Shown here: in pieces, positions 1-64,000 of the stretch
How the letters are laid out: every line of letters begins with the position of its first letter
How positions within the stretch are numbered: the first letter of the stretch is position 1
Source of the DNA: Alphaproteobacteria bacterium
GTDB taxonomy: Bacteria; Pseudomonadota; Alphaproteobacteria; Micropepsales; Micropepsaceae
NCBI GenBank assembly: GCA_947475445.1
Contig: CANJLC010000001.1
Span: forward strand, 186,001-250,000
Length of the DNA: 64,000 bases
Direction: 5' to 3'
Notes under the pieces: model-generated
Databases searched by the model: none
The model's input: the letters and a program-made list of their open reading frames with translations, nothing else
Told to the model about the DNA's origin: nothing
Translations under genes and position numbers: made by a program

Positions 1-766
1 GCACCGGCAGGGTGCGCAGCCCGCGCAGGGCCAGGAAGATGTCATCGCCGCTGGAGAACAGCCCCGTGGTGCCATGGAAATTCACCAGCCGGACGGCATG
101 GTTTTCGTTGGCGGTGATGGCGCCCATCATCAAATCGGCATGGCCGCCGACATATTTGGTCACCGCCTGGATGGAAAGATCGACGCCATGCGCGATTGCG
201 GGAAATAGAAGCGGCGTCGCCCAGGTATTGTCCATCAGCACCGACGCGCCATGCGCATGGGCGATCTTGGCAAGCGCGGGAATGTCCTGCACCTCGAAGG
301 TGAGCGAGCCGGGGCTTTCGCAGAACACGGCCCTGGTGTTGGGCTTCAAATAGGGCGAAATGTCAGCCGTGGGCGGATAGTAAGTCGTCTCGACGCCAAA
401 ACGGCGAAGATGCTTGTCGCAGAAATCCCGCGTCGGCTCATAGACGCTGTCCACCATCAGCAAATGATCGCCGGCGCCCACCACGGACAGGATCGCGGTG
501 GCGCAGGCGTTCAGCCCCGACGGCACCAGCACGGTGCGCGCGCCGCCTTCCAGCGCGCACAGCGCTTCCTCGAGGCTGGCGGAGCTGGGCGTGCCCCGCC
601 GGCCATAGACATAGTCCTGTTGGCGCGATTCCAGTGTTGCCAAATCCGGAAACAGGAAAGTCGAGGCGCGGTAGACCGGCGTATTCACCGCGCCGAAATG
701 ATCCTCGCTCATGCGGCCGGCAGATACGGCGATAGTGTCTGGCTTGCCGTCGTTCTTGTCAGTCAT
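1..766 (-). CDS. metC: Cystathionine beta-lyase (PLP-dependent), 3' end outside window
   Basis: Translating the minus strand from the ATG at 764-766 gives an open frame of 255 codons that leaves the window at the left edge, so the C-terminal part is missing. The protein has the Cys/Met-metabolism PLP-enzyme layout: N-terminal YGRRGTPS (about residues 54-61), a cofactor-ring region SGLNACATA (about 83-91), MDNTWATP (about 178-185) and the Schiff-base lysine in TKYVGGH (about K204). This family splits cystathionine to homocysteine, pyruvate and ammonia. The start codon overlaps the end of the upstream peptide transporter gene by 8 bases, which implies co-transcription. With cysK and sseA upstream on the same strand, a sulfur amino acid role fits. 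A related gamma-lyase activity cannot be excluded. Confidence 0.88.
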   Translation of the reverse strand, partial: MTDKNDGKPDTIAVSAGRMSEDHFGAVNTPVYRASTFLFPDLATLESRQQDYVYGRRGTPSSASLEEALCALEGGARTVLVPSGLNACATAILSVVGAGDHLLMVDSVYEPTRDFCDKHLRRFGVETTYYPPTADISPYLKPNTRAVFCESPGSLTFEVQDIPALAKIAHAHGASVLMDNTWATPLLFPAIAHGVDLSIQAVTKYVGGHADLMMGAITANENHAVRLVNFHGTTGLFSSGDDIFLALRGLRTLPV

Positions 767-2132
767 GGCGCTTTTCTAGGAATGGGCGCAGCGGTTTTTC
801 CATGATCCAGATCATCGCGCCTGCCAACAGGCCGATGGCCGCGAGCATCAGGAAAAAGGTGGAATGGCCCATGCGTTCCCACAGTGTGCCCAGCCATCCC
901 TGCAGGAAGCCGCCGCCCAGGAAGTTGGGCAGGAAGTTGACCCCTATCATCAGAGAGACGATGCGCACCGGCGCTACCTTGGAATAAAGCGAGATGCTGA
1001 TCGGGGACAGATAGATTTCGCCAGTTGTTATGAGGACAAAATAAGCCAACAGCCACAGCCAGCTGATCTTGTCAGCGCCGCCATGCCAGGCGGCAAAGGC
1101 GATCAGGACAAAGGAGGCCGCAAGCAGAACGCAGCCAAAGGCGATCTTGTACATCGAATTGGGCTCGCGCAGCGTCGCGGCCTGACGCGCCCAGAAAGAC
1201 ACCAGGAACGGCGTGAAAGCGAAGATGATGAAGGGGTTGAAGGACTGGAACCAGGTCACGGGAATTTGCCAGTCAATCAGGCCGGGAATGAAGCGGCGAT
1301 CCGTGTTGGCGTCGGCATACAGCGCCATGACGTTGCCCTGCTGTTCGTAGCAGGCCCACCACAGGGTTAGCGGAATGACCAGCAGCAACAGCGCCAGGAT
1401 GGATTTCCATTCCTCGCGGCTCAGCGGCACTTTTTCCATCGCCTTGCGTTCGCGCAGTGCTTCCTTGGGCAGGTGCTTCCAGCCGATGATGTAGACCGCA
1501 AACGCAATCAACATGCCGAAGCCGGCAGCGCCAAAGCCATAATGCCAGCCCACCGTCTCGCCCAACGTCCCGGCAATGAAGGGCGCGATGAAAGCGCCCA
1601 GATTGACGCCAACATAAAATATGGAATAGGCGCGGTCTCGGCGGCTGTCGCCCTGGCGGTACAGCATGCCGACCTGCGCGGTAGTATTGGTCTTGAAAAA
1701 TCCGCCACCGAAAATCAGCAGAGTCAGGGCGGGAAACAGAAGTGCTTCGGAGGCCATCATGAAATGGCCGAAAGCCATCATTGCGATGCCGATCATGGCG
1801 GCGGCGCGCTGGCCGATGAAATTGTCCGCGATCCAGCCGCCCAGCAGCGGTGTGGCGTAAATCAGGCCAGTATAGGTGCCGTAAATCAGCGATGAGAGCG
1901 GCTGCGGTCCCAGCGGGCCCGCCATCATTTCAAAGAAGCTTTTTACCTGCGTGTAAAACAGGACATTTTCGACGTGACCCGGCAGCAGCAAATATTTGGT
2001 CAGATACAGCACCAGAAGCGCGCGCATCCCATAATAGGAGAAGCGCTCCCACATCTCGGTGCCAAACAGGAATGTCAGGCCGCGCGGATGCCCGAACAGG
2101 GTCTTTTCGGGTGCGGTGTCCAGTTTGGCCAT
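759..2132 (-). CDS. POT/PTR family proton-coupled oligopeptide transporter
   Basis: A 457-residue, very hydrophobic inner-membrane protein of the POT branch of the major facilitator superfamily, which imports di- and tripeptides with protons. The first helix carries the family ExxER signature (E26, E29, R30 in EMWERFSYYG). A PTR2-type motif follows near GGWIADNFIGQR, then FYVGVNLGAFIAPF. The length is normal for bacterial DtpT/YjdL-like members. It sits between the GNAT gene (59 bp upstream) and metC, whose start overlaps its stop, so it is probably part of the same minus-strand operon. Substrate specificity cannot be read from sequence. Confidence 0.92.
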   Translation of the reverse strand: MAKLDTAPEKTLFGHPRGLTFLFGTEMWERFSYYGMRALLVLYLTKYLLLPGHVENVLFYTQVKSFFEMMAGPLGPQPLSSLIYGTYTGLIYATPLLGGWIADNFIGQRAAAMIGIAMMAFGHFMMASEALLFPALTLLIFGGGFFKTNTTAQVGMLYRQGDSRRDRAYSIFYVGVNLGAFIAPFIAGTLGETVGWHYGFGAAGFGMLIAFAVYIIGWKHLPKEALRERKAMEKVPLSREEWKSILALLLLVIPLTLWWACYEQQGNVMALYADANTDRRFIPGLIDWQIPVTWFQSFNPFIIFAFTPFLVSFWARQAATLREPNSMYKIAFGCVLLAASFVLIAFAAWHGGADKISWLWLLAYFVLITTGEIYLSPISISLYSKVAPVRIVSLMIGVNFLPNFLGGGFLQGWLGTLWERMGHSTFFLMLAAIGLLAGAMIWIMEKPLRPFLEKRHD

Positions 2133-2191
2133 GAAAGCCTCAGTCTCGTCGAAGGCGACTGTGCCTCAAGCGCTGCCCTTGTTGCAATCGG

Positions 2192-2734
2192 CTATTTTTG
2201 AGGGCCTTTTTGCCCCTCAAGCAATTCGACAAAACGCTCTTCGCGCGAATAGGGCACGAACCCCATGCGCTGGTAGAGGGGCAGGGCACGCGGACTGTCC
2301 AGGGTGCAGGTGTTGACCGTCAGCCGCGAGATCGGATGGCTCCAGGCATTCATGCAGCTGTGATAGAGGAAGAAAAAACTCAGGTGCTTGCCCTGTGCTT
2401 CCGGCATCAGGCCGAAATAGGCGATGTTGGCGCTGCCGTCCGCCTTGAGCTCAATCTCCGACATGCCGGCCGGATTTCCTTCCTCGTACAGGACATACAG
2501 AAGGTTGGTCGGGGCGTGGATGATCTCGGCCAGCCTGTCATGGCTGATCTTGCGCCGGTCCACCCAGAAATAGCGATCGCCGATCGTGTCATAAAGGTAG
2601 CGGTAGAAATGCGTCGGCGGTTTTTCGCTGCGCAGGATGGCGTGGCGACCGCGCGGGCTGGGCGGCGGCAGGGCAGACGGCTTGGCCGTCATCTCCAGGA
2701 ACGTCACGGTCATGGCGATGCGGCGTGCGCTCAT
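2192..2734 (-). CDS. GNAT family N-acetyltransferase
   Basis: A 180-residue protein that looks like a GNAT acetyltransferase: a central region ending in IAYFGLMPEAQGKHLS, where the QGKHLS loop resembles the acetyl-CoA pyrophosphate-binding Q/RxxGxG/A motif, then LTVNTCTLDSPRALPLYQRMGF, the classic C-terminal NxxxRAlxlYxrxGF pattern. The acceptor substrate is unknown. I chose the ATG at 2732-2734 because it forms an ATGA overlap with the sseA stop; a longer frame opens 36 bases upstream but would run into sseA. Co-transcription with sseA is likely. Confidence 0.85.
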   Translation of the reverse strand: MSARRIAMTVTFLEMTAKPSALPPPSPRGRHAILRSEKPPTHFYRYLYDTIGDRYFWVDRRKISHDRLAEIIHAPTNLLYVLYEEGNPAGMSEIELKADGSANIAYFGLMPEAQGKHLSFFFLYHSCMNAWSHPISRLTVNTCTLDSPRALPLYQRMGFVPYSREERFVELLEGQKGPQK

Positions 2735-3555
2735 CCCGTCACCACCTCGCTGTCGCTGCGTCCGCCCCATTCCGCCCAGGACCCGTCATAAAGTGCGGTG
2801 TCGGCTGCGCCCAGCTGCGCCAGCGCCAGCATCAGGATCGCGGCGGTCACGCCCGAGCCGCAGCTGGTGATGATGGGTGCGCGTAGATCGACGCCTTTTT
2901 CAGCGAAAGTGCGCCTGAGGTCCTCATCATGCTTCAATGTGCCGTCACTGTTCAGCAGGCTGCGGAAATGCACATTCACGGCGCCCGGCATATGACCGGA
3001 ACGCACGCCGGGGCGCGGTTCTTTCTCTTCGCCGGTAAAGCGGCTGGCGCTGCGCGCATCCAGTATCTGCACATGGCCCAGCGCGGCTTTCACGCCGTCA
3101 AAGTCGCGCAGCTGCCTCGAGGTGAAATGAGGCACAAATTGCGAGGAGACGGGCTTGGCGGCGCCTGTTTCCAGCGCGCGCCCTTCGCTTTTCCATTTTG
3201 GCATGCCGCCATCCAGCACGGCAACCTTGTCATGGCCGGACAGGCGCAGCATCCACCACAGCCGGGCAGCGGAAAACAGCCCCGAGCCGTCATAGACCAC
3301 CACGGTATCGTCGTTGCCAATGCCGAGCGCGGCGATATCGCGCGCAAAATCGTCGGGCGCGGGCAGCATGTGCGGCAGGCTGGTGGAATGGTCTGAAAGC
3401 GCATCCAGGTCGTAAAACACCGCACCGGGAATATGGCCGGTTTCGAACTCGGCCTTGGGGTCGCGCTTGTCAGCGGCCATGTACCAGGACACATCCACTG
3501 GCCGCACATCGGCCAGATGTGCCGCAAGCCAATCGGTGGAGACCAGGTTATCCAT
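2731..3555 (-). CDS. sseA: 3-mercaptopyruvate/thiosulfate sulfurtransferase (two rhodanese domains)
   Basis: A 274-residue tandem rhodanese protein. The N-terminal, non-catalytic rhodanese repeat covers roughly residues 1-130 and the second repeat about 150-274. The active-site loop is CGSGVTA, with nucleophilic Cys232. The CG-S-G-x-T/A form of this loop is typical of 3-mercaptopyruvate sulfurtransferases rather than thiosulfate rhodaneses. The enzyme moves sulfur from 3-mercaptopyruvate to thiols or cyanide. It lies 16 bp after cysK, and its stop overlaps the GNAT start, so it belongs to the same sulfur-related minus-strand operon. Confidence 0.9.
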   Translation of the reverse strand: MDNLVSTDWLAAHLADVRPVDVSWYMAADKRDPKAEFETGHIPGAVFYDLDALSDHSTSLPHMLPAPDDFARDIAALGIGNDDTVVVYDGSGLFSAARLWWMLRLSGHDKVAVLDGGMPKWKSEGRALETGAAKPVSSQFVPHFTSRQLRDFDGVKAALGHVQILDARSASRFTGEEKEPRPGVRSGHMPGAVNVHFRSLLNSDGTLKHDEDLRRTFAEKGVDLRAPIITSCGSGVTAAILMLALAQLGAADTALYDGSWAEWGGRSDSEVVTG

Positions 3556-3571
3556 CAGGCCCCATTGTCCT

Positions 3572-4606
3572 TCATGTAAAGGGAACGCTGACCGTGGCGC
3601 GCGGTTTCGTCAGCCAGGGCGGCGTGGGCAACCCCTTGGCGCGCAGGAATTCCGGGTTGAACAATTTGCTCTGGTAGCGGTTGCCGTAATCGCAAAGCAC
3701 CGTGACGATGGTGTGACCGGGACCCATCTCCTTGGCCATGCGGATGGCGGCGGCGACATTGATGCCGGTCGAGCCGCCCATGCACAGCCCTTCATGCTCC
3801 AGAAGATCGAAGATCAGGGGCAGGGCTTCCTCGTCGGGAATCTCATAGGCGTCGTCGATCGGCGCGCCTTCTAGATTGCCGGTGACGCGACTCTGTCCAA
3901 TTCCTTCCGTGATGGAGCTGCCATGCATCTCCAGCGTGCCCTTCTTGATCCAGCTATAGATCGCGGCGCCCAGCGGATCGGCGGCGGCGATCCTGACCTT
4001 GGGATTGAATTTCTTCAGGGCAATCGCCACACCGGCCAGCGTTCCGCCGGTGCCCACGGCGCAGGTGAAGCCGTCCACCGTGCCGCCGGTCTGGTCCCAT
4101 ATCTCAGGGCCGGTGCCTTCGATATGCGCCCGGCGGTTGGCGACATTGTCGAACTGGTTGGCCCAGATCGCGCCATTGGGTTCGCTTTTCGCCAGCTGCT
4201 CGGCCAGCCGGCCGGACAGGCGGACATAATTGTTCGGGTCCTTGTAGGGCACGGCGGGCACTTCGATCAGTTCCGCGCCCAGCAGGCGCAGCGCGTCCTT
4301 CTTTTCCTGGCTCTGGGTGTCGGGAATGACAATCACGGTCTTGAATCCCAGCGCGTTGGCCACCACCGCCAGGCCGATGCCGGTATTGCCGGCCGTGCCT
4401 TCGACGATGGTGCCGCCGGGGCGCAGCTCGCCGCGCGCAATCGCATCCTTGATGATGAAAAGCCCGGCGCGGTCCTTGACCGACTGGCCGGGATTGAGGA
4501 ATTCCGCCTTGCCCAGAATCTCGCATCCGGTTTGCTCCGAGGCCCGGTTCAGGCGGATCAGGGGCGTATTGCCGATGGCGGCGATGACATCATGTTTTAT
4601 GGACAT
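3572..4606 (-). CDS. cysK: Cysteine synthase A (O-acetylserine sulfhydrylase)
   Basis: A 344-residue fold-type II PLP enzyme that makes cysteine from O-acetylserine and sulfide. Visible signatures are the PLP lysine in PGQSVKDRA (K44), the substrate loop EGTAGNTGIG (usually GTSGNTG) and the phosphate-binding GTGGT (VGTGGTLAGV). It is somewhat longer than enteric CysK (about 320), with extra C-terminal residues; such longer forms are common in alphaproteobacteria. A cystathionine beta-synthase-like role is possible but no CBS domains are present. sseA follows at 16 bp, and tag lies 31 bp upstream on the same strand. Confidence 0.9.
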   Translation of the reverse strand: MSIKHDVIAAIGNTPLIRLNRASEQTGCEILGKAEFLNPGQSVKDRAGLFIIKDAIARGELRPGGTIVEGTAGNTGIGLAVVANALGFKTVIVIPDTQSQEKKDALRLLGAELIEVPAVPYKDPNNYVRLSGRLAEQLAKSEPNGAIWANQFDNVANRRAHIEGTGPEIWDQTGGTVDGFTCAVGTGGTLAGVAIALKKFNPKVRIAAADPLGAAIYSWIKKGTLEMHGSSITEGIGQSRVTGNLEGAPIDDAYEIPDEEALPLIFDLLEHEGLCMGGSTGINVAAAIRMAKEMGPGHTIVTVLCDYGNRYQSKLFNPEFLRAKGLPTPPWLTKPRATVSVPFT

Positions 4607-4637
4607 GGCCGGAACCTAGAGCCCCCGCCGGGGCGCT

Positions 4638-5234
4638 TCAAGAGGACTTCCGCCCGGCCAATTTGGCGCAGTCGGCATGGCGAAAACACGTGGTCAGATG
4701 GTCATTGACCATGCCCGTCGCCTGGGCAAAGGCATAGACAATGACCGGTCCGCAGAAATTGAAGCCGCGCTGTTTCAGTTCCTTGGCCAGGCCTTCGCTC
4801 ATTTCGGTCTGGGCGGGCACCTGGCCCTTCGTCTTGAAGCGATTGGTCTGCGGCTTGCCGCCGACATGTTTCCAGATCAGCTCGGTAAAGCCGCCCGGTT
4901 CTTTCTCCTGGATTTCCAGCCACAGTTTGGCGCCGCGGATGGCGGCGTCTATCTTGGCGCGGCTGCGAATAATGCCTTCATTCTTCAGCAGGCGTTCCAC
5001 GTCGCGCCGGCCATAGCGCGCAATTTTCTCCGGATCGAATTCGTGGAAGGCTTTGCGGAAATTTTCCCGCTTGCGCAGGATGGTGATCCAGGAGAGTCCG
5101 GCCTGGAATCCGTCCAGTACCAGTTTTTCATAAAGTGCGCGGGCATCATATTCCGGCACGCCCCATTCGGTGTCGTGATAGGAAAGATAGGGCTTGTCTT
5201 CGCCCGGCCACACGCAACGCGTTTTTTCTGCCAT
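4638..5234 (-). CDS. tag: DNA-3-methyladenine glycosylase I
   Basis: A 198-residue Tag-type helix-hairpin-helix glycosylase that removes 3-methyladenine from alkylated DNA. It begins with RCVWPG...YLSYHDTEWG, holding the N-terminal zinc Cys and His, continues with FQAGLSWITILRKRE, which lines the base pocket, and ends with NDHLTTCFRH, the C-terminal zinc His/Cys pair. Length matches the family (about 190). The gene lies 19 bp after ygfZ and upstream of cysK, apparently as a passenger in the operon. No Ada-type regulator is visible nearby. Confidence 0.94.
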   Translation of the reverse strand: MAEKTRCVWPGEDKPYLSYHDTEWGVPEYDARALYEKLVLDGFQAGLSWITILRKRENFRKAFHEFDPEKIARYGRRDVERLLKNEGIIRSRAKIDAAIRGAKLWLEIQEKEPGGFTELIWKHVGGKPQTNRFKTKGQVPAQTEMSEGLAKELKQRGFNFCGPVIVYAFAQATGMVNDHLTTCFRHADCAKLAGRKSS

Positions 5235-5253
5235 GCGCCAGCCTCCCTTCGGA

Positions 5254-6060
5254 TCAATCCAGCCAGCTTGGCTTGCTCAGGACAACGGGAATATTTTCCA
5301 CGGCAAGCCCAACCTGGTTGCCTTCGAGGCGGTCCAGCCGCACCAGCGCGAACGCCATTGCGCCGTAAACCGAAACCAGTTCGCCAATGGAGGTGTCGCC
5401 TGCCATTACTTCTGCACCGGCAGGCGGCAAACCCGCTTCGGCGCTGACGGCCAATAGGCGCTTGCGCGCCGTGCCGCGATGCTTCATGCGCGCCGTCAAT
5501 TCCTGTCCGACATAGCAGCCCTTGTCGAAGGCAATGGCATGCAGTTCATCCAGGCCCGCATCCAGTGCGAATATCTTGTCGCTGCCGAAATCGCTGCTTT
5601 CCGGTACGCCCAGCGCCAGGCGCGCCGCATGATATATGGCGGGGCCCGGCAGTTCCGCCGGCAATTCGGCCACGGCGCCGATGCTGCGCGTGCCGAGCGC
5701 GGCCAGGCGCGGATCGGCAAATGTGATGGCGCGTTCGGCGGGCCGTCCCGTCAGCCCGGCATAGACCCCCAGCTGCGGCCGCAACGCAATTTCCACTTTT
5801 GTGCGCAGGCGGTAGAGCTTCAGTTTCTTGAGCAGGCTTTCCGCACCCGCCGCCGCGCAATCCAGCAGCACGGCGCCTTCGCCTTCGGCGATCAGGAAAT
5901 CGAACAGGATCTTGCCCTGCGGCGCCAGCAGTGCGGCATAGAGCGCCCGATCCGGGGCCAGGCCGGCCAGGTCATTGGTCACCAGGCCTTGCAGGAAAGG
6001 CCGGGCTTCGGGCCCCTCCAGGGCGATGACGGCGCGGTCGGACAAATGAACGGATTCCAT
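5254..6060 (-). CDS. ygfZ: YgfZ/GcvT-like folate-binding protein
   Basis: A 268-residue member of the YgfZ (COG0354) family, which binds tetrahydrofolate and supports assembly or repair of certain Fe-S enzymes such as MiaB. The diagnostic K-G-C-Y-x-G-Q-E motif is present as KGCYVGQELTARMKHRG, with the conserved Cys. The upstream segment (about residues 1-110) is the GcvT-like fold, starting SVHLSDRAVIALEGPEARPFLQGLVTND. It is first in a minus-strand run and divergent from the dihydroorotase gene, with 64 bp between them for both promoters. Confidence 0.9.
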   Translation of the reverse strand: MESVHLSDRAVIALEGPEARPFLQGLVTNDLAGLAPDRALYAALLAPQGKILFDFLIAEGEGAVLLDCAAAGAESLLKKLKLYRLRTKVEIALRPQLGVYAGLTGRPAERAITFADPRLAALGTRSIGAVAELPAELPGPAIYHAARLALGVPESSDFGSDKIFALDAGLDELHAIAFDKGCYVGQELTARMKHRGTARKRLLAVSAEAGLPPAGAEVMAGDTSIGELVSVYGAMAFALVRLDRLEGNQVGLAVENIPVVLSKPSWLD

Positions 6061-6124
6061 GGCTTAGGAAGTAGTCCCTGACGTCAATCTTGCCAAGGTG
6101 CGGGGGGAGGGGCTAACTCGCCCC

Positions 6125-7462
6125 ATGAGCCAAACATTCGATCTTCTGGTCCGGGGCGGAACTGTCGCCATGCCGGGCGGTATTGTCCCCGCTGACATCG
6201 GGGTCATTGGCGGACGCATCGCCGCCATCGGCAGCTTTCCGCAGGCCAAGGCCGCGGAAATCTTCGAGGCCAAGGGCCTGCATGTGCTTCCCGGCGCCAT
6301 AGACAGCCAGTGCCATTTCCGCGAACCGGGCAATGAGCACAAGGAAGATTTGGAGAGTGGCAGCCGTGCCGCCGTGCTGGGCGGTGTCACCGGCGTATTC
6401 GAGATGCCCAATACCGCGCCCCCCACCACCAATCGCGCCGCGATCGACGACAAGCTGGCGCGGGCGAAGAATCGCATGCATTGCGATTACGCATTTTATG
6501 TCGGCGCGACGCCCGCCAACATTGCCGAATTGGCAACGCTGGAAAAACTGCCGGGCGTTTGCGGCGTCAAGGCATTCCTGGGCTCGTCAACCGGCACGCT
6601 GCTGCTCAACAAGCCGGAAGACATTCTGGCCGCACTCAAATCCGGCAATCGCCGCGTGGCGGTGCATTCCGAGGATGAAGACCGGCTGATCGCCCGCAAG
6701 CATCTGGCCGAACGCGGCAAGCCGGCCACCCATCCGGTGTGGCGCGATGCCGAAGCGGCGCGCGCCTCGACCGAGCGGGTGCTGGCGCTGGCGAAACAGG
6801 CCGGCCGCCGCCTGCATGTGCTGCATGTCACCACCGGCGACGAAATCCCGCTGCTGGCCGCCGCCAAGGATTTCGCCACGGCGGAAACCACGCCGCAGCA
6901 CCTGACTCTCAGCGCGCCGGAATGTTATGAGCGGCTTGGCACCTATGCCCAGATGAATCCGCCCATTCGCGACGAAAGCCACCGCCAGGCGCTGTGGGGC
7001 GCCATCCGCGACGGCGTGATTGATGTGATCGGCTCCGACCACGCGCCGCACACCCGCGAGGAAAAAGACAAGACCTATCCCGACACGCCCTCGGGCATGC
7101 CCGGGGTGCAGACGCTGGTGACCTTGCTGCTGGATCACGTCAACAAGGGTTCACTGTCCCTGGAGCGTTTTGTCGATCTCACCGCGCATGGCCCGCAGCG
7201 CATTTTCGGCCTTGCCGGCAAGGGCCGCATCGCGCGCGGCTGGGACGCCGACTTCACCATCGTGGACATGAACCACACCCGCACCATCGAAAACAGCTGG
7301 ATCGCCTCGCACTGCGGCTGGACGCCCTTCGACGGGATGAAAACAAAAGGCTGGGCGGTGGCGGCCATCCTGCGCGGCCAGTTCGTGATGCGCGATTTCG
7401 CCCTTGCCGCTGCGTCGCAGGGTCAACCGCTGCGCTTTGTCGAAACCCTGCAGCATTCCTGA
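6125..7462 (+). CDS. pyrC: Dihydroorotase (amidohydrolase family)
   Basis: A 445-residue amidohydrolase related to dihydroorotase, the pyrimidine pathway enzyme that closes carbamoyl-aspartate to dihydroorotate. Seen: VLPGAIDSQCHFREPGNEHKED near the N-terminus, GVTGVFEMPNT, the lysine region GVKAFLGSSTG, HVLHVTTG, and the catalytic aspartate region IGSDHAPHTREEK. The usual HxH metal pair is QxH here (CAG at 6308-6310). From memory the same Q occurs in rhizobial homologues, so it may define a subclass. I chose ATG 6125, preceded by a G-rich Shine-Dalgarno-like stretch, over an in-frame GTG at 6098. The stop overlaps the next gene as TGATG. A hydantoinase-like activity is the main alternative. 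Confidence 0.85.
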   Translation: MSQTFDLLVRGGTVAMPGGIVPADIGVIGGRIAAIGSFPQAKAAEIFEAKGLHVLPGAIDSQCHFREPGNEHKEDLESGSRAAVLGGVTGVFEMPNTAPPTTNRAAIDDKLARAKNRMHCDYAFYVGATPANIAELATLEKLPGVCGVKAFLGSSTGTLLLNKPEDILAALKSGNRRVAVHSEDEDRLIARKHLAERGKPATHPVWRDAEAARASTERVLALAKQAGRRLHVLHVTTGDEIPLLAAAKDFATAETTPQHLTLSAPECYERLGTYAQMNPPIRDESHRQALWGAIRDGVIDVIGSDHAPHTREEKDKTYPDTPSGMPGVQTLVTLLLDHVNKGSLSLERFVDLTAHGPQRIFGLAGKGRIARGWDADFTIVDMNHTRTIENSWIASHCGWTPFDGMKTKGWAVAAILRGQFVMRDFALAAASQGQPLRFVETLQHS

Positions 7463-8115
7463 TGCATTACCTGCTCCTGATCTTTTCGGGCGTGGTGATG
7501 GGCCTTGTCGCGGCGGTGCCGATTGGCCCGGTCAACCTGATCTGCATCCGGCGCACCTTCGCCTTCGGTCCCCTGAACGGCTTTGTGTCGGGCCTTGGCG
7601 CGGCGCTGGGTGACGGCGTCTTCGCCGCCATCACCGGGCTGGGCCTGACCTGGGTGGCGCAGCTGATCGAAGGCTATGCCACCATCATCGAACTGATCGG
7701 CGCGGCGCTGCTGGTGTTTTTCGGGTTTCGCGCATTCCAGGCCAAGGACATGCCGCGGGTAGAAACCGAATGCGCCGATGCCGGCGATCGCGGCGGCGCC
7801 ACGCTGGCCGGGGCGATCGTCTCGACCTTCGCCCTGACCATTACAAATCCGGCAACCTTGCTGGCCTTTACCGCCATGTTCGCCGGCCTGGGGGGAATCG
7901 CGGGCGGGGCCGGCAGCTATAACGACGCCGGTTTCGTGGTCGCCGGGGTGGTCGGGGGGTCCACGGCCTGGTGGCTGGTCCTGACCAGCGTTATCGGGTT
8001 TTTCCACACCCGGATTACCGAGGCGACCATGCGCCTGATCAACCGGATTTCCGGCGTGTTGGTGGCTCTTTTCGGGCTGGCGGTGCTGGGGAACCTGGCC
8101 GCCAAATTCCTCTAG
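7462..8115 (+). CDS. LysE family amino acid exporter
   Basis: A 217-residue integral membrane protein with the LysE/RhtB layout: an N-terminal GPVNLICIRRTFAFGPLNGFVSGLGAALGD segment that resembles the family GPxxxxxxxxxxxxGxxxGxxxxxGxxxGD pattern, a helical pair, a charged linker (about residues 95-112), then ALTITNPATLLAFTAMFAG with the conserved N-P in helix 4. Members export amino acids or other small metabolites. The start codon shares a base with the pyrC stop, so translation is coupled. Substrate unknown. Confidence 0.85.
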   Translation: MHYLLLIFSGVVMGLVAAVPIGPVNLICIRRTFAFGPLNGFVSGLGAALGDGVFAAITGLGLTWVAQLIEGYATIIELIGAALLVFFGFRAFQAKDMPRVETECADAGDRGGATLAGAIVSTFALTITNPATLLAFTAMFAGLGGIAGGAGSYNDAGFVVAGVVGGSTAWWLVLTSVIGFFHTRITEATMRLINRISGVLVALFGLAVLGNLAAKFL

Positions 8116-8219
8116 CCGCCTTGGACCTAAATTCGCCTAAAAGTCGGGGTTTTCTGCCCTTGGGGCTAGGATCACCGGGCGCAGGCACGGTATGAGTGCG
8201 CATTCTTGGAGAACAGATC

Positions 8220-8732
8220 ATGTGGCGTATCGCAGCCTTTCTAGCTGTGTTCCTGACAGTGCTTCCAGCGCAGGCGGCGGATGACGCGCTGAGCGCGGAA
8301 GCCAACCAGGCCTATCTGGCCGCCAATGCCAAAAAGCCCGGCGTGATCGTCCGTCCCGACGGGCTGCAGTTCAAGATTTTGCAGAATGGGTTCGGCAAGC
8401 GTCCTTACTTCACCGACACGGTCCAGGTTTACTACACCGGCACACTGATCAACGGCACGCTGTTCGACGGCACTTCACCGGGACTTCCGGCCACCTTCAA
8501 GGTCAATGGCGTGATTCCCGGCTGGATCGAAGCGCTCACCATCATGCGTGAAGGCGATCACTGGCAATTGGTGATCCCCGCGCATCTGGCCTATGGCGAC
8601 CGCGGCCGCGGCGGCATCATTCCGCCCAACCAGACCCTGGTGTTCGATATGCGCCTGGTGACCACCACGCCGGCGCCCAGGAAAGGCGAGAAGGGCTATA
8701 TCCCCGATCCCAACGACAAAGACGACCGTTAG
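8220..8732 (+). CDS. Secreted FKBP-type peptidyl-prolyl cis-trans isomerase
   Basis: A 170-residue protein with a cleavable signal peptide (MWRIAAFLAVFLTVLPAQA, cut about A19) and one FKBP domain: VQVYYTGTLINGTLFDG, VIPGWIEALTIMREGDHWQLVIPAHLAYG and GIIPPNQTLVFDMRLV. It probably speeds proline isomerisation during folding in the periplasm. ATG 8220 follows TTGGAG at suitable spacing; an upstream GTG (8196) would mask the signal peptide. It lies 6 bp before the glucan synthase gene, which suggests a linked exported-protein unit. A C-terminal charged tail (about residues 150-170) is typical of exported FKBPs. Confidence 0.92.
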   Translation: MWRIAAFLAVFLTVLPAQAADDALSAEANQAYLAANAKKPGVIVRPDGLQFKILQNGFGKRPYFTDTVQVYYTGTLINGTLFDGTSPGLPATFKVNGVIPGWIEALTIMREGDHWQLVIPAHLAYGDRGRGGIIPPNQTLVFDMRLVTTTPAPRKGEKGYIPDPNDKDDR

Positions 8733-8738
8733 TCGCGG

Positions 8739-11414
8739 ATGAAAGCGCTGGGGGATTATTTTCGCCGTCTGCGCCACCTGGGACATACCCATGCCGGCCG
8801 CGTCAGCATAGCCATTGCGCTTGTGATGGTGGTCGGCGCCAGCGTGCTGTACTGGGCCAGCCGCGACCGGGCGGTGATTGCGCCCGACTGGGACGGGCAG
8901 GTGCGCGGCCTGGCCTACAATCCCAGCCACATCTTCAGCGACTATGACCAGAAGAATGTAACCCCGGCCCAGATTGACCGTGACCTGGCGCAGCTCTCCC
9001 AGCTCACCGGCCATGTGCGCACCTATACGGTGGCCGGCGGCATGGACAAGGTGCCGGAAATTGCACGCCGCCACGGCATGACCGTTTCGCTGGGCATCTG
9101 GATCTCGCCCGACCTGGTCAAGAATGACGAGGAAATCGCGCAGGCAATCCGCGTGGCGCTGGACAATCGCCGCGTGATCGACCGCGTCATTGTCGGCAAC
9201 GAAGCGATCATGCGCGGTGATGTCAGCGCCGACCAGCTCAACGCCTATATCCTGCAGGTGCGCAATGCCTTGCCCCAGCGCATCAAGGTCACCACGGGCG
9301 AGCCCTGGTCCACCTGGCTGCTCAGCCCCGAGATCGCGCAGAATGTGGACATGCTCTTCATCCATCTGCTGCCCTACTGGGAAGGCGCGGATATTCGCGG
9401 CGCGCTCAAATCCACGGTGCGCTGGTACGACAATGTCGCCGAAGCTTTTCCCGGCAAGCCCATTGTGATCGGGGAGGCGGGCTGGCCATCGGATGGCCGC
9501 ACCCGCGAAAATGCCGAAGCTTCCACCTCCAATGAAGCCTCCTTCATCCGCGGCTTTGTCCAGCTGGCGATGGACAAGGGCTGGGACTATTATTTGATGG
9601 AGGCCTATGACCAGCCCCTGAAGCGGCGCGATGCCGAAGGCGCAGTCGGCGCCTATTGGGGCATGTTCGACGCCACCGGCAATCCCAAATTCGCCTTCAC
9701 CGGATTGCTGCGCAGCTTCCCCAACTGGCGCGGTTACGCCCTGCTGACGGGCATGCTCAGCCTGTCGCTGGGCCTGCTGATCCTGGGGCGCATGCCGCGC
9801 CTGCGCCAGCGCGGCTATCTGGCGATGGGCGGCCTGATCGCGCTGGTGTCCATCGGCCTGCTGGCCCTGATTGACGCCGCGGCGCTGGAATATATCGATC
9901 CCACCGACATAGCCGCCATGATCGCCATGTCGCCATTGGTGCTGCTGGCCTGCGCCATCATCTTCACCGAAGGCATCGAGATGGCGGCCAGCCTGTGGCG
10001 GGTGGACCGCCGCGTCGTCACCGCCGCCATCCCCATGAAAAGCCCGCGCGTCTCCATTCACGTACCGACCTATAACGAACCGGCGCAGATGGTGATCGAG
10101 ACCCTGAATGCGCTGTCGCGGCTGGATTACGACAATTACGAAGTGATCCTGCTCGACAACAACACGCCCGATCCGGAAGCTTGGCGGCCGGTGGAAGAAC
10201 ATTGCCGCCTGCTGGGAGAACAGTTCCGTTTTTTCCACCTCGACAACGTCAAGGGCTTCAAGGCCGGCGCCCTCAACCATGCGCTGGCGCTGTCCGATCC
10301 ACAGGCAACCCATATCGCCGTGATCGACAGCGATTACCAGGTCCAGCCTTTCTGGCTGCGCCGCGCCATGCCCTATTTCGCGTCCCCTGCCATCGCCCTG
10401 GTGCAGGGACCGCAGGATTACCGCGATCATTACGAAAATCCCTTCAAGGCGATGGCCTATGAGGAATATCGCGGCTTCTTCCATATCGGCATGGTGGAGC
10501 GCAACGAACACAACGCCATCATCCAGCATGGCACAATGACCATCGTCACCAAGTCGGCGCTGGCGGAAGTGGGCGGCTGGAGCGAATGGTGCATCACGGA
10601 AGACACCGAACTGGGACTGAAACTGTTCGAGGCCGGTTTCGAGGCCGCCTATATCCCGCAGGCGATGGGCGCCGGGCTGGAGCCCGATACGCTGGAAGCC
10701 TTCATGTCGCAGCGCTATCGCTGGGTCTATGGCGCCATGCAGATGCTCAAGCATCACAAGGGTCCCATCTTCGCGGGCACCAAGGCGCTCTCCTGGGAGC
10801 AGCGCTACCAGTTCCTTTCCGGCTGGCTGCCCTGGATTTCCGACGGGTTGGGCATGGTGGTGACGCTGACCGCGCTGGTCTGGACGTCGCTGATGTGGGC
10901 TATCCCGACCTATATCGATGTCCCGATGCCGGCCCTGTCGGCCGCGGCGCTGGCGCTGTTCGCCACCAAATGCCTCAAGACGCTGTTTCTTTATCCCCCC
11001 AAGGTGCGCTCCGGTTTCAAGGGCGCCATGATGGCCTCGGTCGCCGGCCTGTCGCTGACCCATACCGTGGGCAAGGCGATGTGGACGGGACTGTTCACCT
11101 CGGGCAAACCGTTCCTGCGCACGCCCAAATGCGAAAACCCGGCTCTTTTCAGCCAGGTGTTGCGCGTGGTGTGGCAGGAAACCGTGCTGCTGGTACTCCT
11201 GATCGCGGCCATGATATCCATGGCATTCGACCGCGGCTTCCAGGATCCCGCCGTCAGCATGTGGATGGTGATGCTGGGCGTGCAGAGCCTGCCTTACACC
11301 GCAACCTTTTTCACGGCCACGGTCAGCGCCCTGTCGAACCAGAAAGCCGTGACGACGTCCATTTCTGCCGATCCCCTGATGACAAAGGCCTTATGGACCC
11401 AAGCACCGAACTGA
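8739..11414 (+). CDS. GH17-GT2 fusion: membrane beta-glucan synthase with an N-terminal GH17 domain
   Basis: An 891-residue membrane protein with two catalytic modules. After a signal-anchor helix (about residues 23-42) comes a GH17-like domain (about 55-330) with the acid/base in VGNEA (E155) and the nucleophile in GEAGWPS (E246). Three hydrophobic helices (about 333-420) lead into a GT2 processive synthase domain with DSD (D530, D532), TED (D622) and QRYRW (658-662), then C-terminal transmembrane helices. GH17 enzymes act on beta-1,3-glucan as hydrolases or transglycosylases; NdvB-type proteins of proteobacteria join such domains for cyclic or modified beta-glucans. I infer synthesis plus remodelling of an exported beta-glucan. 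It follows the FKBP gene by 6 bp. Confidence 0.88.
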   Translation: MKALGDYFRRLRHLGHTHAGRVSIAIALVMVVGASVLYWASRDRAVIAPDWDGQVRGLAYNPSHIFSDYDQKNVTPAQIDRDLAQLSQLTGHVRTYTVAGGMDKVPEIARRHGMTVSLGIWISPDLVKNDEEIAQAIRVALDNRRVIDRVIVGNEAIMRGDVSADQLNAYILQVRNALPQRIKVTTGEPWSTWLLSPEIAQNVDMLFIHLLPYWEGADIRGALKSTVRWYDNVAEAFPGKPIVIGEAGWPSDGRTRENAEASTSNEASFIRGFVQLAMDKGWDYYLMEAYDQPLKRRDAEGAVGAYWGMFDATGNPKFAFTGLLRSFPNWRGYALLTGMLSLSLGLLILGRMPRLRQRGYLAMGGLIALVSIGLLALIDAAALEYIDPTDIAAMIAMSPLVLLACAIIFTEGIEMAASLWRVDRRVVTAAIPMKSPRVSIHVPTYNEPAQMVIETLNALSRLDYDNYEVILLDNNTPDPEAWRPVEEHCRLLGEQFRFFHLDNVKGFKAGALNHALALSDPQATHIAVIDSDYQVQPFWLRRAMPYFASPAIALVQGPQDYRDHYENPFKAMAYEEYRGFFHIGMVERNEHNAIIQHGTMTIVTKSALAEVGGWSEWCITEDTELGLKLFEAGFEAAYIPQAMGAGLEPDTLEAFMSQRYRWVYGAMQMLKHHKGPIFAGTKALSWEQRYQFLSGWLPWISDGLGMVVTLTALVWTSLMWAIPTYIDVPMPALSAAALALFATKCLKTLFLYPPKVRSGFKGAMMASVAGLSLTHTVGKAMWTGLFTSGKPFLRTPKCENPALFSQVLRVVWQETVLLVLLIAAMISMAFDRGFQDPAVSMWMVMLGVQSLPYTATFFTATVSALSNQKAVTTSISADPLMTKALWTQAPN

Positions 11415-11449
11415 ACTAGCCTTGCCATTAACAAACCCAGGAGGAATGA

Positions 11450-11836
11450 ATGCGTATACTGACAGCGACGATGATTGCCGGCGCCATGATGCTGGGCGCC
11501 ATGGGCGCCAGCCTTGCCCAGGGCGCGCTGCCCGAAGGCGTCAAGGCCGCAGGCGGCATTTTCACCAATGCCAGCGGCATGACGCTTTACACTTTTGACA
11601 ATGACAAGGAACCCGGCAAGTCGGCTTGCAATGGCCCTTGCCTCACCAACTGGCCGGCCGTGACGGCCGCGGCCGACGCCAAGGCGTCGGGCGACTGGAC
11701 CGTGATTACCCGCGACGAAGGCGCCAAGCAGTGGGCCTACAAGGGCAAGCCGCTTTACACCTTCAAGAATGACGCAAAGGCCGGCGACCAGGTCGGCGAC
11801 AATCGCGGCAATGTCTGGCACACCGCCAAGCCCTGA
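11450..11836 (+). CDS. Small secreted repeat protein (COG4315/PF03640 type)
   Basis: A 128-residue protein with a signal peptide (MRILTATMIAGAMMLGAMGASLAQ). The rest is two copies of the short repeat of unknown function: the first around MTLYTFDNDKEPGKSACNGPC with a C-x4-C pair, the second around KPLYTFKNDAKAGDQVGDN. The function of this predicted secreted or periplasmic family is not established. A strong Shine-Dalgarno (AGGAGG) precedes ATG 11450, and a textbook terminator follows, so it can be expressed as a single gene although it sits 35 bp after the glucan synthase. Confidence 0.85.
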   Translation: MRILTATMIAGAMMLGAMGASLAQGALPEGVKAAGGIFTNASGMTLYTFDNDKEPGKSACNGPCLTNWPAVTAAADAKASGDWTVITRDEGAKQWAYKGKPLYTFKNDAKAGDQVGDNRGNVWHTAKP

Positions 11837-11858
11837 TTTTTCGAAATTGTGTCGATCA

Positions 11859-11886
11859 AGCCGCGCGGGAAACCGCGCGGCTTTTT
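11859..11886 (+). terminator. Intrinsic terminator, 10-bp stem with GAAA loop
   Basis: AGCCGCGCGG (11859-11868) pairs with CCGCGCGGCT (11873-11882) around a GAAA tetraloop and is followed by five T residues (11882-11886). It ends the plus-strand secreted repeat gene. The minus-strand gene that converges on it stops at 11889, just before the hairpin, but the T-run is on the plus side only. Confidence 0.92.
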
Positions 11887-11888
11887 CA

Positions 11889-13295
11889 TTATAAGCGGTG
11901 CAGCGCCGGAACCGTCTTGCCGGGATTGAGGATATTGCCCGGATCGAACAGCGCCTTGAGCGCGCGCATCACTTCCAGTTCCTCATGGGATTTGTAGCGC
12001 GGCAGCAATTCGCGCTTCATGGTGCCGATGCCATGCTCGGCGCTGATCGAGCCGGAAAAATCCTTCACGATATCATGCACGATCAGCTGGATGGCGTCCC
12101 ATTCCGCCAGGAAGGCGGCGTCTTGGCCCGGCGGCGCGCTGAAATTAAAGTGCAAATTCCCGTCGCCCAAATGGCCAAACGTCACCGGACGCGCTCCGGG
12201 ATGTTTTGCCAGCACGGCGGCGGTGGCTTTCTTGATGAACGCGGGAACGGCAGCGATTGGCACGGAAATGTCATGCTTGATGGAAGCGCCTTCGCGCCGT
12301 TGCGCTTCGGAAATGCTTTCGCGAATGCGCCACAGGCTTTGCGCCTGGGCTTCGCTCATGGCCATGACGGCATCGGTGGCGATATCGCGGGTCAGGGCGT
12401 CATTCAGCGCGTCCTGGAGTCGCTCGCCCGCTCCGCTTCCACCAGCAATTTCTACCAGCACATACCAGGGTGAACTCAAGCGCAGGGGATCATGCATTTT
12501 CTCGATATGCTTGCAGACCAGATCCATGGCAATCCGCGGCACCAGTTCAAACGCGTTCAGCTCACCGCCGGCATGGCCCCGCATCTGGCCGAGCAGGTCC
12601 AGCGCCGCACCGGGCGACGGCACGGCGACAAAGGCCACGGCCGTCTCAAGCGGCCTGGGAAACAGGCGCAGGCTGGCGGCGGTGATCACCCCCAGCGTGC
12701 CTTCGCTGCCAATGAACATCTGTTTGAGGTCATAACCGGAATTGTCCTTGGGCAGCGATGTCAGCATGGGCAGCACCCGGCCATCGGCCAGCACCACTTC
12801 CAGCCCCAGCACCAGAGAACGCATCATGCCATAGCGCAGCACATGGGTGCCGCCCGCATTGGTGGCGATATTGCCGCCGATGGTGCAGGACCCTTCCGAG
12901 GCGAGGCTGAGGGGAAACAGCATCTCTGCTTCCTTCGCCGCCGACTGCACTGTGGCCAGCACTGTGCCGGACTGCACGGTCATGGTCATGCCCTTGGCGT
13001 CCAGGTTCAGGATCCTGTTCATCCGCTGCAATGAAAGCAGCACTTCGCCGTGAACTGGAATTTGCCCGCCCACCAGCCCGGTATTGCCGCCCTGGGGAAC
13101 GATGGCGGTTTTGGTCTCGTTGCAGATGGCAAGGATGGCGGCCACTTCCGCCGTGCTGGCGGGCTTGAGCAGCAGCGGACTTTTGCCCTGGTATTTGCCG
13201 CGCCATTCTTCCAGGTGCGGCGCGATTTCCTTTTGGTCTTCGGTGAAGCCCTTTTCGCCCACTGCCGCTTTCAACCGTGCAAAAGTTTCGCTCAT
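11889..13295 (-). CDS. FAD-binding oxidase/dehydrogenase of the D-2-hydroxyacid (GlcD/D2HGDH) type
   Basis: A 468-residue flavoprotein with an N-terminal PCMH-type FAD-binding domain (PQGGNTGLVGGQIP, about residues 66-79; IGGNIATNAGGTHVLRYG, about 137-154) and a C-terminal FAD-oxidase domain ending GHLGDGNLHFNF, EHGIGTMKRELL and LFDPGNILNPGK. These are hallmarks of D-lactate, glycolate and D-2-hydroxyglutarate dehydrogenases, which pass electrons to quinone or an electron carrier. The exact substrate cannot be assigned. Its ATG overlaps the stop of the Sua5/TsaC gene (ATGA), so the two are probably co-expressed. Confidence 0.9.
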   Translation of the reverse strand: MSETFARLKAAVGEKGFTEDQKEIAPHLEEWRGKYQGKSPLLLKPASTAEVAAILAICNETKTAIVPQGGNTGLVGGQIPVHGEVLLSLQRMNRILNLDAKGMTMTVQSGTVLATVQSAAKEAEMLFPLSLASEGSCTIGGNIATNAGGTHVLRYGMMRSLVLGLEVVLADGRVLPMLTSLPKDNSGYDLKQMFIGSEGTLGVITAASLRLFPRPLETAVAFVAVPSPGAALDLLGQMRGHAGGELNAFELVPRIAMDLVCKHIEKMHDPLRLSSPWYVLVEIAGGSGAGERLQDALNDALTRDIATDAVMAMSEAQAQSLWRIRESISEAQRREGASIKHDISVPIAAVPAFIKKATAAVLAKHPGARPVTFGHLGDGNLHFNFSAPPGQDAAFLAEWDAIQLIVHDIVKDFSGSISAEHGIGTMKRELLPRYKSHEELEVMRALKALFDPGNILNPGKTVPALHRL

Positions 13296-14233
13296 GGCCG
13301 CGGCGCCGCCGCGCGCTGAAGGCGATCATTGATCGCTTCGCCAAGGCCGGTGTCGGGAATGGGCGAGACGGCGATGGCCTCGACCTGCTCATCCATGTCG
13401 CGCAGCATGGCGAACAAATTGGCCGCTGCTTCCTTCAAGTCGCCGCGCGGGCTGAGATTCAGCCAGGCGTCCTTGACCTCGCCAAATCCCAATAGCGCCT
13501 CGCCCGCCTGCACGTCGCTGGCATTCAGCCGCAGGCGCGCCTTGGGCGCATAATGGCTTTCCATCTGGCCGGGCGACTGGATGCCGCCAGGCGCGGCTGC
13601 CAGAGGTCCGGTCACGGCTTCTATGTCCTGGCGCGCGATCGCGCCGGGGCGCAGCAGCACCGGCTTGCCATCGTCAAAGCCGATCACGGTGGATTCAATC
13701 CCCAGCTTGGCCGCGCCGCCATCCAGCAGGAAATCAATCTTGCCGCCCAGGCTGTCCGCAACATGCGCCGCAGTGGTGGGGCTGACGCTGCCGGAAATAT
13801 TGGCGCTGGGCGCGGCAATGGGAAGCCTGGCTTGCGCAAGCAACTGACGGGCCACGGGATGGGACGGTGCCCGCAGCGCCACGGTGGATAGACCGGCGCT
13901 CACCAGGTGCGACAGGTTGCTGTCCTCCCGGCGCGGCAACACCAGGGTCAGGGGACCGGGCCAGAAGGCATCCGCCAACTTTTGGGCGGCATCGTTGAAG
14001 ACGCCATGCTCTTGCGCCTGCGCCTTGTCCTGCACATGCACGATCAAGGGATTGAAGCGCGGCCGTCCCTTGGTGGCAAAAATGGCGGCCACCGCTTCGC
14101 CGTTGCGCGCATCCGCGCCCAGGCCATAGACCGTCTCGGTGGGAAAGCCCACAAGGCCGCCGCGCGCAAGGATGCGCGCCGCCTCGGCAATGGTGGCGTT
14201 GTCTGCCTGCGCCTGGGCCAGCATTGTTGTCAT
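13292..14233 (-). CDS. L-threonylcarbamoyladenylate synthase (Sua5/TsaC with Sua5 C-terminal domain)
   Basis: A 313-residue protein for the first step of universal tRNA t6A37 modification, making threonylcarbamoyl-AMP from Thr, bicarbonate and ATP. The YrdC domain spans about residues 10-200 (FPTETVYGLGADA, KGRPRFNPLIVHV, APSANISGSVSPTTA). A linker with SPGQMESHYAPKARL opens the Sua5 domain (about 220-310), making it the long Sua5 form rather than short TsaC. It overlaps the downstream FAD oxidase gene and is preceded by a 49-bp gap to the YceI gene. Confidence 0.93.
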   Translation of the reverse strand: MTTMLAQAQADNATIAEAARILARGGLVGFPTETVYGLGADARNGEAVAAIFATKGRPRFNPLIVHVQDKAQAQEHGVFNDAAQKLADAFWPGPLTLVLPRREDSNLSHLVSAGLSTVALRAPSHPVARQLLAQARLPIAAPSANISGSVSPTTAAHVADSLGGKIDFLLDGGAAKLGIESTVIGFDDGKPVLLRPGAIARQDIEAVTGPLAAAPGGIQSPGQMESHYAPKARLRLNASDVQAGEALLGFGEVKDAWLNLSPRGDLKEAAANLFAMLRDMDEQVEAIAVSPIPDTGLGEAINDRLQRAAAPRP

Positions 14234-14282
14234 CGCAATAGTCTAACGCGCGAGGGCCTGAAGTCGATACCGTGGCGTTGCC

Positions 14283-14804
14283 TTAACCGCCGCGGCTGGC
14301 CACGCGCTTGAAGGGTGCATCGACCACGATGGAAATCGGGCCGCTCTTGCCGGCCAGCTTATAGTCGCCGCTTTTCACATTCGCCTCGGCATGCACCGTG
14401 ACGCCCTGGGCGCTGACATTGGTGAAGCTGACTTTCAGCATCGCCGGCCTGTCGATCTCATGGATCGTCAGAATGGTCGGCAGGGTTTCCCCGCCGGCAT
14501 TGCCCTTGGCAGGGGCGGTGGACTGGATGCGCAGTTCCGGATAATGCTCCAGGTCCAGGGCTGTCTGCAGCTCCTGATTGTCCAGGCTGCCCACATCCAG
14601 CGAAATCGCGATGGTGCTGTTTTCCGGCTTGGCGGCATCAAATTGCATCGCGCCGGCAATCAATTTGAAACTGCCCTGCTGGCCGCCCACGCCGATTGTG
14701 GCTTTCGCCTGGGTGAAATCCAGTTCCATCGAAGGGAAAACCGTCTGCGCAGCCGCAGGCAGGGCGATCAGGCTGAGCGTGGCGGCAAGAACAAGATTGC
14801 GCAT
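14283..14804 (-). CDS. YceI-family periplasmic protein
   Basis: A 173-residue exported protein: signal peptide MRNLVLAATLSLIALPAAAQ followed by a YceI lipocalin-like domain. Characteristic pieces are SMELDFTQAKATIGVG, AISLDVGSLDNQE...LDLEHYPELRIQSTA (family pattern: S(L)...F.A..YP.i.F.S) and the closing VVDAPFKR. Family members bind polyisoprenoids or unknown amphiphilic ligands; the role here is unknown. The start is the ATG at 14802-14804 because it begins the signal peptide; the much longer open frame upstream is antisense to the SDR gene. Confidence 0.85.
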   Translation of the reverse strand: MRNLVLAATLSLIALPAAAQTVFPSMELDFTQAKATIGVGGQQGSFKLIAGAMQFDAAKPENSTIAISLDVGSLDNQELQTALDLEHYPELRIQSTAPAKGNAGGETLPTILTIHEIDRPAMLKVSFTNVSAQGVTVHAEANVKSGDYKLAGKSGPISIVVDAPFKRVASRGG

Positions 14805-14933
14805 GCGGTTTCCCCTGTTTTTGTGAGTTGGATATAGCGGGGCTTTGGCGCCGCGCACAAGCCGGACACGCTTCCACTGGCCTGTCTTTCCTGTCATTTT
14901 CGGGGGGAAATAGGGAAAAACCGGTCCAGGCAG

Positions 14934-15797
14934 ATGACACTTGCGGGCAAAACGCTTTTCATTACCGGCGCCAGCCGCGGCATCGGGCTTGCCATCGCAC
15001 TGCGCGCGGCGCGCGACGGCGCCAATATCGCCATCGCCGCAAAAACCGCCGATCCCAACCCGAAATTGCCGGGCACGATCTTCAGCGCTGCCGCGGAAAT
15101 AGAAAAAGCCGGCGGCAAGGCGCTGCCCATCCAGTGCGACATCCGTTTCGAGGACCAGGTGGCGGCGGCGGTGGAATCCACGGTGGAAAAATTCGGCGCA
15201 ATTGATATTTGCGTCAATAATGCCAGCGCCATTTCCCTGACCCCGGCGCTGGAAACGGACATGAAGCGTTATGACCTGATGCACCAGATCAATGCGCGGG
15301 GCACATTTCTGGTTTCCAAACTCTGCCTGCCGCATCTGCTGCGTTCGCCCAACCCGCATGTCCTGATGCTGTCGCCGCCGCTGGACATGCAGGCCAAATG
15401 GTTTTCCGGCCATACCGCCTACACCATGGCCAAGTTCGGCATGAGCATGTGCGTGCTGGGCATGGCGGAGGAATTTTCCGGCCGGGTCGCCTTCAACGCC
15501 TTGTGGCCGCGCACCACCATCGCAACCGCCGCCATCCGCAATTATCTGGGCGGCGACGAAGCGATGCGCCAGTGCCGCAAGCCGGACATTGTCGCCGATG
15601 CCGCCCATGCAATTTTCAGCAAGGACGCCAAAAGTTTCAGCGGCAAATTCCTGATTGATGACAGTTTTCTGGCGTCCGAGGGCGTGACGGATTTCGACCG
15701 CTACCGCGTGGATCCCGCCAATGCCCTGCTGCAGGATTTTTTCGTTCCGGAGAGCGCGCTGCCGCCGCCCGGCGTTTCGCTGGGTCCGGTCACCTAG
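14934..15797 (+). CDS. Short-chain dehydrogenase/reductase (HSDL2-like)
   Basis: A 287-residue classical-length SDR. The Rossmann cofactor motif is TGASRGIG (residues 11-18), NNAS lies near residue 97, and the active site is Ser in LSPPLDM plus YTMAK (Tyr/Lys). The long loop after the cofactor motif (AKTADPNPKLPGTI) and the VNALWPRTTIATAA segment resemble hydroxysteroid dehydrogenase-like protein 2, a lipid-associated SDR. Substrate unknown. It is divergent from yceI and shares a 4-bp CTAG stop palindrome with the MscS gene. Confidence 0.88.
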   Translation: MTLAGKTLFITGASRGIGLAIALRAARDGANIAIAAKTADPNPKLPGTIFSAAAEIEKAGGKALPIQCDIRFEDQVAAAVESTVEKFGAIDICVNNASAISLTPALETDMKRYDLMHQINARGTFLVSKLCLPHLLRSPNPHVLMLSPPLDMQAKWFSGHTAYTMAKFGMSMCVLGMAEEFSGRVAFNALWPRTTIATAAIRNYLGGDEAMRQCRKPDIVADAAHAIFSKDAKSFSGKFLIDDSFLASEGVTDFDRYRVDPANALLQDFFVPESALPPPGVSLGPVT

Positions 15798-16708
15798 TTC
15801 GGTTTCGGCTTTTCGGGCGAAGCCGGCTGGGGCAAGCTCTCGCCGGCATGAGGTTGGGCCACGCCCAGCATGGGGATGGGCGGATTCACAGCAGCCTCGG
15901 TCAGGGCCTTGCGCACGATTATGCGCAGCTGGGACTGCTGGCCAAGGAAATCCACATTTTTTACCCAGACCTGGACCGACAGCAGAATGGAGGTGCCGTT
16001 GATGGAGTGCACCTCCACCTCCGGCGCCGGCGCCTGCAACGCTTGCGGAGCGGCGGCGACGGCCCTTAGCACATGCTGGCGCACCGCTGCGATGTCCTCG
16101 CGGTGATCGATGTCCACCGTGAAGCTGGTGCGGCGGATCCGCTCGCGCGAAGTGTTGACGATCACTCCCGAAAAAATAGTTGAATTGGGAACTGAGACAA
16201 ACAGGCCTTCATCGGTAACCAGCATGGTCCGGAACAGTCCGACTTCCCGCACCCGGCCTAGGACGTCGGCCACCTTGATCTGCTCCCCGACACGAAAGGG
16301 GCGCAACACCAGCAGCATCACGCCCGACGCGACGTTGGAAAGCGTGCCCTGCAGCGCCAGGCCCACCGCCAGGCCGGCTGCGCCCAGCAGGGCGATCAGC
16401 GATGTGGTCTGGACGCCGAACTGGCCCAGCACCGCCACCACCGTGACGGCCAGGATGCCGTAGGAAATGAACTTCGCGATTAATGGCTTGAGGGTAGCAT
16501 CGACGAATTGCGCCTCCGCCAACGCGTTGCTCGACCAGCGCAACACCCAGCGCGACAGCGTCCAGCCTATGGCCAGGATGATAATGGCCGCGACCAGGTT
16601 GATGGCGCCATCCACCAGCATCACGGTCAAGGCGGGCAGGGCCGCCTTGACGCTGGCCGATGCGGTGGCGGCACTGGGCAATGCCATGGGAAGGGCCGGG
16701 GAGGCCAT
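15794..16708 (-). CDS. MscS-family mechanosensitive channel
   Basis: A 304-residue inner-membrane protein with three N-terminal helices (about residues 20-130). The pore helix has the Gly/Ala-rich MscS pattern LGAAGLAVGLALQGTLSNVASGVMLL, followed by the beta domain (RPFRVGEQIKV, VPNSTIFSGVIVN) and a C-terminal domain ending in a Pro-rich tail. It likely acts as an emergency valve under osmotic down-shock. I start at ATG 16708, preceded by GAAGG; a TTG 12 bases upstream is in frame. The stop codon overlaps that of the SDR gene through CTAG. Confidence 0.92.
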   Translation of the reverse strand: MASPALPMALPSAATASASVKAALPALTVMLVDGAINLVAAIIILAIGWTLSRWVLRWSSNALAEAQFVDATLKPLIAKFISYGILAVTVVAVLGQFGVQTTSLIALLGAAGLAVGLALQGTLSNVASGVMLLVLRPFRVGEQIKVADVLGRVREVGLFRTMLVTDEGLFVSVPNSTIFSGVIVNTSRERIRRTSFTVDIDHREDIAAVRQHVLRAVAAAPQALQAPAPEVEVHSINGTSILLSVQVWVKNVDFLGQQSQLRIIVRKALTEAAVNPPIPMLGVAQPHAGESLPQPASPEKPKPN

Positions 16709-16790
16709 TTTAACCTTCAATCCTGTTTGGCATCCCGTTTGAACGCGGGAGCGTGAAATTGGGTTGCCGCTATGCGATGTTGATCACGAT

Positions 16791-17582
16791 ATGCGCCCTT
16801 TGTACCCCCTGATTTTGGCCGGAATTTGTCTCTTGGGCCCTGCAAAAGCTGCAACCCTGCCGCCCTGCGCCGGCGAGGTCGAGATCGCGCGCGCCAAAAT
16901 CGTGCGGGTGGAGAAAAACGGCGCCCTGATCCTGGATGACGGCCGTGCCGTGCTGCTGGAAGGCATCCGGCTGCCGCTGGCGGATCGCGGCTCGCCGGCG
17001 CTGGCCGATGACGCACTGCGCATGCTTCGCACCCTGGCGATGACCGCGCCGCTCCAGCTGGCGGCGATGGCGCCCAAGCAGGACCGCTATGACCGCGTCC
17101 GCGTCCAGGCGTTCGGCACGGCCCAATCTTCCAATCCCATATGGCTGCAAACGCAATTGCTGCGCCAGGGCATGGCGCGTGTAGCCATTGCGCCGGACCG
17201 CAATGAATGCGCCGCCGATTTCTACCGGGCCGAGCTTGAGGCGCGGCAGGGTGCGAAAGGCCTTTGGGCTTTTCCTGCCTTTGCCCTGCGCCGCGCCGGT
17301 GCCGTGCCGCTCTCCGATGCCGGCAGCTTCCAGGTCGTGGAGGGTCGCGTGACCGCCGCCGCAATCCGCGATGGCCGGGTGCTGCTGGATTTCAGCGCGG
17401 ATAGTCGCCGTGGCTTCGCTGCTGTGATCGCCTCTGAAGACCGCAGGGCTTTTCGTAACGTCACACCGGGCCCGGAAGCGTTGACCGGCCATACGGTGCG
17501 CCTGCGCGGCATGGTCGAGGATTATGGCGGCCGGCCGCAGATTGCGATCTCGAACCCCGCACAGATCGAATTCATCCAGTAA
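16791..17582 (+). CDS. Secreted SNase-fold (thermonuclease-like) protein, catalytic core degenerate
   Basis: A 263-residue protein with a signal peptide (MRPLYPLILAGICLLGPAKA) and a thermonuclease-like OB fold (about residues 35-165), recognisable from KIVRVEKNGALILDDGRAVLLEGIRLP, PKQDRYDRVRVQAF and the closing EARQGAKGLW. The usual DGDT, RLxGIDAPE and paired Arg/Glu catalytic residues are not kept: LLEGIRLPLA replaces RLxGIDxPE. It may therefore bind but not cut nucleic acid. A second small beta domain (about 180-263) has VVEGRVTAAAIRDGRVLLDF, another OB-like piece. The start ATG 16791 begins the signal peptide. The weak Shine-Dalgarno leaves the start slightly uncertain. Confidence 0.7.
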   Translation: MRPLYPLILAGICLLGPAKAATLPPCAGEVEIARAKIVRVEKNGALILDDGRAVLLEGIRLPLADRGSPALADDALRMLRTLAMTAPLQLAAMAPKQDRYDRVRVQAFGTAQSSNPIWLQTQLLRQGMARVAIAPDRNECAADFYRAELEARQGAKGLWAFPAFALRRAGAVPLSDAGSFQVVEGRVTAAAIRDGRVLLDFSADSRRGFAAVIASEDRRAFRNVTPGPEALTGHTVRLRGMVEDYGGRPQIAISNPAQIEFIQ

Positions 17583-17589
17583 AGAAAAA

Positions 17590-17615
17590 GGCCCGGTGTC
17601 ACCACCGGGCCTTTT
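17590..17615. terminator. Bidirectional intrinsic terminator between the SNase-like and carD genes
   Basis: GGCCCGGTG (17590-17598) pairs with CACCGGGCC (17603-17611) around TCAC. TTTT follows on the plus strand, and an A-rich run (17581-17589) precedes it, giving a U-tract on the minus strand too. It separates two convergent genes. Confidence 0.88.
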
Positions 17616-17634
17616 GCGTTGGAATATTGAAGGC

Positions 17635-18207
17635 CTAGGCGGCTTTCTTGGTCAGCATGCCTTCGACGCGCTTGACGGCGGTCGGTTCGTCGGTGCGCTC
17701 GACGGCGGCGACTTCGCGCGCCATGCGGGCCAGGGCCTTTTCGTAAAGCTGGCGCTCGGAATAGGACTGTTCCGGCTGGCCGCCGGCGCGGTGCAGGTCG
17801 CGCACCACTTCGGCGATCGAGACCAGGTCACCGGAGTCGATCTTGGCTTCGTATTCCTGGGCGCGGCGCGACCACATGGTGCGCTTGATGCGGGCGCGGC
17901 CCTTGAGGGTGTTGAGCGCGTTGCCAACCACTTCGGGCGAAGACAGCTTGCGCATGCCGACTGCCTTGGCCTTGGCGGTGGGGACGCGCAGGGTCATCTT
18001 GTCTTTTTCAAAATCGATGATGAACAGTTCGAGGACCAGTCCGGCGACTTCCTTTTCCTCGATGCCCGAGACTTTGCCGACGCCATGGGTGGGATACACG
18101 ACATGGTCATTGGTCTTGAATTCATGCTTGCGGTTGGAATTGGCAGCCACCTTCTTGACCGGGGTGGCGGCTGCGGCAGGCTTGGGAGCGGTTTTTGTGG
18201 TGGTCAT
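17635..18207 (-). CDS. carD: CarD/CdnL-family RNA polymerase-binding transcription regulator
   Basis: A 190-residue protein with a Lys/Ala-rich N-terminal tail (about residues 1-27) and a CarD domain beginning FKTNDHVVYPTHGVGKVSGIEEKEV, the RNA polymerase-interacting Tudor-like module. A helical C-terminal domain (MWSRRAQEYEAKIDSGDLVSIAEVVRDL) follows, with the conserved Trp that stabilises the promoter bubble in CarD proteins. It acts globally at housekeeping and rRNA-type promoters. I start at ATG 18207, which has GGA six bases upstream; ATG 18213 is an alternative. It sits downstream of fdxA, a neighbour pair common in alphaproteobacteria. Confidence 0.93.
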   Translation of the reverse strand: MTTTKTAPKPAAAATPVKKVAANSNRKHEFKTNDHVVYPTHGVGKVSGIEEKEVAGLVLELFIIDFEKDKMTLRVPTAKAKAVGMRKLSSPEVVGNALNTLKGRARIKRTMWSRRAQEYEAKIDSGDLVSIAEVVRDLHRAGGQPEQSYSERQLYEKALARMAREVAAVERTDEPTAVKRVEGMLTKKAA

Positions 18208-18486
18208 GATCATTCCGATTGGCGTGCCTCGCGCCAGGAACGCGGGGCAACGCATGATTTCACTACAATATGGCCGGATGACGCCGCAGGGTTATGCCCG
18301 CACGCGCATTGAAGACAGACTGGCCAGATGAAATACCCTACCATGACAGTAAGGAAAAAGGAAGGGAAAATTGTTCCAAGGCGTTGAAATTACGGCGTTT
18401 ATTCAAACCCGCACTTTTGTTGCGCAAATTCAAATGCTTGCCTGGTTGCAAGCTCTTGAAAATGCAGCTGCAGCGGGTGGCGGCGC

Positions 18487-18825
18487 CTAGGAGCCAGAAC
18501 CTGGCTTTGGATCGAAGTATTTCTCGAACTTGTCTGGCTTGCCTTCCCATTCCTTGGCATCGGCGGGAGCGTCGCCTTTCTGGGCGATATTGGGCCAGAC
18601 CTTGGCGTATTCGGCGTTCACCGAAAGCCATTTTTCCATGCCGGACACTGTGTCCGGCTTGATGGCTTCCGGCGGGCATTCCGGCTCGCAGACGCCGCAG
18701 TCAATGCACTCATCCGGATGGATGACGAGCATGTTTTCGCCTTCGTAGAAGCAATCCACCGGGCAGACCTCGACGCAGTCCATGAACTTGCACTTGATGC
18801 AGGCTTCGGTGACGACATAGGTCAT
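18487..18825 (-). CDS. fdxA: FdxA-type ferredoxin (7Fe/8Fe)
   Basis: A 112-residue ferredoxin with an N-terminal cluster-binding region ([27 protein letters not shown]) and a second CxxCxxxC set ([15 protein letters not shown]), then a C-terminal helical extension typical of FdxA. It likely carries a [3Fe-4S] and a [4Fe-4S] cluster and donates electrons in the cytoplasm; its partner here is unknown. The start is the ATG at 18823-18825, because the sequence upstream in the same frame has no family similarity. A 400-bp intergenic region lies upstream, shared with the methylmalonyl-CoA mutase gene. Confidence 0.95.
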
Positions 18826-19007
18826 TTTTCGTGCGCTCCGGCAGGCTAGGGCTTGGTCTCTAAGACTCCCGCCCGCGCAAGGCAAGCATTCAATCTGCGA
18901 CGATTTTGAGAGGCGGCCAGGCGCCGCTTGCGCAGGCCGGGCCAGCGAGAAAGCCTGTGAGGCCAAGGGCTTGCCAGGCCTCGCTGTGGATGGCCGGTAA
19001 AGAAACA

Positions 19008-19022
19008 GAACACAAATAGAAC
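19008..19022 (-). promoter_or_regulatory. Candidate LexA-type box (GTTC-N7-GTTC on the minus strand)
   Basis: GAAC at 19008-19011 and again at 19019-19022 are exactly seven bases apart; on the minus strand this reads GTTC-N7-GTTC, the direct-repeat LexA site described for alphaproteobacteria. The nearest minus-strand gene is fdxA, about 180 bp away, which is not a known SOS gene. Eight fixed bases on two strands would occur about twice by chance in 64 kb, so this is weak. Confidence 0.25.
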
Positions 19023-19103
19023 AAAGACGGGCCGAATCATCAACCCATCGGATATCTGCCTTTGTTCTCATACATTTAGGTGTTTGTCAAGGCGCGTTAA
19101 CCA

Positions 19104-19116
19104 CCACATCTTGTGG
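19104..19116. promoter_or_regulatory. Inverted repeat CCACA-TCT-TGTGG upstream of the mutase gene
   Basis: A perfect 5+3+5 inverted repeat 110 bp before the mutase start, next to a GTTAAC. It overlaps TGTGGATAG, one mismatch from a DnaA box, and loosely resembles NrdR boxes. It could be an operator for a dimeric regulator; the factor is unknown. Confidence 0.35.
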
Positions 19117-19131
19117 ATAGGCCCAAGCATG

Positions 19132-19157
19132 GAGTCCCGGGCACCTCGCAGGGACTC
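19132..19157 (+). promoter_or_regulatory. Leader stem-loop (7-bp stem) before the mutase gene
   Basis: GAGTCCC (19132-19138) pairs with GGGACTC (19151-19157) across a 12-base loop, 68 bp before the mutase start. No T-run follows, so it is not an intrinsic terminator. It could be a leader structure or a protein site. Confidence 0.35.
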
Positions 19158-19225
19158 GATGTTCCGTACCCGGACTTTAAGCCCCCCGATTTGACCGCGC
19201 CCGGGGTTCGGAGGCTAAGAGAGGC

Positions 19226-21355
19226 ATGGGCGATCGCTTGAGGGAATGGGCTGAGACGGCGGCGCGGGAACTGAAATCCCGTCCCCTGGACGAACTGATC
19301 TGGCGCACGCCCGAAGGCATCGCCGTCAAGCCGCTTTACACCCCAGCAGACCTGGAAGGCCTGGCGCTGGACGAAGTGCCCGGTGCGATGCCTTTCACGC
19401 GCGGCGTGCGTGCCACCATGTATGCGGGCCGCCCCTGGACCATCCGGCAATATTCCGGATTTTCCACCGCCGAGGAGTCCAATCTTTTCTACCGCGAGAA
19501 TTTGAAGGCGGGCCAGATGGGCCTGTCGGTGGCGTTCGATCTCGCAACCCATCGCGGCTATGACAGCGATCATCCGCGCGTCGATGGCGATGTGGGCAAG
19601 GCCGGTGTCGCCATCGATTCGGTGGAAGACATGAAAATCCTGTTCGACGGCATTCCGCTGGACAAGATGAGCGTCTCCATGACCATGAATGGCGCCGTGC
19701 TGCCGGTGCTGGCCGGGTTCATCGTGGCAGGAGTAGAGCAGGGCGTCAGCGCCGACAGGCTGTCCGGCACCATCCAGAACGACATCCTGAAAGAGTTCAT
19801 GGTGCGCAACACCTATGTCTATCCGCCCGCGCCCTCCATGCGCATTGTCGCCGACATCATCGCCTACACCGCGCGCTACATGCCGAAATTCAATTCCCTT
19901 TCCATCAGCGGCTATCACATGCATGAGGCGGGCGCGACCGCGGTGCAGGAACTGGCCTTCACCCTTGCCGATGGCATGGAATATGTCCGCGCCGCGCTGG
20001 CCCGCGGCCTCAGCGTGGATGATTTCGCCCCGCGCCTGAGCTTCTTCTTCGGCATCGGCATGAACTTCTTCATGGAAGCCGCCAAGCTGCGCGCCGCCCG
20101 CGCCCTGTGGGCGGGCATCATGAAGGATTTCGGGGCGAAAAATTCCGAAAGCCTCATGCTGCGCACCCATTGCCAGACCAGCGGCGTGTCCCTGACCGAA
20201 CAGGACCCCTACAACAATATCGTGCGCACCACGCTGGAAGCGCTGGCCGCGACGCTGGGCGGCACCCAGTCGCTGCACACCAACGCCTTTGACGAGGCGA
20301 TTGCGCTGCCGACCGAAATCTCGGCGCGCGTGGCCCGCAATACCCAGTTGATCCTGCAGACCGAAGCCCAGATCACCCGTGTCGCCGATCCTCTGGGCGG
20401 CTCTTATTACGTCGAGGCGTTGACACACGCCCTGGGCGTGGCGGCGCGCGAGCAGATCGCCAGAATCGAAGCCTTGGGCGGCATGACCAAAGCGGTGGAA
20501 TCCGGGTTGCCCAAGCTGGAAATCGAAGCGGCGGCGGCGCGGCGCCAGGCGCGCATCGACCGGGGCGAAGACGTCATCGTGGGCGTCAACAAGTTCCAGC
20601 GTGACAATGAACCCGTGATGGAAGTGCGCGCCATCGACAATAGCGCGGTGCGCGCGGCGCAGGTGGCAAAGCTCCAGAAGCTGAAAGCCTCGCGCGATGC
20701 AGGGAAAGTGGCAGCCGCGCTGGACGCCCTGAAAAACGGGGCAAAAAGCGACGGTAACCTCCTGGCGCTTTGTATTGAGGCGATGCGCGCCCGCGCCACC
20801 CTGGGCGAAGTGTCTGCCGCCCTGGAAGAGGTGTTTGGCCGCCACAAGGCCGAAATTCAATCCATCAGCGGCGTCTATGGCGGCGCGCATGGCGGACTGA
20901 AGGAAATCGTCAGCGACGTGGCGGGCTTCGCCAAAGAACTGGGCCGCAAGCCGCGCCTGCTGGTCGCCAAGATCGGCCAGGATGGCCATGACCGCGGCGC
21001 CAAGCTGATTGCGTCCGCCTTTGGCGACCTTGGCTTCGAGGTCCAGATCGGCGCGCTATTCCAGACACCACAGGAAGTGGCGCAGGACGCGGTGGCCGCG
21101 AATGTGGATGCGGTGGGTCTTTCAACCTTGGCCGGCGGGCATTTGACTTTGGTGCCGCAGGTGATCACTGCCCTCAAGACGCTGGGCCGCAGCGAGATCC
21201 TGGTGCTGGTGGGCGGCGTCATCCCGCAGCAGGACTATGACGCGCTGCGTAACGCCGGCGTTGCCGGCATCTTCGGTCCGGGCACCAATATTCCCGATGC
21301 CGCCCGTTCGGTGCTGGGCCTGATCCGCGCAAGGCTGCGCCGAAACGAACCTTAG
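19226..21355 (+). CDS. scpA: Methylmalonyl-CoA mutase, full-length catalytic subunit
   Basis: A 709-residue single-chain mutase that interconverts (R)-methylmalonyl-CoA and succinyl-CoA with adenosylcobalamin. The TIM-barrel substrate domain (about residues 1-550) shows [63 protein letters not shown] and [10 protein letters not shown]. The C-terminal cobalamin domain (about 572-709) has the DxHxxG histidine loop [10 protein letters not shown]. Length matches the MutB/ScpA type. A GGAGG-containing leader precedes ATG 19226. The gene stands alone; no MeaB/ArgK, epimerase or small subunit is in the window. The cobS/cobT genes 2 kb away fit a cobalamin-making host. Confidence 0.96.
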
Positions 21356-21358
21356 TTC

Positions 21359-22204
21359 CTAGCCACCCTTGGGTGTTTGCCCATCTATCTTGATGCTATT
21401 GGCCACCACGGACATCTGGCCGTAGGGCGTATCGGCCCAGATGCGGACTGGCACTGCGAAGCTGCGGCCCGGAATGGCACTGGGATAGCGCACCAGCCAG
21501 GCGTTGATCGTCGGGAAGTTTGAATTTTTTTTCAGCACCGTCTGCCGCATTCCCGCCAGCGCCTTGTACTTGATCTGGCACAGCGTCGCCTTTCCGGCAT
21601 AAAGGCCATTGTCCATCTTGACGTCGGTGTCCTTCACCTTGGTCATTTCGATATTGTAGCGGCGGCGGCCATCGAATACCGGCGCGGTGAGGGAGCAGGG
21701 ATTGCCGGCATCCACGCCCACGCCGCTGACGATGAAGGTGAGGGCGCTGAGCGGATCGAGCGTGCTCTTGCGCTCTTCCGGTTTCACTTCATAGCCGGTG
21801 ACGCTGTAGACCGGATCGGCGTAAAGCCGCGGATCGGCATTCTCGTAGGTCAGCGAAATTTCCTGCTTGCGGCCCTTGCTGTTGGTCGTGAAGGAATTGT
21901 AGAGGGCGGGCTGCAATTCCTTGCCGCCGATCTTGCCGGAGGTGCTCGCCTGGATTTGCGTTTGCCAGAAGGCGTTGACCACGCCCGAGGTCTGGAAATT
22001 CGCCACCGAGCGGTACTCGCCGCTGTGCAGGGTCGTATCCAGGTCCATTTTTCCAAAGCCGATGCCGCCGGCATAGAGGGTCAGGTCCACCTGGATCTGG
22101 GACCCCCCGGTTGCGGGCAGGTCGGCCCCGGCGCCGCCGGCAGCCTGGGCCGCCGGGCTGGCAAGGGTGAGAAGGACGGGCAGCAAAAAATGACGGTGTT
22201 TCAT
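21359..22204 (-). CDS. DUF3108 domain-containing periplasmic protein
   Basis: A 281-residue exported protein with signal peptide MKHRHFLLPVLLTLASPAAQA. The rest matches the DUF3108 pattern: YAGGIGFGKMDLDTTLHSGEYR near the N-terminus, repeated beta strands, ERKSTLDPLSALTFIV, an internal VFDGRRRYN and PVRIWADTPYGQMSVVANSI at the end. The function of the family is unknown; a lipid- or polymer-related envelope role has been suggested for relatives. ATG 22204 starts the signal peptide. It converges with the mutase gene with three bases between the two stops and no hairpin. Confidence 0.82.
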   Translation of the reverse strand: MKHRHFLLPVLLTLASPAAQAAGGAGADLPATGGSQIQVDLTLYAGGIGFGKMDLDTTLHSGEYRSVANFQTSGVVNAFWQTQIQASTSGKIGGKELQPALYNSFTTNSKGRKQEISLTYENADPRLYADPVYSVTGYEVKPEERKSTLDPLSALTFIVSGVGVDAGNPCSLTAPVFDGRRRYNIEMTKVKDTDVKMDNGLYAGKATLCQIKYKALAGMRQTVLKKNSNFPTINAWLVRYPSAIPGRSFAVPVRIWADTPYGQMSVVANSIKIDGQTPKGG

Positions 22205-22344
22205 GCTCTCTCCAGTTTGGCCCCGCCGCCTCAAATATAGGGTTTGCCCCGGCCCGGGGGCAAATTGCTTGACCGAACCCCGACCCTGCCTTAGAAGTCC
22301 GGCCTTTCCGGCCCAAAAACCCCCGGAATCCTGAGAGAATAGCT

Positions 22345-22632
22345 ATGGCTCGCCGCTGCGAATTGACCGGAAAAGGCACCTTGGTTGGCAACAATGTCAG
22401 CCACGCCAACAACAAGACCAAGCGGATCTACCGCCCGAATCTGCAGACCATTGACCTGGTCAGCGAGTCGCTGGGCAACAGCTACAAGCTCAAGATCGCC
22501 ATGAACACGCTGCGCACCGTGGACAAGCAGGGCGGTCTCGACCCCTTCCTGCTCAAGGCCAAGGACGGCGTTCTGTCGCCCAAGGCCCTGCGCCTGAAGC
22601 GCGCCATCGCCAAGAAGACGGCGTCGGCCTAA
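22345..22632 (+). CDS. rpmB: 50S ribosomal protein L28
   Basis: A 95-residue L28: MARRCELTGKGTLVGNNVSHANNKTKR is the conserved N-terminus, followed by NLQTIDLVSESLG and a Lys-rich tail. The form matches alphaproteobacterial L28, which lacks the zinc Cys pairs seen in some lineages. It is monocistronic here; rpmG is not adjacent. A TTGACC (22269-22274) lies upstream at a plausible promoter distance, though its -10 partner is weak. GAGAG precedes the ATG. Confidence 0.97.
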   Translation: MARRCELTGKGTLVGNNVSHANNKTKRIYRPNLQTIDLVSESLGNSYKLKIAMNTLRTVDKQGGLDPFLLKAKDGVLSPKALRLKRAIAKKTASA

Positions 22633-22748
22633 GCCACTGACCTCTTTACCATTCTGACCGCAAGCGGCACGCCGCTTGCGAGGCCTTGCCCATCGTGTCT
22701 CGAAATGCGCCATGCCCGTTGCCCGGGCAGGGGCCAAGGTTGGGTATT

Positions 22749-23501
22749 GTGCGGGCATATGAATATCGCGCTGGCGTGCCGGCGGCTCTGGATCCGCAAG
22801 GCGGTCATTACCGCTTCCATCGCAGCCAGGACGCCGTGTGGCCGCCTGTAGCGCGGGCCTATGGCGGTCCCAGCGAGCCCGACACAAGCCGCAAGGCGGC
22901 TGCCCTGGGCCTGGCCGCCGCCCGGCTGGTCCTGCCGGTGATTCTGCTTCTGATCCTGTTGGGAGCGTCCTACCTCTATGCCGATGCCCAGCTGGTTGTC
23001 GCCGCTGTGCCGATTCGGGGCCTGGCGATCAGCGACCTGGTCCTGCCGGGCGCCTGGTACTGCATCCACCTCACCAACCGGCGCTACGGCCCCGGCTATG
23101 CCTTCGCCCAGCTAGCGGCGGCGCTCGCCATCGCCCTGGCCGTGATTTTGGTCAATCCCGGCGATATCGATACCTGGGTTGTCACCATGCCGGGACTGAC
23201 CAGCCGCACCGTGCTGGCCTTCGGCTTCGCCTTCCTCGCCGCCAATTTCTTCGCCATTGTCTGTTTCGATGCCGCGCGCGGACCGCGCTGGTGGACCGCG
23301 CCGCTGCTGGCATCGATTCCCGGATCCTTCGTCTTCAGCGCAATCTATTACCCGGCTGCCTTCGCAGGCGTGGTGGAAAACTGGCCGCTGGTCGCGGGCA
23401 CGCATCTGGCCCTGTTCCTGGCCATGTCGGTGCTGCTGCTCATTCCCTATTGGCTGCTGCGCCCGGCGATGCGGCCGATAGACGGGCGCAACGGGTACTG
23501 A
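22749..23501 (+). CDS. VUT-family-like (YhhQ, queuosine precursor transporter) membrane protein
   Basis: A roughly 250-residue membrane protein with about six hydrophobic helices after a cytoplasmic N-terminus of about 50 residues. Segments such as LVLPGAWYCIHLTNRRYGPGYA, RTVLAFGFAFLAANFFAIVCFD and WWTAPLLASIPGSFVFSAIYYPAAFAG follow the VUT/COG1738 plan (T-NRR-G, a helix with a buried Asn/Asp, R-WW-APL-S--GS--D). The usual late Asp is replaced by Ser, so the assignment is tentative. I chose GTG 22749 with AAGG upstream; the frame also opens at a TTG (22686). It converges with cobT, with four bases between the stops. Confidence 0.55.
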   Translation: MRAYEYRAGVPAALDPQGGHYRFHRSQDAVWPPVARAYGGPSEPDTSRKAAALGLAAARLVLPVILLLILLGASYLYADAQLVVAAVPIRGLAISDLVLPGAWYCIHLTNRRYGPGYAFAQLAAALAIALAVILVNPGDIDTWVVTMPGLTSRTVLAFGFAFLAANFFAIVCFDAARGPRWWTAPLLASIPGSFVFSAIYYPAAFAGVVENWPLVAGTHLALFLAMSVLLLIPYWLLRPAMRPIDGRNGY

Positions 23502-23505
23502 GCAA

Positions 23506-25344
23506 TCACGCCCTGCGCCGCCGCTCATGCCGGTCGCGCACGGCATCTTCTTCAAACAGCGAAATAAGCTGGGTGGTCATGGCGCCGGCCAGCTGCTCGG
23601 CGTCCACGATGGTCACGGCGCGCTTGTAATAGCGCGTCACGTCATGGCCGATGCCGATGGCGGTCAGTTCAACCGCGGATTTGCCCTCGATATCGTCAAT
23701 CACCCGGCGCAGGTGCCGCTCCAGGTAATTGCCGGAATTGACCGACAGGGTTGAATCATCCACCGGCGCGCCGTCGGATATCACCATCAGGATCTTGCGC
23801 TGCTCGGGCCGCGCCATCAGCCGGTTATGCGCCCACATCAGGGCTTCGCCGTCGATATTTTCCTTGAGCAGGCCCTCGCGCATCATCAGGCCAAGGTTCT
23901 TCTTGGCCCGCCGCCAGGGCTCATCCGCGGATTTGTAAACGATATGGCGCAAATCATTGAGGCGGCCGGGATGGGCAGGCTTGCCGTCCGCGATCCATTT
24001 CTCGCGCGCCTGGCCGCCTTTCCAGGCGCGGGTGGTAAAGCCCAGTATTTCCGTCTTGACTGCGCAGCGTTCCAGGGTGCGGCCCAGAATGTCGGCGCAC
24101 ATCGCCGCCACCATGATGGGGCGGCCGCGCATGGAGCCGGAATTGTCCAGCAGCAGAGTCACCACCGTGTCGCGGAAATTGGTGTCCTTTTCGCGCTTGA
24201 ACGACAGCGGATACATCGGGTCCATGATGATGCGGGGCAGGCGCGAGGTATCGAGCATGCCTTCTTCCAGGTCGAACTCCCAATGCCGGTTCTGCTGCGC
24301 CAGCAAAAGGCGCTGCAGCTTGTTGGCCAGCCGCGACACAACCGAGGAAACCGGGGCAAGCTGCTGGTCGAGGAAATTGCGCAGCCGCGCCAACTCTTCC
24401 TCGTCGCAAAGATCCGGCGCGGAAATTTCCTCGTCAAAGGACGTCGTATAAATCTTGTAGCCCCAATTGTCCTGGTGGGCGAAAGGCTGGTCCATCTGGC
24501 CTGGACGCGGGGAATCCTCCGGCTCCTGCGCGTCGGACAAGTCTTCGGACTGCTCGGGACTGCCTTCGAGATCGGCTTCCTGGCCGTCGTCGCGGTCCTC
24601 GCCCGTGTCCTCGGCCTCGCCGGTGGCGCCCTGTTCCTGGCTTTCTTCCTCTTCGCCGCCTTCGCCCGGGCTGTCGCTGTCTTCGCCGTCGCCGCTATCG
24701 TCGGCGCTGGCGTTACTGTCATCGCCGGAGGCCAGATGATTGAGCATGGTCCGGGTCAGTCGCGCATAGGCGTCCTGGTCGCGCAGGGCGCTCCCCAGCT
24801 TGCTCAAATCCGCTCCGATCCGCTCCTGGATGAAAGGCCGCCATGTATCCACCGCCGGGGCGAGCGATGCCGGCGGCGCTTCGCCGGTCAAGGCCTCGCG
24901 CACCATCAGGCCCAGCACATCGGCAAGACCGGCGTCTTCCTTCGTCCGCGCCCGGCCAAGCCCGCGCGCCACCAGGCGCTGTTCCAGCTGGGCGGCCAGA
25001 TTGTGTTTGACGCCTTCCATCGCCAGCGCGCCGATGGCCTCCACCCGCGCACTCTCGGCGGCGTCGAACAGCGCGCTCGCCTCCACCGCGGCGGGGCGCA
25101 ACCGGCTGTTGAGCTTTTCATCGTGATAAGCCTTGCGCAGGGCATAGGCGTCGCCCACGCCGCGCACCATCGCGATCTCGCTGGCCTTCAAATTGCGCGC
25201 CGGGCTGGGCAGGCGCGCCTTCAGGCCCTTGAGGGCCGGCGGCTCGCTGGAGAAATTGACTTCCAGTTCCGGCTCGCCCGCCATCGAGCGAACGGCAACG
25301 GCCACCGCCCGCTTGAACGGCTCGCTGGGATTCTCAGGCTTCAC
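23506..25344 (-). CDS. cobT: Aerobic cobaltochelatase subunit CobT
   Basis: A 612-residue CobT. It has an N-terminal helical region, a strongly acidic low-complexity linker (about residues 200-282, rich in Asp, Glu, Ser and Gly) and a C-terminal von Willebrand A domain with the MIDAS motif [10 protein letters not shown]. With CobS and CobN it inserts cobalt into hydrogenobyrinic acid a,c-diamide in aerobic B12 synthesis. Its start overlaps the cobS stop (ATGA). No cobN is in the window, as is common where cobST sit apart from the other cob genes. Confidence 0.96.
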
Positions 25345-26330
25345 GCCACCAGCACTTTGGCGGCGCTCTCCGGCAATTCCTCGCCAAAGGCGCGCTGGTA
25401 GAATTCCGCCACGCTGGCGCGTTCCAGTTCATCGCACTTGTTGAGGAATGTGACGCGGAAAGCGAACCCGATATCGCCGAAGATTTCGGCATTCTGCGCC
25501 CAGGTCATCACGGTGCGCGGGCTCATCACGGTGGACAGGTCGCCATTGATGAAGGCGTTGCGGGTCATGTCGGCCACCCGCACCATGGCGGAAATCTTCT
25601 TCTTGCCCTCGGCGTTGTTGTAGGAGGGCACCTTGGCCAGCACGATCTCGGCTTCGGCCTCATGGCTGAGATAATTCAGCGTGGTGACGATGTTCCAGCG
25701 GTCCATCTGGCCCTGGTTGATCTGCTGCGTGCCATGATAGAGGCCCGAGGTGTCGCCAAGGCCGATGGTGTTGGTGGTCGAGAACAGCCGGAAGGCGGGA
25801 TGCGCCTTGATCACCTTGTTTTGGTCGAGCAGAGTCAGCTTGCCCTGCGCTTCCAGCACGCGCTGGATCACGAACATCACGTCGGGGCGGCCGGCATCAT
25901 ACTCGTCGAAAACCAGGGCCACGGGACGCTGCAGCGCCCAGGGCAACAGCCCTTCGCGGAACTCGGTAATCTGCTTGCCGTCCTTCAGCACGATGGCGTC
26001 CTTGCCGATCAGATCGATGCGGCTGACATGGCTGTCGAGATTGATGCGGATACAGGGCCAGTTGAGGCGGCTTGCCACCTGTTCGATATGGGTGGATTTT
26101 CCGGTGCCGTGATAGCCCTGGATCATGACGCGGCGGTTGAAGGCGAATCCTGCCAGGATTGCAAGCGTGGTGTCGCGGTCGAAGCGATAGGCATCGTCGC
26201 GGTCCGGCACATGCTCATTGGCATGCTTGAAGGCAGGCACCTTCATCTTGGTTTGGATGCCGAACAGGGACGCCGCATCGACTGTGGTGTCGGGCATCAG
26301 GGCCGGGTCCAGGGTTTCAGTGCTGGTCAT
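25341..26330 (-). CDS. cobS: Aerobic cobaltochelatase subunit CobS
   Basis: A 329-residue AAA+ ATPase: Walker [10 protein letters not shown] (about residues 92-100), Walker [11 protein letters not shown], sensor STTNTIG and an arginine-finger region near MSPRTVMTW. It forms a ring with CobT that drives cobalt chelation by CobN. I start at ATG 26330; an in-frame start nine bases upstream is possible. It lies 62 bp after the J-domain gene, a conserved neighbour of cobS in many alphaproteobacteria. Confidence 0.96.
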
Positions 26331-26392
26331 AAGTCTCACATTCGGCGCTATGTCCGCCGTATCGGATGGAGGTCTTGCGGGGTAGGTCCGGT

Positions 26393-26998
26393 TTAACTCA
26401 GGAGGCCCGAGGCGCGCAACACGCTATAGGCCTTGATCACCTGTTTCAGGCGCTCCTCGGCGCCCCGGTCGCCGCCATTCGCGTCCGGGTGGAAGCGCTT
26501 TACCAGCTCCTTGTAGCGGGCCTTGATCTCAAGGAGCGTGGAGTTATGGTGCAATTGCAGCGTGTCCATCGCAATGCCCTGCAGGCGGGTCAGCTGCCGC
26601 TCCGGCCGGCGGGGCTGGATGGGCTCGCCATCCTCGTCGAAAACCGCATGGCCGTCATGTACATGCACGGGGCCTTGGCCGGTCCTGGACCGGGCGGTGC
26701 GCTTTCCCATCGGCCAGGTGGGGCGATGACCGAAAAGCGCTTCCTCGCGGAACTTCTGCACGTCGCCGTCGCCCATGCCTTTGAAAAAATCCCACGACTC
26801 GTTGAAAGCGCGGGCATGGGCGGCGCAAAGAAATTGATGCTCGGTCAGGTTTTCGCGCGATTTCGGCACGCGGCAGTTGCCGGGCTTGGGACAGCCCGCC
26901 ACGGCGCAAGGCTGCGTTTCTGGCTCGACCTTGGGGGCAGTGCCTTTCTTGTTGATGCGAATGTCGCTTTTGAACCGCGGCGCGGGCTTGCTGACCAT
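26393..26998 (-). CDS. J-domain (DnaJ-like) protein
   Basis: A 201-residue protein. The N-terminal half carries [36 protein letters not shown], with four Cys and a His that may bind metal. The C-terminal part is a J domain (about residues 137-201) with the HPD signature in [21 protein letters not shown] domains stimulate DnaK-type chaperones; the client is unknown. It commonly precedes cobS and might help assemble the chelatase, which is only inferred from position. ATG 26998 starts the conserved part; the region upstream in frame is antisense to bolA. Confidence 0.87.
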
Positions 26999-27082
26999 GA
27001 TGGAATTATGGGGTTGGACGTGTAAAAAACAAGAAAACGTATTTCTTGACTTTGCTGGCCGGACCGCGCGAAGTCGGCAGTT

Positions 27083-27358
27083 ATGGCCGTAGCGGAAAAT
27101 ATCCGGCAGAAACTTAGCGCCGCCTTCGCGCCGTCGGACTTGACGGTCACGGACGAAAGCGCCCGCCATGAAGGCCATGCCGGCCACCGTCCCAGCGGCG
27201 AGACACATTTCGATGTCCGCATTGTCTCCGAAAAATTTACAGGCCTGTCACGGGTCGAGCGCCAGCGGCTTGTTTACGCCGCACTGGATGCGGAATTCCG
27301 CGCCGGTTTGCATGCCCTGTCGCTGAAAGCCCTGACGCCGGAAGATGCGGCGCGCTAG
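27083..27358 (+). CDS. bolA: BolA-family protein
   Basis: A 91-residue BolA domain: VTDESARHEGHAG...ETHFDVRIVSEKFTGLSRVERQRLVYAALDAE with the conserved His pair and the FxG-Sxx-RqR-vy region, ending in LHALSLKALTPEDA. BolA proteins pair with monothiol glutaredoxins to handle [2Fe-2S] clusters. It is divergent from the J-domain gene (84 bp between starts) and shares a CTAG stop palindrome with the CorC-like gene. Confidence 0.93.
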   Translation: MAVAENIRQKLSAAFAPSDLTVTDESARHEGHAGHRPSGETHFDVRIVSEKFTGLSRVERQRLVYAALDAEFRAGLHALSLKALTPEDAAR

Positions 27359-28650
27359 CCTTCCGGGTATTCCTCGGTCCGGGCCGGCGGCACGATCCGC
27401 AGCGCCGTGACCTGGTTGCGCTGGCGGCGCAGCACTTCGAATTTGAATCCAAAAAAGGTAAAGCGCTGGCCCACCTCCGGGATGGTGCCGGCTTCCTGGA
27501 TCACCAGGCCCGCAATGGTGGTGGCGCCGTCATCGGGCAGGCCCCAGTCCAGTTCGCGGTTGAGGTCGCGCACCGGCATGGTTCCGTCCACAAGGTAAGA
27601 GCCATCGGGCCGCTTGCGCACATCCGGCCGCTCATCGGCCTGCAATTCATCGGGCAGTTCGCCGAATATCTCGCCCAATATGTCTTCCAGCGTGACCAGG
27701 CCCATCAGCACGCCATACTCGTCCACCACCAGCGCGAAATGGCTGCGCCGTTCGCGAAAGGCTTCCAGCTGCTCTTCCAGCGTGGTGGTGTCGGGCACGA
27801 ACCAGGGCGGCGATGCCAGTGCGGCGATGTCGATCTTGTTGATGTCGCCCTTGTTCTCCAGCAGCGCCTGGGCGAGATGCTTGGTGTGCAGCACGCCCAC
27901 GATGTTCTCGGGTTCGCCCCGCCACAGCGGCAGGCGGGTGTGGTGGGAATCCGTGATGGCGGCCAGGATTTCCTGCGGCGGAAGGTCGATGTCCACGCTG
28001 GTCATGTTGGTGCGGTGCAGGACCACGTCGGCCACCTGCAATTCGCGCAGGTCCAGTATGCCGCCGATCATGTCGCGATGCTCGCGCTCCACATTGCCTT
28101 CCTGGTGATGCAGCGCCACCGAGCCGCGAATCTCATTATGCGCCGCCTCGGCGCTTTCCTCTTCATTGTCCAGGCGCACGCCGAACAGGAACAGCACGCG
28201 CCACACCAGCCACTGCACCGCCGCCACGATGGGCGCCAGGATGGTGACCACCACCAGGAGCGGCGTCGCCAGCCGCAGCGCGACCACGTCGGTGCGGGCA
28301 ATCGCCAGCGTCTTGGGCAGCACCTCGACAAAGATCAGGATGATGACCGTCATCAAGCCGGTCGAGATGGCGACGGCGCGGGGCCCGAAATGGGTGTCCA
28401 GCAATGAGGTCGCCAGCGAGGACGCCAGGATGTTGATGAAGGTATTGCCCAGCAGCACCGCGCCGATCACGCGCTCGCGGTTGGCGACCAGGCGGTTGAC
28501 CTTGGCGGCGGCCCTGGAGCCGTCCTTTTCCATCTGGTGCATGCGCCCGCGCGACACGGTGGTGAGCGCGGTTTCCGAACCGGAAAAGAAGGCGCCGGCC
28601 ACCAGGAGCGCCAGCATGCCGCCAAGCGCGTAGAGAAGGGCAAGGTCCAT
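27355..28650 (-). CDS. HlyC/CorC-type CNNM transporter (DUF21, CBS pair, CorC domain)
   Basis: A 431-residue membrane protein. The N-terminal CNNM/DUF21 domain (about residues 1-190) has SGSETALTTVSRGR and VEVLPKTLAI; a CBS pair (about 205-325) has DSHHTRLPLWRGEPENIVGVLHTKHL and FALVVDEYGVLMGLVTLEDILGEIFGEL; a C-terminal CorC_HlyC domain (about 345-420) follows. Relatives move Mg2+/Co2+ or act in ion homeostasis. It follows aroB by 42 bp in an aroK-aroB-hlyC order seen in other alphaproteobacteria. Confidence 0.92.
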   Translation of the reverse strand: MDLALLYALGGMLALLVAGAFFSGSETALTTVSRGRMHQMEKDGSRAAAKVNRLVANRERVIGAVLLGNTFINILASSLATSLLDTHFGPRAVAISTGLMTVIILIFVEVLPKTLAIARTDVVALRLATPLLVVVTILAPIVAAVQWLVWRVLFLFGVRLDNEEESAEAAHNEIRGSVALHHQEGNVEREHRDMIGGILDLRELQVADVVLHRTNMTSVDIDLPPQEILAAITDSHHTRLPLWRGEPENIVGVLHTKHLAQALLENKGDINKIDIAALASPPWFVPDTTTLEEQLEAFRERRSHFALVVDEYGVLMGLVTLEDILGEIFGELPDELQADERPDVRKRPDGSYLVDGTMPVRDLNRELDWGLPDDGATTIAGLVIQEAGTIPEVGQRFTFFGFKFEVLRRQRNQVTALRIVPPARTEEYPEG

Positions 28651-28692
28651 AGTCTAAAATCCCGAAGCAGAGCCGGGAGACAATGCCAGTTT

Positions 28693-29787
28693 TTAGACCT
28701 TTAGGACATCTTCCAGCGCATCGGCCGGAACATTCGCCGTGACAAAGGCTTTTCCCAGCCCGCGCAGCAGGATGAAATTGATTTTCCCGTCCGCGACCTT
28801 CTTGTCATGGCCCATGGCGGCCATCAGGCTCCTGGCGTCTGGCCGGGGACCGGGAATGTCGGAAATCGCCGAGGGCAGGCCCACCGCTTTCAGATGCCGC
28901 ACAAGACGCATCGCATCCTCTTGCGGCGCGAGGCCAAGCCGGACGGACAGGTTTGCCGCCAGCGCCATGCCGATGGCGACGCCTTCACCATGCAGCATGC
29001 GGTCCGAATAACCGGTCAGGGCTTCCAGCGCGTGGCCGAAAGTATGGCCCAGGTTGAGCAGGGCGCGATCGCCCTTTTCATGTTCGTCGCGCGCCACGAT
29101 ATCGGCCTTCATCTGGCAGGAATGGGCCACGGCATGCACCATGGCGGCGCTGTCGCCTTCCAGCGCCAGCGGGCCGTTCTGCTCGAGCCATTCGAAGAAT
29201 GCGGCGTCGCCCAGCGCACCATATTTGACCACTTCGGCATAGCCCGCCAGCAATTCGCGCCGGGGCAGGGTGGACAGAAGCGTTGTATCGGCGATGACAA
29301 GGCGCGGCTGGTGGAACATGCCGACCAGGTTCTTGCCCTGCCTGGTGTTGATGCCGGTCTTGCCGCCGACCGACGAATCCACCTGTGCAAGCAGCGTGGT
29401 GGGCACCTGGGCAAAGGCGACACCGCGCTTGAGAACGCCCGCCGCAAAGCCGGTGAGGTCGCCGATCACCCCGCCGCCAAAGGCCACGATCAATCCGCCG
29501 CGGCTGATTTCCATGTCGAGCAGCTGGCTGGTCAATGTCTCAAGCCCGGCAAAACTCTTGCTGCCTTCGCCGGGCGGCATGATGATGGGCCGCGCGTCCA
29601 GTCCTGCCGCGGCCATCGCATCCAGCAAACGCTTCAGGTGAATGTCGGCGACATGGCGATCGGTCACCACCGGCACAGGGCCGCGGGCAAAGGGTTGGAG
29701 CAACGCCGCCGCCTGCGCCAGCAGGTCCTTGCCGACATGGATGGCGTAGGCCCGGTCACCAAGTCCCACAGTGATGATCTTGGTCAT
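28693..29787 (-). CDS. aroB: 3-dehydroquinate synthase
   Basis: A 364-residue AroB, second step of the shikimate pathway (DAHP to 3-dehydroquinate, NAD+ and metal dependent). Seen: GEGSKSFAGLE, GGGVIGDLTGFAAG (NAD-binding), PTTLLAQVDSSVGGKTGIN (substrate-binding) and GHTFGHALE with metal His. Its start overlaps the aroK stop (ATGA), so shikimate kinase and AroB are translated together. Confidence 0.97.
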   Translation of the reverse strand: MTKIITVGLGDRAYAIHVGKDLLAQAAALLQPFARGPVPVVTDRHVADIHLKRLLDAMAAAGLDARPIIMPPGEGSKSFAGLETLTSQLLDMEISRGGLIVAFGGGVIGDLTGFAAGVLKRGVAFAQVPTTLLAQVDSSVGGKTGINTRQGKNLVGMFHQPRLVIADTTLLSTLPRRELLAGYAEVVKYGALGDAAFFEWLEQNGPLALEGDSAAMVHAVAHSCQMKADIVARDEHEKGDRALLNLGHTFGHALEALTGYSDRMLHGEGVAIGMALAANLSVRLGLAPQEDAMRLVRHLKAVGLPSAISDIPGPRPDARSLMAAMGHDKKVADGKINFILLRGLGKAFVTANVPADALEDVLKV

Positions 29788-30311
29788 GTCTCCAGTCCCC
29801 GCTCACGCAGCGCCGCCACGATCTGGTCCACAGCGCTGTGCTGCGATTCGTCGCCACATTCCAGTGTGATGTCTGCCTGCGCATAAAAGGGTTCGCGCTC
29901 CTTCAGCAGCTTCTCGATGGTTTCCTTGACATCGCCATCCCTGAGCAGGGGCCTTGTGTCGCGCTTTTTCACGCGCGAGACCAGCACATGCAGGGGCGCT
30001 TTCAGCCACACCGTCAGCGACCCGTCTTTCATGGCGGCGCGGGTCGTGGGATCCATGAAAGCGCCGCCGCCGGTGGCCAGCACGTGCGGCGGCTCGCCCA
30101 GCAGGCGGGCGATCACACGCCGTTCGCCGTCCCGGAAATAGGGTTCACCGAACTTGGCGAAAATCTCGGACACTGTCAGGCCCGCAGCCGTCTCGATCTC
30201 GTGATCGGCGTCGCGGAACGGCACCTCCAGCCGGGCAGCCAGCCGCCGTCCGAGGGAGGTTTTTCCCGCCCCCATCATGCCGACCAGGGCGACGGTTCTG
30301 TTCAGCGTCAT
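29784..30311 (-). CDS. aroK: Shikimate kinase
   Basis: A 175-residue P-loop kinase: Walker A GMMGAGKTSLGR (about residues 11-22), shikimate-binding FRDADHEIE, FRDGERR and GGGAF, and the lid RDTRPLL. It phosphorylates shikimate at O3. I start at ATG 30311 because the family core begins there; the upstream frame has no Shine-Dalgarno. It is divergent from xerD, with 57 bp between starts. Confidence 0.96.
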   Translation of the reverse strand: MTLNRTVALVGMMGAGKTSLGRRLAARLEVPFRDADHEIETAAGLTVSEIFAKFGEPYFRDGERRVIARLLGEPPHVLATGGGAFMDPTTRAAMKDGSLTVWLKAPLHVLVSRVKKRDTRPLLRDGDVKETIEKLLKEREPFYAQADITLECGDESQHSAVDQIVAALRERGLET

Positions 30312-30368
30312 GGCCTTCGCATACACCAAAGGAACCAGGCTGCGAAGCATCTATGCTACACATCCGTC

Positions 30369-31304
30369 ATGAGTCCGCGGCATAATCCATCTGACGGCGC
30401 CCTGATCGAGGCCTTTCTCGAAATGATGAGCGCCGAGCGGGGGGCTGGGGCCAACACCCTGGCCGCCTACCGCCGCGACCTGCTGGATTTCGCCGCGCAT
30501 CCCGGGGCGGGCCTGGCCGGGGCCAGCCGGGACGAGATCAAGGCTTGGCTTGCAGGATTGTCGGCGGCGGGACTGGCGGCGTCATCCCAGGCGCGCAAGC
30601 TGTCAGCGCTGCGCCAGTTCTACGGTTTTTTGTTTGCGGAAGAACATCGCAGCGACAATCCCACCGATGCGGTGGATTCGCCCCGCGCGGTTCGCCCGCT
30701 GCCGAAAATCCTGTCCACCAGGGACATGGATGCGATGATCGAGGAAGCGCAGCGCCAGGCGCAGGACAAGCCCGAGGGCAAGCGCCTGCTCGCGGTCATC
30801 GAGATGCTCTATGCCGCAGGCCTGCGTGTGTCGGAACTTGCGGGACTGCCGCTGGCGGCGGTGAAGGGCAAGGAAGGCTTCGTGCTGGTGCGCGGCAAGG
30901 GCGGCAAGGAGCGGCTGGCGCCGCTGAACGCCGGCGCCCGCAGCGCGATCACATCCTATATTGACGTGCGCGCGGAATTCCTGCCTAGGGACAACCCGAA
31001 AGCGGACCGCTATCTTTTCTGCTCGCGCGGCCGCGAAGGCTTCCTCACCCGCCAGCGGCTGCACCAGTTGCTCAAGGGCCTGGCCCTCAAGGCGGGGCTT
31101 GATCCGGCAAAAGTGTCACCGCATGTGCTGCGCCATGCCTTCGCCACGCATCTGGTGGAAGGCGGCGCGGACCTGCGCTCGGTACAGACCATGCTGGGCC
31201 ATGCCGACATCGCCACCACCGAGATCTATACCCATGTCGCCAAGGACCACCTCAAGCGGGTCATGCAAAAAGCGCATCCGTTGGCAAAAGCCCGGAAAAG
31301 CTAG
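30369..31304 (+). CDS. xerD: Tyrosine recombinase XerD
   Basis: A 311-residue XerD-type recombinase. The N-terminal SAM-like core-binding domain (about residues 10-95) precedes the catalytic domain with [11 protein letters not shown] (Arg), [10 protein letters not shown] (Lys), [38 protein letters not shown] (His, Arg, His and the Tyr nucleophile). With XerC it resolves chromosome dimers at dif during division. The position next to aroK and accA is a known alphaproteobacterial arrangement, which supports housekeeping XerD rather than a phage integrase. The start is the ATG right after the divergent promoter region. Confidence 0.95.
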
Positions 31305-31408
31305 GGTCATGGGTTAACGGGACGGATCATTTTCAACCGCAGATCATTTCCTTTTGGGGGCCTGATGTGCCATTTTCCGCCCCTTCCAAACCTTGAGTCA
31401 CAGCAAGC

Positions 31409-32359
31409 ATGCATTATCTGGATTTTGAGCGTCCCATTGCCGAGCTGGAAGGCAAGATTGTCGAGCTGCGGACGCTCGCCCAGGCCGATCCCGCCATGGA
31501 TATCGATGCGGAAGTCGCAAAGCTGCAGACCCGCGCCGGGCAGATGGTCCGCGACACCTATGCAAGATTGTCACCCTGGCAAAAGGTGCAGGTGGCGCGC
31601 CATCCTGGCCGGCCGCACTTCCTGGATTATGCCCGGACAATCTTCGAGGATTTTTCGCCATTGGCCGGCGACCGCCAGTTTGGCGAAGACCAGGCTGTGG
31701 TGGCAGGACTGGCGCGCTTTCGCGGACGGCCCGTTGCCTTTATCGGTCAGGAGCGCGGCAACGATACCCAATCGCGCCTGAAGCACAATTTTGGCATGGC
31801 GATGCCCGAAGGCTATCGCAAGGCGATCCGCGTCCTTGAAATGGCGGACCGCTTCGGCCTGCCGGTGCTCAGCTTCGTGGATACGTCGGGGGCCTTCCCG
31901 GGCGTCACCGCCGAGGAACGCGGCCAGGCCGAAGCCATCGCCCGTTCGATTGATGCGGGCTTGTCCCTCAGGGCGCCCTTTATCGCCACCATCATCGGCG
32001 AAGGCGGTTCGGGCGGGGCCATCGCCATCGCCGCCGCCAACCGTGTCTATATGCTCGAGCATGCGGTCTATTCCGTGATTTCACCCGAAGGCGCCGCTTC
32101 CATCCTGTGGCGCAGCGCCGACAAGGCGCAGGAAGCCGCTACCGCGCTCAAGATCACGGCGCAGGATCTTCAGGAACTGAAACTGATCGACGCCATCATC
32201 CCCGAGCCAGAAGGCGGCGCCCATCGCGCCCCGCAGGCCACCATCAACGCGGTGGCCGACCAAATCGCGCGTGGCTTGTCCGAAATGGACGGCATGAGCG
32301 GCGAGCAATTTCTGAAATCGCGGCGTGAGAAATTTTTGGCCATGGGCCGCAGCCTCTAA
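31409..32359 (+). CDS. accA: Acetyl-CoA carboxylase carboxyltransferase subunit alpha
   Basis: A 316-residue AccA: LDFERPIAELEGKI at the start, GRPHFLDYA, FIGQERG, FGMAMPEGYRKA, SFVDTSGAFPGV, IGEGGSGGAIAI, and an EHAVYSVISPEGAASILWR core. It transfers carboxyl from biotin-BCCP to acetyl-CoA with AccD in fatty acid synthesis. A 104-bp gap after xerD probably carries its promoter. A hairpin follows the stop. Confidence 0.97.
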   Translation: MHYLDFERPIAELEGKIVELRTLAQADPAMDIDAEVAKLQTRAGQMVRDTYARLSPWQKVQVARHPGRPHFLDYARTIFEDFSPLAGDRQFGEDQAVVAGLARFRGRPVAFIGQERGNDTQSRLKHNFGMAMPEGYRKAIRVLEMADRFGLPVLSFVDTSGAFPGVTAEERGQAEAIARSIDAGLSLRAPFIATIIGEGGSGGAIAIAAANRVYMLEHAVYSVISPEGAASILWRSADKAQEAATALKITAQDLQELKLIDAIIPEPEGGAHRAPQATINAVADQIARGLSEMDGMSGEQFLKSRREKFLAMGRSL

Positions 32360-32366
32360 AATGAAA

Positions 32367-32391
32367 AAGGCCCGGAGCGATCCGGGCCTTT
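32367..32391. terminator. Bidirectional intrinsic terminator between accA and the CsgG-like gene
   Basis: AAGGCCCGGA (32367-32376) pairs with TCCGGGCCTT (32381-32390) around GCGA. Five A residues on the 5' side give a minus-strand U-tract; the plus side has only TTT. It serves both convergent genes. Confidence 0.85.
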
Positions 32392-32409
32392 CCATTTGGG
32401 ATGCGGGTG

Positions 32410-33366
32410 TTACTTGGCCAGCGAGAGGCTCAACGACGAGACCCAGCCCTTGTTGCCGACTTCGTCGGAAACTTCCCACCACACGCCATTCTTCTGGCCG
32501 GTGGGGTACAGGATCATGCCGGCATCCAGCGGACGCACGACCTTGGCGGTTTCGCTGGCGGTCTCGCGCAGCACGCCGGGACGCGACAGCGTCACGGTCT
32601 GCGACGGCGCATCCGCCTTGGCGTCGGTGGAAAGGCCGCCCATCTGCGAGACCATCTTGGTATAGGCGTCGATGTAGGCCAGGATCACGACCTTGCCGAT
32701 ATCGGTGTTCTGGTAGCTGCCGATGCCCGCCGCGCCGAAGCCGCCCAGGCCAAAGCCGCCGCCGCCCAGGCCAAAGCCCAAATCAGTCTTGGCGCCATGG
32801 CCTTCCGCCAGCACTTCCTGCTCGGTGGTGCGCACATTGGTTACCGTCAGCACCACATCGGCCGTGCTGCTGGACAGGCTGATGCTGCCGGCAATGGCGC
32901 CGGCGATGGGGCCAAACAGGCCGCCCACCAGGCCGCCGGCATTGAAGCCGCCCGAATTGGCGTTCTTGGAGGTGATGTCTGGGACCAGGATGTAATCCGC
33001 GGCGCGGATCTGGCCGCCGCCGATATTGGCGCCGCCCTGCAGCTGGCCTTCGCCGGCCAGGGCGCGTTCCTGCTGCGCCAGCGCGAAGCCGGCGCCGCGG
33101 TCCACAAGGGTGAAGCAGCCCGATTTCTGCACGAACACCTTGAGCAGAGCTTCCGGGGAGGCAAGCTTGAGATCGCTCCACCAGTTCTTTTCCGGCTCGC
33201 GCACGGCGATGCTGCCGATCTTGCGGGTGCAGGTTGGAATCTCGCCTTTCTTTTAGGCGATCTTGGAATCGGCAGATTGACCGATCTGGGCGAAAGACGG
33301 CGTCGCCAGGATAGTGGATGCAAGACCAAGCACAGCCGTCATGGCCGCGATTTTCGACAGACGCAT
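32410..33366 (-). pseudogene. CsgG/HfaB-like exported protein gene interrupted by in-frame TAA
   Basis: Read in one frame from ATG 33364-33366, the minus strand encodes MRLSKIAAMTAVLGLASTIL...FAQ, a normal signal peptide, then SADSKIA, then a TAA stop (33253-33255, codon 38), then KKGEIPTCTRKIGSIAVREPE and about 270 more codons without a break. The later part holds a CsgG-like region (FVQKSGCFTLVDRG, AADYILVPDI, VVLTVTNVRTTEQEVLAEGHG), a Gly-rich stretch, AYIDAYTKMV and a C-terminal SH3-like segment (GVLRETASETAKVVRPLDAG...GWVSSL). A good Shine-Dalgarno (AAGGGG) precedes the ATG. A GTG at 33204 could restart translation, but that product would lack export. It is a recent nonsense mutation, a read error or readthrough; the protein's function is unknown. 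Confidence 0.78.
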
Positions 33367-33497
33367 AAGAAAACCCCTTAATTCGTTCAATTCGCCCCGG
33401 CGCGGATTCCCGCGTACGAGTGACAGATTATCCGATTATGACGCGGGCGCAATATTCCAGGGGAACAGTTTGGGCAAAAAGCCGGTCCGTGCGGCAG

Positions 33498-34432
33498 TTA
33501 CCACCAGCCCCGTTTTTTGAACCACAAAATCGGAATTACGGTCGACAGCACGATCAGGCCCAGGCCCCACAGATAGCCATACTGCCAGTCCAGTTCCGGC
33601 ATGAAATGGAAATTCATGCCGTAGATGCCAGCCACCAGCACGGGCGGAATGCCTGCCACCGATGCAATGGTGAGCACCTTGAACAGGTCGTTCTGCTCGG
33701 TGCTGATGAAGCCCAGCGCAGCGTCCAGCAGGAATTGCAGCTTGTCGGTCAAATGCACTTCATAATCCGTCAGCGATTGCACGTCGCGCCCCGCCATTTT
33801 CATGCGCGCCTTGATAGGAGGGTCCAGCCAATCGTCGCCATTTTCGCGCGCGAAGGGCATGGCCCGCTGCAGGACCAGCAATGTTTCACGCACATGCGAC
33901 AGCCGCTCACCCATGTCGCCGATCTCCACCAGCGTGGTGCGCAGCATGCGGCTGGTGCGCGCGATGTGGCGCGTGCTCTCCTGCATTTCCTTGTGGAAAA
34001 TGCGGTGCGAAATAGCCATGGCTTCGGCGCGCAATTCCTCCAGCCGGTCTGCGCTGTAATCCACCAGCGCTTCCACGATCACCATGAAAATGTCGGCCGG
34101 CGGGCGTGGGCGGCGGCTGACGCGCGCGGTGATGGCCTCGAAAGTGTGCAATTGGGCGAATCGGACAGTCACCAGGATGTCCTTGGTCAGGACGAAGCCC
34201 AGGGGCGAGGTAAGGTCTTCATCGCCCCCATTGTGCGGCGTCACCGGCACCGAAATGATGAAAGTCTCGTCCTCATATTGCAGGCGGCTGGAAAACTCGA
34301 TTTCCTCCAGCTGCTCGCGGGGCGGAATGTTCAGGCCGTAATCGCTGCACGCCTTGGCGATTTCTTCGCGGGTGGGATTGAACAGGTCAATCCAGACCGG
34401 CTTTTCCAGTGACGGATAAGCCGTAAGCGTCA

Positions 34433-34433
<1 letters not shown>
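33498..34433 (-). CDS. corA: CorA-family Mg2+/Co2+ transporter
   Basis: A 311-residue CorA-like channel: an N-terminal cytoplasmic domain, a long helix region (about residues 130-240) and two C-terminal helices, with the YGMNF selectivity motif between them (IAGIPPVLVAGIYGMNFHFMPE-like region). It ends in basic KKRGWW. Mg2+ uptake is the likely role, with Co2+ or Ni2+ as alternatives. Its ATG overlaps the secA stop as TGATG, so it may be translated after secA. Confidence 0.92.
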
Positions 34434-37138
<2,705 letters not shown>

Positions 37139-37151
37139 GAAAACCCTCTGA

Positions 37152-37165
37152 TTACAGGCCTGTAA
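37152..37165. promoter_or_regulatory. 14-bp perfect palindrome in the secA leader
   Basis: TTACAGGCCTGTAA is self-complementary and lies 14 bases before the secA start codon, just upstream of its AGAGGG Shine-Dalgarno. It could be an operator or form a short hairpin that affects ribosome access. There is no known match that I can name. Confidence 0.4.
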
Positions 37166-37357
37166 GGAGACCGGAGCCGCCAATCGTGCATGACGGCCGC
37201 GCGGGAGACATAAGAACGCCCTTTGTCATTGTCAAATCTGGCCTTTTGACAAAAAACACCACAACCGGGCTTTTTGGGGGCCCCTTGCCAAACGGGCTTT
37301 TTCCAAGATGATCCGCCGCCGCCGGGCCATGTCAGGTCTGCGGCGCGGGGGAAGTCC

Positions 37358-38623
37358 ATGGCCAAGGTCAAAAACACGGCGGCAAGCGCCGCCCACAAGG
37401 TGTCGCCGCTGGCGCCCAGCCGCTTTGCCACCCTGCCGCCCCTGGCCGGGGTCCGGCTGGCGACGGGCGAGGCAGGGGTCAAATACAAGGGTCGCACAGA
37501 TGTTTTGCTGGCGATCCTGGCCCCGGGAACCCAGGCAGCCGGCGTCTTCACCAAGTCCAAAACCGCTTCCGCCCCGGTGGACTGGTGCCGCAGCCAGCTC
37601 AAGCACGGCTCCGCCCGGGCTGTTGTCGTGAACAGCGGCAACGCCAACGCCTTTACCGGCCAGGCCGGCATGGCGGGCGTGCGCGCGGTGGCCGAGGCCG
37701 CCGCCGCCACCGTGGGCTGCAAGGCGTCCGAAGTCTTCATGGCCTCAACGGGCGTGATCGGCGAACCGCTGCCAGCCGAGAAAATCACCCGCATCCTGGG
37801 CAGGGTTGCCGAAGACGCCTCGGCCTCCGGTTGGCGCGCCGCCGCCGAAGCCATCATGACCACCGACACCTATCCCAAGCTGGCCTCTGCCAGCGCCATG
37901 ATTGACGGCACCAAGGTCACCATCAACGGAATCGCCAAGGGCTCGGGCATGATCGCGCCCGACATGGCGACCATGCTGGCCTTTGTTTTCACCGATGCCG
38001 CCTTGCCCGCCAGCGTGCTGCAGGAATGTTTGAGCGCCGGCGTGGGCCCGTCCTTCAACGCCATCACGGTGGATTCCGACACCTCCACCAGCGATACGCT
38101 GCTGCTCTTCGCCACCGGCAAGGGCGCCAGGCATGCTGTCATCACCAAGGCCTCCGACAAGAAGCTGACGGAATTTCGCCGCAAGCTGGACGGCCTGCTG
38201 CTCGATCTGGCGCTGGCCGTGGTCAAGGATGGCGAAGGCGCGGAAAAACTCATTCGCATCGACGTGAGCGGAGCGGAATCCGATGCCGCCGCAAAACGCA
38301 TCGCGCTGTCCATCGCCAACTCGCCTCTGGTCAAGACCGCCATCGCCGGCAACGACGCCAATTGGGGCCGGGTGGTGATGGCCGTGGGCAAGGCCGGCGA
38401 AGCCGCCGACCGCGACAAGCTCAAGATTTCCTTCGGCGGCCATGTCGTGGCCGAGAAGGGCCTGCGCGCCGCCAAATACGACGAAAAGACTGCCACGAAA
38501 GCCGTCTCGGGCCGCGAGGTGGAAATCGCCGTCGAGATGGGAATCGGCAAGGGCGCCGCCCGCGTATGGACGTGCGACCTGACGCACGGCTACATCGACA
38601 TCAACGGTAGTTACCGCTCTTAA
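37358..38623 (+). CDS. argJ: Bifunctional glutamate N-acetyltransferase/amino-acid N-acetyltransferase
   Basis: A 421-residue ArgJ that cycles acetyl groups between ornithine and glutamate and can start arginine synthesis. Visible: [11 protein letters not shown] (about residues 90-100), [24 protein letters not shown] with the autocleavage Ala-Thr and nucleophile T205, [11 protein letters not shown] and [13 protein letters not shown]. The self-cleaved alpha and beta chains would form the enzyme. ATG 37358 begins the conserved N-terminus. It is divergent from secA, with 219 bp between starts, and shares a TTAA stop palindrome with osmC. The parvulin gene often found here in relatives is absent. 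Confidence 0.95.
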
Positions 38624-39045
38624 CCCAGCGTCGCTTCCAGCGTAATCGTCGCGCCCGTCAAAACCTTCGACACCGGACAGCCGCTCTTGGTGGCGTTGGC
38701 GATGTCCTGGAACTTGGCATTGTCGATGCCGGGAATTTGCGCCTTGAGCGTCAGGTGAATTTTGGTGATGGCGAATCCGTCCGAGACTTTCTCCAGCGTG
38801 ACATCCGACTTCGCGTCCATCTGGGTGGCGGTAAAGCCTTCCTTGCCCAATCCTCCCGACATGGCCATCGCGAAACAGGCGGCGTGGGCGGCCCCGATCA
38901 GTTCTTCGGGATTGGTGCCGGGCTGGCCTTCAAACCGCGCCGCAAAGCCGTAAGGGACATCCTTGAGGGCGCCGCTCTTGGTGGAAATCGCGCCCTTGCC
39001 GTCCTTCAGGCCGCCGCGCCAAACTGCTGTTCCGAAAGTCGTCAT
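38620..39045 (-). CDS. osmC: OsmC-family peroxiredoxin-like protein
   Basis: A 141-residue OsmC-type thiol peroxidase. The two family cysteines are present, in [10 protein letters not shown] and [11 protein letters not shown], and [17 protein letters not shown] is the OsmC-subfamily core. It probably detoxifies organic hydroperoxides with a dithiol reductant. Regulation by an OhrR-type repressor is not visible nearby. It converges on argJ through TTAA and is divergent from mutT. Confidence 0.93.
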
Positions 39046-39188
39046 GCTGTTCTCCTGGTTTTTTGTATCAAAGTTTGCGCAAGGTTCCCGATCCGCAATA
39101 AACCCTTGTTTCCCCGTTCGGTTCCGATCATCGCTTAACGCCGGTTTACCATGCCACTTAATCCAACTTTAGCCGCGGACACCGCATC

Positions 39189-39620
39189 ATGACAGCAACA
39201 AGGGCACACGATCTTTTATTGGTCGTGGCGGTGGGATTGGTGGATCCTGACGGGCGCGTGCTGATAGCGCAGCGCCCCCAGGGCAAGAGCATGGCGGGCC
39301 TATGGGAATTTCCAGGCGGCAAGATCGAGGCGGGCGAAACACCCGAAGCGGCGTTGATCCGCGAGCTGAAGGAAGAGCTGGACATAGTGGTGAAGGAGCC
39401 CTGTCTCGCGCCGTTCACCTTTGCTTCGCATACATACGGCGGATTTCACCTTTTGATGCCGCTCTATATCTGCCGCCGCTGGGAAGGCGAGCCAAAACCG
39501 CTGCTGCATGCGGCGCTGAAATGGGTGAAACCCAGAGACCTGGCCTTGAACGCGGACGCCTATCCCATGCCCGCTGCCGACTTGCCGCTTATTCCTATGC
39601 TGCGCGATCTGCTGTCATAA
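39189..39620 (+). CDS. mutT: 8-oxo-dGTP diphosphatase (MutT-type Nudix hydrolase)
   Basis: A 143-residue Nudix protein with a complete Nudix box from GGKIEAGETPEAAL to RELKEELDI (about residues 40-62; G-x5-E-x7-R-E-x2-E-E). The AQRPQGKSMAGLWEFPGGK lead-in and the closing ALKWVKPRDLALNADAYPMPAADLPLIP are MutT features. It removes 8-oxo-dGTP from the nucleotide pool. It stops at 39618-39620 in TCATAAAT, exactly where the Flp remnant begins. Confidence 0.93.
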   Translation: MTATRAHDLLLVVAVGLVDPDGRVLIAQRPQGKSMAGLWEFPGGKIEAGETPEAALIRELKEELDIVVKEPCLAPFTFASHTYGGFHLLMPLYICRRWEGEPKPLLHAALKWVKPRDLALNADAYPMPAADLPLIPMLRDLLS

Positions 39621-39766
39621 ATTTCGCCAGCGACACGCGGGGCGCCACCGCACTGGAATATACCCTGTGCGCCGCCCTGATTGCCGCCGTGCTGGTTGCC
39701 GCTCTCACCACCATGGGCACCAAGGTCAACATGATGATCGGTTCCGCGGGCGCGGGTCTGCTTTAA
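39617..39766 (+). pseudogene. Flp/Fap-type pilin remnant lacking a start codon
   Basis: The frame from 39617 encodes 49 residues: INFASDTRGATALEYTLCAA then LIAAVLVAALTTMG and a short Gly/Ala tail. This matches the Flp pilin plan (M-x-x-F-x-x-D-x-x-G-A-T-A-x-E-Y followed by one hydrophobic helix), with the G-A-T-A-x-E-Y processing region intact. The first codon is ATA, and it overlaps the mutT TAA as ATAA. An ATG there would have given the usual ATGA overlap, so the start looks lost by one G-to-A change. No other tad/cpa pilus gene is nearby. ATA could still start weakly. Confidence 0.6.
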
Positions 39767-40596
39767 TTCCGGGTTTTGAGTTCGACCGTGCCCAGCGCCT
39801 GCGCCAGCCGCGCCTTGGCGCTGCCGGGCTGCAGCGGCTTTTGCTGGCTATCATGCGGCGCCCAGCCGGTGAGATAGACAATCTCGAACGTCGCAGCCAG
39901 TTTTCCGGCATCGGCATGATGGCCGCGATAATGCGCCAGCATGGCCGCCAGCGTGTCGCGGCGCAGGAATGTCCGCCGCCTCTCACTCAACACATTGGTC
40001 AGGCCATGGGCGCGCAGGTCGCGCACCAGGGTTGAAAAATCGCCATAGCGCACCTGTGTGCGCTCGACATCCGTCACCGGCAGGGCAAATCCCGCCCGCT
40101 GCAGCAAGCCACCCATGTCGCGAACATCCGCGAAAGGCGACACGCGCGGGCTGATGCCGCCGGTGGTCTCGCTCTCGGCATGCGCAAAACTTGTGCGCAG
40201 TTCGTTCAAGGTCCCGCCGCCAAAGAGCGCGCCGACGAACAATCCATCAGGCTTCAGCGCGCGGCGGATCTGCACCAGCGCGCCGGGAAGGTCGTTGATC
40301 GCCTGCAGGGAAAAGACGCTGACGGCGAGATCAAAGCCCTGTTCCGGTACGTCCAGCGTTTCGGCCGCGTTGAAATCGCCTTTCGTCCATTGCGCGGCGA
40401 AACCCTGCATCTCCTCCGGCACGACATCGCCAACCAGCAGCCCGCGTTCAAACCGCCGCGTCACAGCCGCCAGCCGGTCGGCCAGTCCCTCGGCGGTGCC
40501 CCGTGCCAAAAAGACGTCGCCGCCCATCCGTGCGGCGCGCTGGCGCCGCATCAAGCCTGTGCGGAAATCAAAAAGGGGCGGGCGGGGCGCGGTCAT
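39763..40596 (-). CDS. Class I SAM-dependent methyltransferase-like protein (NDUFAF5/BioC-like)
   Basis: A 277-residue protein whose N-terminus FDFRTGLMRRQRAARMGGDVFLARGTAEGLADRL matches NDUFAF5-like proteins of alphaproteobacteria, with a Rossmann-like region (GLLVGDVV...FDLAVSVFSLQAINDLPGALVQIRRALKPDGLFVGALFGG). The first SAM glycine loop is weak (LVGDVVPEE rather than a GxGxG), so ligand binding may differ. NDUFAF5 modifies a complex I subunit in mitochondria; the bacterial role is unknown. It shares a TTAA stop palindrome with the Flp remnant. Confidence 0.75.
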   Translation of the reverse strand: MTAPRPPLFDFRTGLMRRQRAARMGGDVFLARGTAEGLADRLAAVTRRFERGLLVGDVVPEEMQGFAAQWTKGDFNAAETLDVPEQGFDLAVSVFSLQAINDLPGALVQIRRALKPDGLFVGALFGGGTLNELRTSFAHAESETTGGISPRVSPFADVRDMGGLLQRAGFALPVTDVERTQVRYGDFSTLVRDLRAHGLTNVLSERRRTFLRRDTLAAMLAHYRGHHADAGKLAATFEIVYLTGWAPHDSQQKPLQPGSAKARLAQALGTVELKTRN

Positions 40597-40650
40597 GCCG
40601 CCAGAATAGCGGCAGGACCGGCCAATGGAAAATCCGTGATGGGGGGCGGA

Positions 40651-40974
40651 TCAGTCGTTGCTGCTGGTGCTGGAACTGGAGCTGGAACTGCTGGAATCAG
40701 ACCCCGTGAACTTTTCCATGGCGCAATTCCCACACTCTTTGAGTACATCGCCGGCCGAGTTGACGCGCTTGTCGACGTCTTCATAGGTGTTGCTCTGGCT
40801 GCCGAAGGTTTTTTGGAAATAATCCTGAGCGGCGGCGGCGCAATTCTTTATCGCATCGTTGGGATTATAGTTGCAGCTTCCCTGCGCGGTGGCGTGCTGT
40901 GGCGCGATAAGAAGAAATGCGGCGGCAAAAATAGCGACGGCTGTGAGGCCGCCAGTGTAAATCAGCTTGTTCAT
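40651..40974 (-). CDS. Small secreted Cys-containing protein with polyserine tail, unknown
   Basis: A 107-residue predicted exported protein: hydrophobic signal segment MNKLIYTGGLTAVAIFAAAF...ATAQ, then a roughly 60-residue mature part with four cysteines (SCNYNPNDAIKNC and KECGNC, suited to two disulfides) and a C-terminal tail of Ser with a few Thr, Asn and Asp. I do not recognise a family. An in-frame TTG at 41004 would add ten residues and spoil the signal peptide. The genes on either side (methyltransferase, comF) give no hint. The Ser-rich tail is coded by a run of AGC/TCC-type triplets, which can slip in replication. Confidence 0.6.
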   Translation of the reverse strand: MNKLIYTGGLTAVAIFAAAFLLIAPQHATAQGSCNYNPNDAIKNCAAAAQDYFQKTFGSQSNTYEDVDKRVNSAGDVLKECGNCAMEKFTGSDSSSSSSSSSTSSND

Positions 40975-41153
40975 ATGTTTTCTCCGAAGTGGATGCCACA
41001 TCAAAATCCAGCCAGGAAGAAATTTCCCGGCCGTCGAACGCCCGTCCGATGTCAGGATCGCATAGGGCTTTGTATTGTCAACATCCTGTGCGTGGCTGTG
41101 GGAAAAGCAAAAAGGTGCCAGCCTTACGCCTTCATGGCCGCTAGATTATTGAC

Positions 41154-41888
41154 ATGAGCCTGCATTGGAAAACCAATGTCTTGGACCTGCTGTTTCCGCC
41201 GGTCTGCATTTCCTGCCGTGAACCCTGCGGCAGCGGCGGCTTCTGCGCGGCCTGCTGGAGCGAAATCCAGTTCCTTGATGGCCCGCTTTGCGCCTGCTGC
41301 GGCATTCCCTTCGAGGTTTTCCTGGGCGACGACATGCTGTGCGCCGCCTGCCTGGCGCGCCCGCCTTCCTTTGACAAGGCGCGCGCCATCCTGCGCTATG
41401 ACGATGTCGCCAGGGCGCCAATATTGGCGCTCAAGCATGCCGACAGGCTCGACCTGGTGCCGGACTTTGCCGCATGGCTGGAGCGGGTAGGGCGGGACCT
41501 GATTGATAGCAGCGACCTGATCATGCCTGTGCCGCTGCACCGTTTCCGCCTCTGGCGGCGGCGCTACAACCAGGCAGCGGAACTGGCCCGGGCACTTGCC
41601 CGCCGCACCGGCCTGCCGCTCGACACGGCGGCGCTGGTGCGCAGCCGGCCCACTCCCAGCCAGGGCGCCATGCCCTCCGCCAGGGCGCGCCGGCGCAATG
41701 TGCTGGGCGCCTTCCAGGTTCCGCTGCGAGAGCGGGTGGCAGGGCGCAACATCCTGCTGGTGGACGATGTCCTGACCACGGGCGCCACGGCGGAAGCCGC
41801 CGCCCGGGCCCTGCGCCGGGCAGGGGCCGGCAAAGTGCAGATTCTCGCCCTGGCCCGCGTTGTCCGGGCGTCAGAGATGCTTATATAG
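41154..41888 (+). CDS. comF: ComF-family protein (phosphoribosyltransferase-like)
   Basis: A 244-residue ComF: an N-terminal zinc-ribbon-like Cys set (VCISCREPC, FCAACW, LCACCG, LCAAC), a PVPLHRFRLWRRRYNQAAELARAL segment and the PRPP-binding motif ILLVDDVLTTGAT (about residues 198-210). Relatives help DNA uptake; its biochemical role is unsettled. No other competence genes are in the window. grxC follows at 26 bp. Confidence 0.9.
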   Translation: MSLHWKTNVLDLLFPPVCISCREPCGSGGFCAACWSEIQFLDGPLCACCGIPFEVFLGDDMLCAACLARPPSFDKARAILRYDDVARAPILALKHADRLDLVPDFAAWLERVGRDLIDSSDLIMPVPLHRFRLWRRRYNQAAELARALARRTGLPLDTAALVRSRPTPSQGAMPSARARRRNVLGAFQVPLRERVAGRNILLVDDVLTTGATAEAAARALRRAGAGKVQILALARVVRASEMLI

Positions 41889-41914
41889 GAATCGTCACTG
41901 ACTCGGCCTTGTCC

Positions 41915-42169
41915 ATGAAAACCGCCAAAATCTACACCACGCCGATCTGCCCCTATTGCGTCCGCGCCAAGTCGCTGATGGACAAGAAAGGCATCACCTA
42001 TGACGAAATCGACGTGCTGATGGACAACAAGGCGCGCGACGAGATGCTGGAAAAATCCGGCGGCGCGCGCACCGTGCCGCAGATTTTCATCGGCGACACC
42101 CATGTCGGCGGCTGCGACGAGCTTTACGCGCTGGAGCGTGAAGGCAAGCTCGACCTGCTTCTCGCCTGA
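41915..42169 (+). CDS. grxC: Glutaredoxin 3 (dithiol)
   Basis: An 84-residue dithiol glutaredoxin with CPYC (C12-C15), the cis-Pro in RTVPQIF and GG-CDEL near the C-terminus, binding glutathione. It reduces disulfides such as in ribonucleotide reductase and mixed glutathione disulfides. ATG 41915 is preferred over TTG 41909. It lies 11 bp before the nitrilase-like gene, an arrangement common in alphaproteobacteria. Confidence 0.96.
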   Translation: MKTAKIYTTPICPYCVRAKSLMDKKGITYDEIDVLMDNKARDEMLEKSGGARTVPQIFIGDTHVGGCDELYALEREGKLDLLLA

Positions 42170-42180
42170 CGGGCGCGCCG

Positions 42181-43002
42181 ATGAACACGTTCAAGGCCGC
42201 CTGCGTCCAGCTTCGCTCCGGCGAGGATGTGGCCACGAACATCAAAACCGCTTCGCAATTTATTCGCGAGGCCGCAGGCGCGGGCGCGCATTTCATCGCC
42301 ACGCCGGAAAACACCACATTGATGGCGGCGGACGGCGGCGCCAAGCTGGCGCAGTCCTGTGACGAAGCGCACGATCCCGCCTTGCCCGCCTTCACCGCGC
42401 TGGCAAGGGAACTGGGTGTCTGGCTTTCCATCGGTTCGCTGGCCATCAAGGTCAGTGACAGCAAGACCGCCAACCGGTCTTTCCTGATCGGTCCCGATGG
42501 CGCGGTCGCGGCGCGCTACAGCAAGATCCACCTGTTCGACGTGGACCTGGCGGGTGGCGAAAGCTATCGCGAATCAAAAACCGTGGAAGGCGGCGCCAGG
42601 GCCGTGGTGGCAAAGACACCCTGGGGCGGCATCGGGCTTTCGGTCTGCTACGACCTGCGCTTTGCGAATCTTTACCGGGCCATGGCCAAGGCGGGCGCCT
42701 TCGCCTTCACGGTTCCGTCGGCGTTCACGGTTCCCACCGGGCAAGCCCATTGGCAGGTGCTGCTGCGCGCCCGGGCGATTGAGAATGGCGCCTTTGTGAT
42801 CGCGGCGGCACAGGGCGGAAGCCATGAGAATGGCCGCAAGACCTATGGCCACAGCCTGATCGTGGATCCCTGGGGAACTATCCTGGCGGAAGCCGGCACG
42901 GAACCCGGGGTCATTACTGCCGAGATCGATCCGGCGCTCTCGCGCGAAGTCCGGGCAAAGATTCCCAGCCTGCAACATGACCGCAACTTTGACGGCCCGT
43001 GA
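42181..43002 (+). CDS. Carbon-nitrogen hydrolase (nitrilase superfamily, Nit1/Nit2-like)
   Basis: A 273-residue nitrilase-fold amidase with the Glu-Lys-Cys triad: E43 in ATPENTTLM, K115 in RYSKIHLFD and C156 in GLSVCYDLRF. This Nit1/Nit2 type may hydrolyse deaminated glutathione or omega-amides of alpha-keto acids, so the link to the adjacent glutaredoxin gene is suggestive. Substrate is not proven by sequence. Confidence 0.9.
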   Translation: MNTFKAACVQLRSGEDVATNIKTASQFIREAAGAGAHFIATPENTTLMAADGGAKLAQSCDEAHDPALPAFTALARELGVWLSIGSLAIKVSDSKTANRSFLIGPDGAVAARYSKIHLFDVDLAGGESYRESKTVEGGARAVVAKTPWGGIGLSVCYDLRFANLYRAMAKAGAFAFTVPSAFTVPTGQAHWQVLLRARAIENGAFVIAAAQGGSHENGRKTYGHSLIVDPWGTILAEAGTEPGVITAEIDPALSREVRAKIPSLQHDRNFDGP

Positions 43003-43095
43003 ATTCGGTGTTCCGGGTGCCGGGTCTTGCCAAAAAAAACGGCTGGCATAATCTCCCTGCACGGCTTGGGGGCAGGCCGGTGGAGCGCTGTCGAA

Positions 43096-43503
43096 GTGAT
43101 TGTGTACAGTTTGCGTTGCAAGAACGGCCACGAATTCGAGGGCTGGTTCCGCGATAGCGCGTCCTTCGACGTGCAGTCGGGCGATGGCTCGCTTTGCTGT
43201 CCCAGCTGCAATTCGCGCCAGGTGGAAAAGGCCATCATGGCTCCGGCGCTTTCAAGGTGCGCAGAGGCCGTGCGCGACGAACGCCGCACCCAGCGCCAGT
43301 TCATGACGGGGCTGCGCAAATATGTGCAGGACCATGCCGAATATGTCGGTCCGAAATTCGCCGAGGAAGCCCGCAAGATCCATTATGGCGAGACCTTCGA
43401 GCGCCACATCTACGGCGAGACCACGCCGGAAGAGGCTCAGGAGCTGGTGGATGAGGGCGTGGACGTCGCGCCGCTGCCGCCGGACATAGACGGCGCCAAC
43501 TAG
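43096..43503 (+). CDS. DUF1178 family protein
   Basis: A 135-residue protein: [25 protein letters not shown], then [17 protein letters not shown] (CxxC, likely zinc) and a basic, helical C-terminus ending [40 protein letters not shown]. The family function is unknown. I start at GTG 43096, ten bases after GGAG, because it brings the protein to the family N-terminus; 69 bases upstream in frame are not similar. It is next to the glutaredoxin and nitrilase genes, as in other alphaproteobacteria, and shares a CTAG stop palindrome with ubiG. Confidence 0.85.
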
Positions 43504-44234
43504 CGTCCTGCGATAATCATGTAATTAACGTCTACATCTGTAGACAATTTCCAATCCCAGCTCAGCGGATTGAACGAAACACCCTGTGTTTTCAAAATGC
43601 TTAGGCCGGTGTTCTCAAGTATCACGCGAAGGTCTTGCGGCGCCATGAAGCGGTTCCAGTCGTGGGTGCCGCGCGGCAGCCAGCCCAGCACATATTCCGC
43701 GCCGATCTTTGCCAGCGCCAGCGATTTGAGTGTCTTGTTCATGGTGGCGACGATGGTGATGCCGCCCGGCTTGACCAGCCGGGTGCAGGCCGACAGGTAA
43801 CTGCCGACATCGGCGACATGCTCGACCACTTCCATGTTCAGGACCACGTCGAAGGCGTGCCCCTCCGCGGCCAGCGTCTCGGCCGTGGTGGCCCGGTAGT
43901 CAATCGCCACCCCGCCTTGCGCAGCATGGGCGCGGGCCGTGCCAATATTCTTTTCCGAGGCATCGGCCCCTGTGACGGCAAAGCCCAGCCGGGCCATGGG
44001 TTCGCACAAAAGCCCTCCGCCGCAGCCGATATCCAGCAGGGAAAGGCCCTCAAAGGGCTTCAGGCTCCGGCCATCCCGGCCAAACCGGGCGGCCGTTTCG
44101 CGGCGGATGAACTCCAGCCGGACGGGGTTGAATTTGTGCAGCGGGGCGAATTTACCAGCCGGATCCCACCATTCCGCGGCAATGGCCGAGAATTTGGCGA
44201 CCTCTGCCGGGTCAATGGATGCGGAATCCGCCAT
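43500..44234 (-). CDS. ubiG: Ubiquinone biosynthesis O-methyltransferase UbiG
   Basis: A 244-residue SAM methyltransferase: [36 protein letters not shown] is the UbiG N-terminus, [18 protein letters not shown] the SAM loop (about residues 68-85), and HDWNRFM is a UbiG C-terminal marker. It methylates both O-hydroxyl intermediates in ubiquinone synthesis. It is divergent from lysC, with 87 bp between starts. Confidence 0.95.
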
Positions 44235-44321
44235 GGTTTTCGAGGTTGAGCCTGGAACGCGCCCCGTCTATGTAGGCCGCCGCAAAGGCCACGGCAAATG
44301 GCCAAAGGGGCATATCGGTCT

Positions 44322-45584
44322 ATGGCGTTGATTGCGATGAAATTCGGCGGCACTTCGGTGGCTGACCTGGACCGCATTCGCCATGTGGCCAGCCTGGTCA
44401 AGCGCGAGGTTGAGCGCGGCAACAAGGTTGCCGTGGTGGTGTCCGCCATGGCCGGCGAAACCAACAAGTTGGTGGCCTGGACCAATGACGCGGCCAAGCC
44501 GCCGGTCGAAGGCACGGGCGGCAAGGTGCTTCAGCCCATTCCCGACCAGCGCGAATATGACGTGGTGGTTGCGGCAGGCGAACAGATCACCGCCGGCCTT
44601 CTGGCGATTACGCTGAACGCCATGGGCGTGAAGGCGCGTTCCTGGCTGGGCTGGCAGGTGCCGATTGAAACTTCCGCCGTGCATGGCAGCGCCCGCATCG
44701 AAGGCGTTCCGGCAGCGGCCATGAAATCCGCCATCGAAGGCGGCGAAGTGGCCGTGGTGGCGGGTTTCCAGGGCGTGGCGCCCGGCACCCGCATTTCCAC
44801 ACTGGGCCGCGGCGGCTCGGACACCAGCGCGGTCGCGGTGGCGGCCGGCATCAAGGCGGACCGCTGCGATATCTATACCGACGTGGACGGCGTCTATACC
44901 ACCGACCCGCGCATCGTGCCCAAGGCGCGGCGGCTGGACAAAATTGCTTTCGAGGAAATGCTGGAAATGGCGTCGCTGGGCGCCAAGGTCCTGCAGACGC
45001 GCTCGGTGGAAATCGCCATGCTGCACCGGGTGCCGACCCGCGTGCTTTCGACCTTCACGCCCGATGTGGGCGGCACCCTGTTATGCGACGAGGATGATAT
45101 CGTGGAAAAGAAACCAGTCACCGGCATCGCCTATAGCCGCGATGAAGCCAAGATCACGCTGCACAAGATCCCGGATCGTCCGGGCATTGCCGCCTCGATT
45201 TTCGGCCCGCTGGCCGATGGCGGCGTCAATGTCGACATGATCGTGCAGAATGTCTCGGAAGACGGCAAGAAAACCGATTTGACCTTCACCGTCTCGCGCA
45301 GCGAGCTGGCGCGTGCCCTTGCGGCCATCGAAAGTCAGGCCGCCTCTATCGGCTATCGCGACATCACCCATGACGCGGACGTGGCCAAGGTCTCGATCAT
45401 CGGTATCGGCATGCGCGCCCATCCCGGCGTGGCCCAGACCATGTTCAGGACCCTGTCCGACAAGGGCATCAATATCCAGGTGATCTCGACCTCCGAGATC
45501 AAGGTCAGCGTGCTGATTGCCGAAGAGTATGTCGAACTGGCGGTACGGGCGCTGCATTCCGCCTATGAGTTGGACGCTGCCTGA
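44322..45584 (+). CDS. lysC: Aspartate kinase (lysine-sensitive type)
   Basis: A 420-residue aspartokinase, entry to the lysine, threonine and methionine pathway. Kinase domain: MKFGGTSV near the start, VVVSAMAGETNKL, TLGRGGSDTSAVAVAAG and DVDGVYTTDPRI. Two ACT domains follow (about residues 265-415), with ITLHKIPDRPGIAASIF and VSIIGIGMRAHPGVAQTMF, so feedback regulation by lysine and threonine is likely. I begin at ATG 44322; ATG 44337 is 5 codons in. ptsP follows at 34 bp. Confidence 0.96.
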   Translation: MALIAMKFGGTSVADLDRIRHVASLVKREVERGNKVAVVVSAMAGETNKLVAWTNDAAKPPVEGTGGKVLQPIPDQREYDVVVAAGEQITAGLLAITLNAMGVKARSWLGWQVPIETSAVHGSARIEGVPAAAMKSAIEGGEVAVVAGFQGVAPGTRISTLGRGGSDTSAVAVAAGIKADRCDIYTDVDGVYTTDPRIVPKARRLDKIAFEEMLEMASLGAKVLQTRSVEIAMLHRVPTRVLSTFTPDVGGTLLCDEDDIVEKKPVTGIAYSRDEAKITLHKIPDRPGIAASIFGPLADGGVNVDMIVQNVSEDGKKTDLTFTVSRSELARALAAIESQAASIGYRDITHDADVAKVSIIGIGMRAHPGVAQTMFRTLSDKGINIQVISTSEIKVSVLIAEEYVELAVRALHSAYELDAA

Positions 45585-45618
45585 GACATAATCACTCCGA
45601 TTCAAGCGGGGTTTCCTG

Positions 45619-47874
45619 ATGTCGCCCGGTGGCGGACCAAGACTGCTTCTGCGCCGCCTGCGCGAAATCATGGCGGAACAGACCAGCGCCCAGATGCGCC
45701 TGGACAAGCTTGTCAGCGTCATCGCCTCCAACATGGTGGCGGAAGTCTGCTCCATCTACCTGCGCCGCGCCGGCAAGGTGCTGGAGCTTTTCGCCACCGA
45801 AGGCCTTAACCGCGCCGCCGTTCACAATACCCGGCTGAAGGAAGGCGAGGGCCTGGTTGGCCTGGTGGCGGAGACCGCCGAAGCGGTGAACCTGTCGGAC
45901 GCGCCGTCCGATCCGCACTTCTCCTACCGCCCGGAAACCGGCGAAGACCCGTTCAAGTCCTTCCTGGGTGTGCCCATCGTGCGCGGCGGCCAGGTGTTCG
46001 GCGTGCTGGTGGTGCAGAACAAGGCCGAGCGCATCTACGCCGAGGAAGAGGTCGAGGCGCTGCAGACCGTCGCCATGGTGCTGGCCGAAGTGGTGGCGCA
46101 GGGCGGATTCTTCAACGTCGCCGAACTGGACGAACCGGAACTGCGTGCCGACAGGCCGCGCAAATTCATGGGCGACGGATTGTCGGAAGGCGTCGCGGTT
46201 GGCCATGTCGTGCTGCATGAGCCGCGCGTCAAGGTTGACCGCATGATCGCCGACGACGCGGCCCAGGAACTCAAGCGGCTGGAAGAAGCCATCGGCTCCT
46301 TGCGCCAGTCCGTGGACCAGATGCTGGTGTCGTCGGAACTGGATTTGACGGGCGAGGGTCGCGAAGTCATCGAGGCTTATCGCCTCTTCGCCTATGACCA
46401 GGGCTGGCGCCAGCGCATGCGCGACGCCGTGCGCACCGGCCTGACGGCGGAAGCCTCCGTGGAACGCGTGCAGGACGAAACCCGCCTTCGGGTTCAGCGC
46501 CTGGGCGATCCCATTCTGCGCGAGCGGGCGCATGATTTTGACGACCTGGCGCGCCGGCTGCTGCGCCATCTCACCGGTGAAAGCGGCCAGCAGGCATTGT
46601 CGCGTGACGCCATCGTGGTGGCGCGCAACATGGGCCCGGCGGAATTGCTGGACTATGGCCGCGAGAAATTGCTGGGACTGGCGCTGGAAGACGCCGCCGC
46701 CACCAGCCATGTCGCCATTGTGGCCCGTTCCATGGGCCTGCCGCTGGTCTCGTCGCTGGAAGGCATCGCCGACAATGCGCGCGCCGGTGACGCGATAGTG
46801 GTGGACGGCGAAAGCGGCGAAGTGCATCTGCGCCCGCCCGTCGAGATCGTGGCCGCCTTCGAGGAAAAGCGCGGCCTTCGCGTCCAGGCCCAGGCGCGCT
46901 TTGCCGCCATCCGCGACATGCCCGCCATCACCAAGGATGGCGTGGCGATCAAGCTGATGATGAATGCCGGCCTGGAATTCGACATGCCGCATTTGAAGGA
47001 ATCCGGCGCGGACGGCATCGGCCTGTTCCGCACCGAATTGCAATTCATGATCGGCGAGACCATGCCGCGGCTGGCCGACCAGACCGCCTTCTACAAGACA
47101 ATTCTCGATGCGGCGGGAGACAAGCCGGTGGTGTTTCGCACCTTGGACCTGGGCGGCGACAAGGTGCTGCCCTATGCGCGCTGGGAGCGGGAAGAAAATC
47201 CCGCGCTGGGCTGGCGCGCCATCCGCATCGCGCTCGATCGTCCTGCCTTGTTGCGCTACCAGGTGCGCGCCCTGCTGGCGGCCAGCCATGGCCGCACCCT
47301 GCGCATCCTGCTGCCGATGGTGTCGGACGTGGACGAGTTCAACCGCGCACGCGCCATGATTGACCGCGAACTGGAACGGGCGCGGTTGCTCAACCAGACA
47401 CGGCCGACCCAGGTGCTGGTGGGCGCCATGCTGGAAGTTCCGGCGCTGGCCTTCATGTTGCCCCAGCTGATGCGCTCGGCCGATTTTGTCTCCATCGGCT
47501 CCAACGACCTTCTCTCCCTGGCGTTTGCCGTGGACCGTACCAATCCGCGCGTTGCCCGGCGCTATGACAATCTGAACCCGGCCTCGCTCACCCTGATCCG
47601 GTTGATCGTGCAGAGCGCCGCCGAAAACAGCGGCGATCTCTCCCTTTGCGGCGAGATGGCGGGCCGGCCGCTGGATGCCATGGCCCTGCTGGGCCTGGGG
47701 TTGCGGACCCTGTCCATGCAGCCGGGCCAGATCGGACCCATCAAAATGATGATCCGCAGCCTGAACCTGGGCGAGATTTCCAGCTTTGTGGACCGGCTGT
47801 GCGGCCGGACCGATCATAGTTTACGCACCCGGCTGGCGGCTTTTGCCGCCGAACGGGGCATTGTCCTGAAATAG
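45619..47874 (+). CDS. ptsP: PtsP, nitrogen-related PTS enzyme I (GAF domain)
   Basis: A 751-residue enzyme I-Ntr. N-terminal GAF domain (about residues 15-160; MVAEVCSIYLRRAGKVLELFATEGLN, LGVPIVRGGQVFGVLVVQN), then the EI domains: N-terminal HPr-binding, the phosphorylated His in ATSHVAIVARSMG (H364), and the PEP-binding TIM barrel (GIGLFRTELQFM, FRTLDLGGDKVLPY, VPALAFMLPQL, SIGSNDLLSLAFAVDRTN). It feeds phosphate into NPr and EIIA-Ntr, which sense nitrogen and K+ status; those partners are not in the window. GAF in relatives binds glutamine or 2-oxoglutarate. Confidence 0.96.
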   Translation: MSPGGGPRLLLRRLREIMAEQTSAQMRLDKLVSVIASNMVAEVCSIYLRRAGKVLELFATEGLNRAAVHNTRLKEGEGLVGLVAETAEAVNLSDAPSDPHFSYRPETGEDPFKSFLGVPIVRGGQVFGVLVVQNKAERIYAEEEVEALQTVAMVLAEVVAQGGFFNVAELDEPELRADRPRKFMGDGLSEGVAVGHVVLHEPRVKVDRMIADDAAQELKRLEEAIGSLRQSVDQMLVSSELDLTGEGREVIEAYRLFAYDQGWRQRMRDAVRTGLTAEASVERVQDETRLRVQRLGDPILRERAHDFDDLARRLLRHLTGESGQQALSRDAIVVARNMGPAELLDYGREKLLGLALEDAAATSHVAIVARSMGLPLVSSLEGIADNARAGDAIVVDGESGEVHLRPPVEIVAAFEEKRGLRVQAQARFAAIRDMPAITKDGVAIKLMMNAGLEFDMPHLKESGADGIGLFRTELQFMIGETMPRLADQTAFYKTILDAAGDKPVVFRTLDLGGDKVLPYARWEREENPALGWRAIRIALDRPALLRYQVRALLAASHGRTLRILLPMVSDVDEFNRARAMIDRELERARLLNQTRPTQVLVGAMLEVPALAFMLPQLMRSADFVSIGSNDLLSLAFAVDRTNPRVARRYDNLNPASLTLIRLIVQSAAENSGDLSLCGEMAGRPLDAMALLGLGLRTLSMQPGQIGPIKMMIRSLNLGEISSFVDRLCGRTDHSLRTRLAAFAAERGIVLK

Positions 47875-47952
47875 CCGTCCCGCAGATGCGAAGGTTGTTC
47901 TGGCCCCGGCTTTTCGGATAGAGTGCGGCGGGGCAACTTTGAGCGGGCAAAA

Positions 47953-47973
47953 CCCGGAAATTCCGGGATTTTT
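47953..47973 (+). terminator. Weak hairpin with T-run between ptsP and the RodZ-like gene
   Basis: CCCGGA (47953-47958) pairs with TCCGGG (47962-47967) around a 3-base loop (or a five-base-pair stem with AAATT loop), followed by ATTTTT (47968-47973). It may end ptsP transcription, or act as an attenuator, since it is only 15 bases before the RodZ-like start. Confidence 0.4.
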
Positions 47974-47987
47974 GGCCTTTTGGACCG

Positions 47988-49013
47988 ATGACCAAGGTCA
48001 CGCAAATCAATATTGACGAGAATGGTGGCCCCGGCCGCCGCCGCATCCATTTGCGTGAAATTTCCGGCGACAGCGAAGCGCCGCTGGAAACAGTGGGGCA
48101 GGACCTGCGCGCCGCGCGGCTGCGCCGCGGCGATGACCTGGCCACGGTTTCGCGCGCCCTGAAAATTCGCAAGGACCATCTCGAGGCCGTTGAGGAAGAC
48201 CAGTTCGACGATCTGCCGGGCAAGACCTACGCCATCGGTTTCGTGCGTTCCTATTCCGGCTATCTGGGCCTGGACTCCGCGCAGACGGTGGAACGCTACA
48301 AGCAGGAAATTTCCGGCCGCCATGATGAACAGCTTCATGCCGAGCACGCCTTCCACAATGAAGAGCCGCGCCGCTTGCCGTCGGGCTGGCGCATCGTGGC
48401 GGGTGTTGTCGGGTTGGCGTTGATCTATGGCGTCTGGCACCTGCTTTCGGCAGGTCCTGCGCCGCAGCCCGTGCCGCCGGCGCCCAGCCTTGCCGCGCCG
48501 CGTCCGCAGGTGATTGCCGCAGCGCCGCCCGCGCCGCCGGTGGCCAGCACGGTCACCAGCGAAACCGCCTTGCCGCCGCCCGCTTCCAACAGCAAGCAGG
48601 TTCCCACCCCGCCTGCCGAGTCCGGCCTGATGTCGTCAGGTGATCCCGCGGCAACGTCCGCGCGGGCAATTCCAAGTCCGGCAGTTCCCGCCGTTCCGGC
48701 GGCGCAGAGCGGGGCGGGGCAGGTCTATGGAAAGCTGAACGTCAATTCGCGCGTCATGCTTCGCGCCCGGGGCGATACGCGCGTCACCGTGCGGGGCGAG
48801 GATGGCACGCTCTACCTGAACCGCGACCTCAAGGCCGGTGATTCGTACCAGGTGCCTGATCTGCCTGGTCTCAGCTTTGCGACCAGCAATGCCGGGGCCG
48901 TGGATGTGGTCATGGACGGCGTGAACATGGGCCGGGTCGGTCAAAACCAGCAGATTCTGGGGCGCGTTTCACTGGATCCGCAATCGCTTGTGGATCGGTT
49001 TAATTCGCACTAA
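47988..49013 (+). CDS. rodZ: RodZ-like protein (N-terminal HTH_25, DUF4115)
   Basis: A 341-residue membrane protein: a cytoplasmic HTH domain (about residues 35-105; VGQDLRAARLRRGDDLATVSRALKIR...LPGKTYAIGFVRSY), one transmembrane helix (about 135-152), a Pro/Ala-rich periplasmic linker (about 155-240) and a DUF4115 beta domain (about 250-330). RodZ links MreB to the cell wall machinery. In alphaproteobacteria this gene often precedes ispG and may act more as a shape or regulatory protein. ispG follows at 9 bp, so they share a transcript. Confidence 0.88.
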   Translation: MTKVTQINIDENGGPGRRRIHLREISGDSEAPLETVGQDLRAARLRRGDDLATVSRALKIRKDHLEAVEEDQFDDLPGKTYAIGFVRSYSGYLGLDSAQTVERYKQEISGRHDEQLHAEHAFHNEEPRRLPSGWRIVAGVVGLALIYGVWHLLSAGPAPQPVPPAPSLAAPRPQVIAAAPPAPPVASTVTSETALPPPASNSKQVPTPPAESGLMSSGDPAATSARAIPSPAVPAVPAAQSGAGQVYGKLNVNSRVMLRARGDTRVTVRGEDGTLYLNRDLKAGDSYQVPDLPGLSFATSNAGAVDVVMDGVNMGRVGQNQQILGRVSLDPQSLVDRFNSH

Positions 49014-49022
49014 GGAAGCGGC

Positions 49023-50156
49023 ATGAGCGTTAGGGCCTATCGCGACATTCACCGGCGCAAATCGCGCCAGATCATGGTCGGCAAGGTGCCGGTCGGTGGT
49101 GACTCGCCGATCACGGTCCAGACCATGACCAACACCATCACGGGTGATGCGCGCGCCACCATTGAGCAGATCCGCGGCATCGAAGAAGCCGGCGCCGATA
49201 TCGTGCGCGTCTCCTGCCCGGATGAAGACGCCACAAGGGCGATGAAGGCCATCACCAAAGCCTCCAATATCCCCGTCGTGGCCGACATTCATTTTCACTA
49301 CAAGCGTGCCATTGAGGCCGCGATCAATGGCGCCGCCTGCCTGCGCATCAATCCCGGCAATATCGGAAGCCCCGCGCGCGTGCGCGAAGTGGTGCAGGCG
49401 GCCAAGGACCATGGCTGCTCCATGCGCATCGGCGTCAATGCCGGTTCGCTGGAGCCCGACCTGCTGGAAAAATATGGCGAGCCGTGCCCCGAGGCGATGG
49501 TTGAGAGCGCTCTGAACCATGCGAAAATTCTCGATGACCTGGATTTCCGCGAATACAAGATTTCCGTGAAGGCCTCTGATCCCTTCCTGGCCGTGGCCGC
49601 CTACCAGGCCCTGTCGGAAGCGATTGATTGCCCGCTGCATGTCGGCATCACCGAAGCCGGCGGCATGATCTCCGGCACGGTCAAATCCTCCATCGGCATG
49701 GGCATGCTGCTGTGGAGCGGCATCGGCGACACGATCCGCGTTTCGCTCAGCGCCGATCCGGTGGAAGAGGTGCGCGTCGGCTTCGATATCCTCAAGTCGC
49801 TCAACCTGCGCCATCGCGGCGTCAACATCGTCTCCTGCCCGTCCTGCGCCCGCCAGGGCTTCAACGTGATCGAGACGGTCAAGACGCTGGAAGAAAAGCT
49901 CAAGCATATCGCAACGCCCATGTCGCTTTCGATCATCGGCTGCGTGGTGAACGGCCCGGGCGAAGCCAAGGAAACCGACCTGGCCTTTACCGGCGGCGGC
50001 GCCGGCAAGGGGCATGGCATGATCTATCTCAACGGCAAGCCCGCCTATAAGCTCGGCAACGAGGACCTGGTGAGCCATGTCGTCGAATTGTGCGAAAAGA
50101 AAGCCGCCGAAATCGAGGCGCAGCGCAACGGAGCGCCTCTCGAAGCTGCGCAGTAG
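49023..50156 (+). CDS. ispG: 4-hydroxy-3-methylbut-2-enyl diphosphate synthase (GcpE)
   Basis: A 377-residue IspG, the seventh step of the MEP isoprenoid pathway, using a [4Fe-4S] cluster. Seen: the TIM-barrel part ([41 protein letters not shown]), the iron-sulfur Cys in [13 protein letters not shown] and CVVNGPGE, and the late [13 protein letters not shown]. prfA follows at 9 bp. The presence of MEP rather than mevalonate enzymes fits a proteobacterium. Confidence 0.97.
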
Positions 50157-50165
50157 CGGCGCTTC

Positions 50166-51245
50166 ATGATTCCCGTCGCCAAACTGGAGCGCCTGCTCGA
50201 CCGCTTTTCCGCGATTGAAAGCGAAATGGCATCCGGCGCTTCCGGTCCTGCCTTTGTCAAACTCTCCCGCGAGCATGCCGAACTTGCGCCGGTGATCGAG
50301 ACCGTGCGCGATTACCGCAATACCCAGGGCGAACTGGAAGGCGCGGAAGCGCTGATCGCGGACGCGGGAACGGATTCCGAAATGCGCGGCATGGCGGAGC
50401 AGGAGCGCGCCGAGCTGAAAGAACGCCTGGTGAAGCTGGACCATGCGCTGAAGATCCAGCTGCTGCCCCGCGACGCCGCGGATGATTCCTCGGCCATCGT
50501 GGAAATCCGCGCCGGCACCGGCGGCGATGAGGCGGCCTTGTTCGCGGGCGACCTGCTGGGCATGTACCAGCGCTACTGCGCCTTGCAGGGCTGGAAGACG
50601 CAGATCATGAGCTTGAGCGAAAGCGATCTGGGCGGCTACAAGGACGCCACGCTGGAAGTCGAGGGCCGGGGCGCTTACGCCAAGCTGAAATTTGAAAGCG
50701 GGGTGCACCGGGTGCAGCGCGTTCCGGCCACGGAAAACCAGGGCCGCATCCACACGTCCGCGGCGACGGTGGCTGTGCTGCCGGAAGCAGAAGACGTGGA
50801 CATTGATATCCAGGACAAGGACCTGCGCATCGACACCTACCGGGCTCAAGGCGCCGGTGGCCAGCATGTCAACAAGACCGACAGCGCCGTGCGCATCACT
50901 CACATTCCCACCAATACCGTGGTGGCGATGCAGGAAGAAAAGTCCCAGCACAAGAACAAGGCCAAGGCGATGATGCTGCTCAAGGCCAAGATATTCGATG
51001 CCGAGCGCAAGCGGGTGGATGCCGCCCGCGCCAGCGAGCGCAAATCCCTGGTCGGCTCGGGCGACCGCAGCGAGCGCATCCGCACTTATAATTTTCCCCA
51101 AGGCCGGGTCACCGACCATCGCATCAACCTGACGCTCTACAACCTGTCGCGCATCATCACGGGGGACGAACTGGGCGACATCGTGGATGCGCTGGTGGCG
51201 CAGGACCAGGCTGACCGGTTGGCGGAGTTCGAGGCGGAATCTTGA
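50166..51245 (+). CDS. prfA: Peptide chain release factor 1
   Basis: A 359-residue RF1 for UAA and UAG. The PxT anticodon-like tripeptide is present as PAT in [14 protein letters not shown], and the GGQ catalytic loop is [21 protein letters not shown]. Length fits full-length RF1 (about 360), without a programmed frameshift (that is RF2). Its stop overlaps the prmC start (ATGA), so the factor and its methyltransferase are made together. Confidence 0.98.
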
Positions 51246-52057
51246 ACCTCGACGAAGCGGCAAGGCAGCTTGCCGCTGCCGGTATCGAGAGCCCGCGCAC
51301 CGAGGCGAGGCTGCTCCTGGCCCACGCGCTTGGCGTATCGCGCGACGACACCCTTGCGCTGGAAAAGGCGGATCAAGGCGTTGAATTCTCTGCACTTGTG
51401 GACCGCCGCACCGGGCGCGAACCCCTGGCTTACATCACCGGACACAAGGAGTTCTGGAGCCTGGATTTTGCCGTCGGGCCCGGCGTGCTGGTGCCGCGTC
51501 CCGACACCGAAACCCTGATCGAACAGGCGCTGGCAATTGTGCCGGACCGCAAGGCCAAGCTGCGGGTCGCTGATCTGGGCACCGGCTCGGGCGCCATTCT
51601 GATTGCCGCCCTCAAGGAATTTCCCAACGCTTGTGGCATCGGCTTTGAATCCTCGCCGCAGGCATTCACGCATGCACAGAAGAATGCCGCCGCCCTGATG
51701 CCAGGGCGGACGGAAATTCGCGCCAGCGACTGGAACAGCGCCGAAGGTCCTTTTGACCTGGTCTTCTCCAACCCGCCTTACATTCCGTCCGCTGATATCG
51801 ACCTGCTGGATGCGGACGTATCCCGCTTTGAGCCACGGGCCGCGCTGGATGGCGGCCCTGATGGACTGGATGCCTATCGCGGCCTGGCCAAGCTCCTTCC
51901 CCGCCTGCTGGCGGCAGGCGGCTGGGCGATCCTGGAAATCGGCATGGGGCAGGCGGAGGCAATGGAACCCTTGTTTGCGGGTTCCGGCTTGCGTCTTGTT
52001 CGCATTGCCCCTGATCTGGCAGGCATTCCCCGCGCCCTTGTGCTGGAAAAAGCCTGA
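51242..52057 (+). CDS. prmC: Release factor glutamine methyltransferase PrmC
   Basis: A 271-residue SAM methyltransferase that modifies the Gln in the GGQ loop of RF1 and RF2. An N-terminal helical domain (about residues 1-85) precedes [32 protein letters not shown] (SAM loop) and the catalytic [11 protein letters not shown] co-transcribed prfA partner strongly supports this role. A 219-bp gap follows before the next coding sequence. Confidence 0.97.
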
Positions 52058-52276
52058 CAGAGGCCTTGGAAAAATCCTTGGGATATACTAGGTTAGGGCC
52101 AGTGGGATCGTGAGATTCCTTCCGCGATGCTTGGATAGCGCGCGGGCCGGCGCTGCAAGGATGCGGCGGGCAGGGGACCTTAAACGCGAATTTTGGACTG
52201 CGCCGGACAGCGCCTTTTGCGTTTGTCCGTGTGCAAGGAAACGAAGGCAGTTCTGACAAAAAATTATGGTGCAGAT

Positions 52277-52747
52277 GTGAAACGCTCGCGTAGAGGCGGC
52301 CGCAGGCCGCAACACAACAATAATGGCGGCGGCGGCGGCAATAACGGCGGCGGCGGTGGCGGCGGCGGAGGCGGTGGGTTCAACCCCAACCGCACATTCG
52401 ACTCGTCCGGCCCGGAAGTGAAGATCCGCGGTTCGGCTTCGCATGTTTACGAAAAATACCTCCAGCTGGCGCGCGACTCCAATTCTTCGGGCGACCGGGT
52501 AACGGCGGAAAATTACCTTCAGCATGCGGAGCATTATTTCCGCATCATGGCGGCGCAGCAGGCCCAGGCGGCGCAGTATGCCGCCCAGCAGGCGGCGCAG
52601 AACCCCAATCGCCAGCCCGATGGCCAGCCGCAGCCCCAAAATGGCGGCGCGCCGGTGGCAGCAGCCCAGCCGGGCAGCACGCCTTCCTTCTCCCTGGCCG
52701 AAGGCGGCGAGGGCGAGGAAGAAGGCGACGAGGTCGAAACCACCTGA
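52277..52747 (+). CDS. DUF4167 protein with glycine-rich tract
   Basis: A 156-residue protein, short basic head (VKRSRRGGRRPQHNNN), then a tract of Gly and Asn (about residues 16-38), followed by the family core SGPEVKIRGSASHVYEKYLQLARDSNSSGDRVTAENYLQHAEHYFRI and a Gln/Pro-rich, acidic tail. The function of this alphaproteobacterial family is unknown; disorder and RNA binding are possible. The gene-order match (prfA-prmC-DUF4167-clpB) supports it. The start is uncertain: I chose GTG 52277, with no strong Shine-Dalgarno; a start as far up as TTG 52193 is open. Confidence 0.78.
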   Translation: MKRSRRGGRRPQHNNNGGGGGNNGGGGGGGGGGGFNPNRTFDSSGPEVKIRGSASHVYEKYLQLARDSNSSGDRVTAENYLQHAEHYFRIMAAQQAQAAQYAAQQAAQNPNRQPDGQPQPQNGGAPVAAAQPGSTPSFSLAEGGEGEEEGDEVETT

Positions 52748-52753
52748 TTGCCG

Positions 52754-52780
52754 GGCGTTTGCGATGAATCAAACGCCTTT
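52754..52780 (+). terminator. Intrinsic terminator after DUF4167
   Basis: GGCGTTTG (52754-52761) pairs with CAAACGCC (52770-52777) around an 8-base loop and is followed by TTT. It lies 7 bases after the DUF4167 stop and should end the run from prfA, keeping clpB under its own promoter. Confidence 0.68.
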
Positions 52781-52811
52781 AACTGCTTAACCTTTAAGGT
52801 TCTCCGGGAGA

Positions 52812-52840
52812 CTTGCAGCCCGGGTTCCCCCTTCCCATAT
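52812..52840 (+). promoter_or_regulatory. Predicted heat-shock (RpoH/sigma32-type) promoter of clpB
   Basis: CTTGCA (52812-52817), then 16 bases, then CCCATAT (52834-52840), close to the RpoH promoter form CTTGAA...CCCATnT. It is 77 bp before the clpB start, a normal leader length. ClpB is a classical heat-shock gene, which supports the call. The -35 differs from consensus by one base (CTTGCA against CTTGAA). Confidence 0.6.
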
Positions 52841-52916
52841 CATCCGGGAACGGTGCTCCGCTGGAGGCCGTATCTTATGCAGGCCTGCGCCCCGATGGGG
52901 CAGGTTCGGAGACAGT

Positions 52917-55547
<2,631 letters not shown>

Positions 55548-55592
55548 CAGCCCGTTGCGGACCGGACCGCGGTCCCATAATGTCGCCGCCGC

Positions 55593-56453
55593 ATGGGGAT
55601 TTCGGCGGAACAGTTCAGCAGTCCGGACTATTGGCGCGGTCTTGCGCCTGGTCTTCATATCGGGGACCAGAATGTCGTGGCGCGAAGTTTTTTCGCGACG
55701 CCGGAATTGGTTGCGGATTTCAAGGGCAGGCTTCGGGAAGAAGGTTATTTCCAGTCGCGCAACGACTGGTGGCTGGATTTGCCGCTGATGGTGCGGACGG
55801 TACGAAACTTTGCCGCCGCAGATATTTCACCTGTTTTCTGTTTCCTGTTCGACGAGTTCTGGGCCCCTTTCCATGCGCTGGAACCGCTCTATCGCGCATT
55901 CCTCGGCGATTACGCCATGCAACCGGATTTCTGGGTTTGGAATGTGGATCCTGCGAAAGGCGAATCCGGCTGGCTGCCGCACCGCGACAAGGGCAGCGTC
56001 ACGCTGTTTCCCGACGGCTCGCCAAAATCCCTGACCACCTGGATTGCGTTATCACCAGCCACGCCGCTGAACAGCTGCATGTATATTGTGCCCGCCAATT
56101 TCGACCCGGATTACGCCACACCCCGGGAATTCGATTTGCAGTTTTCGCCCCCTGCCGCCCGGGCGTTGCCGGCCGAGCCGGGCGATTTTTTCATGTGGAA
56201 CCAGGCGGTATTGCACTGGGGCAGCCGCAGTTCGGCGCGGGCTGCGGAATCGCGCGTCAGCATGGCGTTTGAATTCCAGCGCGCCGATGTCGCGCCTTTC
56301 AACATGCCGCTGATCGAGCCCGGTCGCCACTTGTCCTTCTCACACCGGTTATGGCTGATCTCCAAGCAGCTGCTGCAGTACCAGCACATGTACCGCCTTG
56401 ACCCGGAGCTTGAGGCATTTGCGTCCGCGCTGGTGAAAAATCCGCCGCGCTGA
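55593..56453 (+). CDS. Fe(II)/2-oxoglutarate dioxygenase, phytanoyl-CoA dioxygenase (PhyH)-like
   Basis: A 286-residue double-stranded beta-helix enzyme by motif: HxD (H130 and D132 in PHRDKGSV), distal H208 in VLHWGS and R221 in ESRVSMAFEF for 2-oxoglutarate. Around them are DFWVWNVDPAKGESGWLPHRD and PGDFFMWNQ. PhyH-like enzymes hydroxylate many small molecules, so the substrate is open. It starts 45 bp after clpB, and its stop TGA abuts the M23 stop in TGATCA. A role in a heat-shock unit is not supported. Confidence 0.75.
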   Translation: MGISAEQFSSPDYWRGLAPGLHIGDQNVVARSFFATPELVADFKGRLREEGYFQSRNDWWLDLPLMVRTVRNFAAADISPVFCFLFDEFWAPFHALEPLYRAFLGDYAMQPDFWVWNVDPAKGESGWLPHRDKGSVTLFPDGSPKSLTTWIALSPATPLNSCMYIVPANFDPDYATPREFDLQFSPPAARALPAEPGDFFMWNQAVLHWGSRSSARAAESRVSMAFEFQRADVAPFNMPLIEPGRHLSFSHRLWLISKQLLQYQHMYRLDPELEAFASALVKNPPR

Positions 56454-58022
56454 TCAGCGGCTGTTTCTGGCCTGGCGCAGATCGGTGGAGATGTCGGCCA
56501 CCTTGGTTTCCAGCTTGGTCGAAGCAAGCACTTCGTCCATCTTGAGGCGCTGCGCCAGGAATGCGCGAAGGTCCTTGCCGCCGAGCAGGCGGCCCTCCGC
56601 CATCTTCACGCGCAGCGGATTGACCTGGGTGCCGCTGGCGCGGATTTCGTAATGCAAATGCGGGCCGGTCGCCAAGCCGGTCATGCCGCTATAGGCGAAG
56701 ACCTGGCCCTGGCGTACCCGCGCGCCGCGCCGCATGCCGGAGGCGAAGCGCGAGAGGTGGCCATAGGCCGTGGCATAGCCATTGGCGTGATTGATCACCA
56801 CGAAATTGCCATAGCCGCTGGCCCATCCCATGAAGTTCACCATGCCGGCGCCGGCCGCCATCACAGGCGTGCCCTTGGGGACGGCGAAATCCACGCCCTT
56901 GTGGGCGCGGGTATAGCCAAGAATGGGATGGAAGCGCGAGCCAAAGCCCGATGAAATGCGTGCGCCATCCACCGGGGTCTTCATCAGCATGCCTTTGGCG
57001 GACTGGCCCTTGGGATCATAATATTCCGCCGGGTCATCCGGATTGGGCTGGTAGCGGTACAGCACCATGTCCTTGCCGCTTAAGCGCATGCGGGCATAGG
57101 AGATGTCGCCGATTTTCGCCGGCTGGCCCTCGGGTGTGTAGTAATAATCATAATAGACTTCGAAATTGTCGCCCGGCTGCAGGTCGCGCTGGAAGTCCAC
57201 CTTGTAGGAGAACATGCGGATCATCTCGATCACGATGTCGGCGGGAATGCCTGCCTGCATGCCGGCGAGATACAGGCTGGAGTCGATTGTCGCGCCGGCG
57301 CGGTGATGATGCACCTCCAGCGCCTTCTGGATATTCTGGGCGCTGAAACTGTCATCGGTGGCGCGGGTAATGGTGATGTCCTGCTCGATGCTGGGCGAGA
57401 AATGCAGCGAGAGCAGCCGCGAGATCGGCTGGGAATTGGTTTCGGTGGCGTCGTCGCCATTGTCTTCGGCCATCGGCACGACAACCGCCTTGCGGTTGAC
57501 CATGACGGTGGTGGTTTTGGGCGCGGCGGGCTTTGCGCCGCTGGCGTCAATGGTCGGCGCGACGTTGTAGGTGATGTCGAAGCTCATCCCGGCCTTGAGC
57601 TGGCGGGGGTTGAAATCCTTGCCCAGCGCGGCGATGGCGGCATTGGCGTCCTGCGCCGAGACGCCGACATCTTCCAGCGCGCCGGCCAGTGTATCGCCGG
57701 GGTCCAGCGTGACGGTGCGGGTTTCAATGCCGGGGGTGGGATTGGCCGCGCTCTGGTCCTGTGTCTGGGGCGCGAATTCCGGCGCGATGGAAGCGAGCTG
57801 GTGGGCGCCGCCCGAACGCACCAGCTTGAGGAACAATTCATAGGGCAGGGACGTGCGGTTGGGCGTGACCGCCGGTTGCAGCGGCATGGTGCCGATGGCC
57901 ATCCAGCCGACGGCGCCGGCCACAAGGAAGGTGACGGAACTGGACACCATGGCCCAGCGGCCATCGGTGGTGGCAAGCTTGGCGCCAAGGCGCCTGGTGC
58001 GTCCAACAAAGGATTGGGTCAC
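56454..58022 (-). CDS. M23 family metallopeptidase with LysM-like/OapA-like region (murein endopeptidase)
   Basis: A 522-residue cell-wall enzyme. N-terminal cytoplasmic stretch and one transmembrane helix (about residues 25-45), a middle region that includes TLDPGDTLAGALEDVGVSAQDANAAI (LysM/OapA-like), and a C-terminal M23 domain (about 360-475) with the zinc motifs RAHKGVDFAVPKGTPV and HLHYEI. It probably cuts peptidoglycan cross-links. I start at GTG 58020-58022, preceded by AGGAATTGAA; an ATG at 58100 is in frame but has no clear Shine-Dalgarno. It is divergent from the S1/P1 nuclease gene. Confidence 0.88.
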   Translation of the reverse strand: MTQSFVGRTRRLGAKLATTDGRWAMVSSSVTFLVAGAVGWMAIGTMPLQPAVTPNRTSLPYELFLKLVRSGGAHQLASIAPEFAPQTQDQSAANPTPGIETRTVTLDPGDTLAGALEDVGVSAQDANAAIAALGKDFNPRQLKAGMSFDITYNVAPTIDASGAKPAAPKTTTVMVNRKAVVVPMAEDNGDDATETNSQPISRLLSLHFSPSIEQDITITRATDDSFSAQNIQKALEVHHHRAGATIDSSLYLAGMQAGIPADIVIEMIRMFSYKVDFQRDLQPGDNFEVYYDYYYTPEGQPAKIGDISYARMRLSGKDMVLYRYQPNPDDPAEYYDPKGQSAKGMLMKTPVDGARISSGFGSRFHPILGYTRAHKGVDFAVPKGTPVMAAGAGMVNFMGWASGYGNFVVINHANGYATAYGHLSRFASGMRRGARVRQGQVFAYSGMTGLATGPHLHYEIRASGTQVNPLRVKMAEGRLLGGKDLRAFLAQRLKMDEVLASTKLETKVADISTDLRQARNSR

Positions 58023-58221
58023 TTCAATTCCTGTTACTGGAGCGGCAGCTTCCTGTTCCGGAAATCCGCCCAGCCCCAACCCAAATAGCCCGCAAGCCAT
58101 GGCCCCGGCTGCGACGATTCAATTAAGCCCGGCTGCGCCGTCCCCGTCAACCCCGCAAGACGTTGTTCCCATTAACAGATTAGAAGATTCCCAATCGCGC
58201 GCGTTCCTGCTACGCCGCGTC

Positions 58222-59109
58222 ATGCGCTGTGCTTTGCGATTCCTGGCGGCTTTCGTCTTTCTGCTGGCGGCCAATGACGCTTTCGCCTGGGGTCCGCTGG
58301 GCCACCAGATCATCGCGGGCATCGCGGCGCGCGAGCTGACGCCGGCGGCGCGGGCGCGGATTTCGGACCTGCTTGGCGGCCGGGCCGAGGCCATGATGGT
58401 GCTGGATTCCAGCTGGGCCGACGAAATCCGAAGCGACCGGCCGCAAACATCGGCCTGGCATTATGTGAACATTCCGCTCGGCAGCGTTGGCTATCAGCCG
58501 CGCTACTGTTTCAAGGATGATTGCGTTGTCGCCCAGATCTCGCGCCAGGGCCGCATCCTTTCCGATCCGCGCGCTTCTAAACCTGCGAAAACAGAGGCGC
58601 TGCGCTTTTTGATCCACCTGGTGGGCGATGTGCACCAACCGCTGCATGTTGCCGACAGGAATGACCGGGGCGGCAATGACACGATGCTGCGCTTTCGCGG
58701 CCAACGCCGCAGCCTGCACGCCATATGGGACCAGGCCGTGGTTGAGCCACTGGGCCAGGATTCAGAGCGCATTGCCGCAGAGATTGAAACGCATCTCACC
58801 ATGCAGCAGAGAATGCAGATTGGCGGCGGCACGCCCACGGACTGGGCGAATGAAGGCTTCGCGCTGGCGCAAAAGGAAATTTATGCAAAATTGCCGGCGC
58901 GATCTGCGGAGAATTATGCCCGGGCGCAAAGCGGGCTGGCGCGGCTGCAATTGACCAGGGCGGGCGTGCGCCTGGGCGCGCTGCTTGAACCGCCTAATCG
59001 CTGGCTAGGATGGTATTGCGGACCATCGGGTAGATCTGTGTTGCCCATTTGGTGCCAGAAAACACGCCATAATGGCCCACGCCGGGCTGGACATAGTGCA
59101 TTTTCTTGA
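58222..59109 (+). CDS. S1/P1-type nuclease with C-terminal overrun
   Basis: A 295-residue exported nuclease: signal peptide MRCALRFLAAFVFLLAANDAFA, the mature N-terminal Trp (AWGPLGHQIIAGIA) used as a zinc ligand in this family, and HLVGDVHQPLHVADRNDRGGND with the zinc His and Asp set. It cleaves single-stranded nucleic acid in relatives. The family usually ends soon after LTRAGVRLGALL; here the frame goes on about 40 residues and overlaps the 3' end of phaZ by 116 bp. A lost stop is likely. It is on its own promoter, divergent from the M23 gene. Confidence 0.88.
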   Translation: MRCALRFLAAFVFLLAANDAFAWGPLGHQIIAGIAARELTPAARARISDLLGGRAEAMMVLDSSWADEIRSDRPQTSAWHYVNIPLGSVGYQPRYCFKDDCVVAQISRQGRILSDPRASKPAKTEALRFLIHLVGDVHQPLHVADRNDRGGNDTMLRFRGQRRSLHAIWDQAVVEPLGQDSERIAAEIETHLTMQQRMQIGGGTPTDWANEGFALAQKEIYAKLPARSAENYARAQSGLARLQLTRAGVRLGALLEPPNRWLGWYCGPSGRSVLPIWCQKTRHNGPRRAGHSAFS

Positions 59110-60211
59110 AGGGCTTGATGCCAGGCGTCAAATCATGCGCCGCCACGGTCTGGCCCACCGAACAGATATCGTCCTTCTCGCCTTCCACCGTCAGCAAGGC
59201 GGTCTTGCGGATGGCGGCGGGGCTCACCTTGTGGCCGCGATACAGGAATGTGCCGCGTGGCAAATGATATTCCTGGAAAATCTTCTGCACCGTTTCCAGG
59301 TAGAAATCGGCCGGCAGGTCGGACACCGCCAGATACTCGTCGTAGAATTTCTTTTTCGCGTCGGCTTTCTTGTCGTTGCCGCGGACCAGGTCGCTGTAGA
59401 GATCGGCATGGGCGCGCCAATGGCGCGCCAGGTTCATGGACATGAAGGCCGATATCTGCAGGAAGCCGGGATAGACGCGACGGCCCGCGCCGGCATAACG
59501 CGCCGGCACGGTCGAGATCAGGTTTTTCTCGAACCATTCGATGGGATGCTTGTTGGCAAGCCTGTTCACTTCAGTCTGGTTGACGGATGTATCGACCGGC
59601 CCCGCCATCAGTGTCATGGAGCACGGCGTGGCGCGATGGCTGGTCTCGGACATGATGGACACCGCCGCCAGCAGCGCGGCGCAAGGCTGGCACACCGCCA
59701 CGACATGCGCCCCGGGCCCCATCTTGTCGAAGAACTTGATCAGCGTGTCGATGTAATCATCAACGCCGAACTTGCCCGCCGACAACGGCACATCGCGGGC
59801 ATTCTTCCAGTCGGTGATATAGACATCATGGTCGTTCAGCATGGTGCGCGCGGTGTGGCGCAGCAGGGTGGCGAAATGCCCGGCCATGGGCGCCACGATC
59901 AGCACGCGCGGCTGGTGCAGGTTGGTTTCCTTGCGGAAGTGCAGCAGGTTGCCGAAGGGCGTATCCAGCGAATTTTCTTCCAGCACCGGCACGCTGCGGC
60001 CATCCACCAGCGCATCGAAGATTTCATAATCCGGCCGCTCATGGGTAAGCCGCGCGCGCGCGGCAATTTCCGCGCCCGCCGCCATGCCCTTGAAGAATGT
60101 ATTGGTGGTCGGCCCCATCTGGGTGTTCCCCAGGATCGCGCGCGTAAGGTCAGCCAGCGCCCGCATCGGCGCCAGGTAGTCCGACTGCGCCTGATAGGCG
60201 TCATACAGCAT
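58994..60211 (-). CDS. phaZ: Intracellular poly(3-hydroxyalkanoate) depolymerase
   Basis: A 405-residue PhaZ of the intracellular type, which breaks stored PHB granules. The nucleophile box is VCQPCAALLAA, with Cys in place of the usual lipase Ser, and the C-terminal segments KTALLTVEGEKDDICSVGQT and PGVGHYGVFSGTKW carry the Asp and His. N-terminus MLYDAYQAQSDYLAPMRA is typical. I start at ATG 60211; a GTG four codons upstream is possible. PHA synthase and phasin are not in the window. It is divergent from the GST gene. Confidence 0.93.
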   Translation of the reverse strand: MLYDAYQAQSDYLAPMRALADLTRAILGNTQMGPTTNTFFKGMAAGAEIAARARLTHERPDYEIFDALVDGRSVPVLEENSLDTPFGNLLHFRKETNLHQPRVLIVAPMAGHFATLLRHTARTMLNDHDVYITDWKNARDVPLSAGKFGVDDYIDTLIKFFDKMGPGAHVVAVCQPCAALLAAVSIMSETSHRATPCSMTLMAGPVDTSVNQTEVNRLANKHPIEWFEKNLISTVPARYAGAGRRVYPGFLQISAFMSMNLARHWRAHADLYSDLVRGNDKKADAKKKFYDEYLAVSDLPADFYLETVQKIFQEYHLPRGTFLYRGHKVSPAAIRKTALLTVEGEKDDICSVGQTVAAHDLTPGIKPFKKMHYVQPGVGHYGVFSGTKWATQIYPMVRNTILASD

Positions 60212-60340
60212 GCTGTTACGCACCCCAACCCAAGACCGGTTGTTCCAATTATCTGGTCTGAATGGGTAAAAAGACTAGTGCATTTTATGCTGCAGTGCGA
60301 AATAATTGTCTTGCAGAATCCAAAAGGGAGGGTCCAGCCC

Positions 60341-60994
60341 GTGGCCGCTACACTGACCATCTCCAGCAAGAACTACTCATCCTGGTGCCTGCGCGGCTGG
60401 CTGCTCTGCCGCATGGCCGGGCTCGAATTTGACGAGGAAATGCTGCCTGCCAGCGACGCTTCGGCACGCGCCGAACTGCTTCTTTTATCGCCATCCTTCC
60501 TGGTACCGGCGCTGACCCACAATGGAATCAAGGTGTGGGATACGCTGGCGATTGCGGAATATCTGAACGAGACCTTTCCCAAAGCGGGCATCCTGCCTGC
60601 CGACCTCGCTGCCCGTGCCCATTGCCGGGCTGTTTCCGGCGAAATGCATTCCGGCTTCACGAATTTGCGCTCGGCGCTTCCGATGAACCTGAAATCCAGT
60701 TATCCCGGTTTCAAGGTTTGGGCAGGCGCGCAGGCCGATATTGACCGCATCGCCACGATCTGGCGCGAATGCCTGAAGAAATACGGTGGGCCCTATCTGT
60801 TCGGCGCGGCGCCGACATTGGCTGACGCCATGTATGCCCCGGTGGCGACCCGCTTCCACACCTATGACGTCAAGCTTGACCGGGCCGCGCAGGACTACCG
60901 CGACCTGATCCTGAGCCTGCCGGACATGCAGGAGTGGATCGAAGCCGCCAAGGCCGAGCCCGCGGCGGTCGAGGAACTGGAAGCGGAATTTTAA
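60341..60994 (+). CDS. Glutathione S-transferase family protein
   Basis: A 217-residue GST: N-terminal thioredoxin-like domain with ISSKNYSSWCLRGWLLCRMAGLEFDEE and LVPALTHNGIKVWDTLAIAEYLNETFP (the cis-Pro and the Asp-Thr in place of ES/DS for glutathione binding), then a helical C-terminal domain. It resembles the GstA/YfcF-like bacterial class. The start is GTG 60341, with GGGAGG nine bases upstream. Substrate unknown. The open frame runs far upstream, but only through the antisense of phaZ. Confidence 0.88.
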   Translation: MAATLTISSKNYSSWCLRGWLLCRMAGLEFDEEMLPASDASARAELLLLSPSFLVPALTHNGIKVWDTLAIAEYLNETFPKAGILPADLAARAHCRAVSGEMHSGFTNLRSALPMNLKSSYPGFKVWAGAQADIDRIATIWRECLKKYGGPYLFGAAPTLADAMYAPVATRFHTYDVKLDRAAQDYRDLILSLPDMQEWIEAAKAEPAAVEELEAEF

Positions 60995-61245
60995 ATCCTG
61001 CTGCTTGTACCCGTCACCCAGATGGGCGACTGAGGCTGCTTCGTCCAGGATCGGCGTGATCTTGTCCGGGTCGATGCGCACCATGATGTAATCAATGTGA
61101 TCGTCACGTGCTGGAACCCGTGGCCGGTACCGGTCGGGATCACCACGACATCGCCCTGTTTCAGATTGCAGGCCTTGCCGCCCTTGATGTCGTAGGCATT
61201 GTCGCCGGGACCGTTATAGGCGCACCGTTTCCTCGTCGGCCTTCA
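60995..61245 (-). pseudogene. Cupin-domain protein remnant with frameshift
   Basis: On the minus strand, one frame gives AYNGPGDNAYDIKGGKACNL then KQGDVVVIPTGTGHGFQHV, a cupin motif 2 (G-D-x-x-x-I-P-x-x-x-x-H). After GTG ACG ATC near 61103 the frame breaks, and the next frame continues DHIDYIMVRIDPDKITPILDEAASVAHLGDGYKQQD, clearly the rest of the same protein. The N-terminal cupin motif 1 is missing or scrambled upstream, where a second shift seems likely. No stop follows before the GST antisense. This is a decayed single-domain cupin gene of unknown original role. Confidence 0.65.
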
Positions 61246-61531
61246 ATCGTTCCGTCCTGTGGTCAGTTGCGACTGACTGTCGATGTCACGGTGGCAGCAG
61301 ATCTGGTTTCCTGCCCGATTGCCCGGCCGCCCCGCAAAGTCCGAGTTTTTGCGCAGGCTTGAGCCGTGATGACTCTGGTGACTGAGCAGTTGCAATAAAG
61401 AGCAGCCATCGGGTCGAAACTGAATCTAAATTTTTTTTCATAGTGCTTGCGGGCAGGGCAACGCTCTAAGCCATCGGCATAATGTCGTTTAAGCTGTGTT
61501 CAAATAATAGAATGGCTGGGAGGCGACAAGC
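61246..61531. other. Non-coding region before the M28 peptidase gene
   Basis: About 290 bases with no convincing gene. It includes an AT-rich stretch with a run of eight T (about 61432-61439), which fits a promoter region, and the GGGAGG Shine-Dalgarno of the peptidase. I see no clear operator or -35/-10 pair, nor a transposon end that would explain the adjacent cupin decay. Confidence 0.5.
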
Positions 61532-63301
61532 ATGCAGAAATTTTCAAAAGGCTGGATTTCGTTAGGTGCTGTAATGGCCGTTGCAGGTTTTGGCCTGTAT
61601 CAGGCTGAGGCCCAGCCAGGAAGCGCGATCTATAATCCGCAGAGTTGGGTTGTGCCGGACTATCCGGCCCACATCCTTCCCCCGGATGCAGCGGCTTACA
61701 AGGACATAGACGGCCATCACATCCATGACTATGTCGAATATCTGTCGGGCATCGCGGAACGCTATCGCGATAACGGCCACCCGCAATTCTGGGGCCGGTA
61801 CATCAGCACATCGGCCGAACACGAAGCGACAGACTGGATAGCGAAGAAATTCAAGGACGCCGGCCTGTCCGACGTTCATATCCAGACCGTTACCGATCCT
61901 GTTCCGCAATGGGCGCCCAAATCCTGGGAGGTATCGCTTGGCGGAAAAAAACTGACTTCAGCCATGGCGCCTTACGGCACCGCCTCAACCCATGGAAAGA
62001 CGCTGGATTTGCCGGTCGTCTATGTGGGAATGGGCAGTGAAGCCGATTACGTCAACCGGGATGTGCGCGGAAAAATCGCGTTCTACATCAAGGGGGATTC
62101 CGTATCGACAAACAGCATCAGCGGCCTGAGTTATGGCGCCGGCGAATGGCGGCAGGCCGTGGCCCATGGGGCTGCCGCCATTCTTGTGTCGGATATGCGC
62201 GGGGGTAACTTCCATGTTGAGGGCGGACAGGTCGACATTGATATTCCCGTCTTCCATCTCGGCACCGAGGATGCCGTGGCGATCCGCGACGCGATTGCCA
62301 AAGGTGGCGCAAATAATGCGCCGCACATCAAGCTCAGGCTGGATTCCGCCTGGGAGTCCGGCCGCACGGAAAAAATCGCCCTGGGCATGCTGCCGGGCAT
62401 GACGGACGAAAGGATTTACATAACCGCGCACCATGACGGCAAGTTCGATGGCGCGGGCGACGACGCCAGCGGCGTTGCCACCGAAATCGCGCTTGCCGAG
62501 CATTTTGCCAAGATTCCCAAGGCACAGCGCAAACGGACCATGTACTTCATCAGCGAGGCTGGTCACCACAATTACATCGCGTCCAACAAGAAGGGTCCGG
62601 ATTGGGGTGCGTTTGGCACCTGGTGGCTGTACCTGGACATGGAGCGCAAGAAGCTGTTCCCGAAGACGGCCTTGTTCATCAATGTCGAGCATCCCGCCGA
62701 AATGATCGCCCACGCCGGCACGACCGGGCGGACAAATGCCGTGGAACCGCTGTGGTGGTATGCCGGCGGTTCGTCTCGGCCTAACCTGACGAAAATCGCG
62801 ATCGATGCCTGGAATGAATTCGGCGTGCCCTTGTGGGTCGAGCCAACTTGTCCGGCGGGAAGCGAGAGCGGCAAGACCTATACCCACAAAACCTCTCTGA
62901 CCGACCCTCATGGGGAAAGCGTTACCTACAAGTGCCGGGGCGTTTCAGGCGAGATCGCGGAGATCGGCGAATGGTGGAAGGTCGTGCCGGGCGTCGTCAT
63001 CCAGTCCAGCAACTTTGCCTTCATGCACACCAGCGAAGACACCCCGGCCATCGTTCCTTGGTCCGGCTTGCAGGCTGCAACCCAGGCCTATTCGAAGATC
63101 ATTGATGAGGTGAACAAGCTGCCCTTGTCGGCGGTGGCGCGGCCGCCGGAACTTGCGAATGTGCATGTGCCAAAAATCCCGATGTGCGAGGCCTGGCTGA
63201 AAGACTCGTCGCAGCGTTGCATGACGCCCGAGCAGGAATGCAAGGAGTTTGCGAAGCTCTATCCGCTGGAAACTTGCGGGCCTGCCACCGGAAAATTTTG
63301 A
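61532..63301 (+). CDS. Secreted M28-type zinc peptidase with PA domain, altered catalytic Glu
   Basis: A 589-residue exported protein. Signal peptide MQKFSKGWISLGAVMAVAGFG...AEA, a protease-associated (PA) domain (about residues 165-275, VVYVGMGSEADYVNRDVRGKIAFYIKGD), then an M28 aminopeptidase core: H300/H301-D302 in AHHDG, D310/D311 in GDDASG, E342 in ISEAGHH, INVEHP and H499 in FMHTSEDTP. The family usually has Glu-Glu (general base plus zinc ligand); here Ser341-Glu342 takes that place, so activity is doubtful or differs. Large insertions and a Cys-containing C-terminus (CEAW, RCMTPEQECKEF, ETCGP) make it longer than typical. Confidence 0.8.
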   Translation: MQKFSKGWISLGAVMAVAGFGLYQAEAQPGSAIYNPQSWVVPDYPAHILPPDAAAYKDIDGHHIHDYVEYLSGIAERYRDNGHPQFWGRYISTSAEHEATDWIAKKFKDAGLSDVHIQTVTDPVPQWAPKSWEVSLGGKKLTSAMAPYGTASTHGKTLDLPVVYVGMGSEADYVNRDVRGKIAFYIKGDSVSTNSISGLSYGAGEWRQAVAHGAAAILVSDMRGGNFHVEGGQVDIDIPVFHLGTEDAVAIRDAIAKGGANNAPHIKLRLDSAWESGRTEKIALGMLPGMTDERIYITAHHDGKFDGAGDDASGVATEIALAEHFAKIPKAQRKRTMYFISEAGHHNYIASNKKGPDWGAFGTWWLYLDMERKKLFPKTALFINVEHPAEMIAHAGTTGRTNAVEPLWWYAGGSSRPNLTKIAIDAWNEFGVPLWVEPTCPAGSESGKTYTHKTSLTDPHGESVTYKCRGVSGEIAEIGEWWKVVPGVVIQSSNFAFMHTSEDTPAIVPWSGLQAATQAYSKIIDEVNKLPLSAVARPPELANVHVPKIPMCEAWLKDSSQRCMTPEQECKEFAKLYPLETCGPATGKF

Positions 63302-63311
63302 AGCATGGGAG

Positions 63312-63345
63312 CAGGGGGGCGTAGCAATACGCCCGCCTGTTTTTT
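63312..63345 (+). terminator. Strong intrinsic terminator after the M28 peptidase gene
   Basis: CAGG (63312-63315) and GGGCGTA (63317-63323) pair with TACGCCC (63328-63334) and CCTG (63336-63339) around a GCAA tetraloop, with one G-G mismatch, then six T (63340-63345). It reaches into the stop codon of the convergent AMP-binding gene. Confidence 0.92.
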
Positions 63346-64000
63346 AAGCGCTTTTCGGATTTTCGAGGTCCGCCTGGGCCAGCTTCTGGACCGCGACATA
63401 GTCGGTCTTGCCGGTTCCCAGCACCGGAACGGCCGGGACAATGAGGATTTTGCGGGGCACCGCCAGTTCCGAGACCCCGTGATTTTGCGCCCAGGCGATC
63501 AGGTCCATGCGCCGGGCATCCGGGGCGTCCGTCACCAGCACAATCTGCTCGCCTTTTGGCGGGCAGGGCAGCGACACGGCGGCGTGATGGTGGTCGGGCC
63601 ACAGCGCGGCGGCGCAATTCTCCACCACGCTCAGCGAAACTGTTTCGCCGCCGATCTTGGCGAAGCGTTTCATGCGGCCGCGAATGGCGATGAAGCCTTC
63701 TTCGTCGATGCTCACCACATCGCCGGTATTGTACCAGCCATCCGGCAGGCTCTGGATCTCGCCCGGCTTGTCGGCATTGATGTAGCCCAGCATCACGTTG
63801 GGGCCCTTGATCCAGAGCAGCCCGGCATTGGCGATGCCTTCCACCGGCTCCAGCCTTGTCTGCATGCCGGCCATGAGCCGCCCCACCGTGCCGGAGCGGT
63901 TGGCCTCGATCTGGTTTGCCGCCACCACGGGGGAGGCTTCCGTCACGCCATAGCCTTCCAGTATGTCCATTTCAAACTTGCGCCGGAACAAGGCGCGGGT
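63344..64000 (-). CDS. AMP-binding acyl-activating enzyme, N-terminal part outside window
   Basis: The 219 visible codons are the C-terminal part of an acyl-CoA/acyl-ACP synthetase-type enzyme: EGYGVTEASPVVAAN (A5-type), GLLWIKGPNVMLGYI, DGWYNTGDVVSIDEEGFIAIRGRMKRFAKIGGETVSL (A7, A8 motifs) and the catalytic-lysine region PVLGTGKTDYVAV (A10). The frame runs open to the right edge. The Gly-Gly-Glu-x-Val-Ser loop is shared with Aas-type enzymes (acyl-ACP synthetase and lysophospholipid acyltransferase), which is my best guess. Whether acyltransferase or MFS domains precede it cannot be seen. Confidence 0.85.
   Translation of the reverse strand, partial: TRALFRRKFEMDILEGYGVTEASPVVAANQIEANRSGTVGRLMAGMQTRLEPVEGIANAGLLWIKGPNVMLGYINADKPGEIQSLPDGWYNTGDVVSIDEEGFIAIRGRMKRFAKIGGETVSLSVVENCAAALWPDHHHAAVSLPCPPKGEQIVLVTDAPDARRMDLIAWAQNHGVSELAVPRKILIVPAVPVLGTGKTDYVAVQKLAQADLENPKSA

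Follow-up and report, generated by a model that had tools for sequence, protein, structure and literature searches.

An in-frame stop codon that probably marks a recent nonsense pseudogene in a CsgG-domain gene of an alphaproteobacterium

The locus and its product

In the window, i.e. the whole stretch of 64,000 nucleotides that was analysed, a minus-strand gene for a CsgG-like exported protein is interrupted by a TAA codon (Table 1). Reading begins at ATG 33366, continues through MRLSKIAAMTAVLGLASTILATPSFAQIGQSADSKIA and meets the TAA at 33253-33255; 280 codons without a stop follow in the same frame and end with a TAA at 32410-32412. The original prediction, which described a signal peptide, about ten more residues, the TAA and then an open frame of some 280 codons, proved exact as a reading (the signal peptide being recognized by eye), and the unsplit product would be 318 residues long, as had been estimated. 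Stretches homologous to the N-terminal part occur in relatives. The flanking genes are presumably corA-like on the upstream side and accA-like on the convergent downstream side.

Table 1. Features of the csgG-like locus, in window coordinates
Feature	Position	Strand	Basis or remark
In-frame TAA	33253..33255	-	Codon 38 of the unsplit frame
5' part, 37 codons	33256..33366	-	Start codon, signal-peptide-like stretch (by eye) and about 10 further residues
Stop-to-restart segment, 16 codons	33205..33252	-	Alignment of relatives and structure model
Open body, 280 codons and stop	32410..33252	-	CsgG domain, weak SH3-like C-terminus
264-codon frame from GTG, first possible restart	32410..33204	-	No Shine-Dalgarno sequence by eye
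Upstream neighbour in several congeners (taken to be CorA-like)	33498..34454	-	Locus comparison
Convergent downstream neighbour in several congeners (taken to be AccA-like)	31409..32359	+	Locus comparison

A profile search placed the body in the Pfam CsgG family (PF03783) with 36 bits against a cut-off of 20.8, and two SH3 profiles matched the C-terminus, both below their cut-offs. The structure model, built from six sequences, was weak (mean pLDDT of 61); among PDB folds it came closest to the CsgG chains of 4uv2 (E 2.9e-05). Searching the PDB sequences with a profile gave a single match, at E 0.62. The protein therefore resembles the CsgG curli secretion lipoprotein in its above-threshold profile match and its best fold match, but it differs in having no lipobox cysteine past the signal peptide, in its weak SH3-like C-terminus and in the position of its gene within a secA-corA-accA neighbourhood. 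Cysteine is absent from residues 1-45, so that there is no lipoprotein signal with a cleavage-site cysteine, and neither CsgF nor curlin repeats (PF10614, PF07012) were matched anywhere in the genome, while E. coli was the one of 14 control genomes that matched in both searches. Identity as a curli secretin was rejected on these grounds, and the label "CsgG-like" of the original prediction holds at the level of the domain and fails beyond it. A second CsgG-domain gene, with an open frame, lies on contig C16 of the same genome. A literature search combining CsgG, SH3 domain and Alphaproteobacteria found nothing.

The stop codon, its age and its decoding

Comparison of the interrupted codon with its counterparts in relatives, as had been proposed along with the prediction, drew on 25 relatives, broken and partial copies included, three of which (G007, G030 and G047) are unaligned at this codon. 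The remaining 22 all carry a sense codon there (Arg, Gln, Lys, Glu or Asp), and none has a stop. Furthermore, wherever a congener has a single full-length match (19 congeners), the frame is unbroken to its stop, which places the unsplit frame beyond chance; the TAA disables what is a continuous frame among relatives, and the predicted splitting of the frame is borne out both by the codon reading and by these sense codons.

The claim that the frame is otherwise free of decay also stands, as the body beyond the stop displays no clear loss of constraint. The source genome (G000) departs from one of 70 otherwise invariant columns, compared with 0 to 5 in 24 other genomes (G047 was excluded from this count), and its differences from G001 number 49, 47 and 93 at the three codon positions over 277 codons. 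The mean dN of its csgG, 0.240, is the second highest of ten genomes (0.182-0.274 in the nine relatives), which counts against an ordinary recent pseudogene, although the source genome also ranks third highest of ten in corA and third highest of nine in accA, so that the whole lineage appears somewhat fast. Judged from these substitution patterns, constraint on the csgG body apparently persisted until very recently or continues today. Sense codons in all 22 aligned relatives, together with the lack of any clear loss of constraint, argue either for a very young stop or for a read error. The latter reading, in which the organism has a sense codon and an intact gene, is the less probable of these two but deserves to be taken seriously: the change is a single one in a frame that is otherwise perfect and not clearly relaxed in constraint, the assembly is a draft of 29 contigs, and an untouched body is as compatible with a read error, or with rescue of the gene, as with a recent pseudogene.

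An intact and constrained body is likewise what would be expected if the stop were regulated or leaky, the exported form being made by suppression at the TAA or through a programmed split. None of the 41 tRNAs found in the genome reads a stop; this list is incomplete, since it lacks four expected tRNAs across all contigs, Gln(TTG), Trp, Ile(GAT) and Ala(TGC), although the assembly is rated 98% complete; contig gaps are the probable cause. To that extent the list leaves room for such a mechanism. A pattern search for tRNA-Gln(TTG), based on a consensus, gave no match, which is weak evidence. Three genes carry the RF-1 domain, and the two that are full-length fit RF1 and RF2, an assignment made by length alone. 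TAA is an ordinary terminator that ends 128 of the 456 predicted frames in 464 kb of sequence, about a fifth of the genome. These observations, with the absence of a stop at this codon in the 22 aligned relatives, make a leaky or regulated stop improbable, and recoding of TAA was set aside as unlikely for the same reasons. Among the abstract openings and listings examined in a literature search on stop read-through, bacteria, pseudogene and UAA there was nothing on this gene. Four options had been offered in the original prediction, and the one that fits best is a very recent mutation; suppression and a designed split find no positive support in the relatives' codons, the tRNAs found or the two release-factor genes.

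Rescue by reinitiation would start from the GTG at 33204, which is, as predicted, the first ATG, GTG or TTG in frame past the TAA and lies 16 codons beyond it, and would give a cytoplasmic protein of 264 residues. The segment between stop and GTG contains Pro44, Cys46, Gly51 and Ala54, each identical in 25/25 relatives, along with four of the five residues that make up the first strand predicted by the structure model; Cys84, with which Cys46 may pair, is kept in 24/24 relatives. As these elements precede the GTG, the restart product would be devoid of the signal peptide, Cys46 and the greater part of that strand. No Shine-Dalgarno sequence is visible by eye at this codon. We consider a functional restart very improbable indeed.

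Loss of the gene within the genus

Of 60 relatives, 26 gave a match to the gene, and all but one of these 26 are congeners (25 of the 36). Search and synteny together divide the congeners into 19 with full frames, three with wrecks, four with cut or rearranged copies and ten without a match (including G017 and G019, with a completeness of only 82% and 74%). The wrecks are a frameshifted copy in G015, a remnant in G029 and a stub in G006 that was found by synteny, and the copies cut at contig ends or rearranged are those of G005, G009, G032 and G018. In the G018 copy (L019:1390-2508) the C-terminal third is disturbed by foreign-looking sequence, the result of rearrangement or misassembly. With no match in 10/36 congeners and three further wrecks, the gene is dispensable in related genomes. 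That several congeners have it broken by other routes makes a real mutation in the source genome more likely a priori and weighs against a read error.

The G006 stub (L107:1466-1605) has kept the ribosome site, the signal peptide and a terminator-like hairpin, while the body is deleted; it has a TAG of its own that lies, in the alignment, two codons past the TAA of the source genome. In the SecA tree G006 is the sister of G008, which has a full frame with a sense codon at the position of this TAG. Codons one base away from a stop make up 0.42 of the linker as against 0.23 of the body, about twice the proportion, so two stops close together require no special cause. The early stop could instead have been selected, with the locus making a short secreted peptide of the signal peptide and about ten residues; we find this barely credible, and equally so its corollary that two small-genome lineages arrived separately at such a peptide, the source genome through the TAA at codon 38 and G006 through the TAG and a deleted body.

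The order secA-corA-csgG-accA is present in G014, G015, G031 and G036; in G001 secA-corA-csgG is held and accA is unmatched in the 1.1 kb that remain to the contig end. A SecA tree of 32 rows, made by a quick method and covering 29 of the 36 congeners (G010, G011, G017, G018, G019, G026 and G027 fall outside it), identifies G009 and G025 as the genomes nearest to the source genome, which joins G009 with a support of 81 and both with a support of 99. In G009 and G025 the gene is unmatched between corA and accA, where gaps of 16 and 102 bases, respectively, are found.

A copy of the gene is nevertheless present in G009, in two contig-end pieces (C44 and C41; L112/L113) away from secA-corA-accA, and it was possibly moved, acquired or introduced as contamination. 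It does not pair with the copy of the source genome in the csgG tree, which is poorly resolved in this region. Because this copy persists, loss from the G009 lineage is not complete, a point that tells against the reading as a recent pseudogene.

Kuo and Ochman 2010 (PMC2916853) describe the fast removal of young Salmonella pseudogenes by deletion. Set beside such recently formed bacterial pseudogenes, the csgG-like case shows no difference in kind: there is one disabling change, the body is intact and relatives manage without the gene, and where the usual fate is deletion, the locus is already empty in two near relatives.

Other internal stops and the origin of the csgG stop

Two scans for internal stops, of 34 and 175 rows, did not list the csgG-like case; ten translated rows of the first were interpreted as junctions between genes or noncoding sequence, and the second often chose antisense shadow frames. 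In a scan of 464 kb that used a trained codon score, the case came 9th of 248. Of the eight rows above it, one (C1:136888) was judged to be a real internal stop and seven were taken as gene junctions, three from their translations and four from the row text alone; the scan, whose sensitivity is unproven, sought in-frame stops.

The stop at C1:136888 is a TAG in the gene of an exported trypsin-like protease (C1:136270-137919; L145:16270-17919), outside the window. Three distant relatives of this protein were found, two of which align across the stop, homology to the G051 and G038 proteins spanning the TAG, and no match to the gene was obtained at E 1e-20 in the 24 congeners searched.

With their different stops, TAA and TAG, both accessory genes have the look of ordinary pseudogenes. 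That the other isolated stop also lies in an accessory gene, whereas random errors would often fall in core genes, speaks against a read error, although no test can be built on two cases, and its being a TAG speaks against a leaky TAA.

The csgG-like gene is thus, in our judgement, likely to be an ordinary nonsense pseudogene of recent origin, an estimate that includes the short-peptide reading because the body would be dead in both. A single nonsense change would have hit a dispensable gene for an exported CsgG-domain protein, in the short linker that joins its signal peptide to the folded domain; with translation ending after 37 codons, no exported domain would be made, and the body would not yet have had time to decay. 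As the genus repeatedly loses the gene between corA and accA, the copy in the source genome would represent the first stage of a loss that, at this locus, the two genomes nearest to it have already completed. The stop itself, the relatives' sense codons, the undamaged body and the losses elsewhere in the genus are direct observations; from them we infer a genuine mutation in the organism, a gene that the source genome too can do without, and no rescue of its product.

An annotation should flag the gene as probably broken, and not as split or recoded. A single locus within a single genus presents gene loss at several stages: intact, with one stop, frameshifted, reduced to a stub, and empty.
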